64,000 nucleotides of DNA from Demequina silvatica. Lineage in GTDB: Bacteria > Actinomycetota > Actinomycetes > Actinomycetales > Demequinaceae. The stretch lies in NCBI RefSeq assembly GCF_000971215.1, contig NZ_BBMA01000003.1, forward strand, positions 62,001-126,000, written 5' to 3'. Positions 1 to 64,000 of this stretch are shown here, in pieces. Position 1 is the stretch's first letter, and the number at the start of each line of letters is the position of its first letter. The notes below the pieces were generated by a model, which was given only the letters and a program-made list of their open reading frames with translations, did not search any database and had not been told where the DNA came from. A program made the position numbers and the translations under genes.

Positions 1-980
1 GCGCCCACGGCCGCCGTGAAGACGCCGACGGGCAGCTGGAGGGTGGCGGGCATCATCTGCGCCACCTGGTCGGAGGCCAGGAGCAGCAGCGCGCCCATGA
101 GTGCGGACGGCAGCAGCGTGACGCCCGCGTTGCGGGTCAGCCGCAGGGCGATCGCGGGCGCGACCAGCGCGATGAAGCCGATCGGCCCGGTGACGGCGAC
201 GGCGCCCGCCGCGAGCAGGACCGAGCACACCGCGAGGATGCTCCGCGCGGAGCCCACCGGGATGCCCAGGGCGCGCGCCGCATCGTCCCCCATCTCCATG
301 GTGCGAAGCGCGCGGGCGTTCCACAGGACCACCGGGAGCAGCACGGCCAGGACGACCGCGCACACGGTCACGTGCGTCCACGTGCGGCCCGTGACGGAGC
401 CGACGAGCCAGCCGAGCGCGTTGCCCGCGTCGTGCACGTCCATGCGGGTGAGGGCGTACTGGGACAGGGCCTGAGCGACGAACCCGATGCCGATGCCGGC
501 GAGGATGAGGCGCAGCGGCACGATCCCGCGGCGCCAGGACAGCGCGAGGATCAGCGCCGCGGTGACGAGCGCTCCCACGATCGCGCCCGCGGCGGTCACC
601 CACAGCGAGGTGGCGCCGATGAGCCAGATGGTCATGACGGCGCCCGCGCCGGCGCCCATGCTGATGCCGATGAAGTCGGGGGAGGCGAGCGGGTTGCGGG
701 TGAGCGACTGGAGGATCGCGCCGGACACGCCGAGCATCGCGCCCACCAGGATCGCGGTGAGCGCGCGCGGGGCGCGCACCTGGCCGACGATGAAGTCCGC
801 GGGCGGTCCCACGGAGACGCCGACGGCGGCCTTGATCGAGTCGAGGATCGAGATGTCCGACTGGCCCTGCATGAGCGAGAACACCAGCAGCGCGGCGAGG
901 GCGGCGAGCAGGACCACGCCCACCGCGAAGGTGCGCCGGTGGGTGGTGATGCCCAGCGGGCCGATCCGGAGGATCCTCAC
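1..980 (-). CDS. FecCD-family iron-siderophore ABC permease, 3' end cut by window edge
   Basis: The reading frame starts with GTG at 980, overlaps the stop codon of the upstream permease gene (GTGA), and runs off the left edge after about 326 residues. The visible protein is strongly hydrophobic with about nine membrane spans. It has the FecCD signatures LRNPLASPDFIG-like (read as SLTRNPLASPDFIGIS) and GDDAARALGIP, plus GPIGFIALVAPAIALR near the C-terminus. FecCD permeases form the membrane channel of ABC importers for ferric siderophores, heme or cobalamin, usually as heterodimers such as FepD/FepG. The coupled gene at 977-1972 is the natural partner. Most of the usual 330-350 residues are present, so only the last residues are missing. 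The substrate cannot be read from sequence. Confidence 0.9.
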   Translation of the reverse strand, partial: MRILRIGPLGITTHRRTFAVGVVLLAALAALLVFSLMQGQSDISILDSIKAAVGVSVGPPADFIVGQVRAPRALTAILVGAMLGVSGAILQSLTRNPLASPDFIGISMGAGAGAVMTIWLIGATSLWVTAAGAIVGALVTAALILALSWRRGIVPLRLILAGIGIGFVAQALSQYALTRMDVHDAGNALGWLVGSVTGRTWTHVTVCAVVLAVLLPVVLWNARALRTMEMGDDAARALGIPVGSARSILAVCSVLLAAGAVAVTGPIGFIALVAPAIALRLTRNAGVTLLPSALMGALLLLASDQVAQMMPATLQLPVGVFTAAVG

Positions 981-1972
981 AGCTCCACCACCTTCATGCG
1001 GCGGGCCATGAGCGCGAACAAGATGCCGCCGATGAAGGCGGTGGTGATGCCGACGCCGATCTCGCCCGGGGGCGCGACCACGCGGCCCACCACGTCGCAC
1101 AGCAGCACGAGCGCGGCACCGCCGAACGCGCTCACCACCACGAGCCACGGCAGCGAGGCGCCGATGAGCGCGCGGGCGAGGTGCGGGACGGCGAGGCCGA
1201 CGAACACGATGGGCCCGGCGGCGGCGGTCGCGGCGGCCGCGAGCAGCGTGACGAGCACGATGATGACGGTGCGGATCGCGGCGATGTTGACGCCCAGGGC
1301 GCGGGCGGCGTCCTCGCCGAGCGCGACGGCCTCGAGCTGGCGCGATGCGATCAGGGCCGCGAGGATCGCGACCAGGACGATGGGGATGAGCGCCATGACG
1401 TCCTCCGCCTGGCGGCCCGTGAGGGAGCCGGCGACCCACATGCGGTACTGGTCGAGCGTCGACTCGTTCACCATGAGCACCGCGTACGTGACGGAGGTGA
1501 TGAGCGCGGTGAGCGCGACGCCGGCGAGCGCGAGGCGCACGGGGGCGCCAGCGGCTGCGCCGCGTGCGCCGATCGCGTAGACGAGGATCGCGGCGAGGCC
1601 CGCCCCCACGAACGCGACGGGCACCTGCGCGGCGAAGCCGGTCGCGAGGCCCGTGGACAGCGCGATCACCACGGCGAGCGACGCGCCCGCGTTGATGCCG
1701 AGCAGGCCGGGGTCGGCGAACGGGTTGCGCGTGAGCGACTGCATGAGCGCGCCGGCGACGCCGAGCGCCGCGCCGGCGAGCACGCCGATCACGGTCCGTG
1801 ACACGCGCGTGGTGCGCACGATCAGCTGGTCCTTGTCCGCCGGGTCGAAGCTGGTGAGCGCGTGCCACACGGTCTCGAGGTCGATCGCGCGGGCGCCGAT
1901 CGCGAGCGACAGCGCGATCGCGCCGACGAGCACGAGCAGGCACAGGCCGGCGATCGCGGCGCGCTTGCTCAT
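977..1972 (-). CDS. FecCD-family iron-siderophore ABC permease (FepD-like)
   Basis: This 331-residue inner-membrane protein begins MSKRAAIAGLCLLVLVGAIA and has the FecCD landmarks SLTRNPFADPGLLGINAGAS (about residues 85-105), GEDAARALGVN (about 220) and GPIVFVGLAVPHLAR (about 255). It should form the transmembrane half of a ferric-siderophore (or heme/cobalamin) ABC importer with the product of the overlapping downstream gene. No ATPase or binding protein is visible; they presumably lie left of the window. An iron-box-like sequence sits about 40 bp upstream (2012-2030), so iron-dependent repression by a DtxR/IdeR-type regulator is likely. The heme operon next door fits a shared iron theme. 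Confidence 0.92.
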   Translation of the reverse strand: MSKRAAIAGLCLLVLVGAIALSLAIGARAIDLETVWHALTSFDPADKDQLIVRTTRVSRTVIGVLAGAALGVAGALMQSLTRNPFADPGLLGINAGASLAVVIALSTGLATGFAAQVPVAFVGAGLAAILVYAIGARGAAAGAPVRLALAGVALTALITSVTYAVLMVNESTLDQYRMWVAGSLTGRQAEDVMALIPIVLVAILAALIASRQLEAVALGEDAARALGVNIAAIRTVIIVLVTLLAAAATAAAGPIVFVGLAVPHLARALIGASLPWLVVVSAFGGAALVLLCDVVGRVVAPPGEIGVGITTAFIGGILFALMARRMKVVEL

Positions 1973-2011
1973 TCGACTCTCCGGGCGGGACGGCGCCCGT
2001 AGGCGCGCTGG

Positions 2012-2030
2012 TAAGGCCCGCCTAACCTAG
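2012..2030 (-). promoter_or_regulatory. Iron box (DtxR/IdeR-like operator) upstream of the FecCD permeases
   Basis: Read on the minus strand the site is CTAGGTTAGGCGGGCCTTA. It matches 14 of 19 positions of the IdeR/DtxR consensus TTAGGTTAGGCTAACCTAA, with a perfect left half (TAGGTTAGGC). It lies 40-58 bp upstream of the permease start at 1972, a normal place for a repressor site. The match is seen in the sequence; the regulator is inferred. Confidence 0.6.
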
Positions 2031-2078
2031 CGGATCCGCGCCCGTTTAGGAAACGCCGCCGTGCGCTAAATGAGGCGC

Positions 2079-3386
2079 TCAGTCCTCGTGCGCGGCCTCG
2101 GCGTCGATCTGCGGAGCGGGGCACGCGTCGTCCGGGACGGCGACGTCGATGCCGTAGAGGGCACGGATGGCCTCGAGGTACTGGGTGGCCTCGCCCGCCT
2201 GGGCGTGCTCGCGCGCCCGCACGGTGGGCGTGTGGAGCAGCGTCTTGGCGAAGCGGCGCAGCGCCTGCTCGACCTCGTCGGCGCGGTCGATCGCGTCCTG
2301 CGGGGCGCCGGCGCCGGGCCGCACGCGGGCGACCTCCCGCTCGAGCAGGCCGAACACGTGCTCGCGCAGCGCGACCACCGCGGGGTCGAGCGTGCGGGCG
2401 CTCTCGCCGTCGCCGAAGCGGGCCACCGCGTGCGCGACGATCGCGCGGGCGGCCTCGATCGCGCCCACGGCCTCGCCGGGGGCGCGGGCGCCCACGTCGT
2501 CGAGCCCGATCACGGTGACGCCGCGCAGGTCGCCCACGCCGGGGGCGATGTCGCGGTGGAGCGCCAGGTCGATCAGGGTGAGCGGCGCGTCGAGTCCGTG
2601 GCGGGCGTTCGCGACCAGGGCGGGGGTGAGGACCACCGACTCGCCGCCGGAGCAGGCGAACACCACGTCCGCCTCGCGGACCGCGAGCTCGAGGCCGTCG
2701 AGGTCCACCGCCTCGATGCCGTGGCGGCGCGCGAACTCGGCGGCGCGGCCCGACGGGGAGAACACCGAGGCGACGTTGGCGCCGCGGCCGTGCAGCGTGC
2801 CCACCGCGGTCTCGGCGAGCGCGCCGGTGCCGATCATCAGCACCCGGGCGCCGTCCCAGCCGACCGTCGCGTCAGCGAGGTCGAGCGCGACCGACACCAC
2901 GGAGCGGCCCGACGTGCCGAGGCCGGTCGAGGAAGCGACCACGCGCGACGTGCGCAGCGCGGACTGGAACAGCCTGTCGAGGCGCGGCGTGAGCTGGTGG
3001 CGGCGCTGCGCCTCCAGGTGGGCGCGGCGGACCTGGCCGGAGATCTCGCGCTCGCCCACGACCATGGACTCGAGGCCCGAGGTGACGGACAGCAGGTGGT
3101 GGATGGTGTCGTCGTCCTCGTAGGGCGACATCGAGCCCTCGACGGTCGCGGGGTCCAGGGCGCTGGCGCGGGCGATCGCCTCGACCACCTCGCGACGCGC
3201 GGCCTGCGGGTCCTCGGTGTCGACGTAGACCTCGAAGCGGTTGCACGTCGGGAGCACCACGGCGCCCGTGATCGCGCCGCCCGCGGCGATGAGCTCCGCG
3301 GCGAGCGCGTCCGCTCCGACCTGGAGCTGCTCGAGCACGGCGAGGTCACGGTTGCGGTGCGAGGCGACAAGGGACATCAGAGACAC
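2079..3386 (-). CDS. hemA: Glutamyl-tRNA reductase
   Basis: HemA reduces the glutamate of Glu-tRNA(Glu) to glutamate-1-semialdehyde with NADPH, the first committed step of C5-pathway heme synthesis. The 435-residue product has the active-site motif LPTCNRFEVY (Cys48 when counted from the GTG start), the substrate-binding stretch STGLGTSGRSV (about 153-163) and an NADPH Rossmann turn VLMIGTGALAETA (about 182-194). Two starts are possible: GTG at 3386, which sits inside the inverted repeat 7 nt after a CAGAAT box (leaderless), or ATG at 3377, giving MSLVASHRN, closer to the family N-terminus. It is divergent from hemE. Downstream hemB, hemC, hemD and hemL are not in the window. Confidence 0.96.
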   Translation of the reverse strand: MSLMSLVASHRNRDLAVLEQLQVGADALAAELIAAGGAITGAVVLPTCNRFEVYVDTEDPQAARREVVEAIARASALDPATVEGSMSPYEDDDTIHHLLSVTSGLESMVVGEREISGQVRRAHLEAQRRHQLTPRLDRLFQSALRTSRVVASSTGLGTSGRSVVSVALDLADATVGWDGARVLMIGTGALAETAVGTLHGRGANVASVFSPSGRAAEFARRHGIEAVDLDGLELAVREADVVFACSGGESVVLTPALVANARHGLDAPLTLIDLALHRDIAPGVGDLRGVTVIGLDDVGARAPGEAVGAIEAARAIVAHAVARFGDGESARTLDPAVVALREHVFGLLEREVARVRPGAGAPQDAIDRADEVEQALRRFAKTLLHTPTVRAREHAQAGEATQYLEAIRALYGIDVAVPDDACPAPQIDAEAAHED

Positions 3387-3436
3387 GGCCTCAATTCTGA
3401 CACGGCCGCGCGAGAGGGCAGAATTGAGGCCGTGTC
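3382..3436. promoter_or_regulatory. Perfect 18-bp inverted repeat forming the divergent hemA/hemE promoter
   Basis: The arms are 3382-3399 (GACACGGCCTCAATTCTG) and 3419-3436, exact reverse complements separated by 19 bp. Each arm reads outward as a CAGAAT -10-like box, 7 nt, then a GTG start codon, so the arms mirror both -10 elements and both putative leaderless starts. For hemE a -35-like CTGACA (3397-3402) lies 16 bp before the -10; the hemA side has no comparable -35. The arrangement could bind a dimeric regulator that sets hemA and hemE together. That function is inference. Confidence 0.65.
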
Positions 3437-4517
3437 AGCCCTTCCCGCCTCGCATCCGCTCGTCGACGGCCGCCTCGCCGACGCCCCCCTTCTTGCCGCC
3501 CTGAGCGGCACCCGGCCCGCGCACCGTCCCGTGTGGTTCATGCGCCAGGCCGGCCGCTCGCTGCCGGAGTACCTCGAGGCGCGCCGCGGCACCACCATGC
3601 TCGAGTCCTGCCTCACCCCGGCGCTCGCGGCGGAGATCACGCTGCAGCCGGTGCGCCGCTACGGCGTGGACGCGGGCATCTTCTTCTCCGACATCGTGGT
3701 GCCCATGAAGGTCGCCGGCGTGGGCGTCGAGATCGCCCCCGGCGTGGGGCCCGTGTTCGACCGCCCCATCCGCACCATGGCGGACATCGAGGCGCTGCCC
3801 GAGCTGGGCGAGGCCGCCGACGGCGGGGCTTTCGACCTGGGCCTGGAGCCCATCCGCGAGGCGGTGCGGCTCACGGTCGCGGAGCTGGGCGGCACGCCGC
3901 TCATCGGCTTCGCGGGCGCGCCGTTCACCCTGGCCGCCTACATGGTGGAGGGGCGCCCGTCGCGCGACCACCTGGCCGCGCGACGCCTCATGGTCGAGGC
4001 GCCCGACGTGTGGCACGCGCTCGCCGAGTGGACGTCGCGCGCCGCCGGCCTGTTCCTGCGCGCCCAGGTGCTCGCGGGCGCGTCCGCGGTGCAGCTGTTC
4101 GACTCGTGGGCCGGCTCGCTCGCCCCGGCCGACTACGTCGAGTTCTGCGCGCCCGGCTCCGGCGCCGCGCTCGCCGCCGTCGCGGACCTCGACGTGCCGC
4201 GCATCCACTTCGCCGCGCACGGCTCGCACCTGCTGCGACCCATGTCCGAGGTGGGCGCGACCGCGATGGGCGTCGACTACCGGATGCCGCTCGACGAGGC
4301 GTCGCGCCTGCTCGACGGCGCGTTCCCGCTCCAGGGCAACATCGACCCGGCGCGCCTGTCCGCGCCGGTCGAGGTGCTCGAGACCCACGTGCTCGACGTG
4401 CTCGCGCGCGGCGCCGAGGCGCCCGGCCACGTGGTCAACCTGGGCCACGGCGTGCCCCCGGAGACGGACCCCGACCAGCTCCAGCGGGTGGTCGACCTCG
4501 TGCACGAGCGTGGCTGA
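3432..4517 (+). CDS. hemE: Uroporphyrinogen III decarboxylase
   Basis: HemE removes four carboxyl groups from uroporphyrinogen III to give coproporphyrinogen III in the cytosol. The 361-residue product shows the signature PVWFMRQAGRSLPEY (about 33-47), the SDI stretch FFSDIVVPMK, GFAGAPFTLAAYMVEG, and the C-terminal VNLGHGVPPETDPD. I chose the GTG at 3432 because it follows the CAGAAT box by 7 nt and gives the normal family length; the frame is open much further upstream only as hemA antisense. The gene overlaps the following oxidase gene by 8 bp, so hemE-hemG-hemQ-hemH form one operon. Confidence 0.96.
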   Translation: MSALPASHPLVDGRLADAPLLAALSGTRPAHRPVWFMRQAGRSLPEYLEARRGTTMLESCLTPALAAEITLQPVRRYGVDAGIFFSDIVVPMKVAGVGVEIAPGVGPVFDRPIRTMADIEALPELGEAADGGAFDLGLEPIREAVRLTVAELGGTPLIGFAGAPFTLAAYMVEGRPSRDHLAARRLMVEAPDVWHALAEWTSRAAGLFLRAQVLAGASAVQLFDSWAGSLAPADYVEFCAPGSGAALAAVADLDVPRIHFAAHGSHLLRPMSEVGATAMGVDYRMPLDEASRLLDGAFPLQGNIDPARLSAPVEVLETHVLDVLARGAEAPGHVVNLGHGVPPETDPDQLQRVVDLVHERG

Positions 4518-5790
4518 GCGCGTCCTCGTCGTCGGCGGCGGGGTCTCGGGGCTGCTCGCGGCGCGCCGTCACGCCCGCGCCGGCGCCGTGGTCACCCTGC
4601 TCGAGGCCGGGGACGGCTGGGGCGGACGCGTCAGCCCGCTCACGCTCGCGGGGCTCACGCTCGACGCGGGCGCAGAGTCCTTCGCGACCCGCACGCCCTC
4701 CGTCGAGGCGCTCGCCCGCGAGCTGGGGCTCGGCGCGGAACTGGTGACGCCCACCCGCGCCCCCGCCTGGGTGGTCACGCCCGACCGGGCGTACCCGCTG
4801 CCCACCACCGGCTGGCTGGGCATCCCCACGCGGCCGCTGCTCCACGACGTCCGCCGGATCATCGGCTGGGGCGCCGCGGCGGACGCCGCGCTCGAGCGCT
4901 CGCGGCCGCTCGGCGAGGTGAGGGACGATGCGACGGTCGGGGGCCTCGTGAGGGCGCGCCTGGGCGACCCGGTCGCCGACCTGCTGGTGGCGCCCGTGCT
5001 GCAGGGCGTGTACTCGCGCCCCCTCGACGACCTCCCGCTCGCCGCGATCGACCCGACCCTGCCGCAGCAGCTGCGCGACGCGGGCAGCCTGCTCGAGCTC
5101 GCGTCGCGGCGGCGTCGCCTGGCCCCCGCGGGCGCCTCCGTCATGGGCGTGCGCGGCGGCATCTGGCGTCTCACCGAGGCGCTCGCGGAGTCCGCGCGCG
5201 AGGCAGGCGTACGCCTGGTGCGCGGCACCGCGGCCGAGTCCGCCGAGCGGATCGACGGCGCCTGGCGCGTGCGCGCCGGCGGCGGCACCCTGGTCGCCGA
5301 CACCCTGGTGCTCGCCGTGCCCCGGCCCGCGGCGCAGCGCCTGGTCCCTGACCTTCCCGAGCCGCCCGAGGAGCGCCGCGTGGCGCTCGCGACCCTGGTG
5401 CTCGACGCGCCCGAGCTCGACCGCGCCCCACGCGGCACCGGGGTGCTCGCCCTGGACGGTGTGACCCGCGCGAAGGCGCTCACCCACGCGACCGCGAAGT
5501 GGCGGTGGGTGCGCGACGCCGCGCGGGGCCGCCACGTGGTGCGGCTGTCGTACGCGATCCGCGACCCGCACGAGGACCTGCTCGCGCACGCGCTCCCCGA
5601 CGCGAACCGGCTGCTCGGCGTCGAGCTCCCGGCCGACCGGGTGGTCGCGTCCGCGCTGGTCGAGTGGCCCGACGCCTCGCCGGCACGGGTGAGCGACGCG
5701 CGTCCCCTGCCCGGCCTCGAGCTGGTGGGCGTGGCCGCCGGGCTGAGCGGGCTCGCGGCGATCGTGGGGGCGGAGACGCCTAGGACCTAG
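4510..5790 (+). CDS. hemG: Coproporphyrinogen III / protoporphyrinogen oxidase (CgoX, HemY-type)
   Basis: This 426-residue FAD protein starts with GTG at 4510, inside the end of hemE. The N-terminus has the dinucleotide-binding motif VLVVGGGVSGLLAARRHA followed by GWGGRV. The C-terminus has the FAD-contacting stretch LVGVAAGLSGLAAIVG, which is shorter than the usual GNxxxGxxxxD version. Because hemQ and ferrochelatase follow directly, the enzyme most likely oxidises coproporphyrinogen III to coproporphyrin III (coproporphyrin-dependent pathway) rather than acting on protoporphyrinogen. The stop codon lies inside an 18-bp perfect palindrome. Confidence 0.9.
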   Translation: MAERVLVVGGGVSGLLAARRHARAGAVVTLLEAGDGWGGRVSPLTLAGLTLDAGAESFATRTPSVEALARELGLGAELVTPTRAPAWVVTPDRAYPLPTTGWLGIPTRPLLHDVRRIIGWGAAADAALERSRPLGEVRDDATVGGLVRARLGDPVADLLVAPVLQGVYSRPLDDLPLAAIDPTLPQQLRDAGSLLELASRRRRLAPAGASVMGVRGGIWRLTEALAESAREAGVRLVRGTAAESAERIDGAWRVRAGGGTLVADTLVLAVPRPAAQRLVPDLPEPPEERRVALATLVLDAPELDRAPRGTGVLALDGVTRAKALTHATAKWRWVRDAARGRHVVRLSYAIRDPHEDLLAHALPDANRLLGVELPADRVVASALVEWPDASPARVSDARPLPGLELVGVAAGLSGLAAIVGAETPRT

Positions 5791-5797
5791 GTCCTAG
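5780..5797. promoter_or_regulatory. 18-bp perfect palindrome at the hemG stop, ahead of hemQ
   Basis: The sequence CTAGGACCTAGGTCCTAG equals its own reverse complement and contains the hemG stop codon. It lies about 40 bp before the hemQ start and 28 bp before its ribosome site. With no loop or T-run it is a poor terminator. Size and symmetry suit a dimeric repressor site, possibly for an internal hemQ promoter. Its role is unknown. Confidence 0.45.
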
Positions 5798-5838
5798 CGA
5801 TTTCCCAAACCTGAGGGATCCATCGGAGGATGGGACCC

Positions 5839-6513
5839 ATGACCGAGAACCCCTCTGGCTTCACCCTGTTCGCCGTCCTCGACGGCATGCTCCACGCGCC
5901 CGACGAGGACCTCGCGGACGTGGTCGAGCACTTCGACGCCGCCGTCGCCGAGATGGCGGAGCACGAGGTCACGCTGCGCGGCATCTACGACGTGTCCGGC
6001 CTGCGCGCCGACGGCACCGTGATGCTGTGGCTGCACGGCCCCGTGCTCGAGGACCTGCAGCTCGCGCTGCGCGAGCTGCGCGCCACCGAGCTGCTCGCCG
6101 AGACCCAGCTCACGTGGTCCGCCGCGGGCGTGCACCGCGACGCCGAGTTCAACAAGCGCCACGTCCCCGGCTTCCTGCGCGGCGAGCGCCCGCGCAACTG
6201 GCTGACCGTGTACCCCTTCGTGCGCTCGTACGAGTGGTACCTGCTGCCCGAGGAGGAGCGCTCCGTCATGCTGCGCGACCACGGCATCAAGGGCGCCGCG
6301 TTCAAGGGCGTGGTCGCCAACACGGTGGCCGCGTTCGCGCTGGGCGACTACGAGTGGCTGCTGCCCATGGAGGCGGACGAGGTCACCGACCTGGTCGACA
6401 TGATGCGCGAGCTGCGCTACACCGAGGCCCGTCGCCACGTGCGCGAGGAGCTGCCGTTCTACACCGGTCGCCGGGTGACCACCGCCGAGGCCGTGGAGGT
6501 GCTGGCATCGTGA
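5839..6513 (+). CDS. hemQ: Coproheme decarboxylase (chlorite-dismutase-like HemQ/ChdC)
   Basis: HemQ decarboxylates iron-coproporphyrin III to heme b with peroxide, the last step of the coproporphyrin-dependent pathway. The 224-residue product has two ferredoxin-like halves. It shows RNWLTVYPFVRSYEWYLLP (Tyr125 is the expected reactive tyrosine) and MLRDHGIKG, whose His148 probably ligates iron. I place the start at ATG 5839, 9 nt after GGAGG (5825-5829); an in-frame ATG at 5830 directly abuts that site. It overlaps the ferrochelatase start by 4 nt (GTGA). Confidence 0.95.
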   Translation: MTENPSGFTLFAVLDGMLHAPDEDLADVVEHFDAAVAEMAEHEVTLRGIYDVSGLRADGTVMLWLHGPVLEDLQLALRELRATELLAETQLTWSAAGVHRDAEFNKRHVPGFLRGERPRNWLTVYPFVRSYEWYLLPEEERSVMLRDHGIKGAAFKGVVANTVAAFALGDYEWLLPMEADEVTDLVDMMRELRYTEARRHVREELPFYTGRRVTTAEAVEVLAS

Positions 6514-7682
6514 CCCAGCCGCTCGCCGCATCGTCCCGCGTGCTCGACGCGACCACCTACGACGCGATCCTGCTCGCCGGCTTCGGCGGCCCCGAGGGCC
6601 AGGGCGACGTCATTCCGTACCTGCGCAACGTCACCCGCGGCCGCGGCATCCCCGACGAGCGTCTCGAGGAGGTGTCGCACCACTACCGGCACTTCGGCGG
6701 CATCAGCCCCATCAACCAGCAGAACCGCGACCTCAAGGCCGCGCTCGAGGCGGAGATCGCGTCGCGCGGCCTCGGCCTGCCGGTGTACTGGGGCAACCGC
6801 TTCTGGGCGCCCTACTTCGCGGATGCGCTGAAGGAGCTGCACGCGGACGGCCACCGCAAGGTGCTGGTCCTGGTGACCACCGCGTTCTCGAGCTACTCGG
6901 GCTGCCGTGCGTACCGCGAGGACCTCGCGACCGCGCTCGCCGAGACGGGCCTCGAGGGTGAGGTCGTGCTCGACAAGGTGCGCCAGTACTTCGACCACCC
7001 CGGGTTCGTGAACCCCAACGTCGACGCCGTGCGGTCGGGCCTGCGCACGCTGCGCGAGCAGGGCCTGCTCGAAGGCGCCCAGGTGATGTTCGCGACGCAC
7101 TCGATCCCCACCGCGGCCGCGGACGTGTCCGGCCCGCGCGAGACCCTGCCCTCGGGCGCGGAGGTCGCCACCGGCGGCGAGAACGAGTGGTACGCCGGCG
7201 GCGGCTGGTACGTCGAGCAGCAGCGGGCCGTGTCCGCGCTGGTGATGGACCGCGTCGCCGACGAGTTCCCCGACGTGCCGTGGTCGCTGGTGTTCCAGTC
7301 CCGCTCCGGCTCGCCGGAGATCCCGTGGCTCGAGCCCGACATCAACGACGCCATCGAGGCGCTCCCAGAGTCCGTGAAGGGCCTGGTCATCTCGCCCATC
7401 GGCTTCGTCTCCGACCACATGGAGGTCGCGTGGGACCTCGACAACGAGGCCGTCGAGACGTGCGAGGGGCGCGGGATCGTTCCCGTGCGCGTGCCTACCG
7501 TGGGCGTCGACCCCGCCTTTGTCGCCGGTCTGATCGACCTGGTCGAGGAGCGCCACGTCGCCGCCGAGGGGGACACCCCGCGCGCCCGCGAGGCGCTCAC
7601 GGAGCTCGGTCCGTGGCAGGACGTGTGCCCCACGGACTGCTGCCTGGGCCGCGCTGCCAAGCCGACGGTGGCCTCCTGCTGA
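6510..7682 (+). CDS. hemH: Ferrochelatase, [2Fe-2S]-type coproporphyrin ferrochelatase
   Basis: This 390-residue protein inserts Fe2+ into coproporphyrin III (CpfC activity in actinobacteria). The N-terminus carries AILLAGFGGPEG and HFGGISPINQQN. The cluster cysteines typical of actinobacterial ferrochelatases are present: Cys132 in SSYSGCRAYRE and a C-terminal group CPTDCC (373, 377, 378), with an additional terminal Cys390. The catalytic region FATHSIP is about residue 190 and SPIGFVSDHMEV about 295. The GTG start at 6510 overlaps the hemQ stop. One GGACGATGCG copy (reverse orientation) lies at 6527-6536 within the first codons. Confidence 0.95.
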   Translation: MTQPLAASSRVLDATTYDAILLAGFGGPEGQGDVIPYLRNVTRGRGIPDERLEEVSHHYRHFGGISPINQQNRDLKAALEAEIASRGLGLPVYWGNRFWAPYFADALKELHADGHRKVLVLVTTAFSSYSGCRAYREDLATALAETGLEGEVVLDKVRQYFDHPGFVNPNVDAVRSGLRTLREQGLLEGAQVMFATHSIPTAAADVSGPRETLPSGAEVATGGENEWYAGGGWYVEQQRAVSALVMDRVADEFPDVPWSLVFQSRSGSPEIPWLEPDINDAIEALPESVKGLVISPIGFVSDHMEVAWDLDNEAVETCEGRGIVPVRVPTVGVDPAFVAGLIDLVEERHVAAEGDTPRAREALTELGPWQDVCPTDCCLGRAAKPTVASC

Positions 7683-7684
7683 AG

Positions 7685-7800
7685 CCCGCGCGAGTTCGCT
7701 CAGCACGGTCTCATGATCGACGCGCCGTCGATCCGCGCTTGTCAGCGCCGGATCGGCGGCGCGCCGCGTTGCGGACCGTGCGCAGCGAATCTCGGGCGGG
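7685..7800. repeat. 116-nt imperfect palindrome after the heme operon (terminator or structured element)
   Basis: The outer arms 7685-7710 and 7774-7800 pair at about 22 of 26 positions (CCCGCGCGAG-TTCGCT...GCACGGTC against its reverse complement). Inner parts also pair: GACGCGCCGTCGATCCG on the left against CGGATCGGCGGCGCGCC on the right, around a TTGTCA loop. The element begins 2 nt after the hemH stop and could end hem-operon transcription. It is longer than an ordinary intrinsic terminator and lacks a T-run. Confidence 0.5.
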
Positions 7801-7807
7801 CGGGAGA

Positions 7808-7853
7808 TAACGCAACTTCGGTGTTGCGTTAATCGCCGCGGTCCGTTTACAGT
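7808..7853 (+). promoter_or_regulatory. Promoter with overlapping 9-bp inverted repeat, upstream of the 7905 gene
   Basis: TAACGCAAC (7808-7816) and GTTGCGTTA (7823-7831) form a perfect inverted repeat around TTCGGT. The right arm holds a -35-like TTGCGT (7824-7829), followed after 18 bp by TACAGT (7848-7853) as -10. A repressor bound to the repeat would cover the -35, so the next gene may be regulated. The regulator is unknown. Confidence 0.5.
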
Positions 7854-7904
7854 GGGCGCACCGGGCGGCGAGGTGCCGCCCCCGATGCCGTCTGGAGCCG
7901 CCGC

Positions 7905-8384
7905 ATGACGCTCACCCGCGAGGCCCTCACCGACGTCGCCGCGATCGCCGCGGCCGCCCCGCACACCAAGGTCCGCCTGGGCACGTCGCACGGGTCCGCC
8001 GTGGTGATCGGCGAGCACCCCGACGGCGCGATGTGCATCGATGGCTTCCGCCGCCTCATGGCCGCGTGGGTCGACGGCTGCGAGCCGCAGGTCGACTCGG
8101 TGGCGTTCGTGGGCGCGCGCTACGAGGGCGGGATGCTCACCAACGACGGCATCCGGTACTTCGTGACGCGCCTGAGCGCGCAGGAGACCGCCACGACCCT
8201 CCAGCAGCGCTCGGACTGGCCCGAGGAGGCCCACGCCGTGGTGCGCGAGGACCTGCTGCTCGACGTGAGCGTGGTCCAGGTGATGTCCGCCGAGCTCGAC
8301 GAGGACGGTGTCGAGGCAGCCGCGCGCGACGCGCAGGCCGCCTGCATGGTCGAGGAGCTGTGCCGCGAGGTCGCCGCGGCGTAA
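7905..8384 (+). CDS. Conserved-looking hypothetical protein, 159 aa
   Basis: I do not recognise this family. The product begins MTLTREALTDVAAIAAAAPH, is acidic and soluble, and has no signal peptide or membrane span. It contains VRLGTSHGSAVVIGEHPDG, an FVGARYEGG stretch and a C-terminal helical tail with two cysteines (CMVEELC). Codon choice is strongly GC3-biased like its neighbours, and it has its own promoter with an operator-like repeat and a strong terminator at 8427-8461. This supports a real, separately controlled gene. Confidence 0.75.
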   Translation: MTLTREALTDVAAIAAAAPHTKVRLGTSHGSAVVIGEHPDGAMCIDGFRRLMAAWVDGCEPQVDSVAFVGARYEGGMLTNDGIRYFVTRLSAQETATTLQQRSDWPEEAHAVVREDLLLDVSVVQVMSAELDEDGVEAAARDAQAACMVEELCREVAAA

Positions 8385-8426
8385 GGACGTGCTCGCGGCA
8401 CTGGGACGGTCGCAGAGGACGAACAG

Positions 8427-8461
8427 AAGGGCCCGGGGAGGGTGGATCTCCCCGGGCCCTT
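8427..8461. terminator. Bidirectional hairpin terminator between convergent genes
   Basis: A perfect 14-bp stem, AAGGGCCCGGGGAG (8427-8440) with its complement at 8448-8461, closes a 7-nt loop. The A/T ends suit termination from both sides, for the 7905 gene and for the NADH dehydrogenase gene on the other strand. Confidence 0.85.
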
Positions 8462-8486
8462 CGCCATGTCCGCGAGGGGGACCGCG

Positions 8487-9800
8487 CTAGCTGCGCGCGG
8501 CCTCCTCGAAGGCGCGGCGCGGCTCGTGGATGCGGCCCATCGACACCAGGTCGCGGCGGAACAGCAGCGCGGTGGTCCAGTCGAGCGCCACCCGCGCCTT
8601 GCGGTTGAAGGTGGGGATCGCGAGCAGGTGGTACGTGCGGTGCATCACCCACGCCGGCCAGCCGCGCAGCTTGAAGCCCATGGTGGTGGCGACGCCCTTG
8701 TTGAGGCCCAGCGACGCGACCACGCCCAGGTGCTTATGCTTGTACTGGGTGAGCGGCTCGCCGTTGAGGTGCGCCGCGAGGTTGCGGCCCAGGTGCTTGG
8801 CCTGGCGCACGGCGTGCTGCGCGGACGGCGCGCACCAGTCGCCCTCGTCCTCGACCAGGTTGGGCACCTGCGCGCAGTCGCCCGCGGCCCACGCGCCGCG
8901 CACCGGGACGCCGTGCTCGTCGATGACCTGCAGCGTCGCCGCGGTGTTGACGTGGCCGCGCGGTCCGAGCGGCAGGTCGGAGGACTGGATGACGGGGGAG
9001 GGCTTCACGCCGGCGGTCCACACCAGGGTGTCGGCCTCGAAGGACTCGCCGTTCGACAGCACGATGTGCCCGTCGACGCAGCTCTCCAGGCGCGTCTCGA
9101 GCAGCACCCGCATGCCGCGGCGCTCGAGCTCCTCGACCGTGTAGGCGCCCATGTCGGGGCCCATCTCCGGGAGGATGCGGTTCATGGCCTCGACCATGAC
9201 GAAGTTGAGGTCGTCGCGCGACAGCTCGGGGTAGTAGCGCAGCGCGGCCTTGGCCATGTCCTCGGTCTCCGCGAACGCCTCGACGCCGGCGAAGCCGCCG
9301 CCCACGAACACGAACGTGAGCAGCTTGCGGCGCAGGTCCTCGTCCTCGGTGGTCGCGGCGCGGGCGATGCGGCCCAGCACGCGGTTGCGCAGGCTGATGG
9401 CCTCCTCGACGTACTTGAACCCGATGCCGAACTCCGCGAGCCCGGGGATGGGCAGGGTGCGCGACACGGCACCGAGCGCGACCACGATCTCGTCGTACTC
9501 GACCGCGAACACCTCGCCCAGGTCCGTGGTGGCCTCGACGGTGCGGGTGGTGTGATCGATCCGCTCGACCTTGCCCTGGAGCACGCGCACGCCCTCGAGC
9601 TCGCGACGCAGCGGCACCACCGCGTGACGCGGCTCGATCGAGGCGGCGCCCACCTCCGGCAGGAACGGCGCGTACGTCATGTACGGACGGCGGTCCAGGA
9701 CCGTGATGTCGACCTTGTCCGGCGCCTTCCGCAGCAGCGTGAGGGCGGTGTAGAGGCCTACGTAGCCTCCGCCAAGGATGAGGACTCGGATGCGTGACAT
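8487..9800 (-). CDS. ndh: Type II NADH dehydrogenase (NDH-2), FAD-dependent
   Basis: This 437-residue peripheral membrane flavoprotein passes electrons from NADH to menaquinone without pumping protons. It has the FAD-binding VLILGGGYVGLYTALTL at the N-terminus, the NADH-binding FVFVGGGFAGVEAFAE (about 162-177), the quinone-oxidoreductase signature WTAGVKPSP and AAGDCAQVPN (FAD contact, about 307-316). The C-terminal part lacks transmembrane helices but is amphipathic. GGAGG lies about 8 nt before the ATG at 9800. It is transcribed alone; fumC is co-directional but upstream. Confidence 0.9.
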   Translation of the reverse strand: MSRIRVLILGGGYVGLYTALTLLRKAPDKVDITVLDRRPYMTYAPFLPEVGAASIEPRHAVVPLRRELEGVRVLQGKVERIDHTTRTVEATTDLGEVFAVEYDEIVVALGAVSRTLPIPGLAEFGIGFKYVEEAISLRNRVLGRIARAATTEDEDLRRKLLTFVFVGGGFAGVEAFAETEDMAKAALRYYPELSRDDLNFVMVEAMNRILPEMGPDMGAYTVEELERRGMRVLLETRLESCVDGHIVLSNGESFEADTLVWTAGVKPSPVIQSSDLPLGPRGHVNTAATLQVIDEHGVPVRGAWAAGDCAQVPNLVEDEGDWCAPSAQHAVRQAKHLGRNLAAHLNGEPLTQYKHKHLGVVASLGLNKGVATTMGFKLRGWPAWVMHRTYHLLAIPTFNRKARVALDWTTALLFRRDLVSMGRIHEPRRAFEEAARS

Positions 9801-9913
9801 GAGGACACCTCCAGGGAGGGAACCCCGGGTGGCCGGACGCTGTTCCCGCGCCCGCCTGCCCGCGGCGGTGCGATCGTGAACGCCAGAATTCTACGCGATC
9901 CCGCGCAAAGCGG

Positions 9914-9943
9914 TCAGCGCCGGTTCAGCGCCGGTTCAGCGCC
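9914..9943. repeat. Short tandem repeat, 11-bp unit
   Basis: TCAGCGCCGGT occurs twice in full plus TCAGCGCC, and its third unit contains the fumC stop codon (9936-9938, minus strand). It is probably slippage-derived; no function is evident. Confidence 0.6.
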
Positions 9944-11324
9944 CCACCATCGTGGTGACGTCGAGCAGCGCGTCGAGCTGCTCCTCCGTGATCTCGCCGC
10001 GCTCCACGAACCCGAGGTCCACGGTCGCCTCGCGCACCGTCAGCCCCTTCTTCACGGCGTGCTTGGCGATCGCGGCGGCGTTCTCGTAGCCGATGACCCG
10101 GTTGAGCGGCGTCACGATCGACGGCGACGCCTCGGCGAGGAACCGCGCCCGCTCGACGTTGGCGACCGTCCCGGCGACCGTGCGGTCGGCCAGCACGCGG
10201 GACGCGTTCGCGAGCAGGCGCGTGGACTCGAGCACGCCGAGCGCCATCACCGGGATCTGCACGTTGAGCTCGAAGGCCCCGGACGCGCCGGCCCAGGCGA
10301 CCGTCGCATCGTTCCCCACCACCCGCGCGCAGACCATGAGGACGGCCTCGGGGACCACGGGGTTGACCTTGCCGGGCATGATCGAGGAGCCCGGCTGGAG
10401 GTCGGGCAGCGCGATCTCGCCCAGGCCGGTGTTGGGGCCGGAGCCCATCCAGCGCAGGTCGTTGCAGATCTTGGTGAGCGACACGGCGATGGTGCGCAGC
10501 GCGCCGGAGACCTCGACCAGGCCGTCGCGCGCGGACTGCGCCTCGAAGTGGTTGCGCGCCTCGGTGATGGGCAGGCCCGTGTCCTCCGCGAGCAGCGCGA
10601 TGACACGCTGCGGGAAGCCCGCGGGCGTGTTGATGCCGGTGCCGACCGCGGTGCCGCCCAGCGGGACCTCCGCGACGCGGGGGAGCGCGACCAGCAGGCG
10701 CTCGACGCCGTAGCGCACGGCGGCGGCGTAGCCCGAGAACTCCTGGCCCAGCGTCACCGGCGTCGCGTCCATGAGGTGCGTGCGGCCCGACTTGTAGACG
10801 TCCGCGAACTCCTCCGCCTTCGCCTCGAGCGAGACGGCGAGGTGCTCGAGCGCCGGGATCAGGTCGCTCACCAGGGAGGACGTCGCGGCCACGTGCACCG
10901 AGGTGGGGAACACGTCGTTCGAGGACTGCGAGGCGTTGACGTGGTCGTTGGGGTGCACGTCGCGGCCGAGCGCGCGCGTCGCCAGCGTCGCGATGACCTC
11001 GTTGGTGTTCATGTTCGAGGACGTGCCGGAGCCGGTCTGGAACACGTCGACGGGGAAGTGGGAGTCGTGCGCGCCGCCGGCCACCTGGTCCGCCGCCGCG
11101 ACGATCGCCTCGGCCACGTCCTGCTCGAGCACGCCGAGCTCCGCGTTGGCGCGCGCCGCGGCCTTCTTCACGCGCGCGAGCGCCTCGATGTGGCGCCGCT
11201 CGAGCGTGATGCCGGAGATGGGGAAGTTCTCGACGGCGCGCTGCGTCTGCGCGCGGTAGAGGGCGTCGGCGGGGACGCGGACCTCGCCCATGGTGTCGTG
11301 CTCGATGCGGAACTCCGTTGTCAT
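9936..11324 (-). CDS. fumC: Class II fumarate hydratase
   Basis: FumC hydrates fumarate to malate in the TCA cycle. The 462-residue product has [14 protein letters not shown] (about 100-113), the active-site [19 protein letters not shown] region and the family signature [11 protein letters not shown] (about 316-326), plus [13 protein letters not shown] near the C-terminus. The ATG at 11324 gives the standard family length; longer open frame upstream is antisense to the region of the sugar kinase. It lies downstream of pfkB/xseB on the same strand, separated by about 100 bp that carries a palindrome. Confidence 0.95.
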
Positions 11325-11367
11325 GGCGCCCAGTCTGGCACGCCGCGGCGGGACCTTCGTCCCCCGC

Positions 11368-11381
11368 GTGCGATATCGCAC
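11368..11381. promoter_or_regulatory. 14-bp perfect palindrome upstream of fumC
   Basis: GTGCGATATCGCAC lies 44-57 bp upstream of the fumC start. Its symmetry and position suit a repressor or activator site. No known consensus was recognised. Confidence 0.35.
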
Positions 11382-11393
11382 ACGATCTCCACG

Positions 11394-11403
11394 GGACGAT
11401 GCG
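11394..11403 (+). repeat. GGACGATGCG motif copy (intergenic)
   Basis: One of at least 22 copies in the window of the 10-mer GGACGATGCG, here in the fumC upstream region with flanks CGG and GCGG. See the finding on this motif. Confidence 0.6.
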
Positions 11404-11425
11404 GCGGCCGGGTCCGCGGGGACGT

Positions 11426-12346
11426 TCAGTCCGCGTCGAGCTCGTCGCGCGTGGGCGGGTTCGCGCCCGCGCGCGACACGGTGATGGCGGCGATCCGGGT
11501 GCAGCGGCGCAGGATCAGGCCTACCTCGGTGGCGTCGACGTCGCGCAGCGCGGCGCGGCGGTCGCGGCCCAGCAGGTTCGCCTCCCACAGCCCGTCGATG
11601 AGGCCGCCCATGAACGAGTCGCCCGCGCCCACGGTGTCGGCGACCTCGACCGCGGGCGCCTTGACGGTGATCTCGCGGCCGTCGTGCAGGAACGCGGTCG
11701 CGCCCTCGCCGCCCCGGGTGACCACCACCAGGGCCGGACCCGCGTGCGCCCACTCGCGCGCCGCATCGTCCACCGTGCTGTCGGGGAAGAGCCACGCGAG
11801 GTCCTCGTCGGAGGCCTTGACCACGTCCGCCAGGGCGACCATGCGTGCGATGGCGGGGCGTGCCTCGTCGGGGGAGCCCATGAGGGAGGGCCGGACGTTG
11901 GGGTCGTACGTGACGGTGGAGGTGTAGCGCAGGGCGCTCACGATCCGGTGCACGGTGGTCGCGCCCGGCTCCATCACCGCGGCGATCGAGCCGGTGTGGA
12001 CGGCGAGCGGGGCGTTGCGCAGCCGCGCGGCGGTGGAGACGTCCCAGGCGATGTCGAAGTCGTAGGTGGCGGCGCCGCTCGCGTCGAGCGTCGCGGTGGC
12101 GACCGAGGTCGCGTGCGCGCCTGCCGAGCCGGGCACGATCTGCACGCCGCTGGCCTGCAGGTGCTCCGCGCACAGCGCCCCGTTGGCGTCCTCGCCCAGG
12201 CGGGTGAGCAGGTCGACCGAACGCCCGAGCCGCGCCAGCCCGAGCGCGACGTTGGCGGGGGAGCCGCCCGGGTGGGCCGCGGTGCCGTCGGGGCCCATCA
12301 CCACGTCGACGAGGGTCTCGCCGATGACGAGCGCGTGGCCGGTCAT
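11426..12346 (-). CDS. PfkB-family carbohydrate kinase (fructokinase-like)
   Basis: This 306-residue ribokinase-fold protein has the substrate-binding [16 protein letters not shown] (about 27-42) and the ATP/catalytic motif [17 protein letters not shown] (about 244-260) with its catalytic Asp. It phosphorylates a sugar or nucleoside; fructokinase is the closest guess, but the substrate cannot be fixed from sequence. The ATG at 12346 overlaps the xseB stop (ATGA), so it is translationally coupled to xseB. Confidence 0.85.
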
Positions 12347-12594
12347 GCGTCGAGCTCCTCGGCGTCGGTCGCGTCGGTCGCGTCGCCCTGCGCGGCGTCG
12401 ATGCGCTCGCGGGCGCCGTCGAGAAGCGCCTGGCAGCGTGCCGCGAGGGCCTCGCCGCGCTCCCACAGCCCGAGCGACTCGTCGAGGGTCGCGCTGCCCG
12501 CCTCGAGCCTCGCGACGATCGCGATGAGCTGATCGCGGGCCTCCTCGTAGGAGAGGGATTCCACGGGTGCGTCGAGGGATGCGGCGTCGCTCAT
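12343..12594 (-). CDS. xseB: Exodeoxyribonuclease VII small subunit
   Basis: This 83-residue helical protein contains the family core [19 protein letters not shown] and [19 protein letters not shown]. XseB coats the long helices of XseA to form the single-strand exonuclease VII. The start ATG (12594) follows a TACGGT box by 7 nt, so the mRNA is probably leaderless. It is separated from xseA by an oppositely oriented gene, whereas the two are normally adjacent. Confidence 0.93.
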
Positions 12595-12712
12595 GACCGC
12601 TACCGTACCCGCGCGGACTCAAGCCTCAGGCGGGTTCTGCCGAGAACAGCGTCATAACGGGGTGCCTGACCCCTCCCATGAGGCACGACCCGGACGACAC
12701 GATGAGGTGGAC

Positions 12713-13291
12713 ATGTTCAGCGACAGCACCAGCGCCCCGCAGACCGCGCGCAAGAGCGCACAGCAGGTGATCACGGCAGGCATCACGGACGGGGAGCTGG
12801 CGACGCTGTCGCGATCGCCCGAGGTCAAGGTGCGCGCCGCCGTAGCCGAGCATGCCGGCACGCCGCTCATGACGCTGCTGCGGCTCGCGGAGGACACCTC
12901 CGCCGACGTCCGCATGGGCCTCGCGCGCAACCGCCGCGCGTCCATCCCGATCGAGCTGCGCGAGGACCTCGCCAAGGACAAGAACGTCGACGTGGTCTAC
13001 GCGCTCATCGACAACCCGGCCGTGCCGGAGTCGCTCATCGCGAAGCTGGGCCGCCACCTCCACAAGGAGTACGCGAAGGCGGCGCGTGCGCGCTCGGCCG
13101 CGGTGAAGGCGGGCACCTGGGTGCCCGAGACCGCCGCGCCCGAGGCCGCTTCCGCTCCCGCGGCGCCCGAGCTGGTGGTGCCCACGTTCGCGACCGTCGA
13201 GGCCGCGCCGGTGCGTCGTGAGGCGCCGGCGCCCACGACGTCCGCCGCGCGTGCCGACGCGCTCGACGTGCTGCTGGGCACCAAGCGCTGA
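12713..13291 (+). CDS. Leucine-rich-variant/HEAT-like repeat protein, 192 aa
   Basis: Residues about 25-110 form short helical repeats such as SPEVKVRAAVAEHAGTP, TSADVRMGLARNRRASI and NVDVVYALIDNPAVPES, the pattern of LRV/HEAT-type repeats that bind proteins or nucleic acid. The C-terminal half is Ala/Pro-rich and probably disordered, ending in a conserved-looking RADALDVLLGTKR. ATG 12713 follows GAGGTG. The gene points against xseA and xseB and sits exactly between them. Its function is unknown. Confidence 0.75.
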   Translation: MFSDSTSAPQTARKSAQQVITAGITDGELATLSRSPEVKVRAAVAEHAGTPLMTLLRLAEDTSADVRMGLARNRRASIPIELREDLAKDKNVDVVYALIDNPAVPESLIAKLGRHLHKEYAKAARARSAAVKAGTWVPETAAPEAASAPAAPELVVPTFATVEAAPVRREAPAPTTSAARADALDVLLGTKR

Positions 13292-13296
13292 GCTCT

Positions 13297-13400
13297 CCCG
13301 GACACTCCGAACGGAGCTCGTCCCGGTCTGCACGCGTGTCGCGGGGTTGAGGGGCCTTCGCGACCGCGTGTCGCGGCGAGATCCGTTCGGGCTGTCCGGG
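13297..13400. repeat. 104-nt imperfect palindrome between convergent genes
   Basis: Outer arms CCCGGACA-CT-CCGAACGGA (13297-13315) and TCCGTTCGG-GC-TGTCCGGG (13382-13400) pair except for a central 2-nt mismatch. Inner GCACGCGTGTCGCG also pairs roughly with CGCGACCGCGTGT. It could end transcription of both convergent genes. It resembles the elements at 7685 and 15711 in size and design but not in sequence. Confidence 0.5.
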
Positions 13401-13432
13401 GTCCGGGGCTGGCGCGCGGGCGCGGGCGCGGC

Positions 13433-14671
13433 TCAGCCGCGGGCGGTCGCCTCGACCTCGCCGCGCGCGAGCCGCACCCGCAGCAGGTCGCCCTTCTTGA
13501 CCTGCGCCGCGTCGCGCACCACGGCGCCGGCGGCGTCGCGCACCACCGCGAAGCCGCGCTCGAGCGTGCTCAGGGGGCTGAGTGCGCGCAGCGAGGCGGT
13601 GAGCTCGCGGGTCGCCGCGTCCGCGCGGTCCACGCGCCGGCTCATCGCGGCGGTCGCCTCGGCGCGCAGCCGCGCCACGGCGTCCGCGTAGGGCGCGAGC
13701 ATCGCCCGCGGCTGGGCGAGCACGGGCCGCGACCGCATGGCGGCGAGGCCGGCGGACTCGCGCGCGACCAGCCGCTCGACGGCGCCGGCCATGGCCGCGC
13801 GGGAGCGGGCGACGCCCTGCGCCTCCGCCGCGGCATCGGGGACGATGCGCTTGCCGGCGTCCGTAGGCGTCGAGGCCCGGTAGTCGGCCACCAGGTCCAG
13901 CAGGGGCGAGTCCTTCTCGTGGCCGATCGCGCTCACCAAGGGCGTCTCGCATGCCGCGGCGGCGCGCACGAGCGCCTCGTCGCTGAACGGCAGCAGGTCC
14001 TCGAACGAGCCCCCGCCGCGGGCGACCACGATCACGTCGACGTCGGGCATCGCGTCGAGCTCGCGGATCGCCGCGGTGGTCTCGGGCACGGCGCGCGGTC
14101 CCTGCACCGTAACGCGGCGGATGGTGAACGTGACTCCGGGCCAGCGGCGCGTGGCGTTCTCGACCACGTCGTGCTCCGCGTCGCCCTGGGTCGCGCACAC
14201 CAGGCCCACCACGCGCGGGATGAAGGGCAGCGGGACCTTGCGGCCGAGGTCGAACAGGCCCTCGCGGGCGAGCGCCTCCTTGAGCGCCTCGAGCCGCGCG
14301 AGCAGGTCGCCGAGCCCCACCTGGCGGATCTCACGGCCGCCCAGCTGGAGCGACCCGGAGCGGGTCCACCACTCGGGCTTGGCGTGGAGCACCACGCGGG
14401 TGCCGTCGACCAGGTCCACGCCCAGGGCCTCCGCCTCGCGGGCCGGGATGGTCGCGGACATCGACATGTTCTCGTCGGTGTCGCGCAGCGTGAGGAACAC
14501 CAGGTGGCGCCACCGCTTGACGTTCAGCACCTGGCCCTCGACCCACACCGCGGGCAGCCGCGACACGAACTCGCCGATCTTGGGGGAGAGGTGGCGCACC
14601 GGCCACGGACGCTCCGCCGAGGTCTCGCCGGCGGTCGCGGGCAGCGAGTGGGGCGTGGGGGTCTCGGTCAC
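13433..14671 (-). CDS. xseA: Exodeoxyribonuclease VII large subunit
   Basis: XseA carries the catalytic site of exonuclease VII, which degrades single-stranded DNA. The 412-residue product has an N-terminal OB fold ([21 protein letters not shown]), the catalytic domain with [20 protein letters not shown] (about 187-206) and [21 protein letters not shown], then long helices and a C-terminal [16 protein letters not shown] prefer the GTG at 14671 ([10 protein letters not shown]); an upstream ATG would run into ispH on the other strand. It is divergent from ispH. Confidence 0.95.
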
Positions 14672-14702
14672 GGCGACCAGCCTGCCACGTAGGATGGACG
14701 GC

Positions 14703-15686
14703 ATGCCCGACACCACCACCAAGCGCGTCCTGCTGGCCGCGCCGCGAGGCTACTGCGCGGGCGTGGACCGCGCCGTCATCGCGGTCGAGAAGGCCCTCGA
14801 GCTCCATGGCGCGCCCATCTACGTGCGCAAGGAGATCGTCCACAACAAGTACGTGGTGGAGACCCTGACCGAGCGCGGCGCGGTGTTCGTCGAGGAGACG
14901 GACCAGGTGCCCGAGGGCGCCCGCGTGGTGTTCTCCGCGCACGGCGTCTCCCCGGCGGTGCGCGAGGCCGCGGACCAGCGCAACCTCCTCACCATCGACG
15001 CCACGTGCCCGCTGGTGACCAAGGTGCACAAGGAGGCCATCCGCTTCGCGCGCGACGAGCGCACCATCCTGCTGATCGGCCACACGGGTCACGAGGAGGT
15101 CGAGGGGACCGCCGGCGAGGCGCCCGACCACACCATCGTGGTGAACTCTCCCGACGACGTCGACGGCCTCGAGGTCCCCGACCCCGAGAACGTGGTGTGG
15201 CTGTCGCAGACCACGCTGTCCGTCGACGAGACCATGGAGACGGTGCGCCGCCTGCGCGAGCGCTTCCCTGCGCTGCAGGACCCGCCGAGCGACGACATCT
15301 GCTACGCCACCCAGAACCGCCAGGTGGCGGTGAAGAAGCTCGCGCCGGAGTGCGACCTGGTGATCGTGGTGGGCTCCGCGAACTCGTCGAACTCGGTCCG
15401 CCTGGTCGAGGTGGCGCTGCAGTCCGGCGCGACAGCGTCGCACCGCGTGGACCGCGCCGCGGAGATCCGCGAGGAGTGGTTCGACGGCGTCTCCACCGTG
15501 GGCGTCACCTCGGGCGCCTCGGTGCCGGAGATCCTGGTGCGCGACGTGCTCGACTACCTCGCGGGACGTGGCTACGAGACGGTCGAGGAGGTCCGCACCG
15601 CGACGGAGGACCTCATGTTCTCGCTGCCGCGCGAGATCCGCGCCGACCTCAAGGCCAAGGAGGCCGAGCGCGCCGTCCGCGCCTGA
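14703..15686 (+). CDS. ispH: 4-hydroxy-3-methylbut-2-enyl diphosphate reductase
   Basis: IspH converts HMBPP to IPP and DMAPP, the last step of the MEP isoprenoid pathway, with a [4Fe-4S] cluster. The three cluster cysteines are visible at about 18 ([13 protein letters not shown]), 102 (IDATCPLV) and 200 ([11 protein letters not shown]), with the [12 protein letters not shown] substrate loop. The 327-residue protein starts at ATG 14703, 7 nt after TAGGAT (14690-14695), a leaderless layout. Confidence 0.96.
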
Positions 15687-15710
15687 GCGTGGCGCCACGC
15701 CACGCGGCGG

Positions 15711-15810
15711 CGCGCGGCGTGCGCTCCTCCACACGGGACGATGCGCGGAGCGGCTCGCGCGTGCATGTGCCCGTTCACATGGGCCGAGCCTGGTGGAGCA
15801 GCGCCGCGTG
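15711..15810. repeat. About 100-nt imperfect palindrome between convergent ispH and rmuC
   Basis: Left CGCGGCG...CTCCTCCAC (15713-15732) pairs imperfectly with GTGGAGCAGCGCCGCG (15793-15808). Inside, GGCTCG/CGAGCC enclose CATGTG...CACATG. The left half includes a GGACGATGCG copy at 15736-15745. A bidirectional terminator role is plausible. Pairing is weaker than in the elements at 7685 and 13297. Confidence 0.4.
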
Positions 15811-15818
15811 TGCGTGGA

Positions 15819-17066
15819 TCAGTGCTCGGGGACCGACGGGGGCGACGCCTCGGCGGTGAGGTCGGTTGCGGTGAGCTCGGGCGCCGCGAGGACCCGGATG
15901 TCCGTCTCAGCCTGCTCGACCGCCGGCAGGTCCGCGGGCAGGTGCTGCATCTCGCCGAACTTGCGGGCGCTCACCAGCACCCGCGACTCGAGCGAGGCGA
16001 CGGTCGCGTTATACGCCTTGCCCGCCTGGTCGATCGACCGGCCCACCTTCGCGAGGTGGCCCGCCATCGTCGACAGCCGGTCGTAGAGCTCCTTGCCCAG
16101 CGCGAGCACCTGCTGCGCGTCGCGGGCGAGCGCGTCCTCCTTCCAGGCGTGCGCCACCGTGCGCAGCATCGCGACCAGCGTGGTCGGGGTCGCGATCATC
16201 ACGCCCTTGCCGTACGCGTACTCCTGGAGGGACGCGTCCTGCTCGACGGCCGCCTGGTAGAACGCCTCCGACGGCACGAACATCACCACGAACTCCGGCG
16301 CCGAGGCGAACTGGTCCCAGTAGCGCTTCGAGCTGAGGTCGTCGATATGGCGGCGCACGTGACGCGCGTGGGCCTGGAGGCGCTCGGCACGCACCGCCTC
16401 ATCCTCAGCCTCGAACGCCTCGAGCAGGCCCACCAGCGCGACCTTCGAGTCCACCACGATGGTCCGGCCGCCGGCGAGCCGTACGGTCATGTCCGGGCGC
16501 AGGTTCCGGCCCTCCCCGTCGCGCACCACCTCCTGCTCGGTGAAGTCGACGTGGGGCAGCATGCCGGCGAGCTCCACCACGCGCCGCAGCTGCACCTCGC
16601 CCCAGTTGCCGCGCACGTCCGAGCGGCGCAGCGTGTTGACGAAATCGTCCGCCTTGCGCCCCACCCGCTCGGAGGCCTCGAGCATCTGCCGCACCTGCTC
16701 GCCCAGCGCAGCCTGGCCCGCCGCCCGGGCGCGGTCGGCCTGCGAGGTCTGCTCGCGCATCGTCTCCAACGTCCGCGCCAGCGGGTCGACCATGGCCCTG
16801 ATCGCCTGCTCGCGGCGCAGCAGAGCCGCGCCGGCCTCCTGCTCCGAGCGCTTGAGCCGCTCCTGCGCGAGGTCCAGGAACTGCGCCTGGCTGGCGCGCA
16901 GCGCCTCTCCGCTGAGCGCGCGGAACTCCTGGCGCAGCGCGTCGCGCTCGTCACGCAGTCGCGCGGCGTCGCGCTGCCCCGCGGCATGCGCGCGGTGGGT
17001 GGCGATCACGGCGCCGAGACCGGCGCCGACGATCAGGCTGAGGAGCGACAGGAGGAATGTGACCAT
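15819..17066 (-). CDS. rmuC: RmuC-family DNA recombination protein
   Basis: RmuC proteins limit inversions at repeats and have a PD-(D/E)XK-like nuclease domain. The product has an N-terminal membrane segment (TFLLSLLSLIVGAGLGAVIA), a long coiled coil (about 25-125), then the RmuC core with NWGEVQLRRVVELAGM, LRPDMTVRLAGGRTIVVDSKV, FVPSEAFYQAAVE and VMIATPTTLVAMLRTVAHAW. I take ATG 17066 (MVTFLLSLLSL, 415 aa); the frame also allows starts up to 17096. It is convergent with ispH. Confidence 0.9.
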   Translation of the reverse strand: MVTFLLSLLSLIVGAGLGAVIATHRAHAAGQRDAARLRDERDALRQEFRALSGEALRASQAQFLDLAQERLKRSEQEAGAALLRREQAIRAMVDPLARTLETMREQTSQADRARAAGQAALGEQVRQMLEASERVGRKADDFVNTLRRSDVRGNWGEVQLRRVVELAGMLPHVDFTEQEVVRDGEGRNLRPDMTVRLAGGRTIVVDSKVALVGLLEAFEAEDEAVRAERLQAHARHVRRHIDDLSSKRYWDQFASAPEFVVMFVPSEAFYQAAVEQDASLQEYAYGKGVMIATPTTLVAMLRTVAHAWKEDALARDAQQVLALGKELYDRLSTMAGHLAKVGRSIDQAGKAYNATVASLESRVLVSARKFGEMQHLPADLPAVEQAETDIRVLAAPELTATDLTAEASPPSVPEH

Positions 17067-17177
17067 GATCACCACGGTCCCACGGGGGTCCGACAACGCC
17101 GCCGGACCTCTCGTTTCGGGACCTTGGTCATGTGATCCACGTCACAACCGTCTCGCATGGTGGGACGCGTGATTACT

Positions 17178-17207
17178 GTTTGGTCACAAATCCCGAAAGG
17201 TTTGGTC
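17178..17207 (+). promoter_or_regulatory. Direct repeats GTTTGGTC upstream of oppA
   Basis: GTTTGGTC occurs at 17178-17185 and 17200-17207, 22 bp apart (about two helical turns), in the AT-richer leader of the oligopeptide operon. A -10-like TAGCCT lies at 17238-17243. Same-face spacing suggests an activator or repressor site. The regulator is unknown. Confidence 0.35.
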
Positions 17208-17345
17208 TCGGAAACAAAACGTTAACGCCGACCTGTTTAGCCTTCTGGGGTTGCACGTCATCAGCGTGCATCCGAGTCGTCGCTCCGACACCCCGGGGGG
17301 CGCCTATCCCAGTCCGTCGTCCGACGGGCACCTGTAGGAGGAAAA

Positions 17346-19001
17346 GTGAAGTTCAGCAAGTCTGTGATCGGCGGTGTCACCCTCGCCTCGGCGTCGGCGC
17401 TCGTGCTGGTCGGCTGCTCGTCCAACGGTTCCGAGACCGACCCGTCGGGTTCGGCCGGTGCTGGCGCGACCGGCGACATGATCATCAAGACCAACGGTTC
17501 TGAGCCCCAGAACCCGCTCATCCCGGTTGCGACCAACGAGACCGGTGGCGGCAAGATCATCGACGCGATCTTCGCGGGCCTGGTGTCCTACGACGCCACC
17601 GGCGCGACGCAGAACGAGGTTGCCGAGTCCATCGAGACCGAGGACAACCAGACCTTCACCATCACGCTGAAGGAGGGCTGGACCTTCACCGACGGCACGC
17701 CCGTCCTCGCCCACAACTTCGTGGACGCGTGGAACTGGGGCGCCGACCCGGCCAACGCCGCGACCGCGCTCAACAGCTACTTCCTCGAGCCCATCGAGGG
17801 CTTCGACGGCTACAACGCCGAGGAGGGTGCCTCGAACCCGGCCATGTCGGGTCTTGAGGTCATCGACGACCTCACCTTCACGGTCACCCTCGCGGCCCCG
17901 AACGCCGAGTTCCCGCTCGCGCTCGGCTACTCCGCCTTCTACCCGCTGCCCGACTCGTTCTTCGAGGACCCGGAGGCCTTCGGCGCCGCCCCGGTCGGCA
18001 ACGGCAACTACATGCTCGCCGACGCCGCCGACTGGCAGCACGACGTGCAGATCGACCTCGCGGTCAACCCCGACTACGCCGGTGAGCGCACGCCCAAGAA
18101 CGACGGCCTGTCGATCATCTTCTACGCGACGCAGGATGCGGCCTACGCCGACCTCCTCGCGAACAACGTGGACGTCATCGACGCGATCCCGCCGTCGGCA
18201 TTCGCGTCCTACGAGGCCGACCTCGGCGACCGCGCCGTGAACCAGCCCGCCGCGATCTTCCAGTCCTTCACCATCCCGGAGCGCCTCGAGCACTTCTCCG
18301 GCGAGGAGGGCAAGCTCCGCCGTCAGGCCATCTCGATGGCCTTCGACCGCGAGCAGATCACGGACGTGATCTTCGAGGGCACCCGTACTCCCGCCTCGGA
18401 CTTCACCTCGCCGGTCATCAACGGCTGGTCGGACTCCATCCCCGGCTCCGAGGTCCTCGCGTACGACCCCGAGCAGGCTGCTGAGCTGTGGGCCCAGGCC
18501 GACGAGATCAGCCCCTGGTCCGGCACCTTCGAGATCGCCTACAACGCTGACGGTGGTCACGACGTGTGGGTCGACGCCGTCCTCAACCAGGTCGGCCAGA
18601 ACCTCGGCATCGACGCGGTGGGCCTGCCCTTCCCGACGTTCGCCGAGCTCCGCACCGAGGTCACCGAGCGCACGCTCAACGCCGCGTCGCGCTCCGGCTG
18701 GCAGGCGGACTACCCGTCGCTCGAGAACTTCCTCGGCCCGATCTACTACACCGGTGCCGGCTCGAACGATGGCGACTACTCCTCGGAGGCCTTCGACACC
18801 CTGATCGACGAGGGCAAGCAGGCCGCCTCCCCGGAGGAGGCCATCGAGAAGTTCCAGGCCGCGCAGGAGGTGCTCTTCGAGGACCTGCCCGCGATCCCGA
18901 TGTGGTACTCGAACGTCAACGGCGGCTTCGCCGAGGGCGTCGAGGGTGTCGTCTTCGACTGGCACTCGGTCCCGCTCTTCTACGAGATCACCAAGGGTTA
19001 A
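17346..19001 (+). CDS. oppA: Oligopeptide ABC transporter substrate-binding lipoprotein
   Basis: This 551-residue SBP_bac_5 protein has a lipoprotein signal with lipobox LVGC (Cys24) and a Ser/Gly-rich linker. Family stretches include KIIDAIFAGLVSYDATG, VLAHNFVDAWNWGADP and RRQAISMAFDREQIT. It captures oligopeptides outside the membrane and delivers them to the OppBC channel encoded downstream. The GTG start follows AGGAGG by 4-5 nt. Codon use is somewhat less GC-biased than in neighbouring genes, common for highly expressed binding proteins. A hairpin after the gene probably lowers downstream expression. Confidence 0.93.
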   Translation: MKFSKSVIGGVTLASASALVLVGCSSNGSETDPSGSAGAGATGDMIIKTNGSEPQNPLIPVATNETGGGKIIDAIFAGLVSYDATGATQNEVAESIETEDNQTFTITLKEGWTFTDGTPVLAHNFVDAWNWGADPANAATALNSYFLEPIEGFDGYNAEEGASNPAMSGLEVIDDLTFTVTLAAPNAEFPLALGYSAFYPLPDSFFEDPEAFGAAPVGNGNYMLADAADWQHDVQIDLAVNPDYAGERTPKNDGLSIIFYATQDAAYADLLANNVDVIDAIPPSAFASYEADLGDRAVNQPAAIFQSFTIPERLEHFSGEEGKLRRQAISMAFDREQITDVIFEGTRTPASDFTSPVINGWSDSIPGSEVLAYDPEQAAELWAQADEISPWSGTFEIAYNADGGHDVWVDAVLNQVGQNLGIDAVGLPFPTFAELRTEVTERTLNAASRSGWQADYPSLENFLGPIYYTGAGSNDGDYSSEAFDTLIDEGKQAASPEEAIEKFQAAQEVLFEDLPAIPMWYSNVNGGFAEGVEGVVFDWHSVPLFYEITKG

Positions 19002-19012
19002 TCCCGACCGTC

Positions 19013-19040
19013 GGCCCGCCCCGCTCACGCGGGGCGGGCC
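19013..19040 (+). terminator. Hairpin between oppA and oppB (partial terminator)
   Basis: A perfect 12-bp stem (GGCCCGCCCCGC, 19013-19024, with 19029-19040) closes a TCAC loop and is followed by TTCGTTCG. It lies inside the operon, so it probably gives high oppA and lower permease expression. Confidence 0.8.
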
Positions 19041-19137
19041 TTCGTTCGTCCACCACCCGCCGGGCGCCTCGACGCCCCCTTCCGCCGCTGCGACCGCGTC
19101 CCCGCGCCGCGCGTGGAGGGGCGCGGCACCGGCCAGG

Positions 19138-19143
19138 TAGAAT
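19138..19143 (+). promoter_or_regulatory. Internal -10 box (TAGAAT) before oppB
   Basis: TAGAAT lies 46 bp before the oppB ATG, after the oppA hairpin, and suggests a second promoter for the transport genes. No clear -35 is visible. Confidence 0.4.
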
Positions 19144-19188
19144 CGGCACTCTCATGCTCAAGACATCTCTCAGCCGCGAGGTGCGCCC

Positions 19189-20115
19189 ATGCTGATGTAC
19201 GTGGTGCGCCGCCTCCTGCAGGCGATCCCCGTCTTCCTGGGGACAACGTTCCTCATCTACTTCATGGTCTTCTCCATGCCGGGCGACCCGATCCTCGCCC
19301 TCTTCGGTGAGAAGACTCCGAATCCGGCCGTCCTCGAGGCGGTGCGCGCGCAGTACCACCTCGACCAGCCGTTCTTCATGCAGTACCTGCACTATCTGCA
19401 GAACCTGCTGACCGGCAACATGGGCACCACGTTCTCGGGTCAGGAGGTGTCGGACGTCCTCGCCCGCGCCTTCCCGGTGACGCTCAAGCTGGTGCTCATG
19501 GCCGTTGTCATCGAGTTCATCCTCGCAGTCGTGATCGGCCTCATCTCCGGCCTGCGCAAGGGCGGCATCATCGACAACACCAACCTGGTGGTGGCGCTGG
19601 TGCTCAGCTCGGTGCCGCCGTTCGTGGCGCTGTTCCTCGCGCAGTACTTCATCGGCATCAAGCTCGGATGGGCGCCGGTCACCGTGGGTGCGAACACCAC
19701 CTGGAGCGCGATGTTCCTCCCAGCGTTGGTGATCGCGCTCACCATCTACGTCACGGGCATGAGGCTCATGCGTGGATCCGTCATCGAGGCGCAGTCCGCC
19801 GACTACGTGCGGACCGCGCTCGCCAAGGGTCTGACCCGCCGCCGCATCATCCCGGTGCACGTCGCCCGCAACTCGCTGATCCCTGTGATCACCAACACCG
19901 CCGCGAGCTTCGGCGCGCTGATCGCGGGCACCACGGTGACGGAGGGAATCTTCAACATCCCCGGCGTCGGCAAGGTCCTCTTCGATGCGATCGTGAGGGG
20001 CGAGACCGTCACGGTGGTCTCGATCGTGACGATCCTCACGATCCTCTACATCATCGTGAACATCCTCGTGGACCTGCTCTACGCCGTGCTCGACCCAAGG
20101 ATCCGCTATGTCTGA
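19189..20115 (+). CDS. oppB: Oligopeptide ABC transporter permease OppB
   Basis: This 308-residue membrane protein has six predicted spans starting with YVVRRLLQAIPVFLGTTFLIYF. The cytoplasmic EAA loop (DYVRTALAKGLTRRRIIPVH) contacts the ATPase, and GKVLFDAI follows near the C-terminus. The N-terminal FSMPGDP motif is typical of OppB/DppB. It overlaps oppC by 8 bp. Confidence 0.93.
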   Translation: MLMYVVRRLLQAIPVFLGTTFLIYFMVFSMPGDPILALFGEKTPNPAVLEAVRAQYHLDQPFFMQYLHYLQNLLTGNMGTTFSGQEVSDVLARAFPVTLKLVLMAVVIEFILAVVIGLISGLRKGGIIDNTNLVVALVLSSVPPFVALFLAQYFIGIKLGWAPVTVGANTTWSAMFLPALVIALTIYVTGMRLMRGSVIEAQSADYVRTALAKGLTRRRIIPVHVARNSLIPVITNTAASFGALIAGTTVTEGIFNIPGVGKVLFDAIVRGETVTVVSIVTILTILYIIVNILVDLLYAVLDPRIRYV

Positions 20116-21039
20116 CCGCACGATCGAGCACTACGTCGCCCCGATCGACGAGAATTCGGCCGTCGAGGTCGACAAGGTCAAGCTCTCCGAGACCCGATCG
20201 AACCTCTGGCTCGACGCGTGGCGCGACCTGCGCCGCCGGCCCCTGTTCTACATCGCCCTGGCGATGGTCCTGGTGGTCACGGCCGCGGCCTTCTTCCCCG
20301 AGTGGTTCACCAGCGTGGACCCGAAGGCGACGGACCTCGCGAAGTCCAACGGGGCGCCGGAGCCCGGCCACCCGCTCGGCTTCACGTTCCAGGGCGCGGA
20401 CATCTACGCGCGCATCATCTACGGCGCGAGCACGTCGCTCGCCGTCGGCGTGCTGACGATGCTCATCACCGGCGTGATCGGCATCCCGATGGGTGCCCTC
20501 GCGGGCTTCTACGGCGGCAAGGTGGACTCGGTGCTCTCCCGCATCGGTGACATCTTCTTCTCCATCCCCTACTTCCTCGCGGCCGTGGTCGTGATGTCGG
20601 TGATGCCGTCGAAGAACGTGCTGACCATCTCGTTCGCGATCGGTGGATTCGCGTGGGCCTCGCTCGCTCGCATCCTCCGCGCGGAGATCCTGCAGGTGAA
20701 GAACCTCGAGTACGTGATGGCGTCAGAGGCGGTGGGCCGGTCCAAGTTCGGCACGCTCGTCCGTCACGTGCTGCCGAACTCGCTCACGCCCGTGATCGTG
20801 TACCTGACCATCGCGCTCGGCGCGGCCATCACCGCGGAGGCGACGCTGTCCTTCCTCGGTGTCGGCCTGAACAACGTCATCTCGTGGGGTAACGACATCG
20901 CGGACGCGCAGACGTCGATCCGCGTCGCGCCGGGCTCGCTGTTCTGGCCGTCGGTGGCGCTGACGCTCACGGTGCTCGCGTTCATCGTGCTCGGCGAGCT
21001 GCTCCGTGACGCGCTTGACCCGAAGGCGAGGGCTCGCCG

Positions 21040-21043
<4 letters not shown>
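20108..21043 (+). CDS. oppC: Oligopeptide ABC transporter permease OppC
   Basis: This 311-residue permease pairs with OppB. It has the soluble N-terminal region and first span of OppC/DppC proteins, GADIYARIIYGASTSLAVG, a SIPYFL helix, the EAA loop EYVMASEAVGRSKFGTLVRH and SWGNDIADAQ near the C-terminus. Its start overlaps the end of oppB and its stop overlaps the ATPase start. Confidence 0.93.
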
Positions 21044-22794
<1,751 letters not shown>

Positions 22795-22820
22795 CCCTCG
22801 AGATCAGCCCCGCGGCCCCG

Positions 22821-23021
22821 TCAGTCCTCGCGACCGGCGGGGCCGCGGCGCTTCTCGGGGAAGGGCTCCATCTGCTCGGGTGACGGGATCTCGATGCCGG
22901 CCACCGCATCGTCCCGCGGCGGTGCCTCGCCCACCACCTCGGTGGCCGGACGCACCTTGTCCAGGTTCTTCTGCTCGCGCGTATGCGCGAGGCCCGGGTT
23001 GAACAGCTCCTCGAAGCTCAT
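22821..23021 (-). CDS. Small conserved-looking protein, 66 aa
   Basis: The product MSFEELFNPGLAHTREQKNL... is short, charged and soluble. Its first residues resemble small actinobacterial proteins that begin with a (G/S)FEELFxPGxxH motif; I recall the pattern but cannot confirm a family. The ATG at 23021 follows TACTCT by 6 nt (leaderless layout) and it is transcribed divergently from ychF, which supports a real gene. The upstream region has a GGACGATGCG copy, and another lies inside the gene. Confidence 0.6.
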   Translation of the reverse strand: MSFEELFNPGLAHTREQKNLDKVRPATEVVGEAPPRDDAVAGIEIPSPEQMEPFPEKRRGPAGRED

Positions 23022-23038
23022 GGCCCCAGAGTAGGACG

Positions 23039-23048
23039 GGACGATGCG
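23039..23048 (+). repeat. GGACGATGCG motif copy (intergenic)
   Basis: Copy in the spacer between the 66-aa gene and ychF, with flanks CG and CGGG, matching the extended intergenic form GGGACGATGCGCGGG. Confidence 0.6.
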
Positions 23049-23098
23049 CGGGTCACCCGGGCGGGCGCCGTCACCGGCCGCCGGTAGACTTGGCGCCC

Positions 23099-24184
23099 GT
23101 GGCTCTTACCATCGGAATCGTCGGTCTCCCGAACGTCGGCAAGTCGACCCTCTTCAACGCCCTCACCCGCGCCGAGGTGCTCGCCGCGAACTACCCGTTC
23201 GCGACCATCGAGCCCAACGTCGGCGTGGTCCCGCTGCCGGACGCGCGCCTGGGCCAGCTCGCCGAGGTGTTCGGCTCCGAGCGCGAGGTCCCCGCGACGG
23301 TGTCCTTCGTCGACATCGCCGGCATCGTCAAGGGCGCATCCGAGGGCGAGGGCCTGGGCAACGCGTTCCTCGCGAACATCCGTGAGGCGGACGCGATCTG
23401 CCAGGTGACCCGCGGCTTCGAGGACCCCGACGTGATCCACGTCGACGGCAAGGTCGACGCGGCCTCCGACATCGAGACCATCAACACCGAGCTGATCCTC
23501 GCGGACCTCCAGACCGTGGAGAAGGCGATCCCGCGCCTCGAGAAGGAGGTGCGCGCCAAGAAGGCCGACCCGAACTTCCTCGCTGCCGTGAACACCGCCA
23601 AGGGGATCCTCGAGGCGGGCACGGCGCTCAGCGCCGGAGCGGCCGCCGCGAAGCTGGACCTCGCGGACGTGAAGGAGCTCAACCTGCTCACGGCCAAGCC
23701 GTTCATCTACGTCTTCAACGTGGACGATGCGGTGCTCGCCGACGCGTCCAAGCGCGAGGCCCTCGCGGCGCAGGTCGCGCCCGCCGAGGCGATCTTCCTC
23801 GACGCGAAGTTCGAGGCGGAGCTGGTCGAGCTCACCGAGGACGAGGCGCGCGAGATGCTCGCCGAGAACGGCCAGGACGAATCCGGCCTGGACCAGCTGG
23901 CTCGGGTCGGCTTCGACACGCTCGGCCTCCAGACCTACCTCACGGCGGGCCCCAAGGAGGCGCGCGCCTGGACCATCCACAAGGGCTGGACCGCGCCCCA
24001 GGCCGCAGGCGTCATCCACACCGACTTCGAGCGTGGCTTCATCAAGGCCGAGGTGGTCCACTTCCACGACCTGCTCGAGACCGGATCGATGGCCGAGGCG
24101 AAGTCCAAGGGCAAGGTCCGCATCGAGGGCAAGGACTACGTCATGCAGGACGGCGACGTGGTCGAGTTCAGGTTCAATGTGTAG
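23099..24184 (+). CDS. ychF: Ribosome-associated ATPase/GTPase YchF (OBG family)
   Basis: The 361-residue product has the P-loop GLPNVGKSTLFNAL (about 8-21), VPLPDARLGQLAEVF, SFVDIAGIVKGASEGEGLGN (switch II), a coiled-coil insertion, and a C-terminal TGS domain with RAWTIHKG and the end GDVVEFRFNV. YchF binds ATP in preference to GTP and associates with ribosomes. The GTG at 23099 lies 8 nt after TAGACT. Its last 27 bp recur twice downstream (24465-24491 and 26331-26357), suggesting that the 3' end is an integration target. Confidence 0.95.
   Translation: MALTIGIVGLPNVGKSTLFNALTRAEVLAANYPFATIEPNVGVVPLPDARLGQLAEVFGSEREVPATVSFVDIAGIVKGASEGEGLGNAFLANIREADAICQVTRGFEDPDVIHVDGKVDAASDIETINTELILADLQTVEKAIPRLEKEVRAKKADPNFLAAVNTAKGILEAGTALSAGAAAAKLDLADVKELNLLTAKPFIYVFNVDDAVLADASKREALAAQVAPAEAIFLDAKFEAELVELTEDEAREMLAENGQDESGLDQLARVGFDTLGLQTYLTAGPKEARAWTIHKGWTAPQAAGVIHTDFERGFIKAEVVHFHDLLETGSMAEAKSKGKVRIEGKDYVMQDGDVVEFRFNV
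24158..24184 (+). repeat. att-like site, ychF 3' end (copy 1)
   Basis: GTGGTCGAGTTCAGGTTCA followed by ATGTGTAG is the ychF 3' terminus including its stop codon. It matches the second copy at 24 of 27 positions and the third at 22 of 27. It would be the left junction of an element inserted at the end of ychF. Confidence 0.55.
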
Positions 24185-24238
24185 TTCGCCGATGTCTGGC
24201 TCGGACGCATCGGTCTTTCCGACCCGTAGTCTCACGTC

Positions 24239-24427
24239 ATGAGCCAGAACACGCGGCAGGCGCTGATCGAAGACATCATCGAGGGACTTGCCCATGGCGA
24301 TGTTGCCGATGGTCTGCCGGCGTTCGCAATTGTGCGTACGAGCGACGGGTCTGGCATCAAGGTCGATCTCGGCGAGCCGGATCGGGTCTACATCGTCAGC
24401 GTCGCGGAAGCGCCTCGCGTCGACTAG
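24239..24427 (+). CDS. Hypothetical 62-aa protein inside the ychF-linked unit
   Basis: The product begins MSQNTRQALIEDIIEGLAHG and continues with a short beta-rich part (AIVRTSDGSGIKVDLGE, RVYIVSV). I do not recognise it. ATG 24239 follows TAGTCT (24227-24232) by 6 nt, the leaderless layout seen across the window, which supports expression. It is the only gene between the first two copies of the ychF 3' end. Base composition is less GC-biased than in neighbouring genes. Confidence 0.5.
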   Translation: MSQNTRQALIEDIIEGLAHGDVADGLPAFAIVRTSDGSGIKVDLGEPDRVYIVSVAEAPRVD

Positions 24428-24448
24428 TTGCGGCATCTGCTCAGACGT

Positions 24449-24491
24449 TGTTCGGCTCCCGAATGCGGTCGAGTTCAGGTTCAACGTCTAG
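24449..24491 (+). repeat. att-like site (copy 2)
   Basis: The last 27 bp repeat the ychF end. Over 43 bp the site matches copy 3 at 37 positions. Read in the ychF frame it encodes VRLPNAVEFRFNV and a stop, so it looks like the 3' end of a foreign ychF-like gene. Confidence 0.6.
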
Positions 24492-24612
24492 TCCCCGTTC
24501 AACCTCTGGTCGCTGATCCGAGGCAGGTGATCGGGTCGGGTATCGGGGTAGTTGCCGAGCGCGCTGGTGTCGCGCGACGCCCGGATGCGGAATTGGGCTC
24601 TGCGCGGGATGC

Positions 24613-25209
24613 CTACGCGGTGGGCTGGAGCGCGCCGAAGCTTCGGCGGAGGAGAACGGCCGAGCTCTCGACAGCATCGGCCTCCGCCCACGCGGTGAGG
24701 GCGATGTCGAAGCAGGCGAGCGAGGCCTGGACGATCGCTTCGGCGCGCAGATCCCGGTGGTCGCCTTCGAGGCGTTCGGCGACGACGGGCGTAAGCAGGC
24801 GGGCCCACAGCAGGTGCTTCTCGAGGTTCCTTGCTCGTAGCGCCGGGGTACTGCCGAGGACCCGCATCGCCTTCCTGCCCTGTGCCTCGTTCCGGCTCGG
24901 GGTCGCGAGCAACGCCTCGTAGGACGTGAGGAGCGCGTCCCAGATGGGTTCCTCGGAGGGACGGGCTACGAGCTGATCCCGAACGTGCTCGCCCCAGCCG
25001 GCAGGATCGCCGATCACAGTGTCTTCTTTCGCGGGGAAGTACCGGTGAACGCTGCGCGGCGAGACGCCGACCGCGGCGGCGATCTGCTCGACGGTGACGT
25101 TGTCGAACCCGTGCTCATCGAAGAGGTCCACCGCGACCTCGGAGATGCGTGCACGGACTGCGTCGCGCGCGATGGCGCGCATGCCGCCGGGCTTGGTGAC
25201 CTCGCTCAT
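24613..25209 (-). CDS. TetR/AcrR-family transcriptional regulator
   Basis: This 198-residue protein has an N-terminal TetR helix-turn-helix, AVDLFDEHGFDNVTVEQIA followed by GVSPRSVHRYFPAKED (about 25-60), and a helical ligand-binding domain. The ATG at 25209 lies 6 nt after TATGAT on the minus strand. It is divergent from the aldo-keto reductase gene, so it probably represses that gene and itself in response to an aldehyde or similar ligand. Both genes sit between copies 2 and 3 of the ychF 3' end, so they travel as one unit. Confidence 0.9.
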   Translation of the reverse strand: MSEVTKPGGMRAIARDAVRARISEVAVDLFDEHGFDNVTVEQIAAAVGVSPRSVHRYFPAKEDTVIGDPAGWGEHVRDQLVARPSEEPIWDALLTSYEALLATPSRNEAQGRKAMRVLGSTPALRARNLEKHLLWARLLTPVVAERLEGDHRDLRAEAIVQASLACFDIALTAWAEADAVESSAVLLRRSFGALQPTA

Positions 25210-25293
25210 AGATTCATCATAGCGCGCCACAAGTGGCAGAGACTGACACGTTAGGCGTATTATGTCGTGAAGTCACACGAGAAGGGACACCCC

Positions 25294-26229
25294 ATGGAAC
25301 AGCGCATCCTCGGCCGTCAGGGCCTCGCCGTCTCCGCCATCGGCTACGGCGCGATGGGCACCGCAGTCGGCTACGGTCCGAGCGACGACACCGAGTCCAT
25401 CGCGGCGATCCGCGGCGCGCACGACCTCGGCGTCACGCACTTCGACACCGCCGAGATGTACGGCTGGGGCGTCGGAGAGCAGCTGCTCGGCACCGCGCTC
25501 GCGCCCATCCGCGAGCAGGTCACCATCGCCACCAAGTTCGGCTTCACGCCCACGTATGCCCCCAACTCGCAGCCTGACCACGTCCGCACCGTGGTCGACA
25601 ACAGCCTGCGCAACCTCGGCGTGGACCACATCGACGTGCTCTACCAGCACGTCCATGACCCGACCGTGCCCGTCGAGGACGTCGTGGGCGTGATGAAGGA
25701 GTACGTCGACGCCGGCAAGGTGAGGTATCTCGGCTTGTCCAACACGACGCCCGATAACGTGCGGCGCGCACACGCCGTCCAACCGATCTCGGTGCTCCAG
25801 TCCGAGTACTCGATCTTCGCCCGCCAGTCCGAGGCGTTCCTCCCCGTGCTCGAGGAGCTCGGCATCGGCCTTGTCGCCTACTCGCCGCTCGCGCGCGGCT
25901 TCCTTTCCGGCGCGGTCCAGCCCCGCTCCGCCTACGACGCGACCGACTTCCGCCAGCGCATCCCGTACTGGGCCCCCGAGCACTACGACGCCAACGTCGC
26001 CATCGTCGAGGCGCTCACGGCGCTCGCCGAAGAGAAGGGTGCGACCCTCGCGCAGCTCGCCATCGCCTGGCTGCTCGCGCAGCGGGACTACATCGTTCCC
26101 ATCCCCGGCTCGCGCAACCCCGCACGCGTCGCCCAGAACATCGCTTCCGCAAGCATCGTCCTGACCGAGGCTGACCTCGCGCGCATCGCTGAGATCGCAC
26201 CGACCGGAGGAGTGGTGGCGGGACGCTGA
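25294..26229 (+). CDS. Aldo/keto reductase
   Basis: This 311-residue NADP(H)-dependent TIM-barrel oxidoreductase reduces aldehydes or ketones. The catalytic tetrad is visible: Asp51 and Tyr56 in HFDTAEMYGWG, Lys81 in ATKFGF and His119 in YQHVHD. The C-terminal cofactor site PIPGSRNPARVAQN is also present. ATG 25294 follows GAAGGGA; a -10-like TATTAT is at 25258-25263. It is probably controlled by the divergent TetR gene. The substrate is unknown. Confidence 0.92.
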   Translation: MEQRILGRQGLAVSAIGYGAMGTAVGYGPSDDTESIAAIRGAHDLGVTHFDTAEMYGWGVGEQLLGTALAPIREQVTIATKFGFTPTYAPNSQPDHVRTVVDNSLRNLGVDHIDVLYQHVHDPTVPVEDVVGVMKEYVDAGKVRYLGLSNTTPDNVRRAHAVQPISVLQSEYSIFARQSEAFLPVLEELGIGLVAYSPLARGFLSGAVQPRSAYDATDFRQRIPYWAPEHYDANVAIVEALTALAEEKGATLAQLAIAWLLAQRDYIVPIPGSRNPARVAQNIASASIVLTEADLARIAEIAPTGGVVAGR

Positions 26230-26314
26230 TCCTGGATCCGGCGTGACCGGCGGACACCTCGAGCGGTGCGACGCTCGAGGTACCCGCCTGCTTCGTTCGC
26301 GAGTCGTCACCGGG

Positions 26315-26357
26315 TGTTCGGTTACGGAACGCGGTCGAGTTCACGTTTAACGTCTAG
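26315..26357 (+). repeat. att-like site (copy 3)
   Basis: The site ends GCGGTCGAGTTCACGTTTAA plus CGTCTAG (26331-26357), the ychF 3' end with five changes. In the ychF frame it encodes VRLRNAVEFTFNV and a stop. Three of the six changes against copy 2 are synonymous in that frame. The higBA operator starts on its last two bases. Confidence 0.55.
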
Positions 26358-26384
26358 CGTTATTAACGCTAAGCGTTATAGATT
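26356..26384 (+). promoter_or_regulatory. higBA promoter and operator
   Basis: AGCGTTATTAACGCT (26356-26370) is a 15-bp palindrome (7-bp arms, 1-bp centre), followed by a third half-site AAGCGTTA (26371-26378). A TAGATT -10 box (26379-26384) lies 6 nt before the higB GTG. Antitoxin HigA typically represses its own operon through such repeats. Confidence 0.6.
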
Positions 26385-26390
26385 GCTCGT

Positions 26391-26672
26391 GTGATCAGAT
26401 CGTTCGGTGACAAGAACACCGAGCGTCTGTGGCGTCGGGAGAAGGTGCCGTCGATCGATCCGCGCGTGCAGAAGGCGGCCATTCGCAAGCTCGCCCAGAT
26501 CCACGCGGCTCGATTCCTCGACTCGCTGCGGGTTCCGCCTGGCAATCGTCTCGAGTTGTTGAAGGGCGATCGCGCGGGCCAGCACAGTGTCCGTGTCAAT
26601 GACCAATGGAGAATCTGTTTCACCTGGAGAGAAGGAAGTGCGGAGGATGTCGAACTCGTCGACTACCACTGA
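26391..26672 (+). CDS. higB: HigB/RelE-superfamily toxin (mRNA interferase)
   Basis: This 93-residue basic protein follows the HigB family: IRSFGDKNTERLWRREKV at the N-terminus, a central helix, GDRAGQHSVRVNDQWRICF with the conserved Arg/Trp strand, and a terminal VELVDYH (His93). HigB cleaves mRNA on ribosomes. The GTG start is leaderless. The toxin precedes the antitoxin, as is typical of hig loci, and overlaps it by 26 nt. Length and motifs look intact. Confidence 0.92.
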   Translation: MIRSFGDKNTERLWRREKVPSIDPRVQKAAIRKLAQIHAARFLDSLRVPPGNRLELLKGDRAGQHSVRVNDQWRICFTWREGSAEDVELVDYH

Positions 26673-26961
26673 GAAGTGGGCTCCCATCCACCCTGGCGAG
26701 GTGCTGATGGAGGATTTCATCAAGGGCTTCGAGATCACCCAGAACAAGCTTGCGGTGGCGATCGGCGTGCCTCCCCGACGTATCAACGAGATCGTTCACG
26801 GCAAGCGCGCCATCACCGCCGACACGGCGCTTCGACTGGGCCGGTACTTCGGTATCGATCCGCAGTTCTGGCTCAACCTCCAGGCACACTATGAGCTCGA
26901 GGTCGCCGAGGACCGGATGGCCGCGCAGATCGCTGCCATCACGCCGATCCAGGTCGCCTGA
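26647..26961 (+). CDS. higA: HigA-family antitoxin, XRE-type helix-turn-helix
   Basis: This 104-residue protein starts PIHPGEVLMEDFIKGFEIT-like after a short tail, then has the HTH ITQNKLAVAIGVPPRRINEI and GKRAITADTALRLGRYFG, followed by DPQFWLNLQAHYELE, all diagnostic of HigA antitoxins. It neutralises HigB and represses the operon. ATG 26647 follows CGGAGG directly, consistent with translational coupling to higB. Confidence 0.93.
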   Translation: MSNSSTTTEKWAPIHPGEVLMEDFIKGFEITQNKLAVAIGVPPRRINEIVHGKRAITADTALRLGRYFGIDPQFWLNLQAHYELEVAEDRMAAQIAAITPIQVA

Positions 26962-27142
26962 GCGCCGCTGATCAGATCGCGGCGATCGAGCCCTTGCGGG
27001 CGACCTGACTTCACGCAGCACAGGAGAGGGCGCCCGGCGAGGGAACCCGGTCGGCACTGGACCGCCGCGGAGTGCTCCGTCCGCATCGCGCGGCCGCGCG
27101 ACGCTTCCCCTGCCTTCTGGTTGCTCCGGCTACCCTGGGCGC

Positions 27143-27472
27143 GTGCCTGAGGCTGCGATCACGCCCGAGGCTCGCGCAGTGCGCGGGCTCATCGACGCGC
27201 GACGCACAGAGTTCGACCAGCTGCTCGCCCGCTACGGGGCGACCCGTCCGCGGCTCTTCGGATCCGTCGCGCGCGGTACCTCCGGCGAAGGCAGCGATAT
27301 CGACATCCTCGTGGATATGGATCCCGCGGCCGGCAACCTGCTCCTGCGGGCCTCGGGCCTGATGGAGGAGGTTCGCGCGCTCCTCGGGCGCGATGACATC
27401 GACGTGTTCCCGGAGCAGCTGCTCAAGGAGTCGGTTGCGCGATCGGCGCTCGCGGACACGGTCACCTTGTGA
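27143..27472 (+). CDS. MNT-type minimal nucleotidyltransferase, 109 aa
   Basis: The protein has the nucleotidyltransferase core PRLFGSVARGTSGEGSDIDI (about 45-64) with the two Asp of SDIDILVD, so it should transfer AMP or another nucleotide. Such MntA-like proteins are usually antitoxins that AMPylate HEPN toxins, but no HEPN gene is next to it. It has a GTG start 6 nt after TACCCT, and its stop overlaps the start of a P-loop kinase gene (GTGA). This suggests a functional pair with that kinase. It lies beside higBA in the accessory region. Confidence 0.85.
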   Translation: MPEAAITPEARAVRGLIDARRTEFDQLLARYGATRPRLFGSVARGTSGEGSDIDILVDMDPAAGNLLLRASGLMEEVRALLGRDDIDVFPEQLLKESVARSALADTVTL

Positions 27473-28131
27473 GTCGAAAGGCCGGGAAGCGCTCGGCGGG
27501 CCCGTCGGGCGAAGCGGTCGAACAACTTGTGGCGAGCGTGGCGGAGGCGAGTCGCGATTCGCCGATCGTGGTCGGGATCTCCGGGTACTGCGGCGCCGGC
27601 AAGTCGACACTCGCGCGGCACCTCGCATCCGTGGTCGACGGTGCCGTCCGAGTGCGTGGCGACGACTTCCTCGACCCGACGCGCTCCCATCGGAGATCAA
27701 CGGACTGGGACGGCGTCGAGCGGACGCGGTTGAAGGCTGAGCTCCTCGACCCGTTCAGGGCGCAGCGCGCAGGCGCCTTCCGGCGTTACGACTGGAGCCG
27801 GCGCTGCCTCGGTGACCCCGAGCCCGTGCCACGTGCGAACGTGCTGGTCGTCGACCTGATCGGGTTGTTCCACCCCGAGGTGCTTCCTTCGCTGGATGTG
27901 AAGGTATGGGTCGACGTCGACCTCCAGACAGCGAAGGAGCGGGGGCTCGCGCGCGACGCACGGCTCAGCCGCGACCACCGTCGGCTCTGGAACGAGGTGT
28001 GGATCCCCAACGAGCGTGACTTCGAGAGCCGCTACTCGCCCCGCAGCGCCCCAGGCGTGCTGACCTACGACGGAAGGGGCCCACTCGCAATCGGAGACGC
28101 GGGCCACTCGAGCTCGCGCGAGCTCACGTAG
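27469..28131 (+). CDS. P-loop kinase of the uridine-kinase-like family, 220 aa
   Basis: The product has Walker A GISGYCGAGKSTLARHL (about 37-53), VRGDDFLDP, RYDWSRR, a hydrophobic strand VLVVDLIGLFHPEV, a lid-like AKERGLARDAR and WNEVWIPNERDFESRYSP. This matches uridine/phosphoribulokinase-type kinases of unknown substrate. It is translationally coupled to the nucleotidyltransferase gene upstream. Its last 67 bp overlap the convergent pseudouridine synthase gene, so the extreme C-terminus may be atypical. A role in a toxin-antitoxin pair is speculative. Confidence 0.8.
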   Translation: MSRKAGKRSAGPSGEAVEQLVASVAEASRDSPIVVGISGYCGAGKSTLARHLASVVDGAVRVRGDDFLDPTRSHRRSTDWDGVERTRLKAELLDPFRAQRAGAFRRYDWSRRCLGDPEPVPRANVLVVDLIGLFHPEVLPSLDVKVWVDVDLQTAKERGLARDARLSRDHRRLWNEVWIPNERDFESRYSPRSAPGVLTYDGRGPLAIGDAGHSSSRELT

Positions 28132-29009
28132 TCCCGCTCCACGCCGTCGAGCGGATCGGTGAACGTGAGCCGCCGCGCGATCAGTCTGAGCGGCTCGGAG
28201 AAGTCCGCCGGGTCGGCGTCGACCACCTCCGGGTACAGCGGGTCGCCCACGATCGGCAGCCCGGCGTCGGCCAGCTGCAGGCGTAGCTGGTGCGTCTTGC
28301 CCGTGACGGGCGTGAGCCGGTACCGCGCGAGGTCGCCGCGCACCTCGAGCACCTCCACCAGCGTCTCGGCGTTGGGCTCACCGGGCACCAGCTCGGCCTG
28401 CAGGCTCCCGCGCCGCTTCTCGATCCTCCCCATTAGGCGACGGGGAAATGCGAGAGACGGATCGAACCGGGCCAGCGCCTCGTACGTCTTCGCGACCTCG
28501 CGCGACTGGAACACCCCCGCGTACGCGCCCCGCACCTCGCGACGCGTGGTGAAGGCCAGCACCCCCGCGGTCAACCGGTCCAGCCGGTGCGCGGGCGCGA
28601 GCTCGGGCAGGTCGAGCGCGACCCGCAGCTTCACCAGCGCGGTCTCGCGCACGTGCATGCCGCGCGGGGTGGTGGCCAGGAAGTGCGGCTTGTCCACCAC
28701 CACCAGGTTCTCGGTGCGGTCCAGGACCGGCACCGGGAACGGGACCGGCACCTCCGGCGCCAGCGGCCGATGGAACCACACGAAGGCGTGAGCGCGGAAC
28801 GGCTCGTCGCCGGTCAGCGGCGCACCTCTCTGATCCACGAACTCCCCGGCCGCGAGTCGCGACTCCACCTCGGCGGACGCGGGCAGGCGATCGAGGAGGA
28901 ACTCCCGCATGGTCGTCCACCCTGGCACCCCCTCGGGTCCCGGGCCGGGCGTACGCACCCACGCCGCGTCGAGGCCGTGGCGCTGGGGCAGCGGGGAGCG
29001 CGGCGGCAT
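28065..29009 (-). CDS. RluA-family pseudouridine synthase
   Basis: This 314-residue enzyme converts a uridine in rRNA or tRNA to pseudouridine. The catalytic motif AHRLDRLTAGVLAFT contains the essential Asp. VVDKPHFLATTPRG precedes it, and the C-terminal TGKTHQLRLQLADAGLPIVG and DPLY are conserved in RluA/RluC/TruC-type enzymes. An N-terminal extension (about 90 residues) carries a weak S4-like part (LLDRLPASAEVESRLAAGEF). The ATG at 29009 is assumed. The 3' end overlaps the convergent kinase gene. Confidence 0.88.
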   Translation of the reverse strand: MPPRSPLPQRHGLDAAWVRTPGPGPEGVPGWTTMREFLLDRLPASAEVESRLAAGEFVDQRGAPLTGDEPFRAHAFVWFHRPLAPEVPVPFPVPVLDRTENLVVVDKPHFLATTPRGMHVRETALVKLRVALDLPELAPAHRLDRLTAGVLAFTTRREVRGAYAGVFQSREVAKTYEALARFDPSLAFPRRLMGRIEKRRGSLQAELVPGEPNAETLVEVLEVRGDLARYRLTPVTGKTHQLRLQLADAGLPIVGDPLYPEVVDADPADFSEPLRLIARRLTFTDPLDGVERDYVSSRELEWPASPIASGPLPS

Positions 29010-29099
29010 CAGGTGAGCACGGCGCAGCAGATCACGGGCACGCCGAGCATCGTACGGCCGGGCCTGGACCGCGAGCCCCCGCGACCGGAAGATGGGGGC

Positions 29100-30101
29100 A
29101 TGACCTGGACCCACGCCGCGGCGGTCGAAGCAGCGGCCGCGCGCGGCTTCTCCGGCGTCGTCACCGTCGACGTGGGCGAGGAGCGCGTGTTCGAGCTCGC
29201 GGCCGGGCTCGCGCACCGCGCACACGCCATACCGGTCACCGCGAGCACAAGCTTCGGCCTCGCCAGCGTCGGCAAGGCCTTCACCGCGCTCGCGGTCATG
29301 CGCCTGGTCGAGGACGGCGCTCTCGACCGGCACGCGAGCGTCGGTGACCTGCTCAACACGGACGCGCCGCCGATCGCTCCCGAGGTCACCGTCGACCACC
29401 TCCTCACCCACACGGGTGGCTTCACCGACTACCTCGACGAATCCCACTGGAGCCCCGAGGACCACGTCCTCACCGTCCCGCCTCACACGCTCACCACGGC
29501 CGGGGCCTTCCTGCCGCTGCTCGCGGGCACCACGCAGGCGCGACCACCGGGGACCGCATTCGCGTACTCCAACGCCGGCTACGTCCTGCTCGGCGTCATC
29601 CTCGAGCGCCTCACGCGCTCGACCCACCACCAGGCGGTGCGCGACCTGGTCCTCGACCCCGCCGGGCTCCGCGAGACCGGCTTCCCCCGCCTCGACTCCC
29701 TGCCGGCGGGCGCGGCGACCGGCTACCTCCGCGAGGACGGCGACTGGGTCAACACGCTGCACCTGCCGGTGCTCGCCGCGCCCGACGGGGGAGTGTTCTC
29801 CACCGCCGCGGACCTCCACCGCTTCTGGCGCGCGCTCCTCGACGGGCGCATCGTCGCCAGGGAGACGGTGGACGCGATGACGAGCCTCGCGTGGGACGTG
29901 CCCGACGAGGGCCTCGCGTACGGCCGCGGCTTCTGGCTCGACCCGCGGCGTGGGACGGTCCTGCTCGAGGGGCACGATGCAGGGGTCTCGTGCCGTACGA
30001 CGCACGACAGGGCGACGGGCACCACGGTCACGGTCCTGAGCAACACCAGCGAGGGCGCCTGGCCCGTGGTCGCGGCGACCCTCGGCGCGCCGGACGGCTG
30101 A
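29100..30101 (+). CDS. Beta-lactamase-fold serine hydrolase
   Basis: This 333-residue class C beta-lactamase/DD-peptidase-like protein has the SxxK motif at Ser56-Val-Gly-Lys59 (FGLASVGKAFTALA), the YxN motif in FAYSNAGYVLLG (about 160) and a GHDAGV segment in the position of the third motif. No signal peptide is visible, so a cytoplasmic esterase or amidase is more likely than a drug-inactivating enzyme. The substrate is unknown. It starts within 100 bp of the divergent pseudouridine synthase gene. Confidence 0.88.
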   Translation: MTWTHAAAVEAAAARGFSGVVTVDVGEERVFELAAGLAHRAHAIPVTASTSFGLASVGKAFTALAVMRLVEDGALDRHASVGDLLNTDAPPIAPEVTVDHLLTHTGGFTDYLDESHWSPEDHVLTVPPHTLTTAGAFLPLLAGTTQARPPGTAFAYSNAGYVLLGVILERLTRSTHHQAVRDLVLDPAGLRETGFPRLDSLPAGAATGYLREDGDWVNTLHLPVLAAPDGGVFSTAADLHRFWRALLDGRIVARETVDAMTSLAWDVPDEGLAYGRGFWLDPRRGTVLLEGHDAGVSCRTTHDRATGTTVTVLSNTSEGAWPVVAATLGAPDG

Positions 30102-30105
30102 GGCC

Positions 30106-30537
30106 TCAGCGTTCTCCAGGTGCGCGCACGGAACGCGCGCTCGCGACGCCGGCGGTGCGCCCGGCGGTCGCGCCGGCGTGCAGCAGCGCCCCGAGCAGCA
30201 GCACCGGCACCACGGCCGCCGCCGCTCCCACGGTGAGCAGCGTGAGCACACACGCCCCCGCGAGCAGCGCCCACGTCGCCCATGCGCCGCCGAGCGCCCA
30301 CCGGCGCCGGGACCGCAGCAGCGCGCCCACCGCGACGGCGATCGCGAACGGTGCGGAGAACAGCAGCAGCGACCATGGGCCGTTGGCCTGGACCAGGCTC
30401 TGGGTCACCTGTCGGCGGAGGCCTCCGTCCGTCAGCGGGGCCGCGGCGAACGTGGGCATGACGTTCGCGCCGAGCAGCAGCACCAGGCCGTAGCCGACCG
30501 CGCCGCGCCACAGCGCGAGGCCCACCCCTGCCAGCAT
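30106..30537 (-). CDS. Small integral membrane protein, 143 aa
   Basis: The product has four predicted membrane segments, roughly AVGYGLVLLLGANVMP, WSLLLFSAPFAIAVAVGALL, ALGGAWATWALLAGACVL and AAVVPVLLLGALLHAG, and a basic C-terminal tail. I do not recognise a family. It is followed on the same strand by a second small membrane-protein gene upstream (30583-30999), and the two may form a pair. Confidence 0.6.
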   Translation of the reverse strand: MLAGVGLALWRGAVGYGLVLLLGANVMPTFAAAPLTDGGLRRQVTQSLVQANGPWSLLLFSAPFAIAVAVGALLRSRRRWALGGAWATWALLAGACVLTLLTVGAAAAVVPVLLLGALLHAGATAGRTAGVASARSVRAPGER

Positions 30538-30582
30538 CGCCGCTCACCGCCGTTCCCCGTCGTCGCGGCCGTCCTCCCCAGG

Positions 30583-30999
30583 CTACGCCGCGGCCCGCGG
30601 ACGGGCGCGGCCGTGACGGTGCGCGGAGGAGCGGCCCAACAGCGCTACCAGGAGCGCCACCGTCACCGGGATCACCGCGATCCCCACCGACAGCATGGCA
30701 AGCAGGTTCGCGGCCGCGAGCAGCCCGAAGAGCGTCCATGCCACCGGCATGCCCCATCCGGCACACGTCGCCATCGCCCCGCCGGCCAGCAGCACCAGCG
30801 CGAGCGGCACGGCTACGGTGAGCACGCCGGAGAGGCCTTCTCCCTGCGCGAGGGTGAGGTGGCGGGTGGTCTCGACGCCGTCGGAGCCCTCGCTCACCTC
30901 GGTGCCCACGGGGACCACGAGCGCGAGCACGGGCAACAGCGCGGCCCACGCGACGGCGACGATCCAGGCGACCTTGGTCTGCATTCCCCACCGCGACAT
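30583..30999 (-). CDS. Small integral membrane protein, 138 aa
   Basis: It starts MSRWGMQTKVAWIVAVAWAA and has about four hydrophobic segments, with an exposed stretch (VGTEVSEGSDGVETTRHLTL) between the first two and a basic C-terminus. No family was recognised. It is co-directional with the 30106-30537 gene, separated by about 45 bp, and divergent from the RidA gene. Confidence 0.6.
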   Translation of the reverse strand: MSRWGMQTKVAWIVAVAWAALLPVLALVVPVGTEVSEGSDGVETTRHLTLAQGEGLSGVLTVAVPLALVLLAGGAMATCAGWGMPVAWTLFGLLAAANLLAMLSVGIAVIPVTVALLVALLGRSSAHRHGRARPRAAA

Positions 31000-31048
31000 C
31001 GCGCACCCCCGGTCACGACGTTACCCCTGGTGGGCGTAGCATCACGGT

Positions 31049-31411
31049 GTGACTCGACAGCTCATCAGCTCAGGCAGACCGTGGGAGGAGCGCGTCGCGT
31101 ACTCGCGCGCCGTGGTGCAGGGGGACTGGGCGTTCGTGTCCGGGACCACCAGCACCGCGAGCCCCGACGTCGCCGACCAGGCGGACGCGGCGCTCGCGAC
31201 CATCGCCGCCGCTCTCGAGGAGGGCGGCTTCTCGATGGCCGACGTGGTGCGGGTGCGCTACCTGCTGCCCGACGCCGCCGACTTCGAGGCCTGCTGGCCG
31301 GTGCTGCGGCGCTGGTTCGGGGACGTGCGTCCTGCGGCGACCATGCAGCAGTGCGCGCTGATCGACCCGGCGATGCGGATCGAGATCGAGGCGACCGCGT
31401 ACCGCGGCTGA
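31049..31411 (+). CDS. RidA family protein (Rid/YjgF/UK114 superfamily)
   Basis: This 120-residue protein has the RidA fold signatures AYSRAVVQGDWAFVSGTTS at the N-terminus, the middle ALEEGGFSMADVVRVRYLL and a C-terminal RPAATMQQCALIDPAMRIEIEA. RidA enzymes hydrolyse reactive enamines/imines from amino-acid metabolism; this one lacks a clear Arg105-type context, so activity is unproven. The GTG start lies 6 nt after TAGCAT (leaderless). Confidence 0.88.
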   Translation: MTRQLISSGRPWEERVAYSRAVVQGDWAFVSGTTSTASPDVADQADAALATIAAALEEGGFSMADVVRVRYLLPDAADFEACWPVLRRWFGDVRPAATMQQCALIDPAMRIEIEATAYRG

Positions 31412-31412
31412 C

Positions 31413-32036
31413 CTACGAGAACAGGCCCCACAGTGCCGCGGCGGTGCCCGCGGTCATGAGCGCGATCCCGATCCAGTCGGGCCGGCGCTGGACGGCGGGG
31501 CCCGCCGCGACGGGCGCGTCGCCGGTGGCGGTCGCGGGCGCGGGCTGAGCCGCACGCCACTCGTCCCACGCGCGCTGCACCATCGCAGCGGCGTCGCCCG
31601 ACGGCGTGCCGAGCCGGTCTCCCGGTCGGGTCGGCTCGATCGGGGCGGCCGCGCCGGCCGCGAGCTGCGCCTTCTCGTCGCGCTCGTGGCGGCGCGTCGT
31701 CGCCGCGCCGGGGGCGGGTGCCGCGAAGGCGCCCACCTTCGAGCCGTCGTCGCCGACCGCCTCGAACGTCCAGCGCGTGTCGAGGCTCTCGAGCCGCTCG
31801 AACGGCACCACCACGGTCTGCGTCACGTTGTGGACCTCGACGCGGTCCTCCGCGGCCGCGACGTGGGGTCGCAGGAACGCCGCGTAGCCGAACAGCGCGA
31901 TCGCGGCGCCCAGCCCCAGCCCGCCGTGCGCGTACGCGAAGCCCACGCTCGCGACGTGGAGCACGGCTACCAGGACGCCGATCCCGATGGCGCTCCAGCC
32001 CCACATGGTCGACGTGCGGGCGCGGTAGATCTGCAT
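31413..32036 (-). CDS. PH-domain-containing membrane protein, 207 aa
   Basis: The N-terminus (MQIYRARTSTMWGWSAIGIG) leads into two membrane segments, followed by a bacterial PH-like domain (LRPHVAAAEDRVEVHNVTQT, VVVPFERLESLDTRWTFE), a polar Ala/Pro-rich linker and a C-terminal membrane helix (WIGIALMTAGTAAALWGLF). This is the layout of the small actinobacterial PH-domain membrane proteins. Its function is unknown. It converges on the RidA gene with a 1-bp gap. Confidence 0.75.
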   Translation of the reverse strand: MQIYRARTSTMWGWSAIGIGVLVAVLHVASVGFAYAHGGLGLGAAIALFGYAAFLRPHVAAAEDRVEVHNVTQTVVVPFERLESLDTRWTFEAVGDDGSKVGAFAAPAPGAATTRRHERDEKAQLAAGAAAPIEPTRPGDRLGTPSGDAAAMVQRAWDEWRAAQPAPATATGDAPVAAGPAVQRRPDWIGIALMTAGTAAALWGLFS

Positions 32037-32077
32037 GACCTCATGGTCCCACGGCGGGTGGGCGTGACCGGCGGACG

Positions 32078-32611
32078 TCAGTCCTCCGACTGGCGCGCCC
32101 GGAACGCCGCCTGCGCGGCGCGGTTGGTGCACGTCACCGTGCAGTACTTGCGCGAGCGGTTGCGGCTGAGGTCGAGCACCACGCCCTCGCAGTCCTCCAT
32201 CGCGCACCGCGAGAACCGCTGCGTCTCGTGCTCGCGCACCACGTCGATCATCGCCATGGCGGTCTCGACCAGGATGCGCTCGTCGAGCGGGCGGTCCTCC
32301 GAGGTGGCGTGGATGTGCCAGTCGGTGTCGCCGTGCCGGGCGAGCTGCGGCATCGCGCGGTGCGCGGCGAGGATCGCGTTGATCTGCGGGACCGCCTCGT
32401 CGCGGCCCGACAGGAACAGGCGGCGCAGGGGAGCGCGGATCGCGCGGACCGGCTCGAGGTCCTCGGCCGCGGGCCGCCGGCCGGTGTAGCCGAAGCGGTC
32501 GAAGAACTCGACCAGCTCGTCGAGCGTGGTGAGCGTGTCCGGCTCGAGCTCGGAGTTCGACAGGAACACGCCCGACTCGAGCGCCATCGCCGTGTCATTT
32601 GCGAATGTCAT
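32078..32611 (-). CDS. CGNR zinc-finger regulator with ABATE domain
   Basis: This 177-residue protein has an N-terminal ABATE domain (about 1-125) and a C-terminal CGNR-type zinc finger, CAMEDCEGVVLDLSRNRSR followed by KYCTVTCTNRAAQAAFRAR, with four cysteines. Such proteins are stress-linked transcription regulators. It is divergent from an EamA exporter gene, and a palindrome overlaps its own start codon, so it probably controls both. The CGNR sequence is degenerate here (CTNR). Confidence 0.88.
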   Translation of the reverse strand: MTFANDTAMALESGVFLSNSELEPDTLTTLDELVEFFDRFGYTGRRPAAEDLEPVRAIRAPLRRLFLSGRDEAVPQINAILAAHRAMPQLARHGDTDWHIHATSEDRPLDERILVETAMAMIDVVREHETQRFSRCAMEDCEGVVLDLSRNRSRKYCTVTCTNRAAQAAFRARQSED

Positions 32612-32642
32612 TTTGACACATTACCAAACGAGGCTCTAAGGT
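32606..32642 (+). promoter_or_regulatory. Divergent promoter/operator between CGNR regulator and EamA exporter
   Basis: TGTCATTTTGACA (32606-32618) is a perfect inverted repeat that overlaps the regulator's start codon and the -35 (TTGACA, 32613-32618) of the exporter promoter. The exporter -10 is TAAGGT (32637-32642), 18 bp after the -35. An outer GTGTCA/TGACAC pair (32592-32597, 32614-32619) adds symmetry. Autoregulation is inferred. Confidence 0.6.
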
Positions 32643-32650
32643 CATGAGCC

Positions 32651-33709
32651 ATGACCGCTTTGACTCATGACGCTGCGCGCGCCAACCGCGCCAAGGGCTT
32701 CGCGTTCGCGCTCGCGTCCGCGGCCTCCTTCGGCCTGTCGGGCAGCCTCGCGCGCGGCCTCATGGACGCCGGCTGGACGGCCGGCGCCGCCACGCTCGTG
32801 CGCGTCGCGATCGCCGCCGTGGTGCTGACGGTCCCCGCCCTGATCGCGCTGCGCGGCCAGTGGCGCCTGCTCGCGCGCGCCGCCGGCACCGTGATCGCGT
32901 ACGGCACGTTCGCCGTCGCGGGCGCCCAGCTCTTCTACTTCCTCGCGGTCGGCCACCTCGACGTGGGCGTCGCGCTGCTCATCGAGTACCTGTCGCCCAT
33001 CGTGGTGGTCGGCTACCTCTGGGCGACCCGCGGCCACCGCCCCAGCCGCCTCACGGTGCTGGGCGCCGTGGTGGCGATCTCGGGCCTGGTGCTGCTGCTC
33101 GACCTGGTCGGCGGGGGAGAGGTCAGCCTGGTCGGCATCGGCTGGGCGCTCGGCGCCATGATCGGCGCGTCCGTCTACTTCGTCATCTCGAGCTCGACCT
33201 CGACGGGCCTGCCTCCGGTGACGCTCGCGTGGGGCGGCCTGGTGGTCGCCACCGTGATCCTCGGCATCGCCGCCGCGGCCGGGGTGCTGCCGCTGGCGTT
33301 CACCGCCGGGACCGTGCACCTGGTGCCCGGCGACCTGCCCTGGTGGGCCGTCGTCGCGATGCTCGGCATCATCACCTCCGCCGTCGCCTACGTGGTCGGC
33401 ATCGCGGCCACGCGCCGGCTCGGCGCCCGCCTGGGCTCCTTCGTCGCGCTGACCGAGGTGCTCGCGGCCGCGCTGTTCGCGTGGGCGCTCGTGGGTCAGG
33501 CCCCCGCGCCCATCCAGATCGGCGGCGCCGTGCTGGTCCTGGCCGGCGTGGTGCTCGTCAAGCTCGGCGAACCCGACGAGCCCGCCCTCGCCGCCGTGCC
33601 CGAGCCCGCGCTGCCCGGCACCGACGTGGTCCCCGCGGACCCCGCCGCGCTCGCGGACCTCGATGTCGCCCTCCAGGAGGGCGACGTGGAGGCCTCCGCC
33701 GGCCGCTGA
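32651..33709 (+). CDS. EamA/DMT-superfamily transporter, probable exporter
   Basis: This 352-residue protein has two EamA repeats and ten predicted membrane helices (for example FAFALASAASFGLSGSLARG and IEYLSPIVVVGYLWATRGHR), followed by a 50-residue acidic Pro/Ala-rich tail. Such proteins export metabolites or amino acids; the substrate is not visible. The ATG lies 8 nt after the -10 box. A strong hairpin follows the gene. Confidence 0.88.
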   Translation: MTALTHDAARANRAKGFAFALASAASFGLSGSLARGLMDAGWTAGAATLVRVAIAAVVLTVPALIALRGQWRLLARAAGTVIAYGTFAVAGAQLFYFLAVGHLDVGVALLIEYLSPIVVVGYLWATRGHRPSRLTVLGAVVAISGLVLLLDLVGGGEVSLVGIGWALGAMIGASVYFVISSSTSTGLPPVTLAWGGLVVATVILGIAAAAGVLPLAFTAGTVHLVPGDLPWWAVVAMLGIITSAVAYVVGIAATRRLGARLGSFVALTEVLAAALFAWALVGQAPAPIQIGGAVLVLAGVVLVKLGEPDEPALAAVPEPALPGTDVVPADPAALADLDVALQEGDVEASAGR

Positions 33710-33758
33710 CCCCGCGAAGCCCTGCACGGCGCCGCCTCCTACGCGCCCGTGCACGGAT

Positions 33759-33791
33759 CGGGGCCGGATGTCTGATGAGCATCCGGCCCCG
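33759..33791. terminator. Bidirectional terminator between EamA gene and pckG
   Basis: A perfect 12-bp stem (CGGGGCCGGATG, 33759-33770, with 33780-33791) has a 9-nt loop. It separates two convergent genes. Confidence 0.8.
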
Positions 33792-33818
33792 GCCTTCGCG
33801 CCCCTCCGGGCGCGCCCC

Positions 33819-35669
33819 CTACAGCGCGTCGATGTCGGCGCGCATCCGTGCGAGGCCGTCGCGGACCTCCGCCGGCACCTTGGCGCCGTACGAGTCCAGG
33901 AAGCCCGCCGCATCGTCCGCCTCCGCGGTGAGCGCCGCCTTGTCCAAGCCGAACAGCGACGCCCACGCCGCCTCGTCGACGCCCGCCGCCGCGTGATCGA
34001 TCTCGCCCTCCGCCGGCACCACGCCGAACAGGCCCTCGACGCCGGTCGCGCGGCCCTCGATGCGGTCGAGCATCCAGGCCAGCGCGTGGATGTTCTCGCC
34101 GAACCCGGGCCACAGGAAGCGCCCGTCCGCGTCCTTGCGGAACCAGTTCACCTGGAAGATCGCCGGGGCGCCGCCCGCGGCCTCCGCCTTCGCGCCCACC
34201 TCGAGCCAGTGGCGCCAGTGGTCGGCCATGTGCACGCCGCAGAACGGCAGCATCGCGAACGGGTCGCGGCGCAGCTCGCCCACGGTGCCCTCCGCCGCGG
34301 CCGTGCGCTCCGACGCGAGGGTCGCGCCCATGAACACGCCGTGCGCCCAGTCGCGCGACTGCGACACCAGCGGCACGTTCGTCGCGCGGCGCCCGCCGAA
34401 GATGATCGCGTCGACCACCACGCCCTGCGGGTCGTCCCAGTCGTCCGAGATGGTCGGGCACTGGGCGGCCGGCACGGTGAAGCGCGAGTTCGGGTGGGCG
34501 GCCGGGGTGGACGATGCGGGGGTCCAGTCCTCGCCGAGCCAGTCGGTGAGGTGGGCGGGGACCTCGTCGGTCATGCCCTCCCACCACACGTCGCCCTCGT
34601 CGGTGACGGCGACGTTGGTGAACACCACGTCGTGCGTGAGCGTGTCCATCGCGACCGGGTTGGTCGAGCGGCCCGTGCCGGGGGCGACCCCGAAGAACCC
34701 CGCCTCCGGGTTGATGGCGCGCAGGCGGCCGTCGGGGCCGGGCGCGAGCCACGCGATGTCGTCGCCGAGCGTCTCGACGGTCCAGCCGGGCAGCGTGGGC
34801 TGCAGCATCGCGAAGTTGGTCTTGCCGCACGCGCTCGGGAACGCCGCGGCGACGTGGAACACGCGACCACGCGGGTTGGTGACCTTGAGCAGCAGCATGT
34901 GGGCGGCGAGCCAGCCCTCGTCCTGACCGATCGCGCTGGCGATGCGCAGCGCGAACGCCTTCTTCGCGAGGATCGCGTTGCCGCCGTACGCCGAGCCGTA
35001 GGACCACACCTCGCGCGTCTCGGGGAAGTGCGAGATGTACTTGGTCGGGTTGCACGGCCACGGCACGTCCGCGTCGCCCGGCGCGAGCGGGGCGCCCACG
35101 GTGTGTGCGCATCGCACCCACTCGGTGTCGGGGCCGATCTGCGCGAGCGCCTCGGCGCCCATGCGGGTCATGGTGCCCATGCTCACCACCACGTACGGGG
35201 AGTCGGTCACCTGCACGCCGTAGCGGGTGAGGGGTCCGCCCACCGGGCCCATCGCGAACGGCATCACGTACATGGTGCGGCCGCGCATCGCGCCGCGGAA
35301 CAGCCCGTGGAGCGTCTCGCGCATGCCCGACGGCGGCACCCAGTTGTTCGTGGGGCCCGCGTCCTCCTCGCGCTCCGAGCAGATGAAGGTGCGGGACTCG
35401 ACGCGCGCGACGTCCTCCGGGTTGGAGCGCGCGACGTAGCTGCCGGGCCGCAGCTCGCTGTTGAGCGGCGTGAGGGTGCCGGCGTCGACCATGTCGCGGA
35501 TCAGCCGCGCGCGCTCGGGCTTGGAGCCGTCGCACCACACCACCTCGTCGGGCGTCGTGTGCAGGGCGAGGCGCTCGACCCACGCGACGATGCTCGGGTC
35601 GGCACCCGCCGGGTGGGAGGCCGCGGCCTCGGTGCGCGCGGCCCGCAGGGGCTGGTCGATGATCGCCAT
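33819..35669 (-). CDS. pckG: Phosphoenolpyruvate carboxykinase (GTP)
   Basis: PckG converts oxaloacetate and GTP to phosphoenolpyruvate, the entry step of gluconeogenesis. The 616-residue product has the GTP-type signature [13 protein letters not shown] (P-loop with the reactive Cys), the metal-binding [38 protein letters not shown] and [18 protein letters not shown] near the C-terminus. The start ATG 35669 ([12 protein letters not shown]) follows the family length; the open frame extends further but antisense to the neighbour. It is divergent from a RamB/ScfR-type regulator, a link that suggests carbon-source control. Copies of GGACGATGCG lie at 33909 and 34509. Confidence 0.95.
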
Positions 35670-35795
35670 GATGGCTCCCTCGTACATCGGAGGCGACGAA
35701 TTTCGCCTTCTGCTTTCGACCGTATGCCTCCCGTGGGCCGGTTGCGCGACATTTTTCGCGTGAAGTTTCGGGATTCTTTCCGTATGGTGAATTCC

Positions 35796-37235
35796 ATGCC
35801 GGATCTCTCCACGCTCGGCCGCCGCGTGCGGCACTTCCGTACCGAGGCGGGCCTGACCCTCGAGCAGCTCGGGCGCGACGTCGACGTCGCGCCCAGCCAG
35901 CTGTCGCTCATCGAGAACGGACGTCGCGAGCCGCGGCTCACGCTGCTGTCCGCGCTCGCCGCGCGCCTGGGGGTGAGCGTGGGCGACCTCCTCGACGAGG
36001 CCCCGCCCACGCCGCGCGCCGCCCTCGAGATCGAGCTCGAGCACGCGCAGGACGGCGCCGCGTACCGCGAGCTCGGGCTGCCCGAGCTGCGCGCGACCCG
36101 CACCATGCCCGACGACGTGCTGCGCACGCTCGTGGGGCTCCACCGCGAGCTCGACCGGCGGGCGCGGCAGGCGATCGCGACGCCGGAGGAGGCCCGCCGC
36201 GCCAACACGCGCCAGCGGCTGCGGATGCAGTCGCTCGACAACCACGTGCCCGACATCGAGGCGCTCGCCTCCGAGGACGTCGCCGCGGTGGGCCACACCG
36301 GCGGCGCGCTCACTCACCGCACGGTGAGCCTCCTGGCGGAGCGGCTCGGCCTCGAGATCGTGCACGCGGACGACCTCCCTCACTCGGCCCGCTGCGTCCT
36401 CGACCTCGAGAGCGGCCGCATCTACATCCCGCCAGCCTCGATCCCCGGCGGGCACGGCCTGCGCTCGCTCGCGCTCCAGGCCATGGCGCACATCCGCCTG
36501 GGCCACGGGGAGCCGCGCGACTACGCGGACTTCCTGCGCCAGCGCCAGGACGCGAGCTACTATGCCGCCGCGTGCCTCATGCCGGAGGGGCCGGCGGTCG
36601 CGTTCCTCGAGCGAGCCAAGCGCGACCGCGACATCGCCATCGAGGACTTCCGCGACGCGTTCGGCGTCACGCACGAGGCGGCGGCGCTGCGCTTCACCAA
36701 CCTTGCGACCGTCCACCTCGGGATCCGGCTGCACTTCCTGCGCGCCGCCGGGGACGGCGCGGTGGTGCGCGCGTACGAGAACGACGGCCTCCCGCTGCCG
36801 GTCGACGTCACGGGCGCGACCGAGGGACAGATCGTGTGCCGGCACTGGAGCGCGCGCCGCGCCTTCGCCCGCTCCACCCGCACCACCGAGTACTTCCAGT
36901 ACACGGACACCCCCGCGGGCACCTTCTTCGAGGCCACGCAGACGGGCTCGACGGAGGCCGAGGACTTCGCGATCACGCTCGGTGTACCGTTCGGCGAGTC
37001 CAAGTGGTTCCGCGGCCGCGAGAGCACCAACCGCGTCGAGTCGCGCTGCCCCGACCTCAGCTGCTGCCGCCGGCCCGACGCCGCGGACGCCGCGCGCTGG
37101 GCGGGGCGGGCGTGGGCGAGCGCCCGCGTCCACGCGCACATCTTCTCCCCGCTGCCGCGCGGCACGTATCCCGGCATCGACGACCGCGAGCTGTACGCCT
37201 TCCTCGACGCCCACGCGCGGGCCGAGGAGGACTGA
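35796..37235 (+). CDS. XRE-family regulator of the RamB/ScfR type (short-chain fatty-acid metabolism)
   Basis: This 479-residue protein has an N-terminal XRE helix-turn-helix ([36 protein letters not shown]), a central ImmA/IrrE-like metallopeptidase-related region ([12 protein letters not shown]) and a C-terminal domain with [13 protein letters not shown]. Members such as RamB of corynebacteria and mycobacteria control acetate, glyoxylate and propionate genes. ATG 35796 follows TATGGT by 7 nt. Divergence from pckG suggests it regulates gluconeogenesis. The metallopeptidase zinc motif is imperfect, so the domain is probably a sensor. Confidence 0.85.
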
Positions 37236-37240
37236 ACCCG

Positions 37241-37250
37241 CGCATCGTCC
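37241..37250 (-). repeat. GGACGATGCG motif copy (intergenic, reverse)
   Basis: Copy just after the RamB-type regulator gene and upstream of typA; on the plus strand it reads CGCATCGTCC followed by CCC. Confidence 0.6.
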
Positions 37251-37321
37251 CCCGCACCCGTAGAATGGATCGGCGGTCCATGTCGGACCGAGCAACCCTT
37301 CCCACGGAATCGAGTTCCCGC

Positions 37322-39223
<1,902 letters not shown>

Positions 39224-39245
39224 CGCCACCCCTACCATGTCAGGC

Positions 39246-39638
39246 ATGGCTCGCATCGTCTGGTCCCTGCTGGTGATCACGCTCATCGGCGCGATCGTGG
39301 CGCTCGTGGGCGCGGGTTCCCACCGGGCCTTCGGCTGGGCGAGCGTCGCGGCCTGCCTGCTGCTGGTGGGGACGGCGAGCGTGTTCTCCCGCGCCTGGCG
39401 CGGCTTCCTGGGCCTCACGGTGTTCGCCACCGCCTGGATGGCGCTCACCGTGGTGCTCGCGCAGGAGGGGCCGGGCGGCTCGCTGCTCATCCCCAACGAC
39501 GCGCGCAGCCTCGCGTGGGTCTACGGCGGCGCCGTCGTGATCGGCGTGGTCGCCCTGGTGCCTCGCCGCTTCATCGGCGATACCAGGGCGTCCACGCGGG
39601 ACGATGCGCGGGATGAGTCCGAGGCGGCCGTCCAGTGA
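39246..39638 (+). CDS. Small membrane protein, 130 aa (DUF6113-like position)
   Basis: It has four hydrophobic segments (IVWSLLVITLIGAIVALVGA, WASVAACLLLVGTASVF, GFLGLTVFATAWMALTVVL, VYGGAVVIGVVALV) and a charged C-terminal tail. Its place between typA and fdxA suits the DUF6113 proteins of actinobacteria, but I cannot confirm the family. ATG 39246 follows TACCAT by 7 nt. It overlaps the VanW gene by 4 bp (GTGA). Confidence 0.7.
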   Translation: MARIVWSLLVITLIGAIVALVGAGSHRAFGWASVAACLLLVGTASVFSRAWRGFLGLTVFATAWMALTVVLAQEGPGGSLLIPNDARSLAWVYGGAVVIGVVALVPRRFIGDTRASTRDDARDESEAAVQ

Positions 39639-41704
39639 GCGACCCGAAGGACGAGCGCCCCGAGGGCGTCGGGGACGAGGTCGACGAGGCGCAGGCCGAG
39701 ATCGACGCGGACCTCGACGGGGACCTCGGTGCCGACGAGGCGGACGCGGCTCCGGCGGAGCCCGCGCCGGAGCGCGACCTCGACGACGAGCCGACCGAGC
39801 AGATGCCGGCGTTCCTCGCGGAGCCTCCCGCGGAGGAGCCGCCCGCGGAGGAGCCGCCCGCGGAGGAGGCGCCCGAGCCCGACGCCGAGGCCACCCAGGT
39901 GCTGCCGCCCGTGGCAGCGGGCGAGGCTGTCGCCGAGTGGCAGCGCGACGACGAGGCCTACGAGTACGCGCCCGTGACCGCCCCCGCCGCCGCCGAGGTC
40001 GCGGAGACGTCGGAGGCGGCCGGCGCCGACGAGCCCGAGGAGAAGCGCCACGTGGGATGGGGACGCTGGACTCTGCTGCTGATCGTGCTGCTGCTGGTCG
40101 GCGGGTACTTCGCCGCCGCCGTGTACGCCTCCGAGCGCGTGCCCGCCGGCACCACCGTCCAGGGCGTCGACATCGGCGGCATGACGCGCGACGAGGCGGT
40201 CGCGGCGCTCCAGCCCGCCGTCAAGGACCTCAACACCTCGCCCGTTGCGATCACCACCGAGGACGCGGAGGCGAGCATCGTCCCGCGGGAGTCCGGCATG
40301 GTGGCGGGCGCCGGCGCGACGGTCGACCAGCTGCTGAGCTTCAGCCTCGCCCCGTTCGACATCCTCCGCGCCTTCACGGGCGCCGAGCGCGAGGTCGACG
40401 TGGTCACCGTGGTCGACACCGAGGCGCTGGCCGAGGCGATCGAGGGCACCCGCGAGGAGCTCGAGGTCGACGGCGAGGACGCCGCCGTCGAGATCGCGTC
40501 CACCGGCGCGTCCGTGGTCCCGGCCGTCGACGGCGTGGCGATCGACCCTGCGTCCACCGCGGACGGGCTGGGCCAGGCCTGGCCCGTGGAGACCTACGAG
40601 GCCGTCATCGACACCAAGGCGGCCACGGTCACCACGGCGGACGCAGAGGCCTTCGCCTCGGAGCTCAACTCCGCGACCCTCGCGGGCGACGTGCGGATGA
40701 CGGGCGAGAACGGCGCCGCCACCGTGTCCTCCGAGCAGCTCACGCGGTTCGGCTCCGTCGAGAACCGCGACGGCACCCTCACCTACGTGGTCGACGGCCC
40801 GTCGCTCGCGGCCGAGCTCGAGTCCGCGCAGCCGTCGCTCACCAGCGACCCCAAGTCCGCGTCCTTCCGCTTCACCGCGAGCCACCAGATCATCACCACC
40901 AGGTCCAAGCCGGGCCGCGCGATCGCGGGCAAGCGGCTGGGACCCGCCGTGGCCGAGGCCGCCCAGACCGCCGAGCGCACCGGCGAGCTGCCGTACCGCA
41001 ACACCCAGGCGGCCGTCACCAGCGACGACCTGGGCGTGAGCGACTTCAAGACCGTGGTCGCGTCCTTCGACACCCCGCTCACCGACGAGCCCGTGCGCAC
41101 CCAGAACCTCATCCGCGGCGCGGAGAAGGTCACCGGCGTGGTGGTCAAGCCCGACGAGACGTTCTCGCTGCTCGACTCCCTCGCGCCCATCACGGAGGCG
41201 GGCGGCTACCAGCCCGCCCACATCATCGTCGACGGCTACCTCACCAACGGGATCGGCGGCGGGCTGTCCCAGATGGCCACCACCACGTACAACGCGGCCT
41301 ACTTCGCGGGCCTCGAGGACGTGGAGCACCGCCCGCACACCAAGTGGTTCGACCGCTACCCGGCGGGCCGCGAGGCGACCATCTTCGTCGGCTCGCTCGA
41401 CATGCGCTTCAAGAACAACACGCCCTACGCGCTGGTGATGAGCTCGTACGTCACCGGCGGCCGCCTGCACGTGGACATCTGGTCGACCAAGTACTACACG
41501 GTGAAGACCTACGCCTCGAACAAGTCCAACTTCGTCGAGCCCGAGTCCGTCGAGTCCACCCGCGCGGGCTGCCTCGACACCCCGATGGGCAACCCCGGCT
41601 TCACCATCACCAACACGCGCGAGGTGTTCCTCAAGGGCGACATGGTCGACAAGTCGTCGTACACGTGGACGTACTCGCCCGACAACGGCGTGACCTGCAA
41701 GTAG
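39635..41704 (+). CDS. VanW-family protein with peptidoglycan-binding-like domains
   Basis: The 689-residue product has a long acidic, Pro/Glu-rich cytoplasmic N-terminus with EEPPA repeats, one membrane helix (about 147-170, LLLIVLLLVGGYFAAAVYA), extracellular YoaR-like putative peptidoglycan-binding repeats (TTVQGVDIGGMTRDEAV) and a C-terminal VanW domain (NLIRGAEKVTGVVVKPDETF, GGGLSQMATTTYNAAYFAGL). VanW proteins occur with cell-wall and vancomycin-resistance loci, but their activity is not established. The GTG start overlaps the previous gene. Confidence 0.88.
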   Translation: MSDPKDERPEGVGDEVDEAQAEIDADLDGDLGADEADAAPAEPAPERDLDDEPTEQMPAFLAEPPAEEPPAEEPPAEEAPEPDAEATQVLPPVAAGEAVAEWQRDDEAYEYAPVTAPAAAEVAETSEAAGADEPEEKRHVGWGRWTLLLIVLLLVGGYFAAAVYASERVPAGTTVQGVDIGGMTRDEAVAALQPAVKDLNTSPVAITTEDAEASIVPRESGMVAGAGATVDQLLSFSLAPFDILRAFTGAEREVDVVTVVDTEALAEAIEGTREELEVDGEDAAVEIASTGASVVPAVDGVAIDPASTADGLGQAWPVETYEAVIDTKAATVTTADAEAFASELNSATLAGDVRMTGENGAATVSSEQLTRFGSVENRDGTLTYVVDGPSLAAELESAQPSLTSDPKSASFRFTASHQIITTRSKPGRAIAGKRLGPAVAEAAQTAERTGELPYRNTQAAVTSDDLGVSDFKTVVASFDTPLTDEPVRTQNLIRGAEKVTGVVVKPDETFSLLDSLAPITEAGGYQPAHIIVDGYLTNGIGGGLSQMATTTYNAAYFAGLEDVEHRPHTKWFDRYPAGREATIFVGSLDMRFKNNTPYALVMSSYVTGGRLHVDIWSTKYYTVKTYASNKSNFVEPESVESTRAGCLDTPMGNPGFTITNTREVFLKGDMVDKSSYTWTYSPDNGVTCK
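39830..39870 (+). repeat. 15-bp tandem repeat encoding EEPPA units
   Basis: GCGGAGGAGCCGCCC occurs nearly three times in the VanW gene and encodes the acidic linker. The number of units could vary by slippage. Confidence 0.7.
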
Positions 41705-41707
41705 CGG

Positions 41708-41717
41708 GGACGATGCG
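41708..41717 (+). repeat. GGACGATGCG motif copy (intergenic)
   Basis: Copy 3 nt after the VanW stop codon, with flanks CGG and CGGG, in the spacer before fdxA. Confidence 0.6.
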
Positions 41718-41810
41718 CGGGTCCCGGGCCCGCCGGGGGCTGGCGGGGGCGCTCCTCGCCGGCGGTATGATGAGCGCGACCCCCCGTAGTTCCGAGGTTG
41801 AGGAGACGCA

Positions 41811-42131
41811 GTGACCTACGTCATCGCCCTGCCGTGTGTCGACGTCAAGGACAAGGCGTGCATCGACGAGTGTCCCGTGGACTGCATCTACGAGGGTGAG
41901 CGCATGCTCTACATCCACCCCGACGAGTGCGTCGACTGCGGTGCGTGCGAGCCGGTGTGCCCGGTCGAGGCCATCTACTACGAGGACGACGTCCCGGACA
42001 AGTGGGCCGAGTACTACAACGCCAACGTCGAGTTCTTCTCGGAGATCGGCTCGCCTGGCGGCGCCGCGAAGATGGGTCTGATCGAGCACGACCACGACCT
42101 CATCAAGTCGCTGGCACCTCAGAACGGCTGA
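41811..42131 (+). CDS. fdxA: Seven-iron ferredoxin
   Basis: This 106-residue electron carrier has cysteines at about 9, 17, 21 and 25 in the first cluster region (ACIDECPVDCIYEG) and 40, 43, 46 and 50 in the second (CVDCGACEPVCP), the pattern of actinobacterial [3Fe-4S][4Fe-4S] ferredoxins. The GTG start follows AGGAG by 5 nt. A TATGAT box lies at 41766-41771. It is adjacent to dapC, as in many actinobacteria. Confidence 0.95.
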   Translation: MTYVIALPCVDVKDKACIDECPVDCIYEGERMLYIHPDECVDCGACEPVCPVEAIYYEDDVPDKWAEYYNANVEFFSEIGSPGGAAKMGLIEHDHDLIKSLAPQNG

Positions 42132-42140
42132 TCCGGGAGC

Positions 42141-43250
42141 ATGGGCCTCAGCCCGCGCTCGCTGCCGGACTTCCCGTGGGACTCGCTCGCGCCCTACCGG
42201 GCGCGCGCCGCGGCGCATCCTGACGGGCTGGTCGACCTCTCGGTCGGCACGCCCGTCGATCCGACGCCCGTGGTGATCCGCGACGCCCTCGCGGGGGCGT
42301 CCGACGCGCCCGGATATCCGACCACCCATGGCACCGCCGCGCTCCGCGAGGCGGTCGCCGACTGGTTCGCGCGCCGCCGCGGCGCCCCCGGCGTCGACCC
42401 CATGGCGGTGCTTCCCACGGTCGGCTCGAAGGAGCTGGTCGCGACCCTGCCCGCCTACCTGGGCCTGGGTGCGGGCGACGTGGTGGTGCACCCGCGCGCC
42501 GCGTATCCGACGTACGACGTGGGCGCGCGCCTCGCGGGTGCGACCCTGCTCGCCACCGACGACGTCGCCGACTGGCGCGGCAACCCCGCGGTGCGGCTCG
42601 TGTGGGTGAACTCGCCGTCGAACCCGACGGGCGCGGTCGCGTCCGCGGAGCGGCTGGCGGAGGTGGTGGAGGCCGCGCGCGAGATCGGCGCCCTGGTCGC
42701 CTCCGACGAGTGCTACGCCGAGCTCGCCTGGACCGGCGAGCCCGTGCCGTCGATCCTGGACCCGCGCGTGTGCGGCGGCTCCCACGACGGCGTCCTCGCG
42801 GTGTACTCGATGTCCAAGCAGTCGAACCTCGCGGGCTACCGCGCGGCGTTCGTCGCGGGCGACCCCGCCGTCATCGCGCCGCTGCTCGAGGTGCGCAAGC
42901 ACGCCGGGCTGATCGTGCCCGCCCCGGTGCAGGCCGCGATGGCGGTCGCGCTGCGCGACGACGCCCACGTGGCGGAGCAGAAGGAGCGCTACCGCGCCCG
43001 CCGCGACCTGCTCCTGCCGGCGGTCCAGGCGGCCGGATTCCGGGTCGAGCACTCCGAGGCGGGGCTGTACCTGTGGGCCACCCGCGACGAGGATTGCTGG
43101 GACACCCTGGACTACCTCGCAGAACGGGGCATACTGTGCGCTCCAGGCGCGTTCTACGGCGAGGCGGCGCGCCGGCACGTGCGCATCGCCCTCACTGCGA
43201 GCGATGCGGGAGTCTCCGCGGCATCTAGTAGGCTCGCAAAACGCGAGTAA
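42141..43250 (+). CDS. dapC: N-succinyldiaminopimelate aminotransferase
   Basis: DapC transfers an amino group from glutamate to N-succinyl-2-amino-6-ketopimelate in the succinylase route to meso-diaminopimelate and lysine. The 369-residue PLP enzyme has VGSKELVATLPAYLG, NSPSNPTGAV, the SDECYAELAW motif and the PLP-binding Lys in YSMSKQSNLAGYRAAF. dapD and dapE for the adjacent steps lie at 45-47.5 kb. It starts 9 bp after fdxA and is probably co-transcribed with it. Confidence 0.92.
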   Translation: MGLSPRSLPDFPWDSLAPYRARAAAHPDGLVDLSVGTPVDPTPVVIRDALAGASDAPGYPTTHGTAALREAVADWFARRRGAPGVDPMAVLPTVGSKELVATLPAYLGLGAGDVVVHPRAAYPTYDVGARLAGATLLATDDVADWRGNPAVRLVWVNSPSNPTGAVASAERLAEVVEAAREIGALVASDECYAELAWTGEPVPSILDPRVCGGSHDGVLAVYSMSKQSNLAGYRAAFVAGDPAVIAPLLEVRKHAGLIVPAPVQAAMAVALRDDAHVAEQKERYRARRDLLLPAVQAAGFRVEHSEAGLYLWATRDEDCWDTLDYLAERGILCAPGAFYGEAARRHVRIALTASDAGVSAASSRLAKRE

Positions 43251-43300
43251 ACCGGCGCTCAAATGTTGGGTGACGGCACATGGGTTTCGAAGGGGAGAAC

Positions 43301-44596
<1,296 letters not shown>

Positions 44597-44603
44597 CCCC
44601 GCG

Positions 44604-45473
44604 TCACGCCGCGGGCGTCCGCAGCAGCCTGACCGCGACGCCCACCGCGTCGGCGGGGGCCTCGACGTCGCTCTCGCCCACCCCGCGCTCCCAGCCGCGC
44701 GCCCCGTTCACCACCGCCTCGACGGACTCGGCGCCCGACACCGCGACCAGCCAGGCCGCGACGGCGTCCCCGGCCGCCGCATCGTCCCCCGCGGGCATGA
44801 CGTCGAGCCACACCTCCTCCTCGCCCACGGCGAGCCGGCGCACGCGGTACGCGCCCTCGCCGAAGTCGGCGTCGAGGCGCGCGATGAGCGCCGCCGCCGT
44901 GGTGCCCTCGCCGGCGTCCACGTCGCAGTCGATCGCCAGCGCGCCCGAGTAGCCGCGCAGCGCGGAGGCCCACAGCCGGGCGGCGGCCTCGCGCGTCGCG
45001 TACGCGTCGGGGAACGCGGACCGCTGCACGGTCTGCGCGGCGACCGTGACCTCCATGTCCTGCCAGCCGTCCACCTCGACGAGCGCCTCGTAGAACGTGT
45101 CCGTGGAGTAGTAGGGGTCCATGATCTCCGCGACGGACCCCCAGCCCTGCGACGGGCGCTGCTGGAACAGCCCCACCGAGTCGCGGTCGCCGTGGTCGAT
45201 GTTGACCAGCGAGGACTCCTGCATGGCCGTCGCGATGCCGATGGTGGCGCCGCGTGCCGGCAGGCCCAGCCGCTGCGAGGCCGCCGCGATGAGCGCCGCG
45301 TTGCCCGCCTGCTCGGCGGTCAGGGTGGACGTCTCGCCGTCGAGGCTCGCGGTGCAGCGTCCCGTCGCGTACGAGGGCCCCGCGTTCTCGCTGAACAGGT
45401 ACGAGCCGTAGACCGCGGCGCCGCCCGCGACCGCGAGGATCGCGACAGCGGCGAGCGTGCGCCGCGCGCCCAC
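44604..45473 (-). CDS. Membrane-anchored lysozyme-like (transglycosylase-fold) protein
   Basis: This 289-residue protein starts with GTG 45473 (VGARRTLAAVAILAVAGGAA), giving a single N-terminal membrane anchor. The extracellular part has GNAALIAAASQRLGLPARGA, ATAMQESSLVNIDHGDRDSV and GLFQQRPSQGWGS, the pattern of lysozyme-superfamily proteins seen in actinobacteria that are often labelled as heavy-metal transporters. The Glu of MQES would be the catalytic residue. Its start lies 2 bp beyond the dapD stop, so the two may be cotranscribed. Confidence 0.78.
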   Translation of the reverse strand: MGARRTLAAVAILAVAGGAAVYGSYLFSENAGPSYATGRCTASLDGETSTLTAEQAGNAALIAAASQRLGLPARGATIGIATAMQESSLVNIDHGDRDSVGLFQQRPSQGWGSVAEIMDPYYSTDTFYEALVEVDGWQDMEVTVAAQTVQRSAFPDAYATREAAARLWASALRGYSGALAIDCDVDAGEGTTAAALIARLDADFGEGAYRVRRLAVGEEEVWLDVMPAGDDAAAGDAVAAWLVAVSGAESVEAVVNGARGWERGVGESDVEAPADAVGVAVRLLRTPAA

Positions 45474-45474
45474 G

Positions 45475-46422
45475 TCAGTTGGCGTGCAGCGCCGAGTTGA
45501 GCTCGATGCCCGTGCCCTTGCGGGCGACCGCCTCGATCGCGCCGGTGACGGAGTTGCGCCAGAACTGGATGCCGTCCTGACCCGACAGCTCACGCGCCTT
45601 CACCACCACCGGGGTGCCGTCCTCGTCGGTGCGGCCCTTGAGGGTGACCTTGGTGCCGGCGGTGAGGTAGAGGCCGGCCTCGACGATGCAGTCGTCACCC
45701 AGCGCGATGCCGACGCCCGCGTTCGCGCCCAGCAGCGAGCGCTCGCCGATCGACACGACCTCCTTGCCGCCACCCGAGAGGGTGCCCATGATGGACGCGC
45801 CGCCGCCGATGTCGGAGCCCTCGCCCACCACCACGCCGGCGGAGATGCGGCCCTCGACCATCGAGTGGCCAAGCGTGCCGGCGTTGAAGTTCACGAAGCC
45901 CTCGTGCATCACGGTGGTGCCCTCCGCGAGGTGGGCGCCCAGGCGCACGCGGTCCGCGTCCGCGACGCGCACGCCGGACGGCAGCACGTAGTCGACCATG
46001 CGCGGGAACTTGTCGATGCCGAACACCGTGAGCTGGCGGCCGAACGCCCGGTAGCGCAGGCGCACCTGCTCGAAGCCCTCGATCGCGCACGGGCCGTCCG
46101 AGGTCCACACCACGTTGGTGAGCACGCCGAAGATCCCGTCGAGGTTGAGGCCGTGCGGGCGGACGATGCGGTGGCTGAGCAGGTGAAGGCGCAGGTAGGC
46201 GTCCTCCACGGACGCGGGCGCCTCGTCGAGGTCGATGACGGTCCGCGCGACCCTGATGACCACGTCGCGGAGGTCGTCCGTCCGCTCAGCGGCCTTGAGC
46301 TGGGCGGGGGCGTCGTCGCGCGCCTTGGGCTCGCCGAGCGCGGGCGCGGGGTACCACGTGTCGAGCACGGTGCCGTTGTTGTCGAGGGTCGCGAGGCCGA
46401 ATCCGAAGGCGGGTCGAGTCAT
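45475..46422 (-). CDS. dapD: Tetrahydrodipicolinate N-succinyltransferase
   Basis: DapD succinylates tetrahydrodipicolinate, committing it to the succinylase route for diaminopimelate. The 315-residue protein has the actinobacterial type N-terminus ([19 protein letters not shown]) and left-handed beta-helix hexapeptide repeats ([36 protein letters not shown]). ATG 46422 lies 7 nt after TACCCT on the minus strand. It is divergent from dapE. Confidence 0.95.
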
Positions 46423-46453
46423 GGCTCCCAGGGTACGTGGATAGGCTGACCGC

Positions 46454-47545
46454 ATGACGCACCTCGACCTCGCGGCCCCTGTCGAATCGCTGGCCAAGGC
46501 CCTGGTGGACATCCCCTCCGTGTCGGGCAACGAGGACCGCATCGCGGACGCCGTGGAGGCCGCGCTCGCGCCGCTGGCGCACCTCGAGGTCACCCGGCTG
46601 GGCAACGCCGTGGTCGCGCGCACCGCGCTCGGCCGGGCCGAGCGGGTGGTCATCGCCGGCCACCTCGACACCGTGCCCATCAAGGGCAACGTGCCGGGGG
46701 AGTGGTCGCCCGAGGGCGACCTGGTGGGCCGCGGCTCCGTCGACATGAAGGCCGGCGTCGCCGTGCAGCTGTCGCTCGCGGCCGCGCTCACGGCGCCCAC
46801 GCGCGACGTCACCTGGGTGTTCTACGACCAGGAGGAGGTCGAGGCGGACCGCAACGGCCTGGGCCGGATCGCCCGCGAGCGACCCGACCTGGTCGAGGGC
46901 GACTTCGCGGTGCTGTGCGAGCCCACGCAGGGCGTGATCGAGGGCGGCTGCAACGGGACGATGCGCGCGGAGGTCCGCATCAGCGGCGTCGCCGCGCACT
47001 CGGCGAGGGCCTGGAAGGGCGTCAACGCGATCCATCGCGCCGCCCCGCTGCTCGCGGCGCTCGACGCGTACCCGGCGGAGACGCTCACCGTGGACGGCCT
47101 CGACTACCGCGAGGGGATCAACGCCGTGCTGGTCCGCGGCGGCATCGCCACCAACGTCATCCCCGACGAGTGCGTGGTGACCGTCAACTACCGCTTCGCG
47201 CCGCGGTGGAGCATCGACGAGGCGCGGGCGCGGTTCGAGCAGTTCGTCGCCTCGGCCGGCCTCGACGACTACGAGCTCGTCTACACGGACGTGTCCGGAG
47301 CCGCCCGTCCGGGTCTCGACGCCCCGCTCGCCGCATCGTTCGCCGCGTCCGTGGCCGCCACCGGCGTCGCCGCGCCGCGCGCCAAGCAGGGCTGGACCGA
47401 CGTGGCCCGCTTCGGCGAGCTGGGCATCCCCGCGGTCAACTACGGGCCGGGCGACCCCGAGCTCGCGCACGCCGACGACGAGCGGTGCCCGGTCGCGGAC
47501 ATCCGCCACTGCCGCGCCGGCCTGGAGGCCTGGCTCACGTCCTGA
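46454..47545 (+). CDS. dapE: Succinyl-diaminopimelate desuccinylase
   Basis: DapE is an M20 zinc peptidase that removes succinate to give LL-diaminopimelate. The 363-residue product has [12 protein letters not shown] (zinc His and Asp), [12 protein letters not shown] (bridging Asp), [15 protein letters not shown] (general-base Glu) and [14 protein letters not shown]. The ATG at 46454 lies 6 nt after TAGGCT. It starts next to the divergent dapD promoter. Confidence 0.95.
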
Positions 47546-47554
47546 GGAGGAGCG

Positions 47555-48280
47555 ATGAAGGAGTACCGCAAGGGTCCCGTGGTGCTGCGGGGCCGCAACG
47601 TCCCCACCACCTCCACCAGCGAGCGGCTGCTCGACGAGCAGCACCGCGCCGACTGGCTCCACGGCGATCCGTGGCGGGTGCTGCGCATCCAGTCCGAGTT
47701 CGTCGAGGGGTTCGGCGCGCTCGCGGAGCTCGGGCCGGCCATCACGGTCTACGGCTCCGCCCGTTCCCACCCCGACTCGGCCGAGTACCGGGCGGGCATC
47801 GAGGTGGGCCGGCTGCTGGTCGAGGCCGGTTATGCGGTCATCACCGGCGGCGGGCCCGGCTGCATGGAGGCCGCGAACCGCGGGGCCGAGGAGGCGGGCG
47901 GCGTGTCCGTGGGCCTGGGCATCGAGCTGCCGTTCGAGCAGTCGATGAACGAGCACATCAACCTCGGGATCAACTTCCGCTACTTCTTCGTCCGCAAGAC
48001 CATGTTCGTGAAGTACTCCCAGGGCTTCATCGCGCTCCCCGGCGGGTTCGGCACGCTCGACGAGCTGTTCGAGTGCCTCACCCTGGTGCAGACGCGCACC
48101 GTGCGCCGCTTCCCGATCGTGCTGTTCGGCAGCGCCTACTGGGGCCCGCTGGTCGCGTGGATGCGCGACACGGTCGAGGCGGACGGCAAGATCTCGCCGC
48201 ACGACCTCGACCTCATCCACGTCACCGACGACCCGCAGGAGGCCGTCGCCCTCGCGACCGCCCAGCGCGACGGCGCCTGA
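47555..48280 (+). CDS. LOG-family protein (TIGR00730, cytokinin nucleotide phosphoribohydrolase-like)
   Basis: This 241-residue Rossmann-like protein has VITGGGPGCMEAANRGAEEA, the LPGGFGTLDELFECLT motif (PGGxGTxxE) and VLFGSAYWGPLV. LOG enzymes hydrolyse nucleoside 5'-monophosphates such as isopentenyladenosine phosphate; the bacterial substrate is uncertain. It follows dapE by 9 bp with a GGAGGAG ribosome site. A LOG gene also occurs near sigE in mycobacteria. Confidence 0.9.
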   Translation: MKEYRKGPVVLRGRNVPTTSTSERLLDEQHRADWLHGDPWRVLRIQSEFVEGFGALAELGPAITVYGSARSHPDSAEYRAGIEVGRLLVEAGYAVITGGGPGCMEAANRGAEEAGGVSVGLGIELPFEQSMNEHINLGINFRYFFVRKTMFVKYSQGFIALPGGFGTLDELFECLTLVQTRTVRRFPIVLFGSAYWGPLVAWMRDTVEADGKISPHDLDLIHVTDDPQEAVALATAQRDGA

Positions 48281-48410
48281 CCGGGGGCGCGCGACGCGCC
48301 CTTGCCCCCTGAGCAGGAGGGATTTGGGAACGCTCCCGCGCGCGCAGTAGAATCGGGTGCAGCGTCGCGACGGGCGGCGCGCGATCCATCCACTCGAGGA
48401 GAACGACACG

Positions 48411-48584
48411 ATGGCTGCAATGAAGCCCCGCACCGGTGACGGCCCCATGGAGGTCGTGAAGGAGGGTCGCAGCTACGTCATGCGGGTCCCCCTCGAGGGC
48501 GGCGGTCGACTCGTGGTCGAGATCACCGCGGACGAGGTCAAGGAGCTCGGCGACGCGCTCCACGCGGCGCTGCCGCAGGCCTGA
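48411..48584 (+). CDS. DUF3117 domain protein, 57 aa
   Basis: The protein MAAMKPRTGDGPMEVVKEGR continues with RSYVMRVPLEGGGRLVVEIT and ADEVKELGDAL. This sequence is characteristic of the DUF3117 family found in nearly all actinobacteria. Its role is unknown. ATG 48411 has a GAGGAG site; a TAGAAT box is at 48348-48353. A terminator hairpin follows at 48606. Confidence 0.9.
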   Translation: MAAMKPRTGDGPMEVVKEGRSYVMRVPLEGGGRLVVEITADEVKELGDALHAALPQA

Positions 48585-48605
48585 CGACCCCAGCACCCCC
48601 TGTCG

Positions 48606-48642
48606 CGAACGCCGCCGTCCCCTGGAGGGGAGGCGGCGTTCG
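48606..48642. terminator. Strong terminator hairpin after DUF3117 gene
   Basis: CGAACGCCGCC (48606-48616) and TCCCCT (48618-48623) pair with AGGGGA (48626-48631) and GGCGGCGTTCG (48632-48642), with one bulged G. It serves convergent genes. Confidence 0.85.
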
Positions 48643-48654
48643 TCGCACCCGGCG

Positions 48655-49287
48655 CTAGTCCTTGATCGCGGTGAGCAGGCCGTCGCCCGCGGCGAGCAGC
48701 GACACCGCGGTGAGGCGCTCGTCCTCGCGCACCGCCTTGAGGGTCTCGCGCACCGCGGTGGTGTCCTTGTCGCGCTGGGCGGGGTCCGGCACGCGGCCGT
48801 GCCACAGCGCGTTGTCGATCAGCAGCAGCCCGCCCGGGCGCAGCAGCCGCATCGCGTGCTCGAGGTACGCCGGGTACTCCGACTTGCGGGCGTCGATCAG
48901 CACGATGTCGTAGCCGCCGTCCGTGAGGCGCGGCAGCACGTCGAGCGCGCGGCCCGTGATCATGCGCGCCCGCTCAGGAGCGAAGCCGGCGGCGGCGACC
49001 GTGCGCCTGGCGGCCTTGTGGTGCTCGGGCTCGACGTCGATCGTGGTGACCACGCCGGTGGGCGCCATGCCGCGCAGCAGGTAGGTGAGCGAGATGCCGG
49101 CGCCCGTCCCGATCTCGACCGCCGAGGTGGCGCGCGCGGTCCGGGCGAGCACCTCGATGGCCCGCGCGACCCCTGGCAGGACCGGCACGCATCCGAGCTG
49201 GTCGGCGACGTCGCGCGCTTCGAGGATCACCCGATCCTCCTCGACGAAGTCCTCCGCGTACGCCCAGTTCGCTGCCTCGATGCTCAT
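48655..49287 (-). CDS. SAM-dependent O-methyltransferase
   Basis: This 210-residue catechol-O-methyltransferase-like protein has motif [19 protein letters not shown] (about 55-72), [12 protein letters not shown] and the metal-binding [19 protein letters not shown] and [11 protein letters not shown]. It resembles the mycobacterial protein encoded next to sigE (Rv1220c-like). The methyl acceptor is unknown. It is divergent from sigE. Confidence 0.92.
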
Positions 49288-49347
49288 GCCGCCTCCCTCT
49301 CGGGGGTCAGCCTATCCGGAGGTCCCAGCGAACTCTCAGACAGGCGT

Positions 49348-49374
49348 GGGAACATGGAGAAGTCAAGGCCCGTT
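49348..49374 (+). promoter_or_regulatory. Putative ECF sigma promoter of sigE
   Basis: GGGAAC (49348-49353) and GTT (49372-49374) are separated by 18 bp, the -35/-10 arrangement of ECF sigma factors of the SigE/SigR type. It lies 29 bp before the sigE start codon and would permit autoregulation. Confidence 0.55.
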
Positions 49375-49402
49375 GTACGGGTGTGATCAGGAGGGGAGCA
49401 CG

Positions 49403-49990
49403 ATGACCGAGACCGCAGTCCCGGCCGCTGAGGCAGCCCCCGTCGAGGCGCCCGAGCTCACCTGGGAGAGCATCGTCGCGAACCACTCGGCGCGCGTCTA
49501 CCGCCTCGCGTACCACCTCACCGGCAACCAGCACGATGCCGAGGACCTCACGCAGGACGTCTTCGTCCGCGTCTTCAACTCGCTGTCGCAGTACAAGCCC
49601 GGCACGTTCGAGGGCTGGCTGCACCGCATCACCACCAACCTGTTCCTCGACCGGATGCGCCGCAAGAAGCGGATCCGCTTCGACTTCATGGCCGACGACG
49701 ACGCCGCAGTGGCGACCTCTGACAGCTTCGACCGTCACGAGCGCTCGGGCCAGCCCGAGGACGCGTTCGACATGTCGAACCTGGGCGACGACATCATCGC
49801 CGCGCTCGCGGACCTCCCGCCGGAGTACCGCGCGGCCGTGGTGCTGAGCGACATCGAGGGCCTGTCCTACGAGGAGATCGCCGCCACGCTGGGCATCAAG
49901 ATGGGCACGGTCCGCTCCCGCCTGTCCCGCGCCCGCGCCCGGCTGCGCGAGTCTCTCGCCCACCGCGCCCCGGTGCGAGGTGGCGCGTGA
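49403..49990 (+). CDS. sigE: RNA polymerase ECF sigma factor SigE
   Basis: This 195-residue sigma-70 family protein has region 2 ([20 protein letters not shown], then QDVFVRVF and [20 protein letters not shown]) and region 4 ([40 protein letters not shown]). Its neighbours (anti-sigma factor, HtrA protease, TatB) match the mycobacterial sigE locus, an envelope-stress regulator. ATG 49403 follows GGAGGGG. It overlaps the anti-sigma gene by 4 bp. Confidence 0.95.
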
Positions 49991-50829
49991 CGGCACGCCA
50001 CCTCGGCGAGCGGATCCACGATCTGCTCGACAACCGCCTCTCCTCGGAGAGCGCGGCTGAGGCGATGGCGCACCTCGAGGAGTGCGACGACTGCGCGCGC
50101 CGGTGGGAGGGCATGCGCGCCGCGCGCGAGGCGCTCCACTCGTCCGAGGCGGGCATCGACATGCGGTTCACGCAGCAGCTGCTCGACCGCGACCGCATGG
50201 CGGAGATCGCGTCGCACGAGACGCGTCAGCGCGCCCGCGCCGCGCGCGGCCGCGACCGGCGGCCGGCGGTGCTCACGCTGTCCCTCACCCTCATCCTGGT
50301 CGCCGTGATCGGCGCCGCGTACGTCGCCGGCGAGCCCGGCGACATCGACCCAGGACTCTCGGCCTCCGCGGAGGAGCAGGGGCCGAGCGTCGTCCACCTG
50401 GACCCCGACGCCATGCGCGACGGGGTGTCGATGGGCGACTGGATCCACCCGGATTGGCAGTCGAGTGGATCCACCCCAGTCGAGGCTGCGGTGCGCGAGG
50501 GCCCCAACGGCTCCCGCGTGCTCGTCTACACCCTGGTCAGCGACGGCGAGTCCGTGCTGGCGCTCGAGACGCGAGGCCGCCTCGCACCCGAGCGCGTCGC
50601 GGCTCTGCCCGTGGCCGAGGTGGAGGGCCTCGACGCCTATGTGGTGGGCACGGACCCGAGCCGCATCGTCTGGCAGGCGGGCGACATCGTGGTGGCGCTC
50701 CAGTGCGAGTGCCTTCTCGACACCCTCGAGGACCTGGCCGCCCAGTTCCCCCAGGACGACGAGCCGAGCGCCGTCGACCAGATCATGACCGGCCTGGGTG
50801 TCTTCGGCGACGCCCTCACCGGTCACTAG
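49987..50829 (+). CDS. rseA: Zinc-binding anti-sigma factor (RseA-like)
   Basis: The 280-residue product has an N-terminal ZAS motif HxxxCxxC, His29, Cys33 and Cys36 in [13 protein letters not shown], that binds SigE. One membrane helix follows (about 93-113, [19 protein letters not shown]). The extracytoplasmic domain contains [20 protein letters not shown]. It would hold SigE at the membrane until stress, with regulated proteolysis or oxidation releasing it. It starts with GTG overlapping the sigE stop. Confidence 0.88.
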
Positions 50830-50852
50830 CCCCCCGAGGGAAGAGAACCCCG

Positions 50853-52340
50853 ATGAACGACAACCCCTTCGCGCCTCCGCGCGACCACTCCGGCTCGGAC
50901 ACCGAGTCGACTGCCACCTCCGAGACCGCCACCGTCCGCGTCCACGACGAGGCGCCCGCGACCAACGACACGGTCGAGCTGCCCCCGGCGATCTCGCCGC
51001 AGCGGCCCGCCGCCGAGCCCGCCGCCGCCGAGACCACCGCGGTGCTGCCCACGCAGTCCTTCGCGCAGCCCGAGGACCCGGCGACGCAGGCGTACCTGCC
51101 TCCCGTCGAGCCTCCGGCCGAGACCCCGTCGACCGCGGCCGCGCCTCAGCCCGGCCGTCTGCGCCGCTCGACCGTGGCCGCCGTCGCTGCCGGCGCGCTC
51201 GTGCTCGGCCTGGGCGGCGGCCTCGCCGGCGCCTGGGCGTACGACTCGCTCGCGGGCGACTCGTCGAGCACCGCCTCGTCCTCGACGGCCGGCGGCACCT
51301 CGACGCTGCCCACCAGCAGCTCCTCGACCATCGCCCGCACGGACGAGAACACGGTCGCGGCCATCGCGTCCGCGGTCATGCCGTCCGTGGTGTCGATCCA
51401 GAACATCCAGGGTGGCCAGGAGGCCGCCGAGGGCTCGGGCTTCATCATCCGCGAGGACGGCTACATCCTCACCAACAACCACGTGGTCGAGGGCTCCGAC
51501 AACGACACGGTCACCGTGGTGATGAGCGACGGCTCCGAGCACGAGGGCGAGGTGGTCGGTGCGACCGCCGACTACGACCTCGCCGTCGTCAAGATCGACG
51601 AGGAGGGCCTCACCCCGCTCGTGCTGGGAGACTCCGACGAGCTCGTGGTCGGCGACGACGTCATCGCGGTCGGCTCCCCGCTGGGCCTCGAGTCCACCGT
51701 GACCACCGGCATCGTCTCGGCGCTGCACCGTCCCGTCACCGCCGGCGACACCTCCTCGACCGCGTTCATCGACGCGATCCAGACCGACGCCGCGATCAAC
51801 CCCGGCAACTCGGGCGGCCCGCTCATCAACTCCGAGGGCGAGGTGATCGGCATCAACTCGGCCATCGCGTCGCTCGGCTCGAGCTCCGAGACCGCGGGCT
51901 CGGTGGGCCTCGGCTTCGCGATCACGTCCAACCAGGCGCGTCGCACCGCGGAGGAGATCATCGCGACCGGCGAGGCCACCTACCCCGTCGTGGGCGTCAT
52001 GCTCGACTCGTCCTACACGGGCGAGGGCGTCAAGGTCGCCGAGACCGACGGCGCCGTCGCCGAGGGCGGCCCCGCCGCGCTGGCGGGCGTCCAGCCCGGC
52101 GACATCATCACCGCGATCGACGGCCGTCCCATCACCCGCAGCGAGGAGCTGATCGTCGCGATCCGCGCGAAGGCGTCCGACGACACGGTGGTCCTCACCG
52201 TGGACCGCGGCGGCAGCACCCAGGACATCTCGGTCACGCTGGTGCCCAACACCGACGTGTCCTACGGCGACTCCGGCGAGGAGGATCAGGGCGGACTGGG
52301 CGGCGATGGCGGCCAGCTGTTCCCCGACCCGTCAGAATAG
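50853..52340 (+). CDS. htrA: HtrA/DegP-family serine protease with PDZ domain
   Basis: This 495-residue membrane-tethered protease degrades misfolded envelope proteins. It has a disordered cytoplasmic N-terminus, one membrane helix (about 104-127) and a trypsin-like domain with the triad His210 (LTNNHVVEG), Asp242 (DYDLAVVKI) and Ser320 (INPGNSGGPLIN). A PDZ domain follows with ALAGVQPGDIITAIDGRPI. It follows the anti-sigma gene by 23 bp, the standard sigE order. The ATG is 50853. Confidence 0.95.
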   Translation: MNDNPFAPPRDHSGSDTESTATSETATVRVHDEAPATNDTVELPPAISPQRPAAEPAAAETTAVLPTQSFAQPEDPATQAYLPPVEPPAETPSTAAAPQPGRLRRSTVAAVAAGALVLGLGGGLAGAWAYDSLAGDSSSTASSSTAGGTSTLPTSSSSTIARTDENTVAAIASAVMPSVVSIQNIQGGQEAAEGSGFIIREDGYILTNNHVVEGSDNDTVTVVMSDGSEHEGEVVGATADYDLAVVKIDEEGLTPLVLGDSDELVVGDDVIAVGSPLGLESTVTTGIVSALHRPVTAGDTSSTAFIDAIQTDAAINPGNSGGPLINSEGEVIGINSAIASLGSSSETAGSVGLGFAITSNQARRTAEEIIATGEATYPVVGVMLDSSYTGEGVKVAETDGAVAEGGPAALAGVQPGDIITAIDGRPITRSEELIVAIRAKASDDTVVLTVDRGGSTQDISVTLVPNTDVSYGDSGEEDQGGLGGDGGQLFPDPSE

Positions 52341-52345
52341 GGTCC

Positions 52346-52672
52346 ATGTTCGACATCAACGGCGGGGAGCTCCTCATCCTCGTGCTGGTCGCCATCGTGG
52401 TGATCGGGCCCGAGAGGATGCCGGAGTACGCGAAGCAGCTCCGCTCCCTCGTCGTGCGCGGACGCGACATGCTTCAGGACGGCAAGAACACCCTGAAGAA
52501 GGAGGTCGGCGAGGAGGTCGACTGGTCGCAGCTCGACCCGCGCCAGTACGACCCCCGCCGGATCGTCCGCGAGGCGCTCAACGAGCCGACGCCGCCCACC
52601 CGGGCGGCGTCGGTCCGTCGTCTCACCGAGGCGCCCCCTGGCCAGGCGCCCTTCGACGCCGAGGCCACCTGA
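52346..52672 (+). CDS. tatB: Sec-independent protein translocase subunit TatB
   Basis: This 108-residue protein has the TatA/B N-terminal helix ([20 protein letters not shown]) with the [11 protein letters not shown] amphipathic helix after it. The short C-terminal part and the position after htrA point to TatB. It forms the Tat receptor with TatC, which is not in the window. ATG 52346 follows CAGAAT by 7 nt (leaderless layout). Confidence 0.9.
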
Positions 52673-52718
52673 CGCATCGTCCCCCCGCCGTCCCACGCGG
52701 GTGAGAAGGGACGATGCG
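52673..52718. repeat. Inverted pair of GGACGATGCG motifs between tatB and trpS
   Basis: CGCATCGTCC at 52673-52682 and GGACGATGCG at 52709-52718 are exact inverted copies, with the extra C/G on each inner side giving 11-bp arms and a 24-nt loop. The pair could fold into a hairpin and terminate tatB transcription. Confidence 0.55.
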
Positions 52719-52763
52719 GGGGCCGGGTCAGGCGCACCCCGCAACTTTTGGAACAATGGGTCC

Positions 52764-53771
52764 ATGACTCGTGTGTTCTCGGGCATGCAGCCCACCTCCG
52801 ACTCCCTGCACCTCGGCAACTACCTGGGCGCGCTGGTCGAGTGGGTGAAGCTCCAGGACACCCACGAGGCCATCTACTCCGTGGTGGACCTGCACGCGCT
52901 CACCGTGCAGCCGGACCCCGAGCTGCTGCGGGCGCGCACGCGCCGCACCGCCGCCCAGTACCTCGCGGCGGGCGTGGACCCCGACCGGTCGCTGTGCTTC
53001 GTGCAGTCGCACGTGCCGCAGCACGCCGAGCTCGCGTGGGTGCTGTCGACGTTCACCGGCATGGGCGAGGCGTCGCGCATGACCCAGTTCAAGGACAAGG
53101 CGCAGAAGACCGGCGAGTCCGGCGCGAACGTGGGCCTGTTCACCTACCCGATCCTCATGGCGGCGGACATCCTGCTGTACGACACCGACGTGGTGCCCGT
53201 TGGCGAGGACCAGCGCCAGCACCTCGAGCTGTCGCGCGACCTCGCGCAGCGCATCAACGGGCGCTTCGGCGAGGGCACGGTCAAGGTGCCCGGCGTGCAC
53301 ATCGTCAAGGAGACCGCGAAGATCTACGACCTGGTGGACCCCACCAAGAAGATGTCGAAGTCCTCGGGCAACCCCAAGGGCATCATCGAGATGCTCGACG
53401 ACCCTCGCAAGGTCGCGAAGAACATCAAGTCCGCGACCACGGACAGCGGCTCCGTCATCAGCTTCGACCGCGAGGAGAAGGCGGGCGTCTCGAACCTGCT
53501 CACCATCTACTCGGCACTGACCAACCGGACCGTCGAGGAGATCGTCGCGGACTACGAGGGCAAGATGTACGGCCACCTCAAGGTGGACCTCGCCGACGTG
53601 GTGGTGGACTACCTCACGCCGTTCCACGACGCCGCCAACGAGTGGATCGCGTCGCCGGACAAGCTCGACGCGGTGCTCGCGAAGGGTGCCGCCAAGGCGT
53701 CCGCGCTGGCACAGGAGACGCTGGACCGCATCTACGACAGACTGGGGCTGCTGCCCCCGCTGCACCGCTGA
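52764..53771 (+). CDS. trpS: Tryptophanyl-tRNA synthetase
   Basis: TrpRS charges tRNA(Trp). The 335-residue class I enzyme has [20 protein letters not shown] with the HIGH-like HLGN (about 16-19), [20 protein letters not shown] (about 139-158) and the KMSKS motif [14 protein letters not shown] (about 193-206). ATG 52764 is 6 nt after AACAAT, a weaker -10. Only one TrpRS is visible here. Confidence 0.96.
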
Positions 53772-53799
53772 CCCGGACCGCCCAGCCCAGAGGAGCCCC

Positions 53800-54828
53800 G
53801 TGACCACCGACGACGTCAAGGCCAAGGCCGTGGGCGTGGTCGAGCGCGGCAAGGGGCTCAAGGCCTGGTGGGACGGCTCCTCGTGGGGCCGGGGCCTCAA
53901 GCGCTTCTCGGTGCAGAACGGCAACGTGCTCTCGGCCGGCATCGCGTACTTCTCACTCGCCTCGGTCGCCGCCGGGATCGTGGTCGCCACCACGCTCGCC
54001 ACGGTGTTCCTCGCGGGCAACGACGAGCTGCGCGACTCGCTGGTCGAGTACCTGTCCGAGGCGGTGCCCGGGCTCATCGCCGCGGAGCCGGGGGGGACCG
54101 GGCTGATCCAGCCGGACGACCTGGGCTCGGGCAGCGCCACCACCGTCGCGGGCGTGGTCGGGATCGTGTCCTTCCTCATCCTCATCAACACGGCGACGCG
54201 GTTCATCGCCGGCCTGCGCACGTCCACGCGGACCATGCTCGGCAACGAGGTCGCCTCGCCCGTGCTGGGCAAGCTGCGCGACGTGGTCGCCCTGGTCGCG
54301 CTCGCCGTGATCGCCTTCGTGGGTCTCGCGATCCAGGTGGTCGCGTCGAGCGCCGCGCGGGCGGTCGCGGACGCGGTGGGCCTGACGGTGCCCACCTGGG
54401 AGATCCGGCTGATCGGCTACGGCGCCGGCCTGGTCGCGGACATGCTCTACGTCGCGCTGGTGCTGATGCTGCTCGGCGGCGCCCGCCTGTCCTGGCGCGT
54501 GGCCTGGATCATCCTGGTCGCCGCGGTGGCGATCGGCGTGCTGCGCATCGGTGTGACGTTCGTGGTGAGCGGCACCACCGACTCGAAGGTGCTGGCGCCG
54601 TTCGCGGCGATCATCACGCTGATGATCTTCGTGGACTACGTCAACCGCTTCATCCTCATGGGTGCCGCGTGGCTGGGCGCGCACCACCGCGAGCACCACC
54701 AGGGGCAGATCCACCCGGACAGCGTCGAGCCGCCCACGGTCACCGTCGCGGGGCGCAAGGGACGGCTGGGCACGCCGGTGTCCACGGCGCGCGCGACGCT
54801 GCGCAACCCGGAGGCGCCCACGGACTGA
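53800..54828 (+). CDS. YihY/BrkB-family membrane protein
   Basis: This 342-residue protein has six predicted membrane helices and the YihY core: RFSVQNGNVLSAGIAYFSLA, VSFLILINTATRFIAGLRTS and AIITLMIFVDYVNRFILMGA. The family was once annotated as RNase BN, but its function is not established. The GTG 53800 follows AGAGGAG. It is probably cotranscribed with trpS; the gap is 28 bp. Confidence 0.88.
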   Translation: MTTDDVKAKAVGVVERGKGLKAWWDGSSWGRGLKRFSVQNGNVLSAGIAYFSLASVAAGIVVATTLATVFLAGNDELRDSLVEYLSEAVPGLIAAEPGGTGLIQPDDLGSGSATTVAGVVGIVSFLILINTATRFIAGLRTSTRTMLGNEVASPVLGKLRDVVALVALAVIAFVGLAIQVVASSAARAVADAVGLTVPTWEIRLIGYGAGLVADMLYVALVLMLLGGARLSWRVAWIILVAAVAIGVLRIGVTFVVSGTTDSKVLAPFAAIITLMIFVDYVNRFILMGAAWLGAHHREHHQGQIHPDSVEPPTVTVAGRKGRLGTPVSTARATLRNPEAPTD

Positions 54829-54843
54829 CTGCCTCCGGGTTGC
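54803..54843. terminator. Terminator shared by YihY gene and sdhB
   Basis: A perfect 13-bp stem, GCAACCCGGAGGC (54803-54815) with 54831-54843, encloses a 15-nt loop that contains the YihY stop codon. It faces two convergent genes. Confidence 0.75.
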
Positions 54844-54846
54844 GGC

Positions 54847-55610
54847 TCAGACCTCGCCCGAGGTGAGCGCCCTCTTGACCTCGGAGATCGCCTTGGTGAC
54901 CTCGATGCCGCGCGGGCAGGCCTCGGTGCAGTTGAACGCCGTGCGGCACTTCCACACGCCGGCCTTGTCGTTGAGGATCTCGAGGCGGTCCCACTGGCCC
55001 TCGTCGCGCGAGTCGAAGATGAAGCGGTGCGCGCCCACGATCGCCTGGGGTCCGAAGTACTGGCCGTCGGTCCAGAACACCGGGCAGCTCGAGGTGCACG
55101 CGGCGCACATGATGCACTTGGTGGTGTCGTCGAAGCGGGCGCGGTCCTCGGGGGACTGCAGGCGCTCGCGCGTCGGGGCGGCGCCCGTGGTCATGAGGAA
55201 CGGCATGATCTCGCGGTAGGAGGCGAAGAACGGCTCCATGTCCACGATCAGGTCCTTCTCGACCGGCAGACCCTTGATGGGCTCGACCGTGATGGGCCGC
55301 GCCGGGTTGAGGTCCTTGAGCAGCGTCTTGCACGCGAGGCGGTTGCGGCCGTTGATGCGCATCGCGTCGGAGCCGCACACGCCGTGCGCGCACGAGCGGC
55401 GGAAGGACAGCGACCCGTCCTGGTCCCACTTCACCTTGTGCAGCGCGTCGAGCACGCGGTCCGTGGCGTGCGCCTCGACCTGGAACTCCTCCCAGTAGGA
55501 CTCGCCGGCCGCGTGGTCGGCGGTGCCCTCGGGGTTGGTGCGCAGGATCTTCAGGGTGACGGTGAGGGCGGTGACCTCGCCGACGGCGGGGGACTCGGCT
55601 ACGGCCGTCA

Positions 55611-55611
<1 letters not shown>
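54847..55611 (-). CDS. sdhB: Succinate dehydrogenase iron-sulfur subunit
   Basis: This 254-residue subunit carries three clusters: the N-terminal 2Fe ligands in SCAHGVCGSDAM and RLACKT, then CIMCAACTSSCPVF (4Fe) and CRTAFNCTEACPRGIEV (3Fe). It passes electrons from SdhA to the membrane anchor subunits. ATG 55611 overlaps the sdhA stop (ATGA). It is the last gene of sdhCDAB. Confidence 0.96.
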
Positions 55612-57376
<1,765 letters not shown>

Positions 57377-57380
<4 letters not shown>

Positions 57381-57847
57381 GCGAGGTCCTTGCAGAAGCT
57401 GGGGAGAAGGCTGGGGTCCGCGCCTGCGGGGCACGGGTCGAACGTGAAGATGACGAGCGAGCCCAGCACGATGATGCCGATCACGGCGACGCCGAGCGCG
57501 CCGTGGAGCAGCTTGTTGAGCCACGGCGTGTGCGCGTAGTCGTTGATGAGCAGGCGCATGCCGTTGCCGCCGTGCAGCATCGCGAGCACCAGCATGGTGA
57601 GGTCCCACACCTGCCACAGCGGGCTCGCCAGCTTGCCGGCGACGAAGGCGAAGTCGATCTGGTTCACGCCGTCGCCCGTCATCAGGTTGATGAACAGGTG
57701 CGTGAGGATGAGGATCACCAGGATCGGGCCGGAGATGCGCATGAAGCGCCACGACCACTGCTCGGCGCCGGGGCGGACCCGGCCGGAGCGGATCCGCGGC
57801 TCCTTGATCTTGGGGCCGGGCACGAACTCGGGGGACGAGGCGGTCAT
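57377..57847 (-). CDS. sdhD: Succinate dehydrogenase membrane anchor subunit
   Basis: This 156-residue protein has three predicted helices, including [20 protein letters not shown] (possible heme-ligand His), [20 protein letters not shown] (second His and quinone-site region) and [13 protein letters not shown]. It overlaps sdhC and sdhA by 3-4 bp, so the genes are tightly coupled. Confidence 0.9.
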
Positions 57848-58218
57848 CAGGCACCCCCGAACACGTGCATGAGGTGGCGGGGCAGGAAGCCGGCCATGAG
57901 CACGGCGAAGACGATCCACACCGCCCACACCAGCTGCTTCTGGTGGCGCAGCGCCCAGGTGGAGCGGTCGACGGCGATGATCCGCAGGCCGTTGAAGGCG
58001 TGCAGCAGGATCGCGGCGACCAGGCCGGCCTCGACCAGGCCGTAGATGGGCGTCTTGTAGCTCCCGATCACCTCGTTGTACGCCTCGGGGGAGACGCGCA
58101 CGAGCGCGGTGTCGAGCACATGGACCAGCAGGAAGAAGAAGATCGCGACGCCAGTGACACGGTGGACCACCCACATCCACATGCCTTCATGGCCTCGGTA
58201 CAGCGTTGTCGGGGACAC
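57847..58218 (-). CDS. sdhC: Succinate dehydrogenase cytochrome b556 subunit
   Basis: This 123-residue membrane protein has three helices and the SdhC signature [18 protein letters not shown], with a likely heme-ligating His; [18 protein letters not shown] and [14 protein letters not shown] follow. It heads the sdhCDAB operon with a GTG start at 58218 after GAGGAGGG. It is divergent from manC. Confidence 0.93.
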
Positions 58219-58271
58219 GTCCCTCCTCAGAGCACTACAGCGGGCTTGACGGCCATCCTAATGTGGTCGCC

Positions 58272-59372
58272 ATGACGGCTGAGCACACCGACTCGCAGAT
58301 CATGTCCGATTTCGTAGAGGATCTGGTGACGGTGATCCCCGCGGGCGGCGTCGGCTCCCGCCTGTGGCCGCTGTCGCAGCCGCACCGCCCCAAGTTCCTG
58401 CTGGACCTCCTGGGCACCGGCGCGACGCTGATCCAGGACACCGTCGCGCGCGTGAGCCCGCTGTCGGAGCGCGTGGTGGTGGTCACCGGCGAGCGGCACG
58501 CGGACGCGGTCGCCGCGCAGGTGCCCGCGGTGCCGCGCGAGAACCTGGTGACCGAGCCCAGCCCGCGCGACTCCATGGCCGCGATCGCGCTCGCCGCGGC
58601 GCTCATCGAGGAGCGGTGGGGGAGCCGCGTCATGGCGTCCTTCGCCGCGGACCACCTCATCCCCGACGCCGAGTCCTTCCGCGCGACGGTGCGCGAGGCC
58701 GCCCGCGTCGCACGGACCGGGAAGGTCGTGGTGATCGGGATCGCGCCCACCGAGCCGTCCACCGCGTTCGGCTACATCGAGATGGGCGAGCCGCTGTCCG
58801 GCGACGCGCGCCACGTGGTCGCGTTCACGGAGAAGCCCGACGCGGAGACCGCCGCCGGGATGCTCGCGCGCGGCTCCTTCGCGTGGAACGCCGGCATGTT
58901 CGTCATGCGCACCGACGTGCTCCTGGGCCACCTCGACCGGCTGCAGCCCACGCTCGCCGCCGGCGTGCGCGAGATCGCTGCCGCCTGGGACGGCGCGGAC
59001 CGCGCCGAGGTCCTCGCGCGCGTGTGGCCCACGCTCACCCGCATCGCGATCGACCACGCGATCGCCGAACCCGTGGCCGCGGACGGCGGCGTCGCGGTGG
59101 TCCCCGCGAGCTTCGAGTGGCACGACGTGGGCGACTTCGACTCGCTCGCCGAGCTCTCCGGCGCCGGCGGGGAGGCCGTCGCGATCGGCCGCACCGCGCC
59201 CGTGGGCGCGGTGGGCGCCCGCGGGTCCCTGGTGATCGGGGGCGTCAAGCCCGTCGTGGTCGTGGGGGTGGACGATGCGGTGGTGGTCGAGTCGGACGAG
59301 GCCATCCTGGTGACGGTGCGGGCCTCCGCGCAGCGCGTGAAGGACGCCGGGGCCGCGCTCGAATCCGCCTGA
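58272..59372 (+). CDS. manC: Mannose-1-phosphate guanylyltransferase
   Basis: ManC makes GDP-mannose from mannose-1-phosphate and GTP, for glycans and lipomannans. The 366-residue product has the nucleotidyltransferase motif IPAGGVGSRLWPLSQPHRPK (about 22-41) and FAADHLIP, FTEKPDAETA and FEWHDVGDFDSLAEL. The ATG 58272 lies 7 nt after TAATGT, leaderless. It is the only sugar-nucleotide gene in the window and stands alone. Confidence 0.93.
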   Translation: MTAEHTDSQIMSDFVEDLVTVIPAGGVGSRLWPLSQPHRPKFLLDLLGTGATLIQDTVARVSPLSERVVVVTGERHADAVAAQVPAVPRENLVTEPSPRDSMAAIALAAALIEERWGSRVMASFAADHLIPDAESFRATVREAARVARTGKVVVIGIAPTEPSTAFGYIEMGEPLSGDARHVVAFTEKPDAETAAGMLARGSFAWNAGMFVMRTDVLLGHLDRLQPTLAAGVREIAAAWDGADRAEVLARVWPTLTRIAIDHAIAEPVAADGGVAVVPASFEWHDVGDFDSLAELSGAGGEAVAIGRTAPVGAVGARGSLVIGGVKPVVVVGVDDAVVVESDEAILVTVRASAQRVKDAGAALESA

Positions 59373-59506
59373 GCAGGGAGAATCGTTGCCGGATTGTTGC
59401 GGACGCGAGACCAACGCGGGTTTGTTCGTAACATTGCGTCCGTACGATGACCCGTACAACCCCCGCCCGGTGGCAGCCGGGCATGACTGACAGAGGGAAA
59501 CACCTG

Positions 59507-60589
59507 ATGAAGAAGATCATCCGCGTGGGTGCCGTCGCCGCAGTGTCGGCGCTCGCCCTGGCAGCTTGTGCGTCCGCCCCCGAGGAGGAGGCGAGCTCGT
59601 CCGCCACGGCGGACGCCGGCGCTCCCGTCGAGACCGTCGACTTCAAGGCCTGCATGGTCTCGGACTCGGGCGGCTTCGACGACCAGTCGTTCAACCAGTC
59701 GGGCTACGAGGGCCTGACCCGCGCGGAGGCCGAGCTCGGCATCGAGATCGCGTCCGCGGAGTCGACCACCGAGGCTGACTTCGGCCCGAACATCGAGGCC
59801 CAGGTCGCGGCCGGCTGCGACCTCATCATCACCGTCGGCTTCCTGCTCAGCCAGGCCACCGTCGACGCCGCGCTCGCCAACCCGGACGTGCACTTCGCGA
59901 TCATCGACGACCTCGCCGACAACGACTTCGACGGCACCATCGACGCCGACAACATCAAGCCGATCACCTTCGACACGGACGAGGCCTCGTTCCTCGCGGG
60001 CTACGCCGCGGCCGGTGCGTCGCAGTCCGGCACCCTGTCGACCTTCGGCGGCATGAACATCCCGTCGGTCACCATCTTCATGGACGGCTTCCTCGCGGGT
60101 GCCAACTACTACAACGAGGCCAACGGCGGCAATGTCAAGGTCCTCGGTTGGGACGGCACCGACGGCCAGTTCACGGGCGACTTCTCCGACCAGGCGAAGG
60201 GCCAGAACGTGACCGAGGAGTTCCTCAGCCAGGGTTCTGACATCGTCATGCCGGTTGCGGGCCCCGTGGGTCTCGGCGCCGCCGCGGCCGTGCAGTCGTC
60301 CGGCGACGCGTGGCTGATCGGTGTGGACTCCGACTGGACCCTCACCACCGACTACGCGGACATCATCCTCACGTCGGTGCTCAAGAACATCGGCAACTCG
60401 GTGTTCGACACCATCGCGGAGACCATCGACGCCGGCTTCTCGACCGAGCCCTACCTGGGCACGCTCGAGAACGAGGGCGTGGGCGTCGCGGACTTCGCCG
60501 AGGGCGCCGTGCCCGACGCCGTGCTCACCGAGCTCGACGCGATCAAGGCCGGCATCATCGACGGCTCGATCTCGGTCGACGTCTCCTAA
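59507..60589 (+). CDS. BMP-family nucleoside ABC transporter lipoprotein
   Basis: This 360-residue substrate-binding lipoprotein has a lipobox LAAC (Cys21) and the BMP core: VSDSGGFDDQSFNQSGYEGL, LIITVGFLLSQATVDAA, NIKPITFDTDEASFLAGYAA and AWLIGVDSDW. BmpA/PnrA-type proteins bind purine nucleosides. It is followed by an ATPase and two permeases of the same type. AGAGGG lies upstream of ATG 59507. A hairpin separates it from the ATPase gene. Confidence 0.92.
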   Translation: MKKIIRVGAVAAVSALALAACASAPEEEASSSATADAGAPVETVDFKACMVSDSGGFDDQSFNQSGYEGLTRAEAELGIEIASAESTTEADFGPNIEAQVAAGCDLIITVGFLLSQATVDAALANPDVHFAIIDDLADNDFDGTIDADNIKPITFDTDEASFLAGYAAAGASQSGTLSTFGGMNIPSVTIFMDGFLAGANYYNEANGGNVKVLGWDGTDGQFTGDFSDQAKGQNVTEEFLSQGSDIVMPVAGPVGLGAAAAVQSSGDAWLIGVDSDWTLTTDYADIILTSVLKNIGNSVFDTIAETIDAGFSTEPYLGTLENEGVGVADFAEGAVPDAVLTELDAIKAGIIDGSISVDVS

Positions 60590-60604
60590 GACAGCACCGT
60601 TCAG

Positions 60605-60639
60605 GGGGCGCGCCACAGGGCACACCTGTGGCGCGCCCC
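60605..60639 (+). terminator. Hairpin between BMP lipoprotein and ATPase genes
   Basis: A perfect 14-bp stem, GGGGCGCGCCACAG (60605-60618) with 60626-60639, has a 7-nt loop. It acts like the oppA-oppB hairpin, favouring the binding protein over the other operon genes. Confidence 0.75.
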
Positions 60640-60697
60640 TCGCTGTCTCCGCTAGTAGGCTCGGGAATGTCCCGAGCAAAGACGTGGGAGGACCCCT

Positions 60698-62212
60698 GTG
60701 AAACTCGAGCTCCGCGGTATTACCAAGCGCTTCGGAGACTTCACCGCCAACGACCGCATCGATCTGCTGGTCGAGCCGGGCACCGTGCACGCCCTGCTGG
60801 GTGAGAACGGCGCCGGCAAGTCGACGCTGATGAACGTGCTGTTCGGCCTGTACGACGCCGACGAGGGCGAGGTGCTGCTCGACGACGAGCCGGTCGTCTT
60901 CGCCGGTCCGGGCGACGCGATGGCCGCCGGCATCGGCATGGTGCACCAGCACTTCATGCTCGTGCACCCCTTCACGGTCGCCGAGAACGTGATGCTGGGC
61001 CACGAGGACGTGCGCGGCCCCGCCAAGCTGCTCGACCTCGACGCGGCTCGCGCGAAGGTGCGTGAGATCTCCGATCGCTTCAACTTCAACGTCGACCCCG
61101 ACGCCGTCATCGAGGACCTCCCGGTGGGCGCGCAGCAGCGGGTCGAGATCATCAAGGCGCTCTCGCGCGACGCCTCGGTGCTGATCCTGGACGAGCCCAC
61201 CGCCGTGCTCACGCCTCAGGAGACCGACGAGCTCCTCGGGATCGTCAAGGATCTGCGCGACGCCGGCACCGCGGTGGTGCTCATCACGCACAAGCTCCGC
61301 GAGGTCAAGGCCGTCGCGGACACCATCACCGTCATCCGCCGCGGCAAGGTGGTCGGCACGGCCGAGCCCAGCGCCACGCAGGAGGAGCTCGCCTCCCTCA
61401 TGGTCGGGCGCGCCGTCTCCATGCGGGTCGACAAGGAGGACGCGACCCCGGGCGACACCATGCTCGCCGTCGACGGCCTCACGGTGGTCGACGCGGCCGG
61501 GATCGTCCAGCTCGACCACGTGTCCTTCGAGGTCAAAGCGGGCGAGATCCTCGCGATCGCCGGCGTCCAGGGCAACGGGCAGACCGAGCTCACCGAGGCG
61601 CTCATCGGCGTCGTGTCGCCCGACGCGGGCTCCGCCTCGCTCGACGGCGACGTCATCACGGGGCGGTCCATCAAGGACGTGCTGCTCAGCGGCATCGGGT
61701 TCGTGCCCGAGGACCGCACCGAGGACGGCATCGTCGCCAACATGACCATCGCGAACAACCTCATCCTCGACCTGCACGACCAGGAGCCGTACGCCAAGGG
61801 CTTCGCGCTGCAGCCGAAGGTGATCGCGGACGAGGCGCGCAAGCACGTCGAGCAGTTCGACGTGCGCGCGACGTCGATCGAGCAGACCGCCGGCTCGCTG
61901 TCCGGCGGCAACCAGCAGAAGGTGGTGCTCGCACGCGAGCTCTCCCGCCCGCTCAAGCTGCTCATCGCGTCCAACCCGACCCGCGGGCTCGACGTCGGCT
62001 CGATCGAGTTCGTCCACAAGCGCATCGTCGCGGAGCGCGACGCGGGCGCCGCCGTCATCATCGTGAGCGCCGAGCTCGACGAGGTCGTCGCGCTCGCCGA
62101 CCGCATCGCGGTGATGTACCACGGGCGGATCGTCGGCATCGTCGCGCCCGACACCGATCGCGACACGCTCGGCCTCATGATGGCGGGCGCACACCAGGAG
62201 GAGGCGGCGTGA
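60698..62212 (+). CDS. Nucleoside ABC transporter ATPase (two-domain, RbsA/NupA-like)
   Basis: This 504-residue protein has two ABC domains. The first has Walker A LLGENGAGKSTLMNVLFGLY, signature LPVGAQQRVEI and Walker B LILDEPTAVLTPQE. The second has the degenerate A loop GVQGNGQTELTEAL, LSGGNQQKVVLAREL and LLIASNPTRGLDVGS. Such unequal pairs are typical of sugar/nucleoside importers. The GTG start follows GGGAGGA. It overlaps the permease gene. Confidence 0.93.
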   Translation: MKLELRGITKRFGDFTANDRIDLLVEPGTVHALLGENGAGKSTLMNVLFGLYDADEGEVLLDDEPVVFAGPGDAMAAGIGMVHQHFMLVHPFTVAENVMLGHEDVRGPAKLLDLDAARAKVREISDRFNFNVDPDAVIEDLPVGAQQRVEIIKALSRDASVLILDEPTAVLTPQETDELLGIVKDLRDAGTAVVLITHKLREVKAVADTITVIRRGKVVGTAEPSATQEELASLMVGRAVSMRVDKEDATPGDTMLAVDGLTVVDAAGIVQLDHVSFEVKAGEILAIAGVQGNGQTELTEALIGVVSPDAGSASLDGDVITGRSIKDVLLSGIGFVPEDRTEDGIVANMTIANNLILDLHDQEPYAKGFALQPKVIADEARKHVEQFDVRATSIEQTAGSLSGGNQQKVVLARELSRPLKLLIASNPTRGLDVGSIEFVHKRIVAERDAGAAVIIVSAELDEVVALADRIAVMYHGRIVGIVAPDTDRDTLGLMMAGAHQEEAA

Positions 62213-63435
62213 GCGCCGAGACCCAGACCACCGCGGGCGAGCCCGAGCAGCAGGCGCCGGAGCCGAGCCGCTCGCGTCAGGTGCTGAGGGAGATCGCCGA
62301 GAGCTCGAGCATGGTCGTCTTCATGGCGATCGTCGCGTCGATGATCATCGGCGGCGTCCTCATCATCCTCGCGGACGAGGCCGTCCAGGAGTCGGCGGCG
62401 TACTTCTTCTCGCGGCCCGGCGACACGTTCGCCGCGATCGGCGACGCGCTCGGCGCGGCGTACTCCGCGATGTTCAACGGTGCGGTCCTCAACCTGCAGG
62501 CCGAGTCCTTCGCCGCCATGATCAAGCCGTTCACGCAGACGCTCACCATGGCCACCCCGCTGATCTTCGCGGGTCTCGGCCTGGGCATCGGCTTCCGCGC
62601 GGGCCTGTTCAACATCGGTGCGCAGGGCCAGATCCTCATGGGCGCCACGTTCGGCGCCTACATCGGCTTCGCGTTCTCGCTGCCGTGGGGCCTGCACCTG
62701 CTCCTCGCGGTCCTCGGTTGCGCGCTCGGAGGAGCGCTGTGGGGCTTCATCCCCGGCGTCCTCAAGGCGCGCACCGGCGCGCATGAGGTGATCGTCACGA
62801 TCATGCTGAACTACGTCGCGCTGTACCTGGTCGCCTGGCTGCTGTCGCTCGAGGCGTTCCAGCGCGAGGGCAGCGACAACCCGATCTCGCCGCTCGTCGC
62901 GGAGACCGCGCAGTACCCGCAGATCCTCGGCGTGCAGTTCAACCTGCACCTGGGCTTCCTGCTCGCGCTCGCGTGCGCGTGGGGGGTGTGGTGGCTGATG
63001 GAGCGCTCGACGCTCGGCTTCCGGCTGCGAGCGGTCGGCGCGAACCCCAGCGCCGCGCGCACCGCCGGCATGAGCATCGGCGCCGCGACCATCATCACCA
63101 TGGTGATCGCGGGTGCGCTCGCGGGCCTCGCGGGCTCGGCGCCCGTGCTCGGCACGCAGAAGTACCTCACCGACGCCGTCGCCGGCAGCATCGGATTCGA
63201 CGCTATCACCGTCGCGCTGCTGGGCCGCTCGCGTCCCCTCGGCATCGTGCTCGCCGCGATCCTCTTCGGCGGCCTGCAGGCCTCCGGTCCGTCGCTCCAA
63301 GTCAACGCGGGCCTGCCCGTCGACATCGTCGTGGTGATCCAGGCGCTCATCGTGCTCTTCATCGCGGCGCCTCCGCTGGTCCGCTGGATGTTCCGCCTGC
63401 CCTCACCGGCTCACGAGAAGGAGGTGGCGGCATGA
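62209..63435 (+). CDS. Nucleoside ABC transporter permease (NupB/YufP-like)
   Basis: This 408-residue BPD_transp_2 permease has about ten helices. The N-terminal region is followed by FAGLGLGIGFRAGLFNIGAQ, GQILMGATFGAYIG, GAHEVIVTIMLNYVALYLV and LRAVGANPSAARTAGMSIGA. It pairs with the next permease to form the channel. It starts GTG at 62209 overlapping the ATPase stop. Confidence 0.92.
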   Translation: MSAETQTTAGEPEQQAPEPSRSRQVLREIAESSSMVVFMAIVASMIIGGVLIILADEAVQESAAYFFSRPGDTFAAIGDALGAAYSAMFNGAVLNLQAESFAAMIKPFTQTLTMATPLIFAGLGLGIGFRAGLFNIGAQGQILMGATFGAYIGFAFSLPWGLHLLLAVLGCALGGALWGFIPGVLKARTGAHEVIVTIMLNYVALYLVAWLLSLEAFQREGSDNPISPLVAETAQYPQILGVQFNLHLGFLLALACAWGVWWLMERSTLGFRLRAVGANPSAARTAGMSIGAATIITMVIAGALAGLAGSAPVLGTQKYLTDAVAGSIGFDAITVALLGRSRPLGIVLAAILFGGLQASGPSLQVNAGLPVDIVVVIQALIVLFIAAPPLVRWMFRLPSPAHEKEVAA

Positions 63436-64000
63436 CCGCGACCGTCGCCGACGCCCCCGCAGCCGCGGCGTCGAACGCGCCCATCCCGCCCAAGAAGTTC
63501 GGCCCCGCGATCGCGCTCGGCGTCATCGCGCTGCTGTCGCTCGTGATCTTCGGGCTCGGCACCGCGTCGGGCGCGTCGACCACGTTCGTGATCGCGCGTC
63601 CCACCGACTTCTTCAAAATCCCCAGCTTCACGCTGCCGTCCCAGCTCGCCGCGATCCTGCTCTCGGTGGTCGGCCTCGCCCTCGCCGGATGGACCGCCTA
63701 CCGCGCGAACCAGCGCCGCAAGGTGGGCCTGTGGGTGCCGGTGGTCTACGGCATGGCCATCATGGGCGCGCTGCTCACGTGGGCCGGCGCCGGACGCGAC
63801 GCCACCAGCATCCAGCTCACGGGCCTGCTCACCAGCTCGCTGTTCCTCGCGGTGCCGCTCGTCTTCGGTGCCCTCGCGGGCACCCTGTGCGAGCGCTCCG
63901 GCATCATCAACATCGCGATCGAGGGCCAGCTCCTCGCCGGTGCCTTCCTCGCGGCGCTCGTCGCGTCGATGGTCGGCAACCCCTACGTGGGCCTGATCGC
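63432..64000 (+). CDS. Second nucleoside ABC permease (NupC/YufQ-like), cut by window end
   Basis: About 189 residues are visible from ATG 63432, which overlaps the previous stop. After an Ala/Pro-rich start there are several helices, ending in TLCERSGIINIAIEGQLLAG, the conserved membrane signature of the second permease in nucleoside ABC systems. The 3' end lies outside the window. Confidence 0.9.
   Translation, partial: MTATVADAPAAAASNAPIPPKKFGPAIALGVIALLSLVIFGLGTASGASTTFVIARPTDFFKIPSFTLPSQLAAILLSVVGLALAGWTAYRANQRRKVGLWVPVVYGMAIMGALLTWAGAGRDATSIQLTGLLTSSLFLAVPLVFGALAGTLCERSGIINIAIEGQLLAGAFLAALVASMVGNPYVGLI

Follow-up and report, generated by a model that had tools for sequence, protein, structure and literature searches.

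Why does the 3' end of ychF recur downstream of the gene in Demequina silvatica, each time at the border of a few accessory genes? The window considered here is a 64,000-nt stretch of this genome (NZ_BBMA01000003.1, positions 62,001-126,000; assembly GCF_000971215.1). The ychF gene (23090..24184, + strand; Pfam YchF-GTPase_C) ends in 27 bp (24158-24184) that could be the attB-like insertion target and now form the junction with unit 1. A sequence-only reading had claimed that these 27 bp recur at 24465-24491 and 26331-26357; recomputation returned the same identities (24/27 and 22/27), as well as 37/43 for the 43-bp match of copies 2 and 3. A chance origin of the repeats is ruled out, with three 27-mer matches in the window and none in 100 dinucleotide shuffles. 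A dispersed repeat is ruled out by a genome-wide motif search (2.9 Mb, 17 contigs), which returned the three window copies and one 3-mismatch match, the reversed control pattern giving 0.

Unit 1 (24185..24491, + strand, 307 bp) holds a 62-aa ORF (24239-24427) without a Pfam match and ends in a segment termed here the arm (24442..24464, + strand, defined by arm comparison and score), followed by copy 2 of the 27-mer (24465..24491, + strand, a repeat match). Unit 2 (24492..26357, + strand, 1866 bp), which has homologous units in other Demequina loci, opens with the left motif TCCCCGTTCAACCTCTGG (24492..24509, + strand, from site comparison). It contains genes assigned by Pfam to a TetR regulator (24613-25230, - strand) and an aldo-keto reductase (AKR; about 25294 to 26229, + strand), and closes with its own arm (26308..26330, + strand, again by comparison and score) and copy 3 (26331..26357, + strand). 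The higBA cassette (26358..26971, + strand; higB 26391-26672, higA about 26647-26961) matches units of G006 and G023 at 94.6-95.5% identity and lacks a right-end site of its own. The contents named by the sequence-only reading (62-aa ORF, TetR, aldo-keto reductase, and HigB with an HTH antitoxin starting at copy 3) were all recovered. Further downstream lie an MNT-type nucleotidyltransferase gene (27143..27472, + strand), related to cassettes of other arrays, and at the array end a kinase-like P-loop gene (27469..28131, + strand; Pfam). The hot spot is flanked by an rluA-type pseudouridine synthase gene (28065..29009, - strand). Judged from the flank in G023 (L038), the end of the window array seems to lie near 28095, where no site can be recognised.

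Two or more ychF-end copies bound units in 30 of 34 Demequina ychF loci, with up to 10 sites and a unit size of 0.3-6 kb (median 1.1 kb). Ten of the 44 Demequina genomes stand outside this locus count (G007, G019, G041, G042, G049, G053, G054, G055, G056 and G057, the last left out as its contig L149 is without ychF). Across 54 loci, 159 sites and 106 bounded units were called by a loose scan, so that some weak sites may be false. Over the order, the motif (at most 3 mismatches) was found in 64 of 396 genomes, about 28 of 34 Demequina and 36 of 362 others, the reversed control pattern matching 2. The ychF-end arrays occur in many actinobacteria.

Identical kinds of units reappear in other species beside other neighbours. 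Loci of differing order have in common a higBA-containing cluster of 30 units, a TetR/AKR cluster of 11 and a third of 9; the clusters are single-linkage, and the first is partly chained via neighbouring cassettes. Related higBA units are present in Demequina, Brachybacterium and Brevibacterium loci, and each starts at the half-site TTYAACGT. The cargo includes Pycsar, AbiH, bSEFIR and HEPN family matches and two matches to the integron-associated family Cass2, among the matches listed (the first 25 of 77 Pfam families and the first 25 of 45 PADLOC families, from mechanically picked ORFs).

As the sequence-only reading had proposed to check, relatives vary: some have only one recognised site, some a single unit or units of another kind, and the longest arrays reach ten sites. 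One recognised site need not mean an empty one: in G009 a shared-family cassette comes after the lone site. The slot preceding the TetR/AKR unit is empty in G020, where this unit directly follows ychF; it is filled by 307 bp in the window, 910 bp in G047 and 633 bp in G043 and G052. Outside the site, unit 1 has no match in G047. The window and G047 agree to 94.9% in ychF, 90.9% in rluA and 92.3% in unit 2, and differ by only 4 mismatches over 26331-28106 (99.8%), a block that begins at the 27-mer of copy 3. The two outcomes named beforehand as speaking against repeated insertion were thus not found: the relatives are not all alike, and the motif is not scattered independently of ychF.

In 100 of the 159 sites a conserved 22-23-nt arm (CAGAGGTTRTTCGGCTACGGAAY) precedes the ychF-like 27-mer. 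The other 59 sites are without a good arm, and 44 of them are ychF ends, whose arm scores reach at most -19.4 compared with a median of 34.2 for the arms. The window conforms to this: copies 2 and 3 are alike over 43 bp because both carry the arm just upstream of the 27-mer, unlike the ychF end, which lacks it. The left motif occurs in only 29 of 159 sites, and the consensus has no clear dyad symmetry (best 19 of 40 pairs).

Linkage of the 27-mer to the right neighbour was 0.74, 0.90, 0.95 and 0.95 at columns 18, 21, 26 and 27, versus 0.57, 0.60, 0.65 and 0.57. At column 13 left and right linkage are equal (0.62), and left-side linkage is weak; the test covers 150 of 159 sites and only 58 same-left cassette pairs. 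At three loci with a serine integrase gene behind ychF, the ychF sequence ends after GAGTTCCGS. From such comparisons the putative crossover is narrowed to columns 12-18 of the 27-mer.

The sequence-only reading stated that no integrase is present. The searches made here detected none at the arrays, and the nearest PF00589 gene on the same contig of the window genome is about 185 kb away. Recombinase queries on the arrays gave matches in 6 of 54 loci, all of them truncated serine integrases. Truncated starts of integrase genes adjoin the site in eight genomes (G193, G166, G124, G305, G296, G370, G355 and G413), 38 nt from it in the eight measured; a ninth relic, in G040, lies beside a degenerate site uncalled by the scan, is less certain and is counted apart. 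G406 carries an intact integrase gene at the relics' place relative to the site, ychF being absent from its 16-kb stretch. For the full-length integrase gene of G415, no site was found in 13.6 kb.

Serine integrase genes (PF00239 and PF07508) also start close to a non-ychF 27-mer, at 40 nt in L187, 28 nt in L194, 20 nt in L195, 51 nt in L196 (aligned start) and 38 nt in L220; these belong to one phage contig and four bacterial genomes. An attP-like site beside an integrase gene with a host-gene target is seen as a 27-mer 20-51 nt off at five loci and as a gene behind ychF at three. An arm matrix derived from the array sites places the L187 arm at rank 1 of 22406 positions, the L195 arm at 1 of 8660 and the L196 arm at 3 of 5988; the L194 arm does not match (797 of 8672). 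In L220/L225 an intact 514-aa serine integrase gene adjoins a top-scoring site, and higB follows at once. Related serine integrases with less than 60% identity occur in 127 phage records, 40 of them listed.

PF00239 has no match in the window genome, and at E<=1e-60 the serine integrase was found in 14 of 297 genomes, none of them Demequina (at least 20 searched). Thus the enzyme would come from outside, or the Demequina arrays are silent. Viral contigs yielded 0 matches to the exact arm pattern and, as relatives of both L187 integrases, only that contig itself; plasmids yielded two weak site matches and only one distant integrase.

What was observed are the arrays with units in common, the alternative fillings of one slot, the arm joined to the 27-mer, integrase genes adjoining the site, and integrase relics. 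On this basis the region downstream of ychF probably consists of non-autonomous integrative cassettes whose ends are attP-like and which were inserted through the trans action of a serine integrase (probability about 0.78). A cassette would comprise a few genes at most, opening with the final ~12 bp of a ychF-like end (TTYAAYGTSTAG) and closing with the arm plus GYGGTSGAGTTCMGS. We infer a circular form (attP-like: arm and 27-mer, sometimes the left motif), which a large serine integrase could insert at the ychF 3' end (attB) or at a junction already in place. This enzyme could be provided in trans by phages or other elements targeting the same site, which may also be the vehicle. With a crossover within GAGTTC-MGSTT-Y, the incoming DNA would restore VEFRFNV-stop. 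The cassette parents appear to be elements carrying a phage-type serine integrase, whose gene would have lain at the right end. According to parts of PMC3783163, studied serine integrases refuse other site pairings, so stacking would need a regenerated attB or relaxed rules. The claim of repeated insertion at the ychF 3' end, with each insert restoring the coding end and the enzyme encoded elsewhere, is supported by its own proposed checks. The arm, the spread over the order and the serine-integrase link go beyond what that reading saw.

Cassettes could instead be moved by a tyrosine integrase (phage-type or XerC/XerD), the serine integrase genes being mere neighbours. A 27-bp identity of target and element and the use of a gene's 3' end are typical of tyrosine integrases (compare a figure legend of PMC5704250). 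Tyrosine integrase homologues flank the site in L187 and L194, a ychF-end-like 25-mer adjoins the tyrosine integrase of phage MulchRoom, and G206 and G260 have sites but no gene of PF00239 and just two of PF00589. However, the search for tyrosine recombinases that the sequence-only reading had suggested found no PF00589 gene near the ychF region, motif or arrays in 40 genomes, the nearest on the same contig being about 150 kb away. L195 and L196 have no tyrosine integrase match, the unit-end relics belong to serine integrases, and the non-Xer integrases of Demequina are not one orthologous group. This explanation is unlikely. A single tyrosine integrase common to the array genomes is ruled out, the unusual pair occurring in only 6 of 44 Demequina genomes. 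An integron remnant of divergent type (CALIN) would explain gene-sized cassettes in a row with a terminal recombination site and no integrase, as well as the two Cass2 matches among those listed. But IntI at the TIGR02249 cut-off was found in 0 of 44 Demequina genomes, all with weaker matches, and likewise in none of the 14 control genomes, which thus supplied no positive control. In 100 sites no strong common fold was seen: the mean z is -0.55 and -0.53 on the two strands versus -0.26 for random windows, and z falls below -2 in 9 and 12 of 100 sites versus 4 random windows (RNA energies, crude shuffles), while DNA energies for three sites gave z from -3.3 to +2.3. With the serine-integrase association added, such a remnant is highly improbable.

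A stronger alternative, though still doubtful, is that the arrays are old and immobile, their differences arising by deletions and homologous recombination of long shared arrays, with the 43-bp repeats as scars. In its favour, Demequina arrays yielded no resident enzyme, a single homologous exchange could account for the 99.8% block common to the window and G047, and the last site of the window array is lost. Clean alternative units in one slot, related higBA units of three genera all beginning at the same half-site, and a crossover-like linkage switch within the 27-mer stand against it; they are evidence of site-specific movement in the past, but not of activity today.

Tentatively, serine-integrase insertion could extend to a functioning platform for gene capture at the ychF end, an Actinomycetales integron analogue in which integrases of phages or other elements acquire, stack and swap gene-sized cassettes between species. 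If so, toxin-antitoxin, stress and anti-phage genes would travel as cassettes with minimal attP-like ends, and the integron way of life would have arisen twice with unrelated enzymes. The ychF end is a hot spot where stress and defence genes gather, and its arrays supply att sites and candidate integrases open to direct test. No description of ychF cassette arrays was found in openly licensed PMC texts, which does not establish their absence from print.

A bacteriophage next to ychF is known in pneumococci: according to parts of PMC8637289, prophage PPH005 lies between a DUF951 gene and ychF, at a sequence different from the array sites. MulchRoom shares the 25-mer with the arrays but uses a tyrosine integrase; cassette arrays were seen with neither phage. 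SCCmec and the Enterococcus cassette chromosome (ECC) use CcrAB large serine recombinases and the rlmH 3' region and, in the portions of PMC6222049 drawn on here, have in common with the ychF arrays a large serine recombinase, a conserved-gene 3'-end target, ~50-bp direct-repeat att sites and several attR sites per genome. They are 21-78 kb islands with ccrAB, whereas the ychF units are enzyme-less, have the small median size given above and stand in rows with as many as ten sites; the target is ychF instead of rlmH, which places them outside SCC/ECC. CIMEs, as defined in sections of PMC5704250, are elements stripped of integration genes yet keeping attL and attR, and their accretion likewise lines up att-flanked elements that carry no enzyme, one after another, at the end of a gene. 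The 106 bounded units are att-flanked without integration genes, and the relics of eight genomes and the intact G406 gene show descent from a parent that had both this site and an integrase; the relics fit a CIME-type origin. CIMEs are decayed ICEs or IMEs in tandem (same source, in part), whereas the ychF units are gene-sized and reused in many orders across species. Integrons likewise string gene cassettes together, with a recombination site closing each, and CALIN also have no local integrase; the ychF arrays differ in having no IntI over the cut-off, no clear attC-like fold, a serine-integrase link and a target in a coding gene. In Actinobacteria, parts of PMC9024848 report no complete integrons and a few CALIN. 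On the best reading, the ychF cassettes work like CIME/SCC accretion and resemble integrons without being integrons.

The three ychF-like ends that the sequence-only reading had described in the window (24158–24184 in ychF itself, 24465–24491 and 26331–26357) were recomputed and are present as described. They exceed chance expectation (no match in 100 shuffles of the window), and the whole genome contains only three good copies. The window genome was placed in Demequina, and relatives were compared over as much as 20 kb of sequence per ychF locus. Among 34 Demequina loci, 30 carry at least two copies of the end, 21 at least three and four a single one. The distance from ychF to the rluA-type pseudouridine synthase gene at the far flank ranges from about 0.5 kb (genome G021) to about 9 kb (14 of 21 loci with the rluA-type gene found). 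The bounded Demequina units (n = 72) have a median length of 1120 bp (range 307–5939 bp), 62 being below 2 kb. The probability that the ychF locus carries an array of mobile units is estimated at about 0.93.

Clustering of the units gave families of 30 (containing higBA, chained in part via neighbouring cassettes), 11 (TetR/aldo-keto reductase) and 9, several smaller ones and 67 singletons. The TetR/aldo-keto reductase unit lies immediately behind ychF in G020; elsewhere the preceding unit differs, measuring 307 bp in the window, 910 bp in G047 and 633 bp in G043 and G052. Between G043 and the window this unit is 93.2% identical, compared with 87.1% for ychF. Divergence between G047 and the window is about 5% for ychF and 9% for rluA; window positions 26331–28106 have four mismatches to G047, and this block starts at the first base of the 27-bp ychF-like end (27-mer). 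The near-identical block could be the product of one homologous exchange. The conclusion drawn for the arrays is that units have very probably moved as units.

An arm with the consensus CAGAGGTTaTTCGGCTACGGAAC is located immediately 5' of the 27-mer in 100 of 159 sites (called at no more than 4 mismatches of 14 core positions). Of the 59 arm-less sites, 44 are ychF ends; arm scores at ychF ends are −19.4 at most. A left motif, TTCCGGTTCAACCTCTGG or a variant, follows 29 of the 159 sites versus 3 of 7950 random positions. The unit order is therefore left motif (some units), cargo, arm, 27-mer, and the 43-bp match of window copies 2 and 3 is due to the arm present in both. On the right side of the 27-mer, columns 18, 21, 26 and 27 track the downstream unit, as exemplified by TTTAACGT, which precedes most higBA units; the left columns are weakly linked to the left neighbour, and column 13 tracks both sides. 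Judged from column linkage, the switch falls in GAGTTC-MGSTT-Y, and in G243, G175 and G167 the ychF match ends at the same place, after GAGTTCCGS. In five stretches (L119, L125, L133, L214, L227) the same 27-mer comes after an arm of another type, similar to AGATGGTTSTACGTGCCGGAAC, which perhaps reflects a second integrase specificity. Despite the high-GC genome, ychF ends (window 24158–24184 and other Demequina) often use AGG/AGA for Arg, TTT or AAT, as though incoming DNA had taken the place of this end.

The arm pattern was found in 30 of 44 Demequina genomes, with at most 8 matches per genome (reversed control, 0), confined to one place in each except G057, where matches lie on two short-ended contigs. 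Matches in the order-level sample come from 64 of 396 genomes, representing 14 of 109 genera (reversed control, 2 matches); named genomes with exact matches include Brevibacterium, Brachybacterium, Kocuria, Arthrobacter, Microbacterium, Nesterenkonia and Corynebacterium.

A search of 40 genomes found no PF00589 gene close to the motif or to the ychF region. Scanning viral contigs with the bare 27-mer returned ten stretches, including L187, where a cassette-type site has a tyrosine integrase on one side and, on the other, a large serine integrase. Homologues of the latter occur in 14 of 297 genomes (E ≤ 1e-60). For the three best, the gene start is close to a ychF-like 27-mer that is not part of ychF, and another three (G243, G175, G167) lie about 40–200 bp behind ychF; apart from G143, the remaining loci show neither arrangement. 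When scored with a weight matrix built from array arms alone, the arm of L187 comes first among 22406 positions, that of L195 first among 8660 and that of L196 third among 5988; the L194 arm fails. Truncated starts (relics) of the L187-type gene are present in 6 of 54 array loci; for eight relics measured, from array loci and Brevibacterium genomes together, the distance to the 27-mer is 38 nt. In Brevibacterium the gene occurs in 8 of 57 genomes (two full length, six truncated). The full-length gene of G406 lies 38 nt from a top-scoring site, with higB directly next, in a stretch read without ychF; that of G415 has no site nearby. Single loci combine ychF with a broken integrase gene and four sites (G143) or with a relic and several sites (G413). 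A serine integrase is quite probably the ancestral or actual enzyme of the arrays; present-day activity of the cassette system in Demequina is a tentative, somewhat doubtful proposition. In L198/L211, L201/L212 and L205/L213, which have a serine integrase gene behind ychF, the last YchF residues are swapped for a new tail.

The ychF end may also be used by another integrase class. The Streptomyces satellite phage MulchRoom (OQ784832.1) carries a ychF-end-like 25-mer at 7353–7377, near a tyrosine integrase gene. In viral contigs L180, L183 and L189 a ychF-end site adjoins a distant tyrosine integrase match, two having a longer ychF tail, and in G005 (6984–7064 of stretch L035, ychF orientation) a longer tail is repeated 2.4 kb behind ychF; these cases are perhaps a third type of insertion. 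Unusual integrase-like genes in adjacent pairs (L161/L170/L176 in G017, L166/L171/L177 in G023, L172/L178 in G004) were rejected as the array enzyme, having no link to arrays and occurring in 6 of 44 genomes.

The cargo set, picked mechanically, comprises 114 ORFs from 72 units, matching 77 Pfam families. Among the matches listed are aldo-keto reductase (8), glyoxalase (4), TetR (3), HEPN (3), GyrI-like (2) and Cass2 (2), with AbiH, SelO, MFS and EamA once each; PADLOC matches listed include Pycsar cyclase (2 members), bSEFIR (1) and the candidate system PDC-M05 (up to 5). At window 27143–27472 an MNT-type nucleotidyltransferase gene, without an evident HEPN partner, is followed by a kinase-like gene; an MNT-like gene also stands beside a second small gene at the end of L119.

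Standard serine-integrase rules (PMC3783163) do not yield stacking. A junction may retain attB function through the identical 12 bp that every insert restores; alternatively, the integrase may be permissive. In its mode of working the ychF array resembles SCC/ECC accretion and CIMEs; in appearance it resembles CALIN. The IntI test was negative (0 of 44 Demequina genomes above the TIGR02249 cut-off; 14 control genomes also 0). Folding of 100 sites, compared with attC, gave mean z values of −0.55 and −0.53 on the two strands (9 and 12 sites below −2) and −0.26 for random windows (4 below −2), with RNA energies and crude shuffles; three sites folded with DNA energies ranged from z −3.3 to +2.3. 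The cargo ORFs lie in both orientations (63 one way, 51 the other), which sets them apart from typical integron cassettes. The array is read as gene-sized cassettes without an enzyme, with attP-like ends, stacked at ychF.
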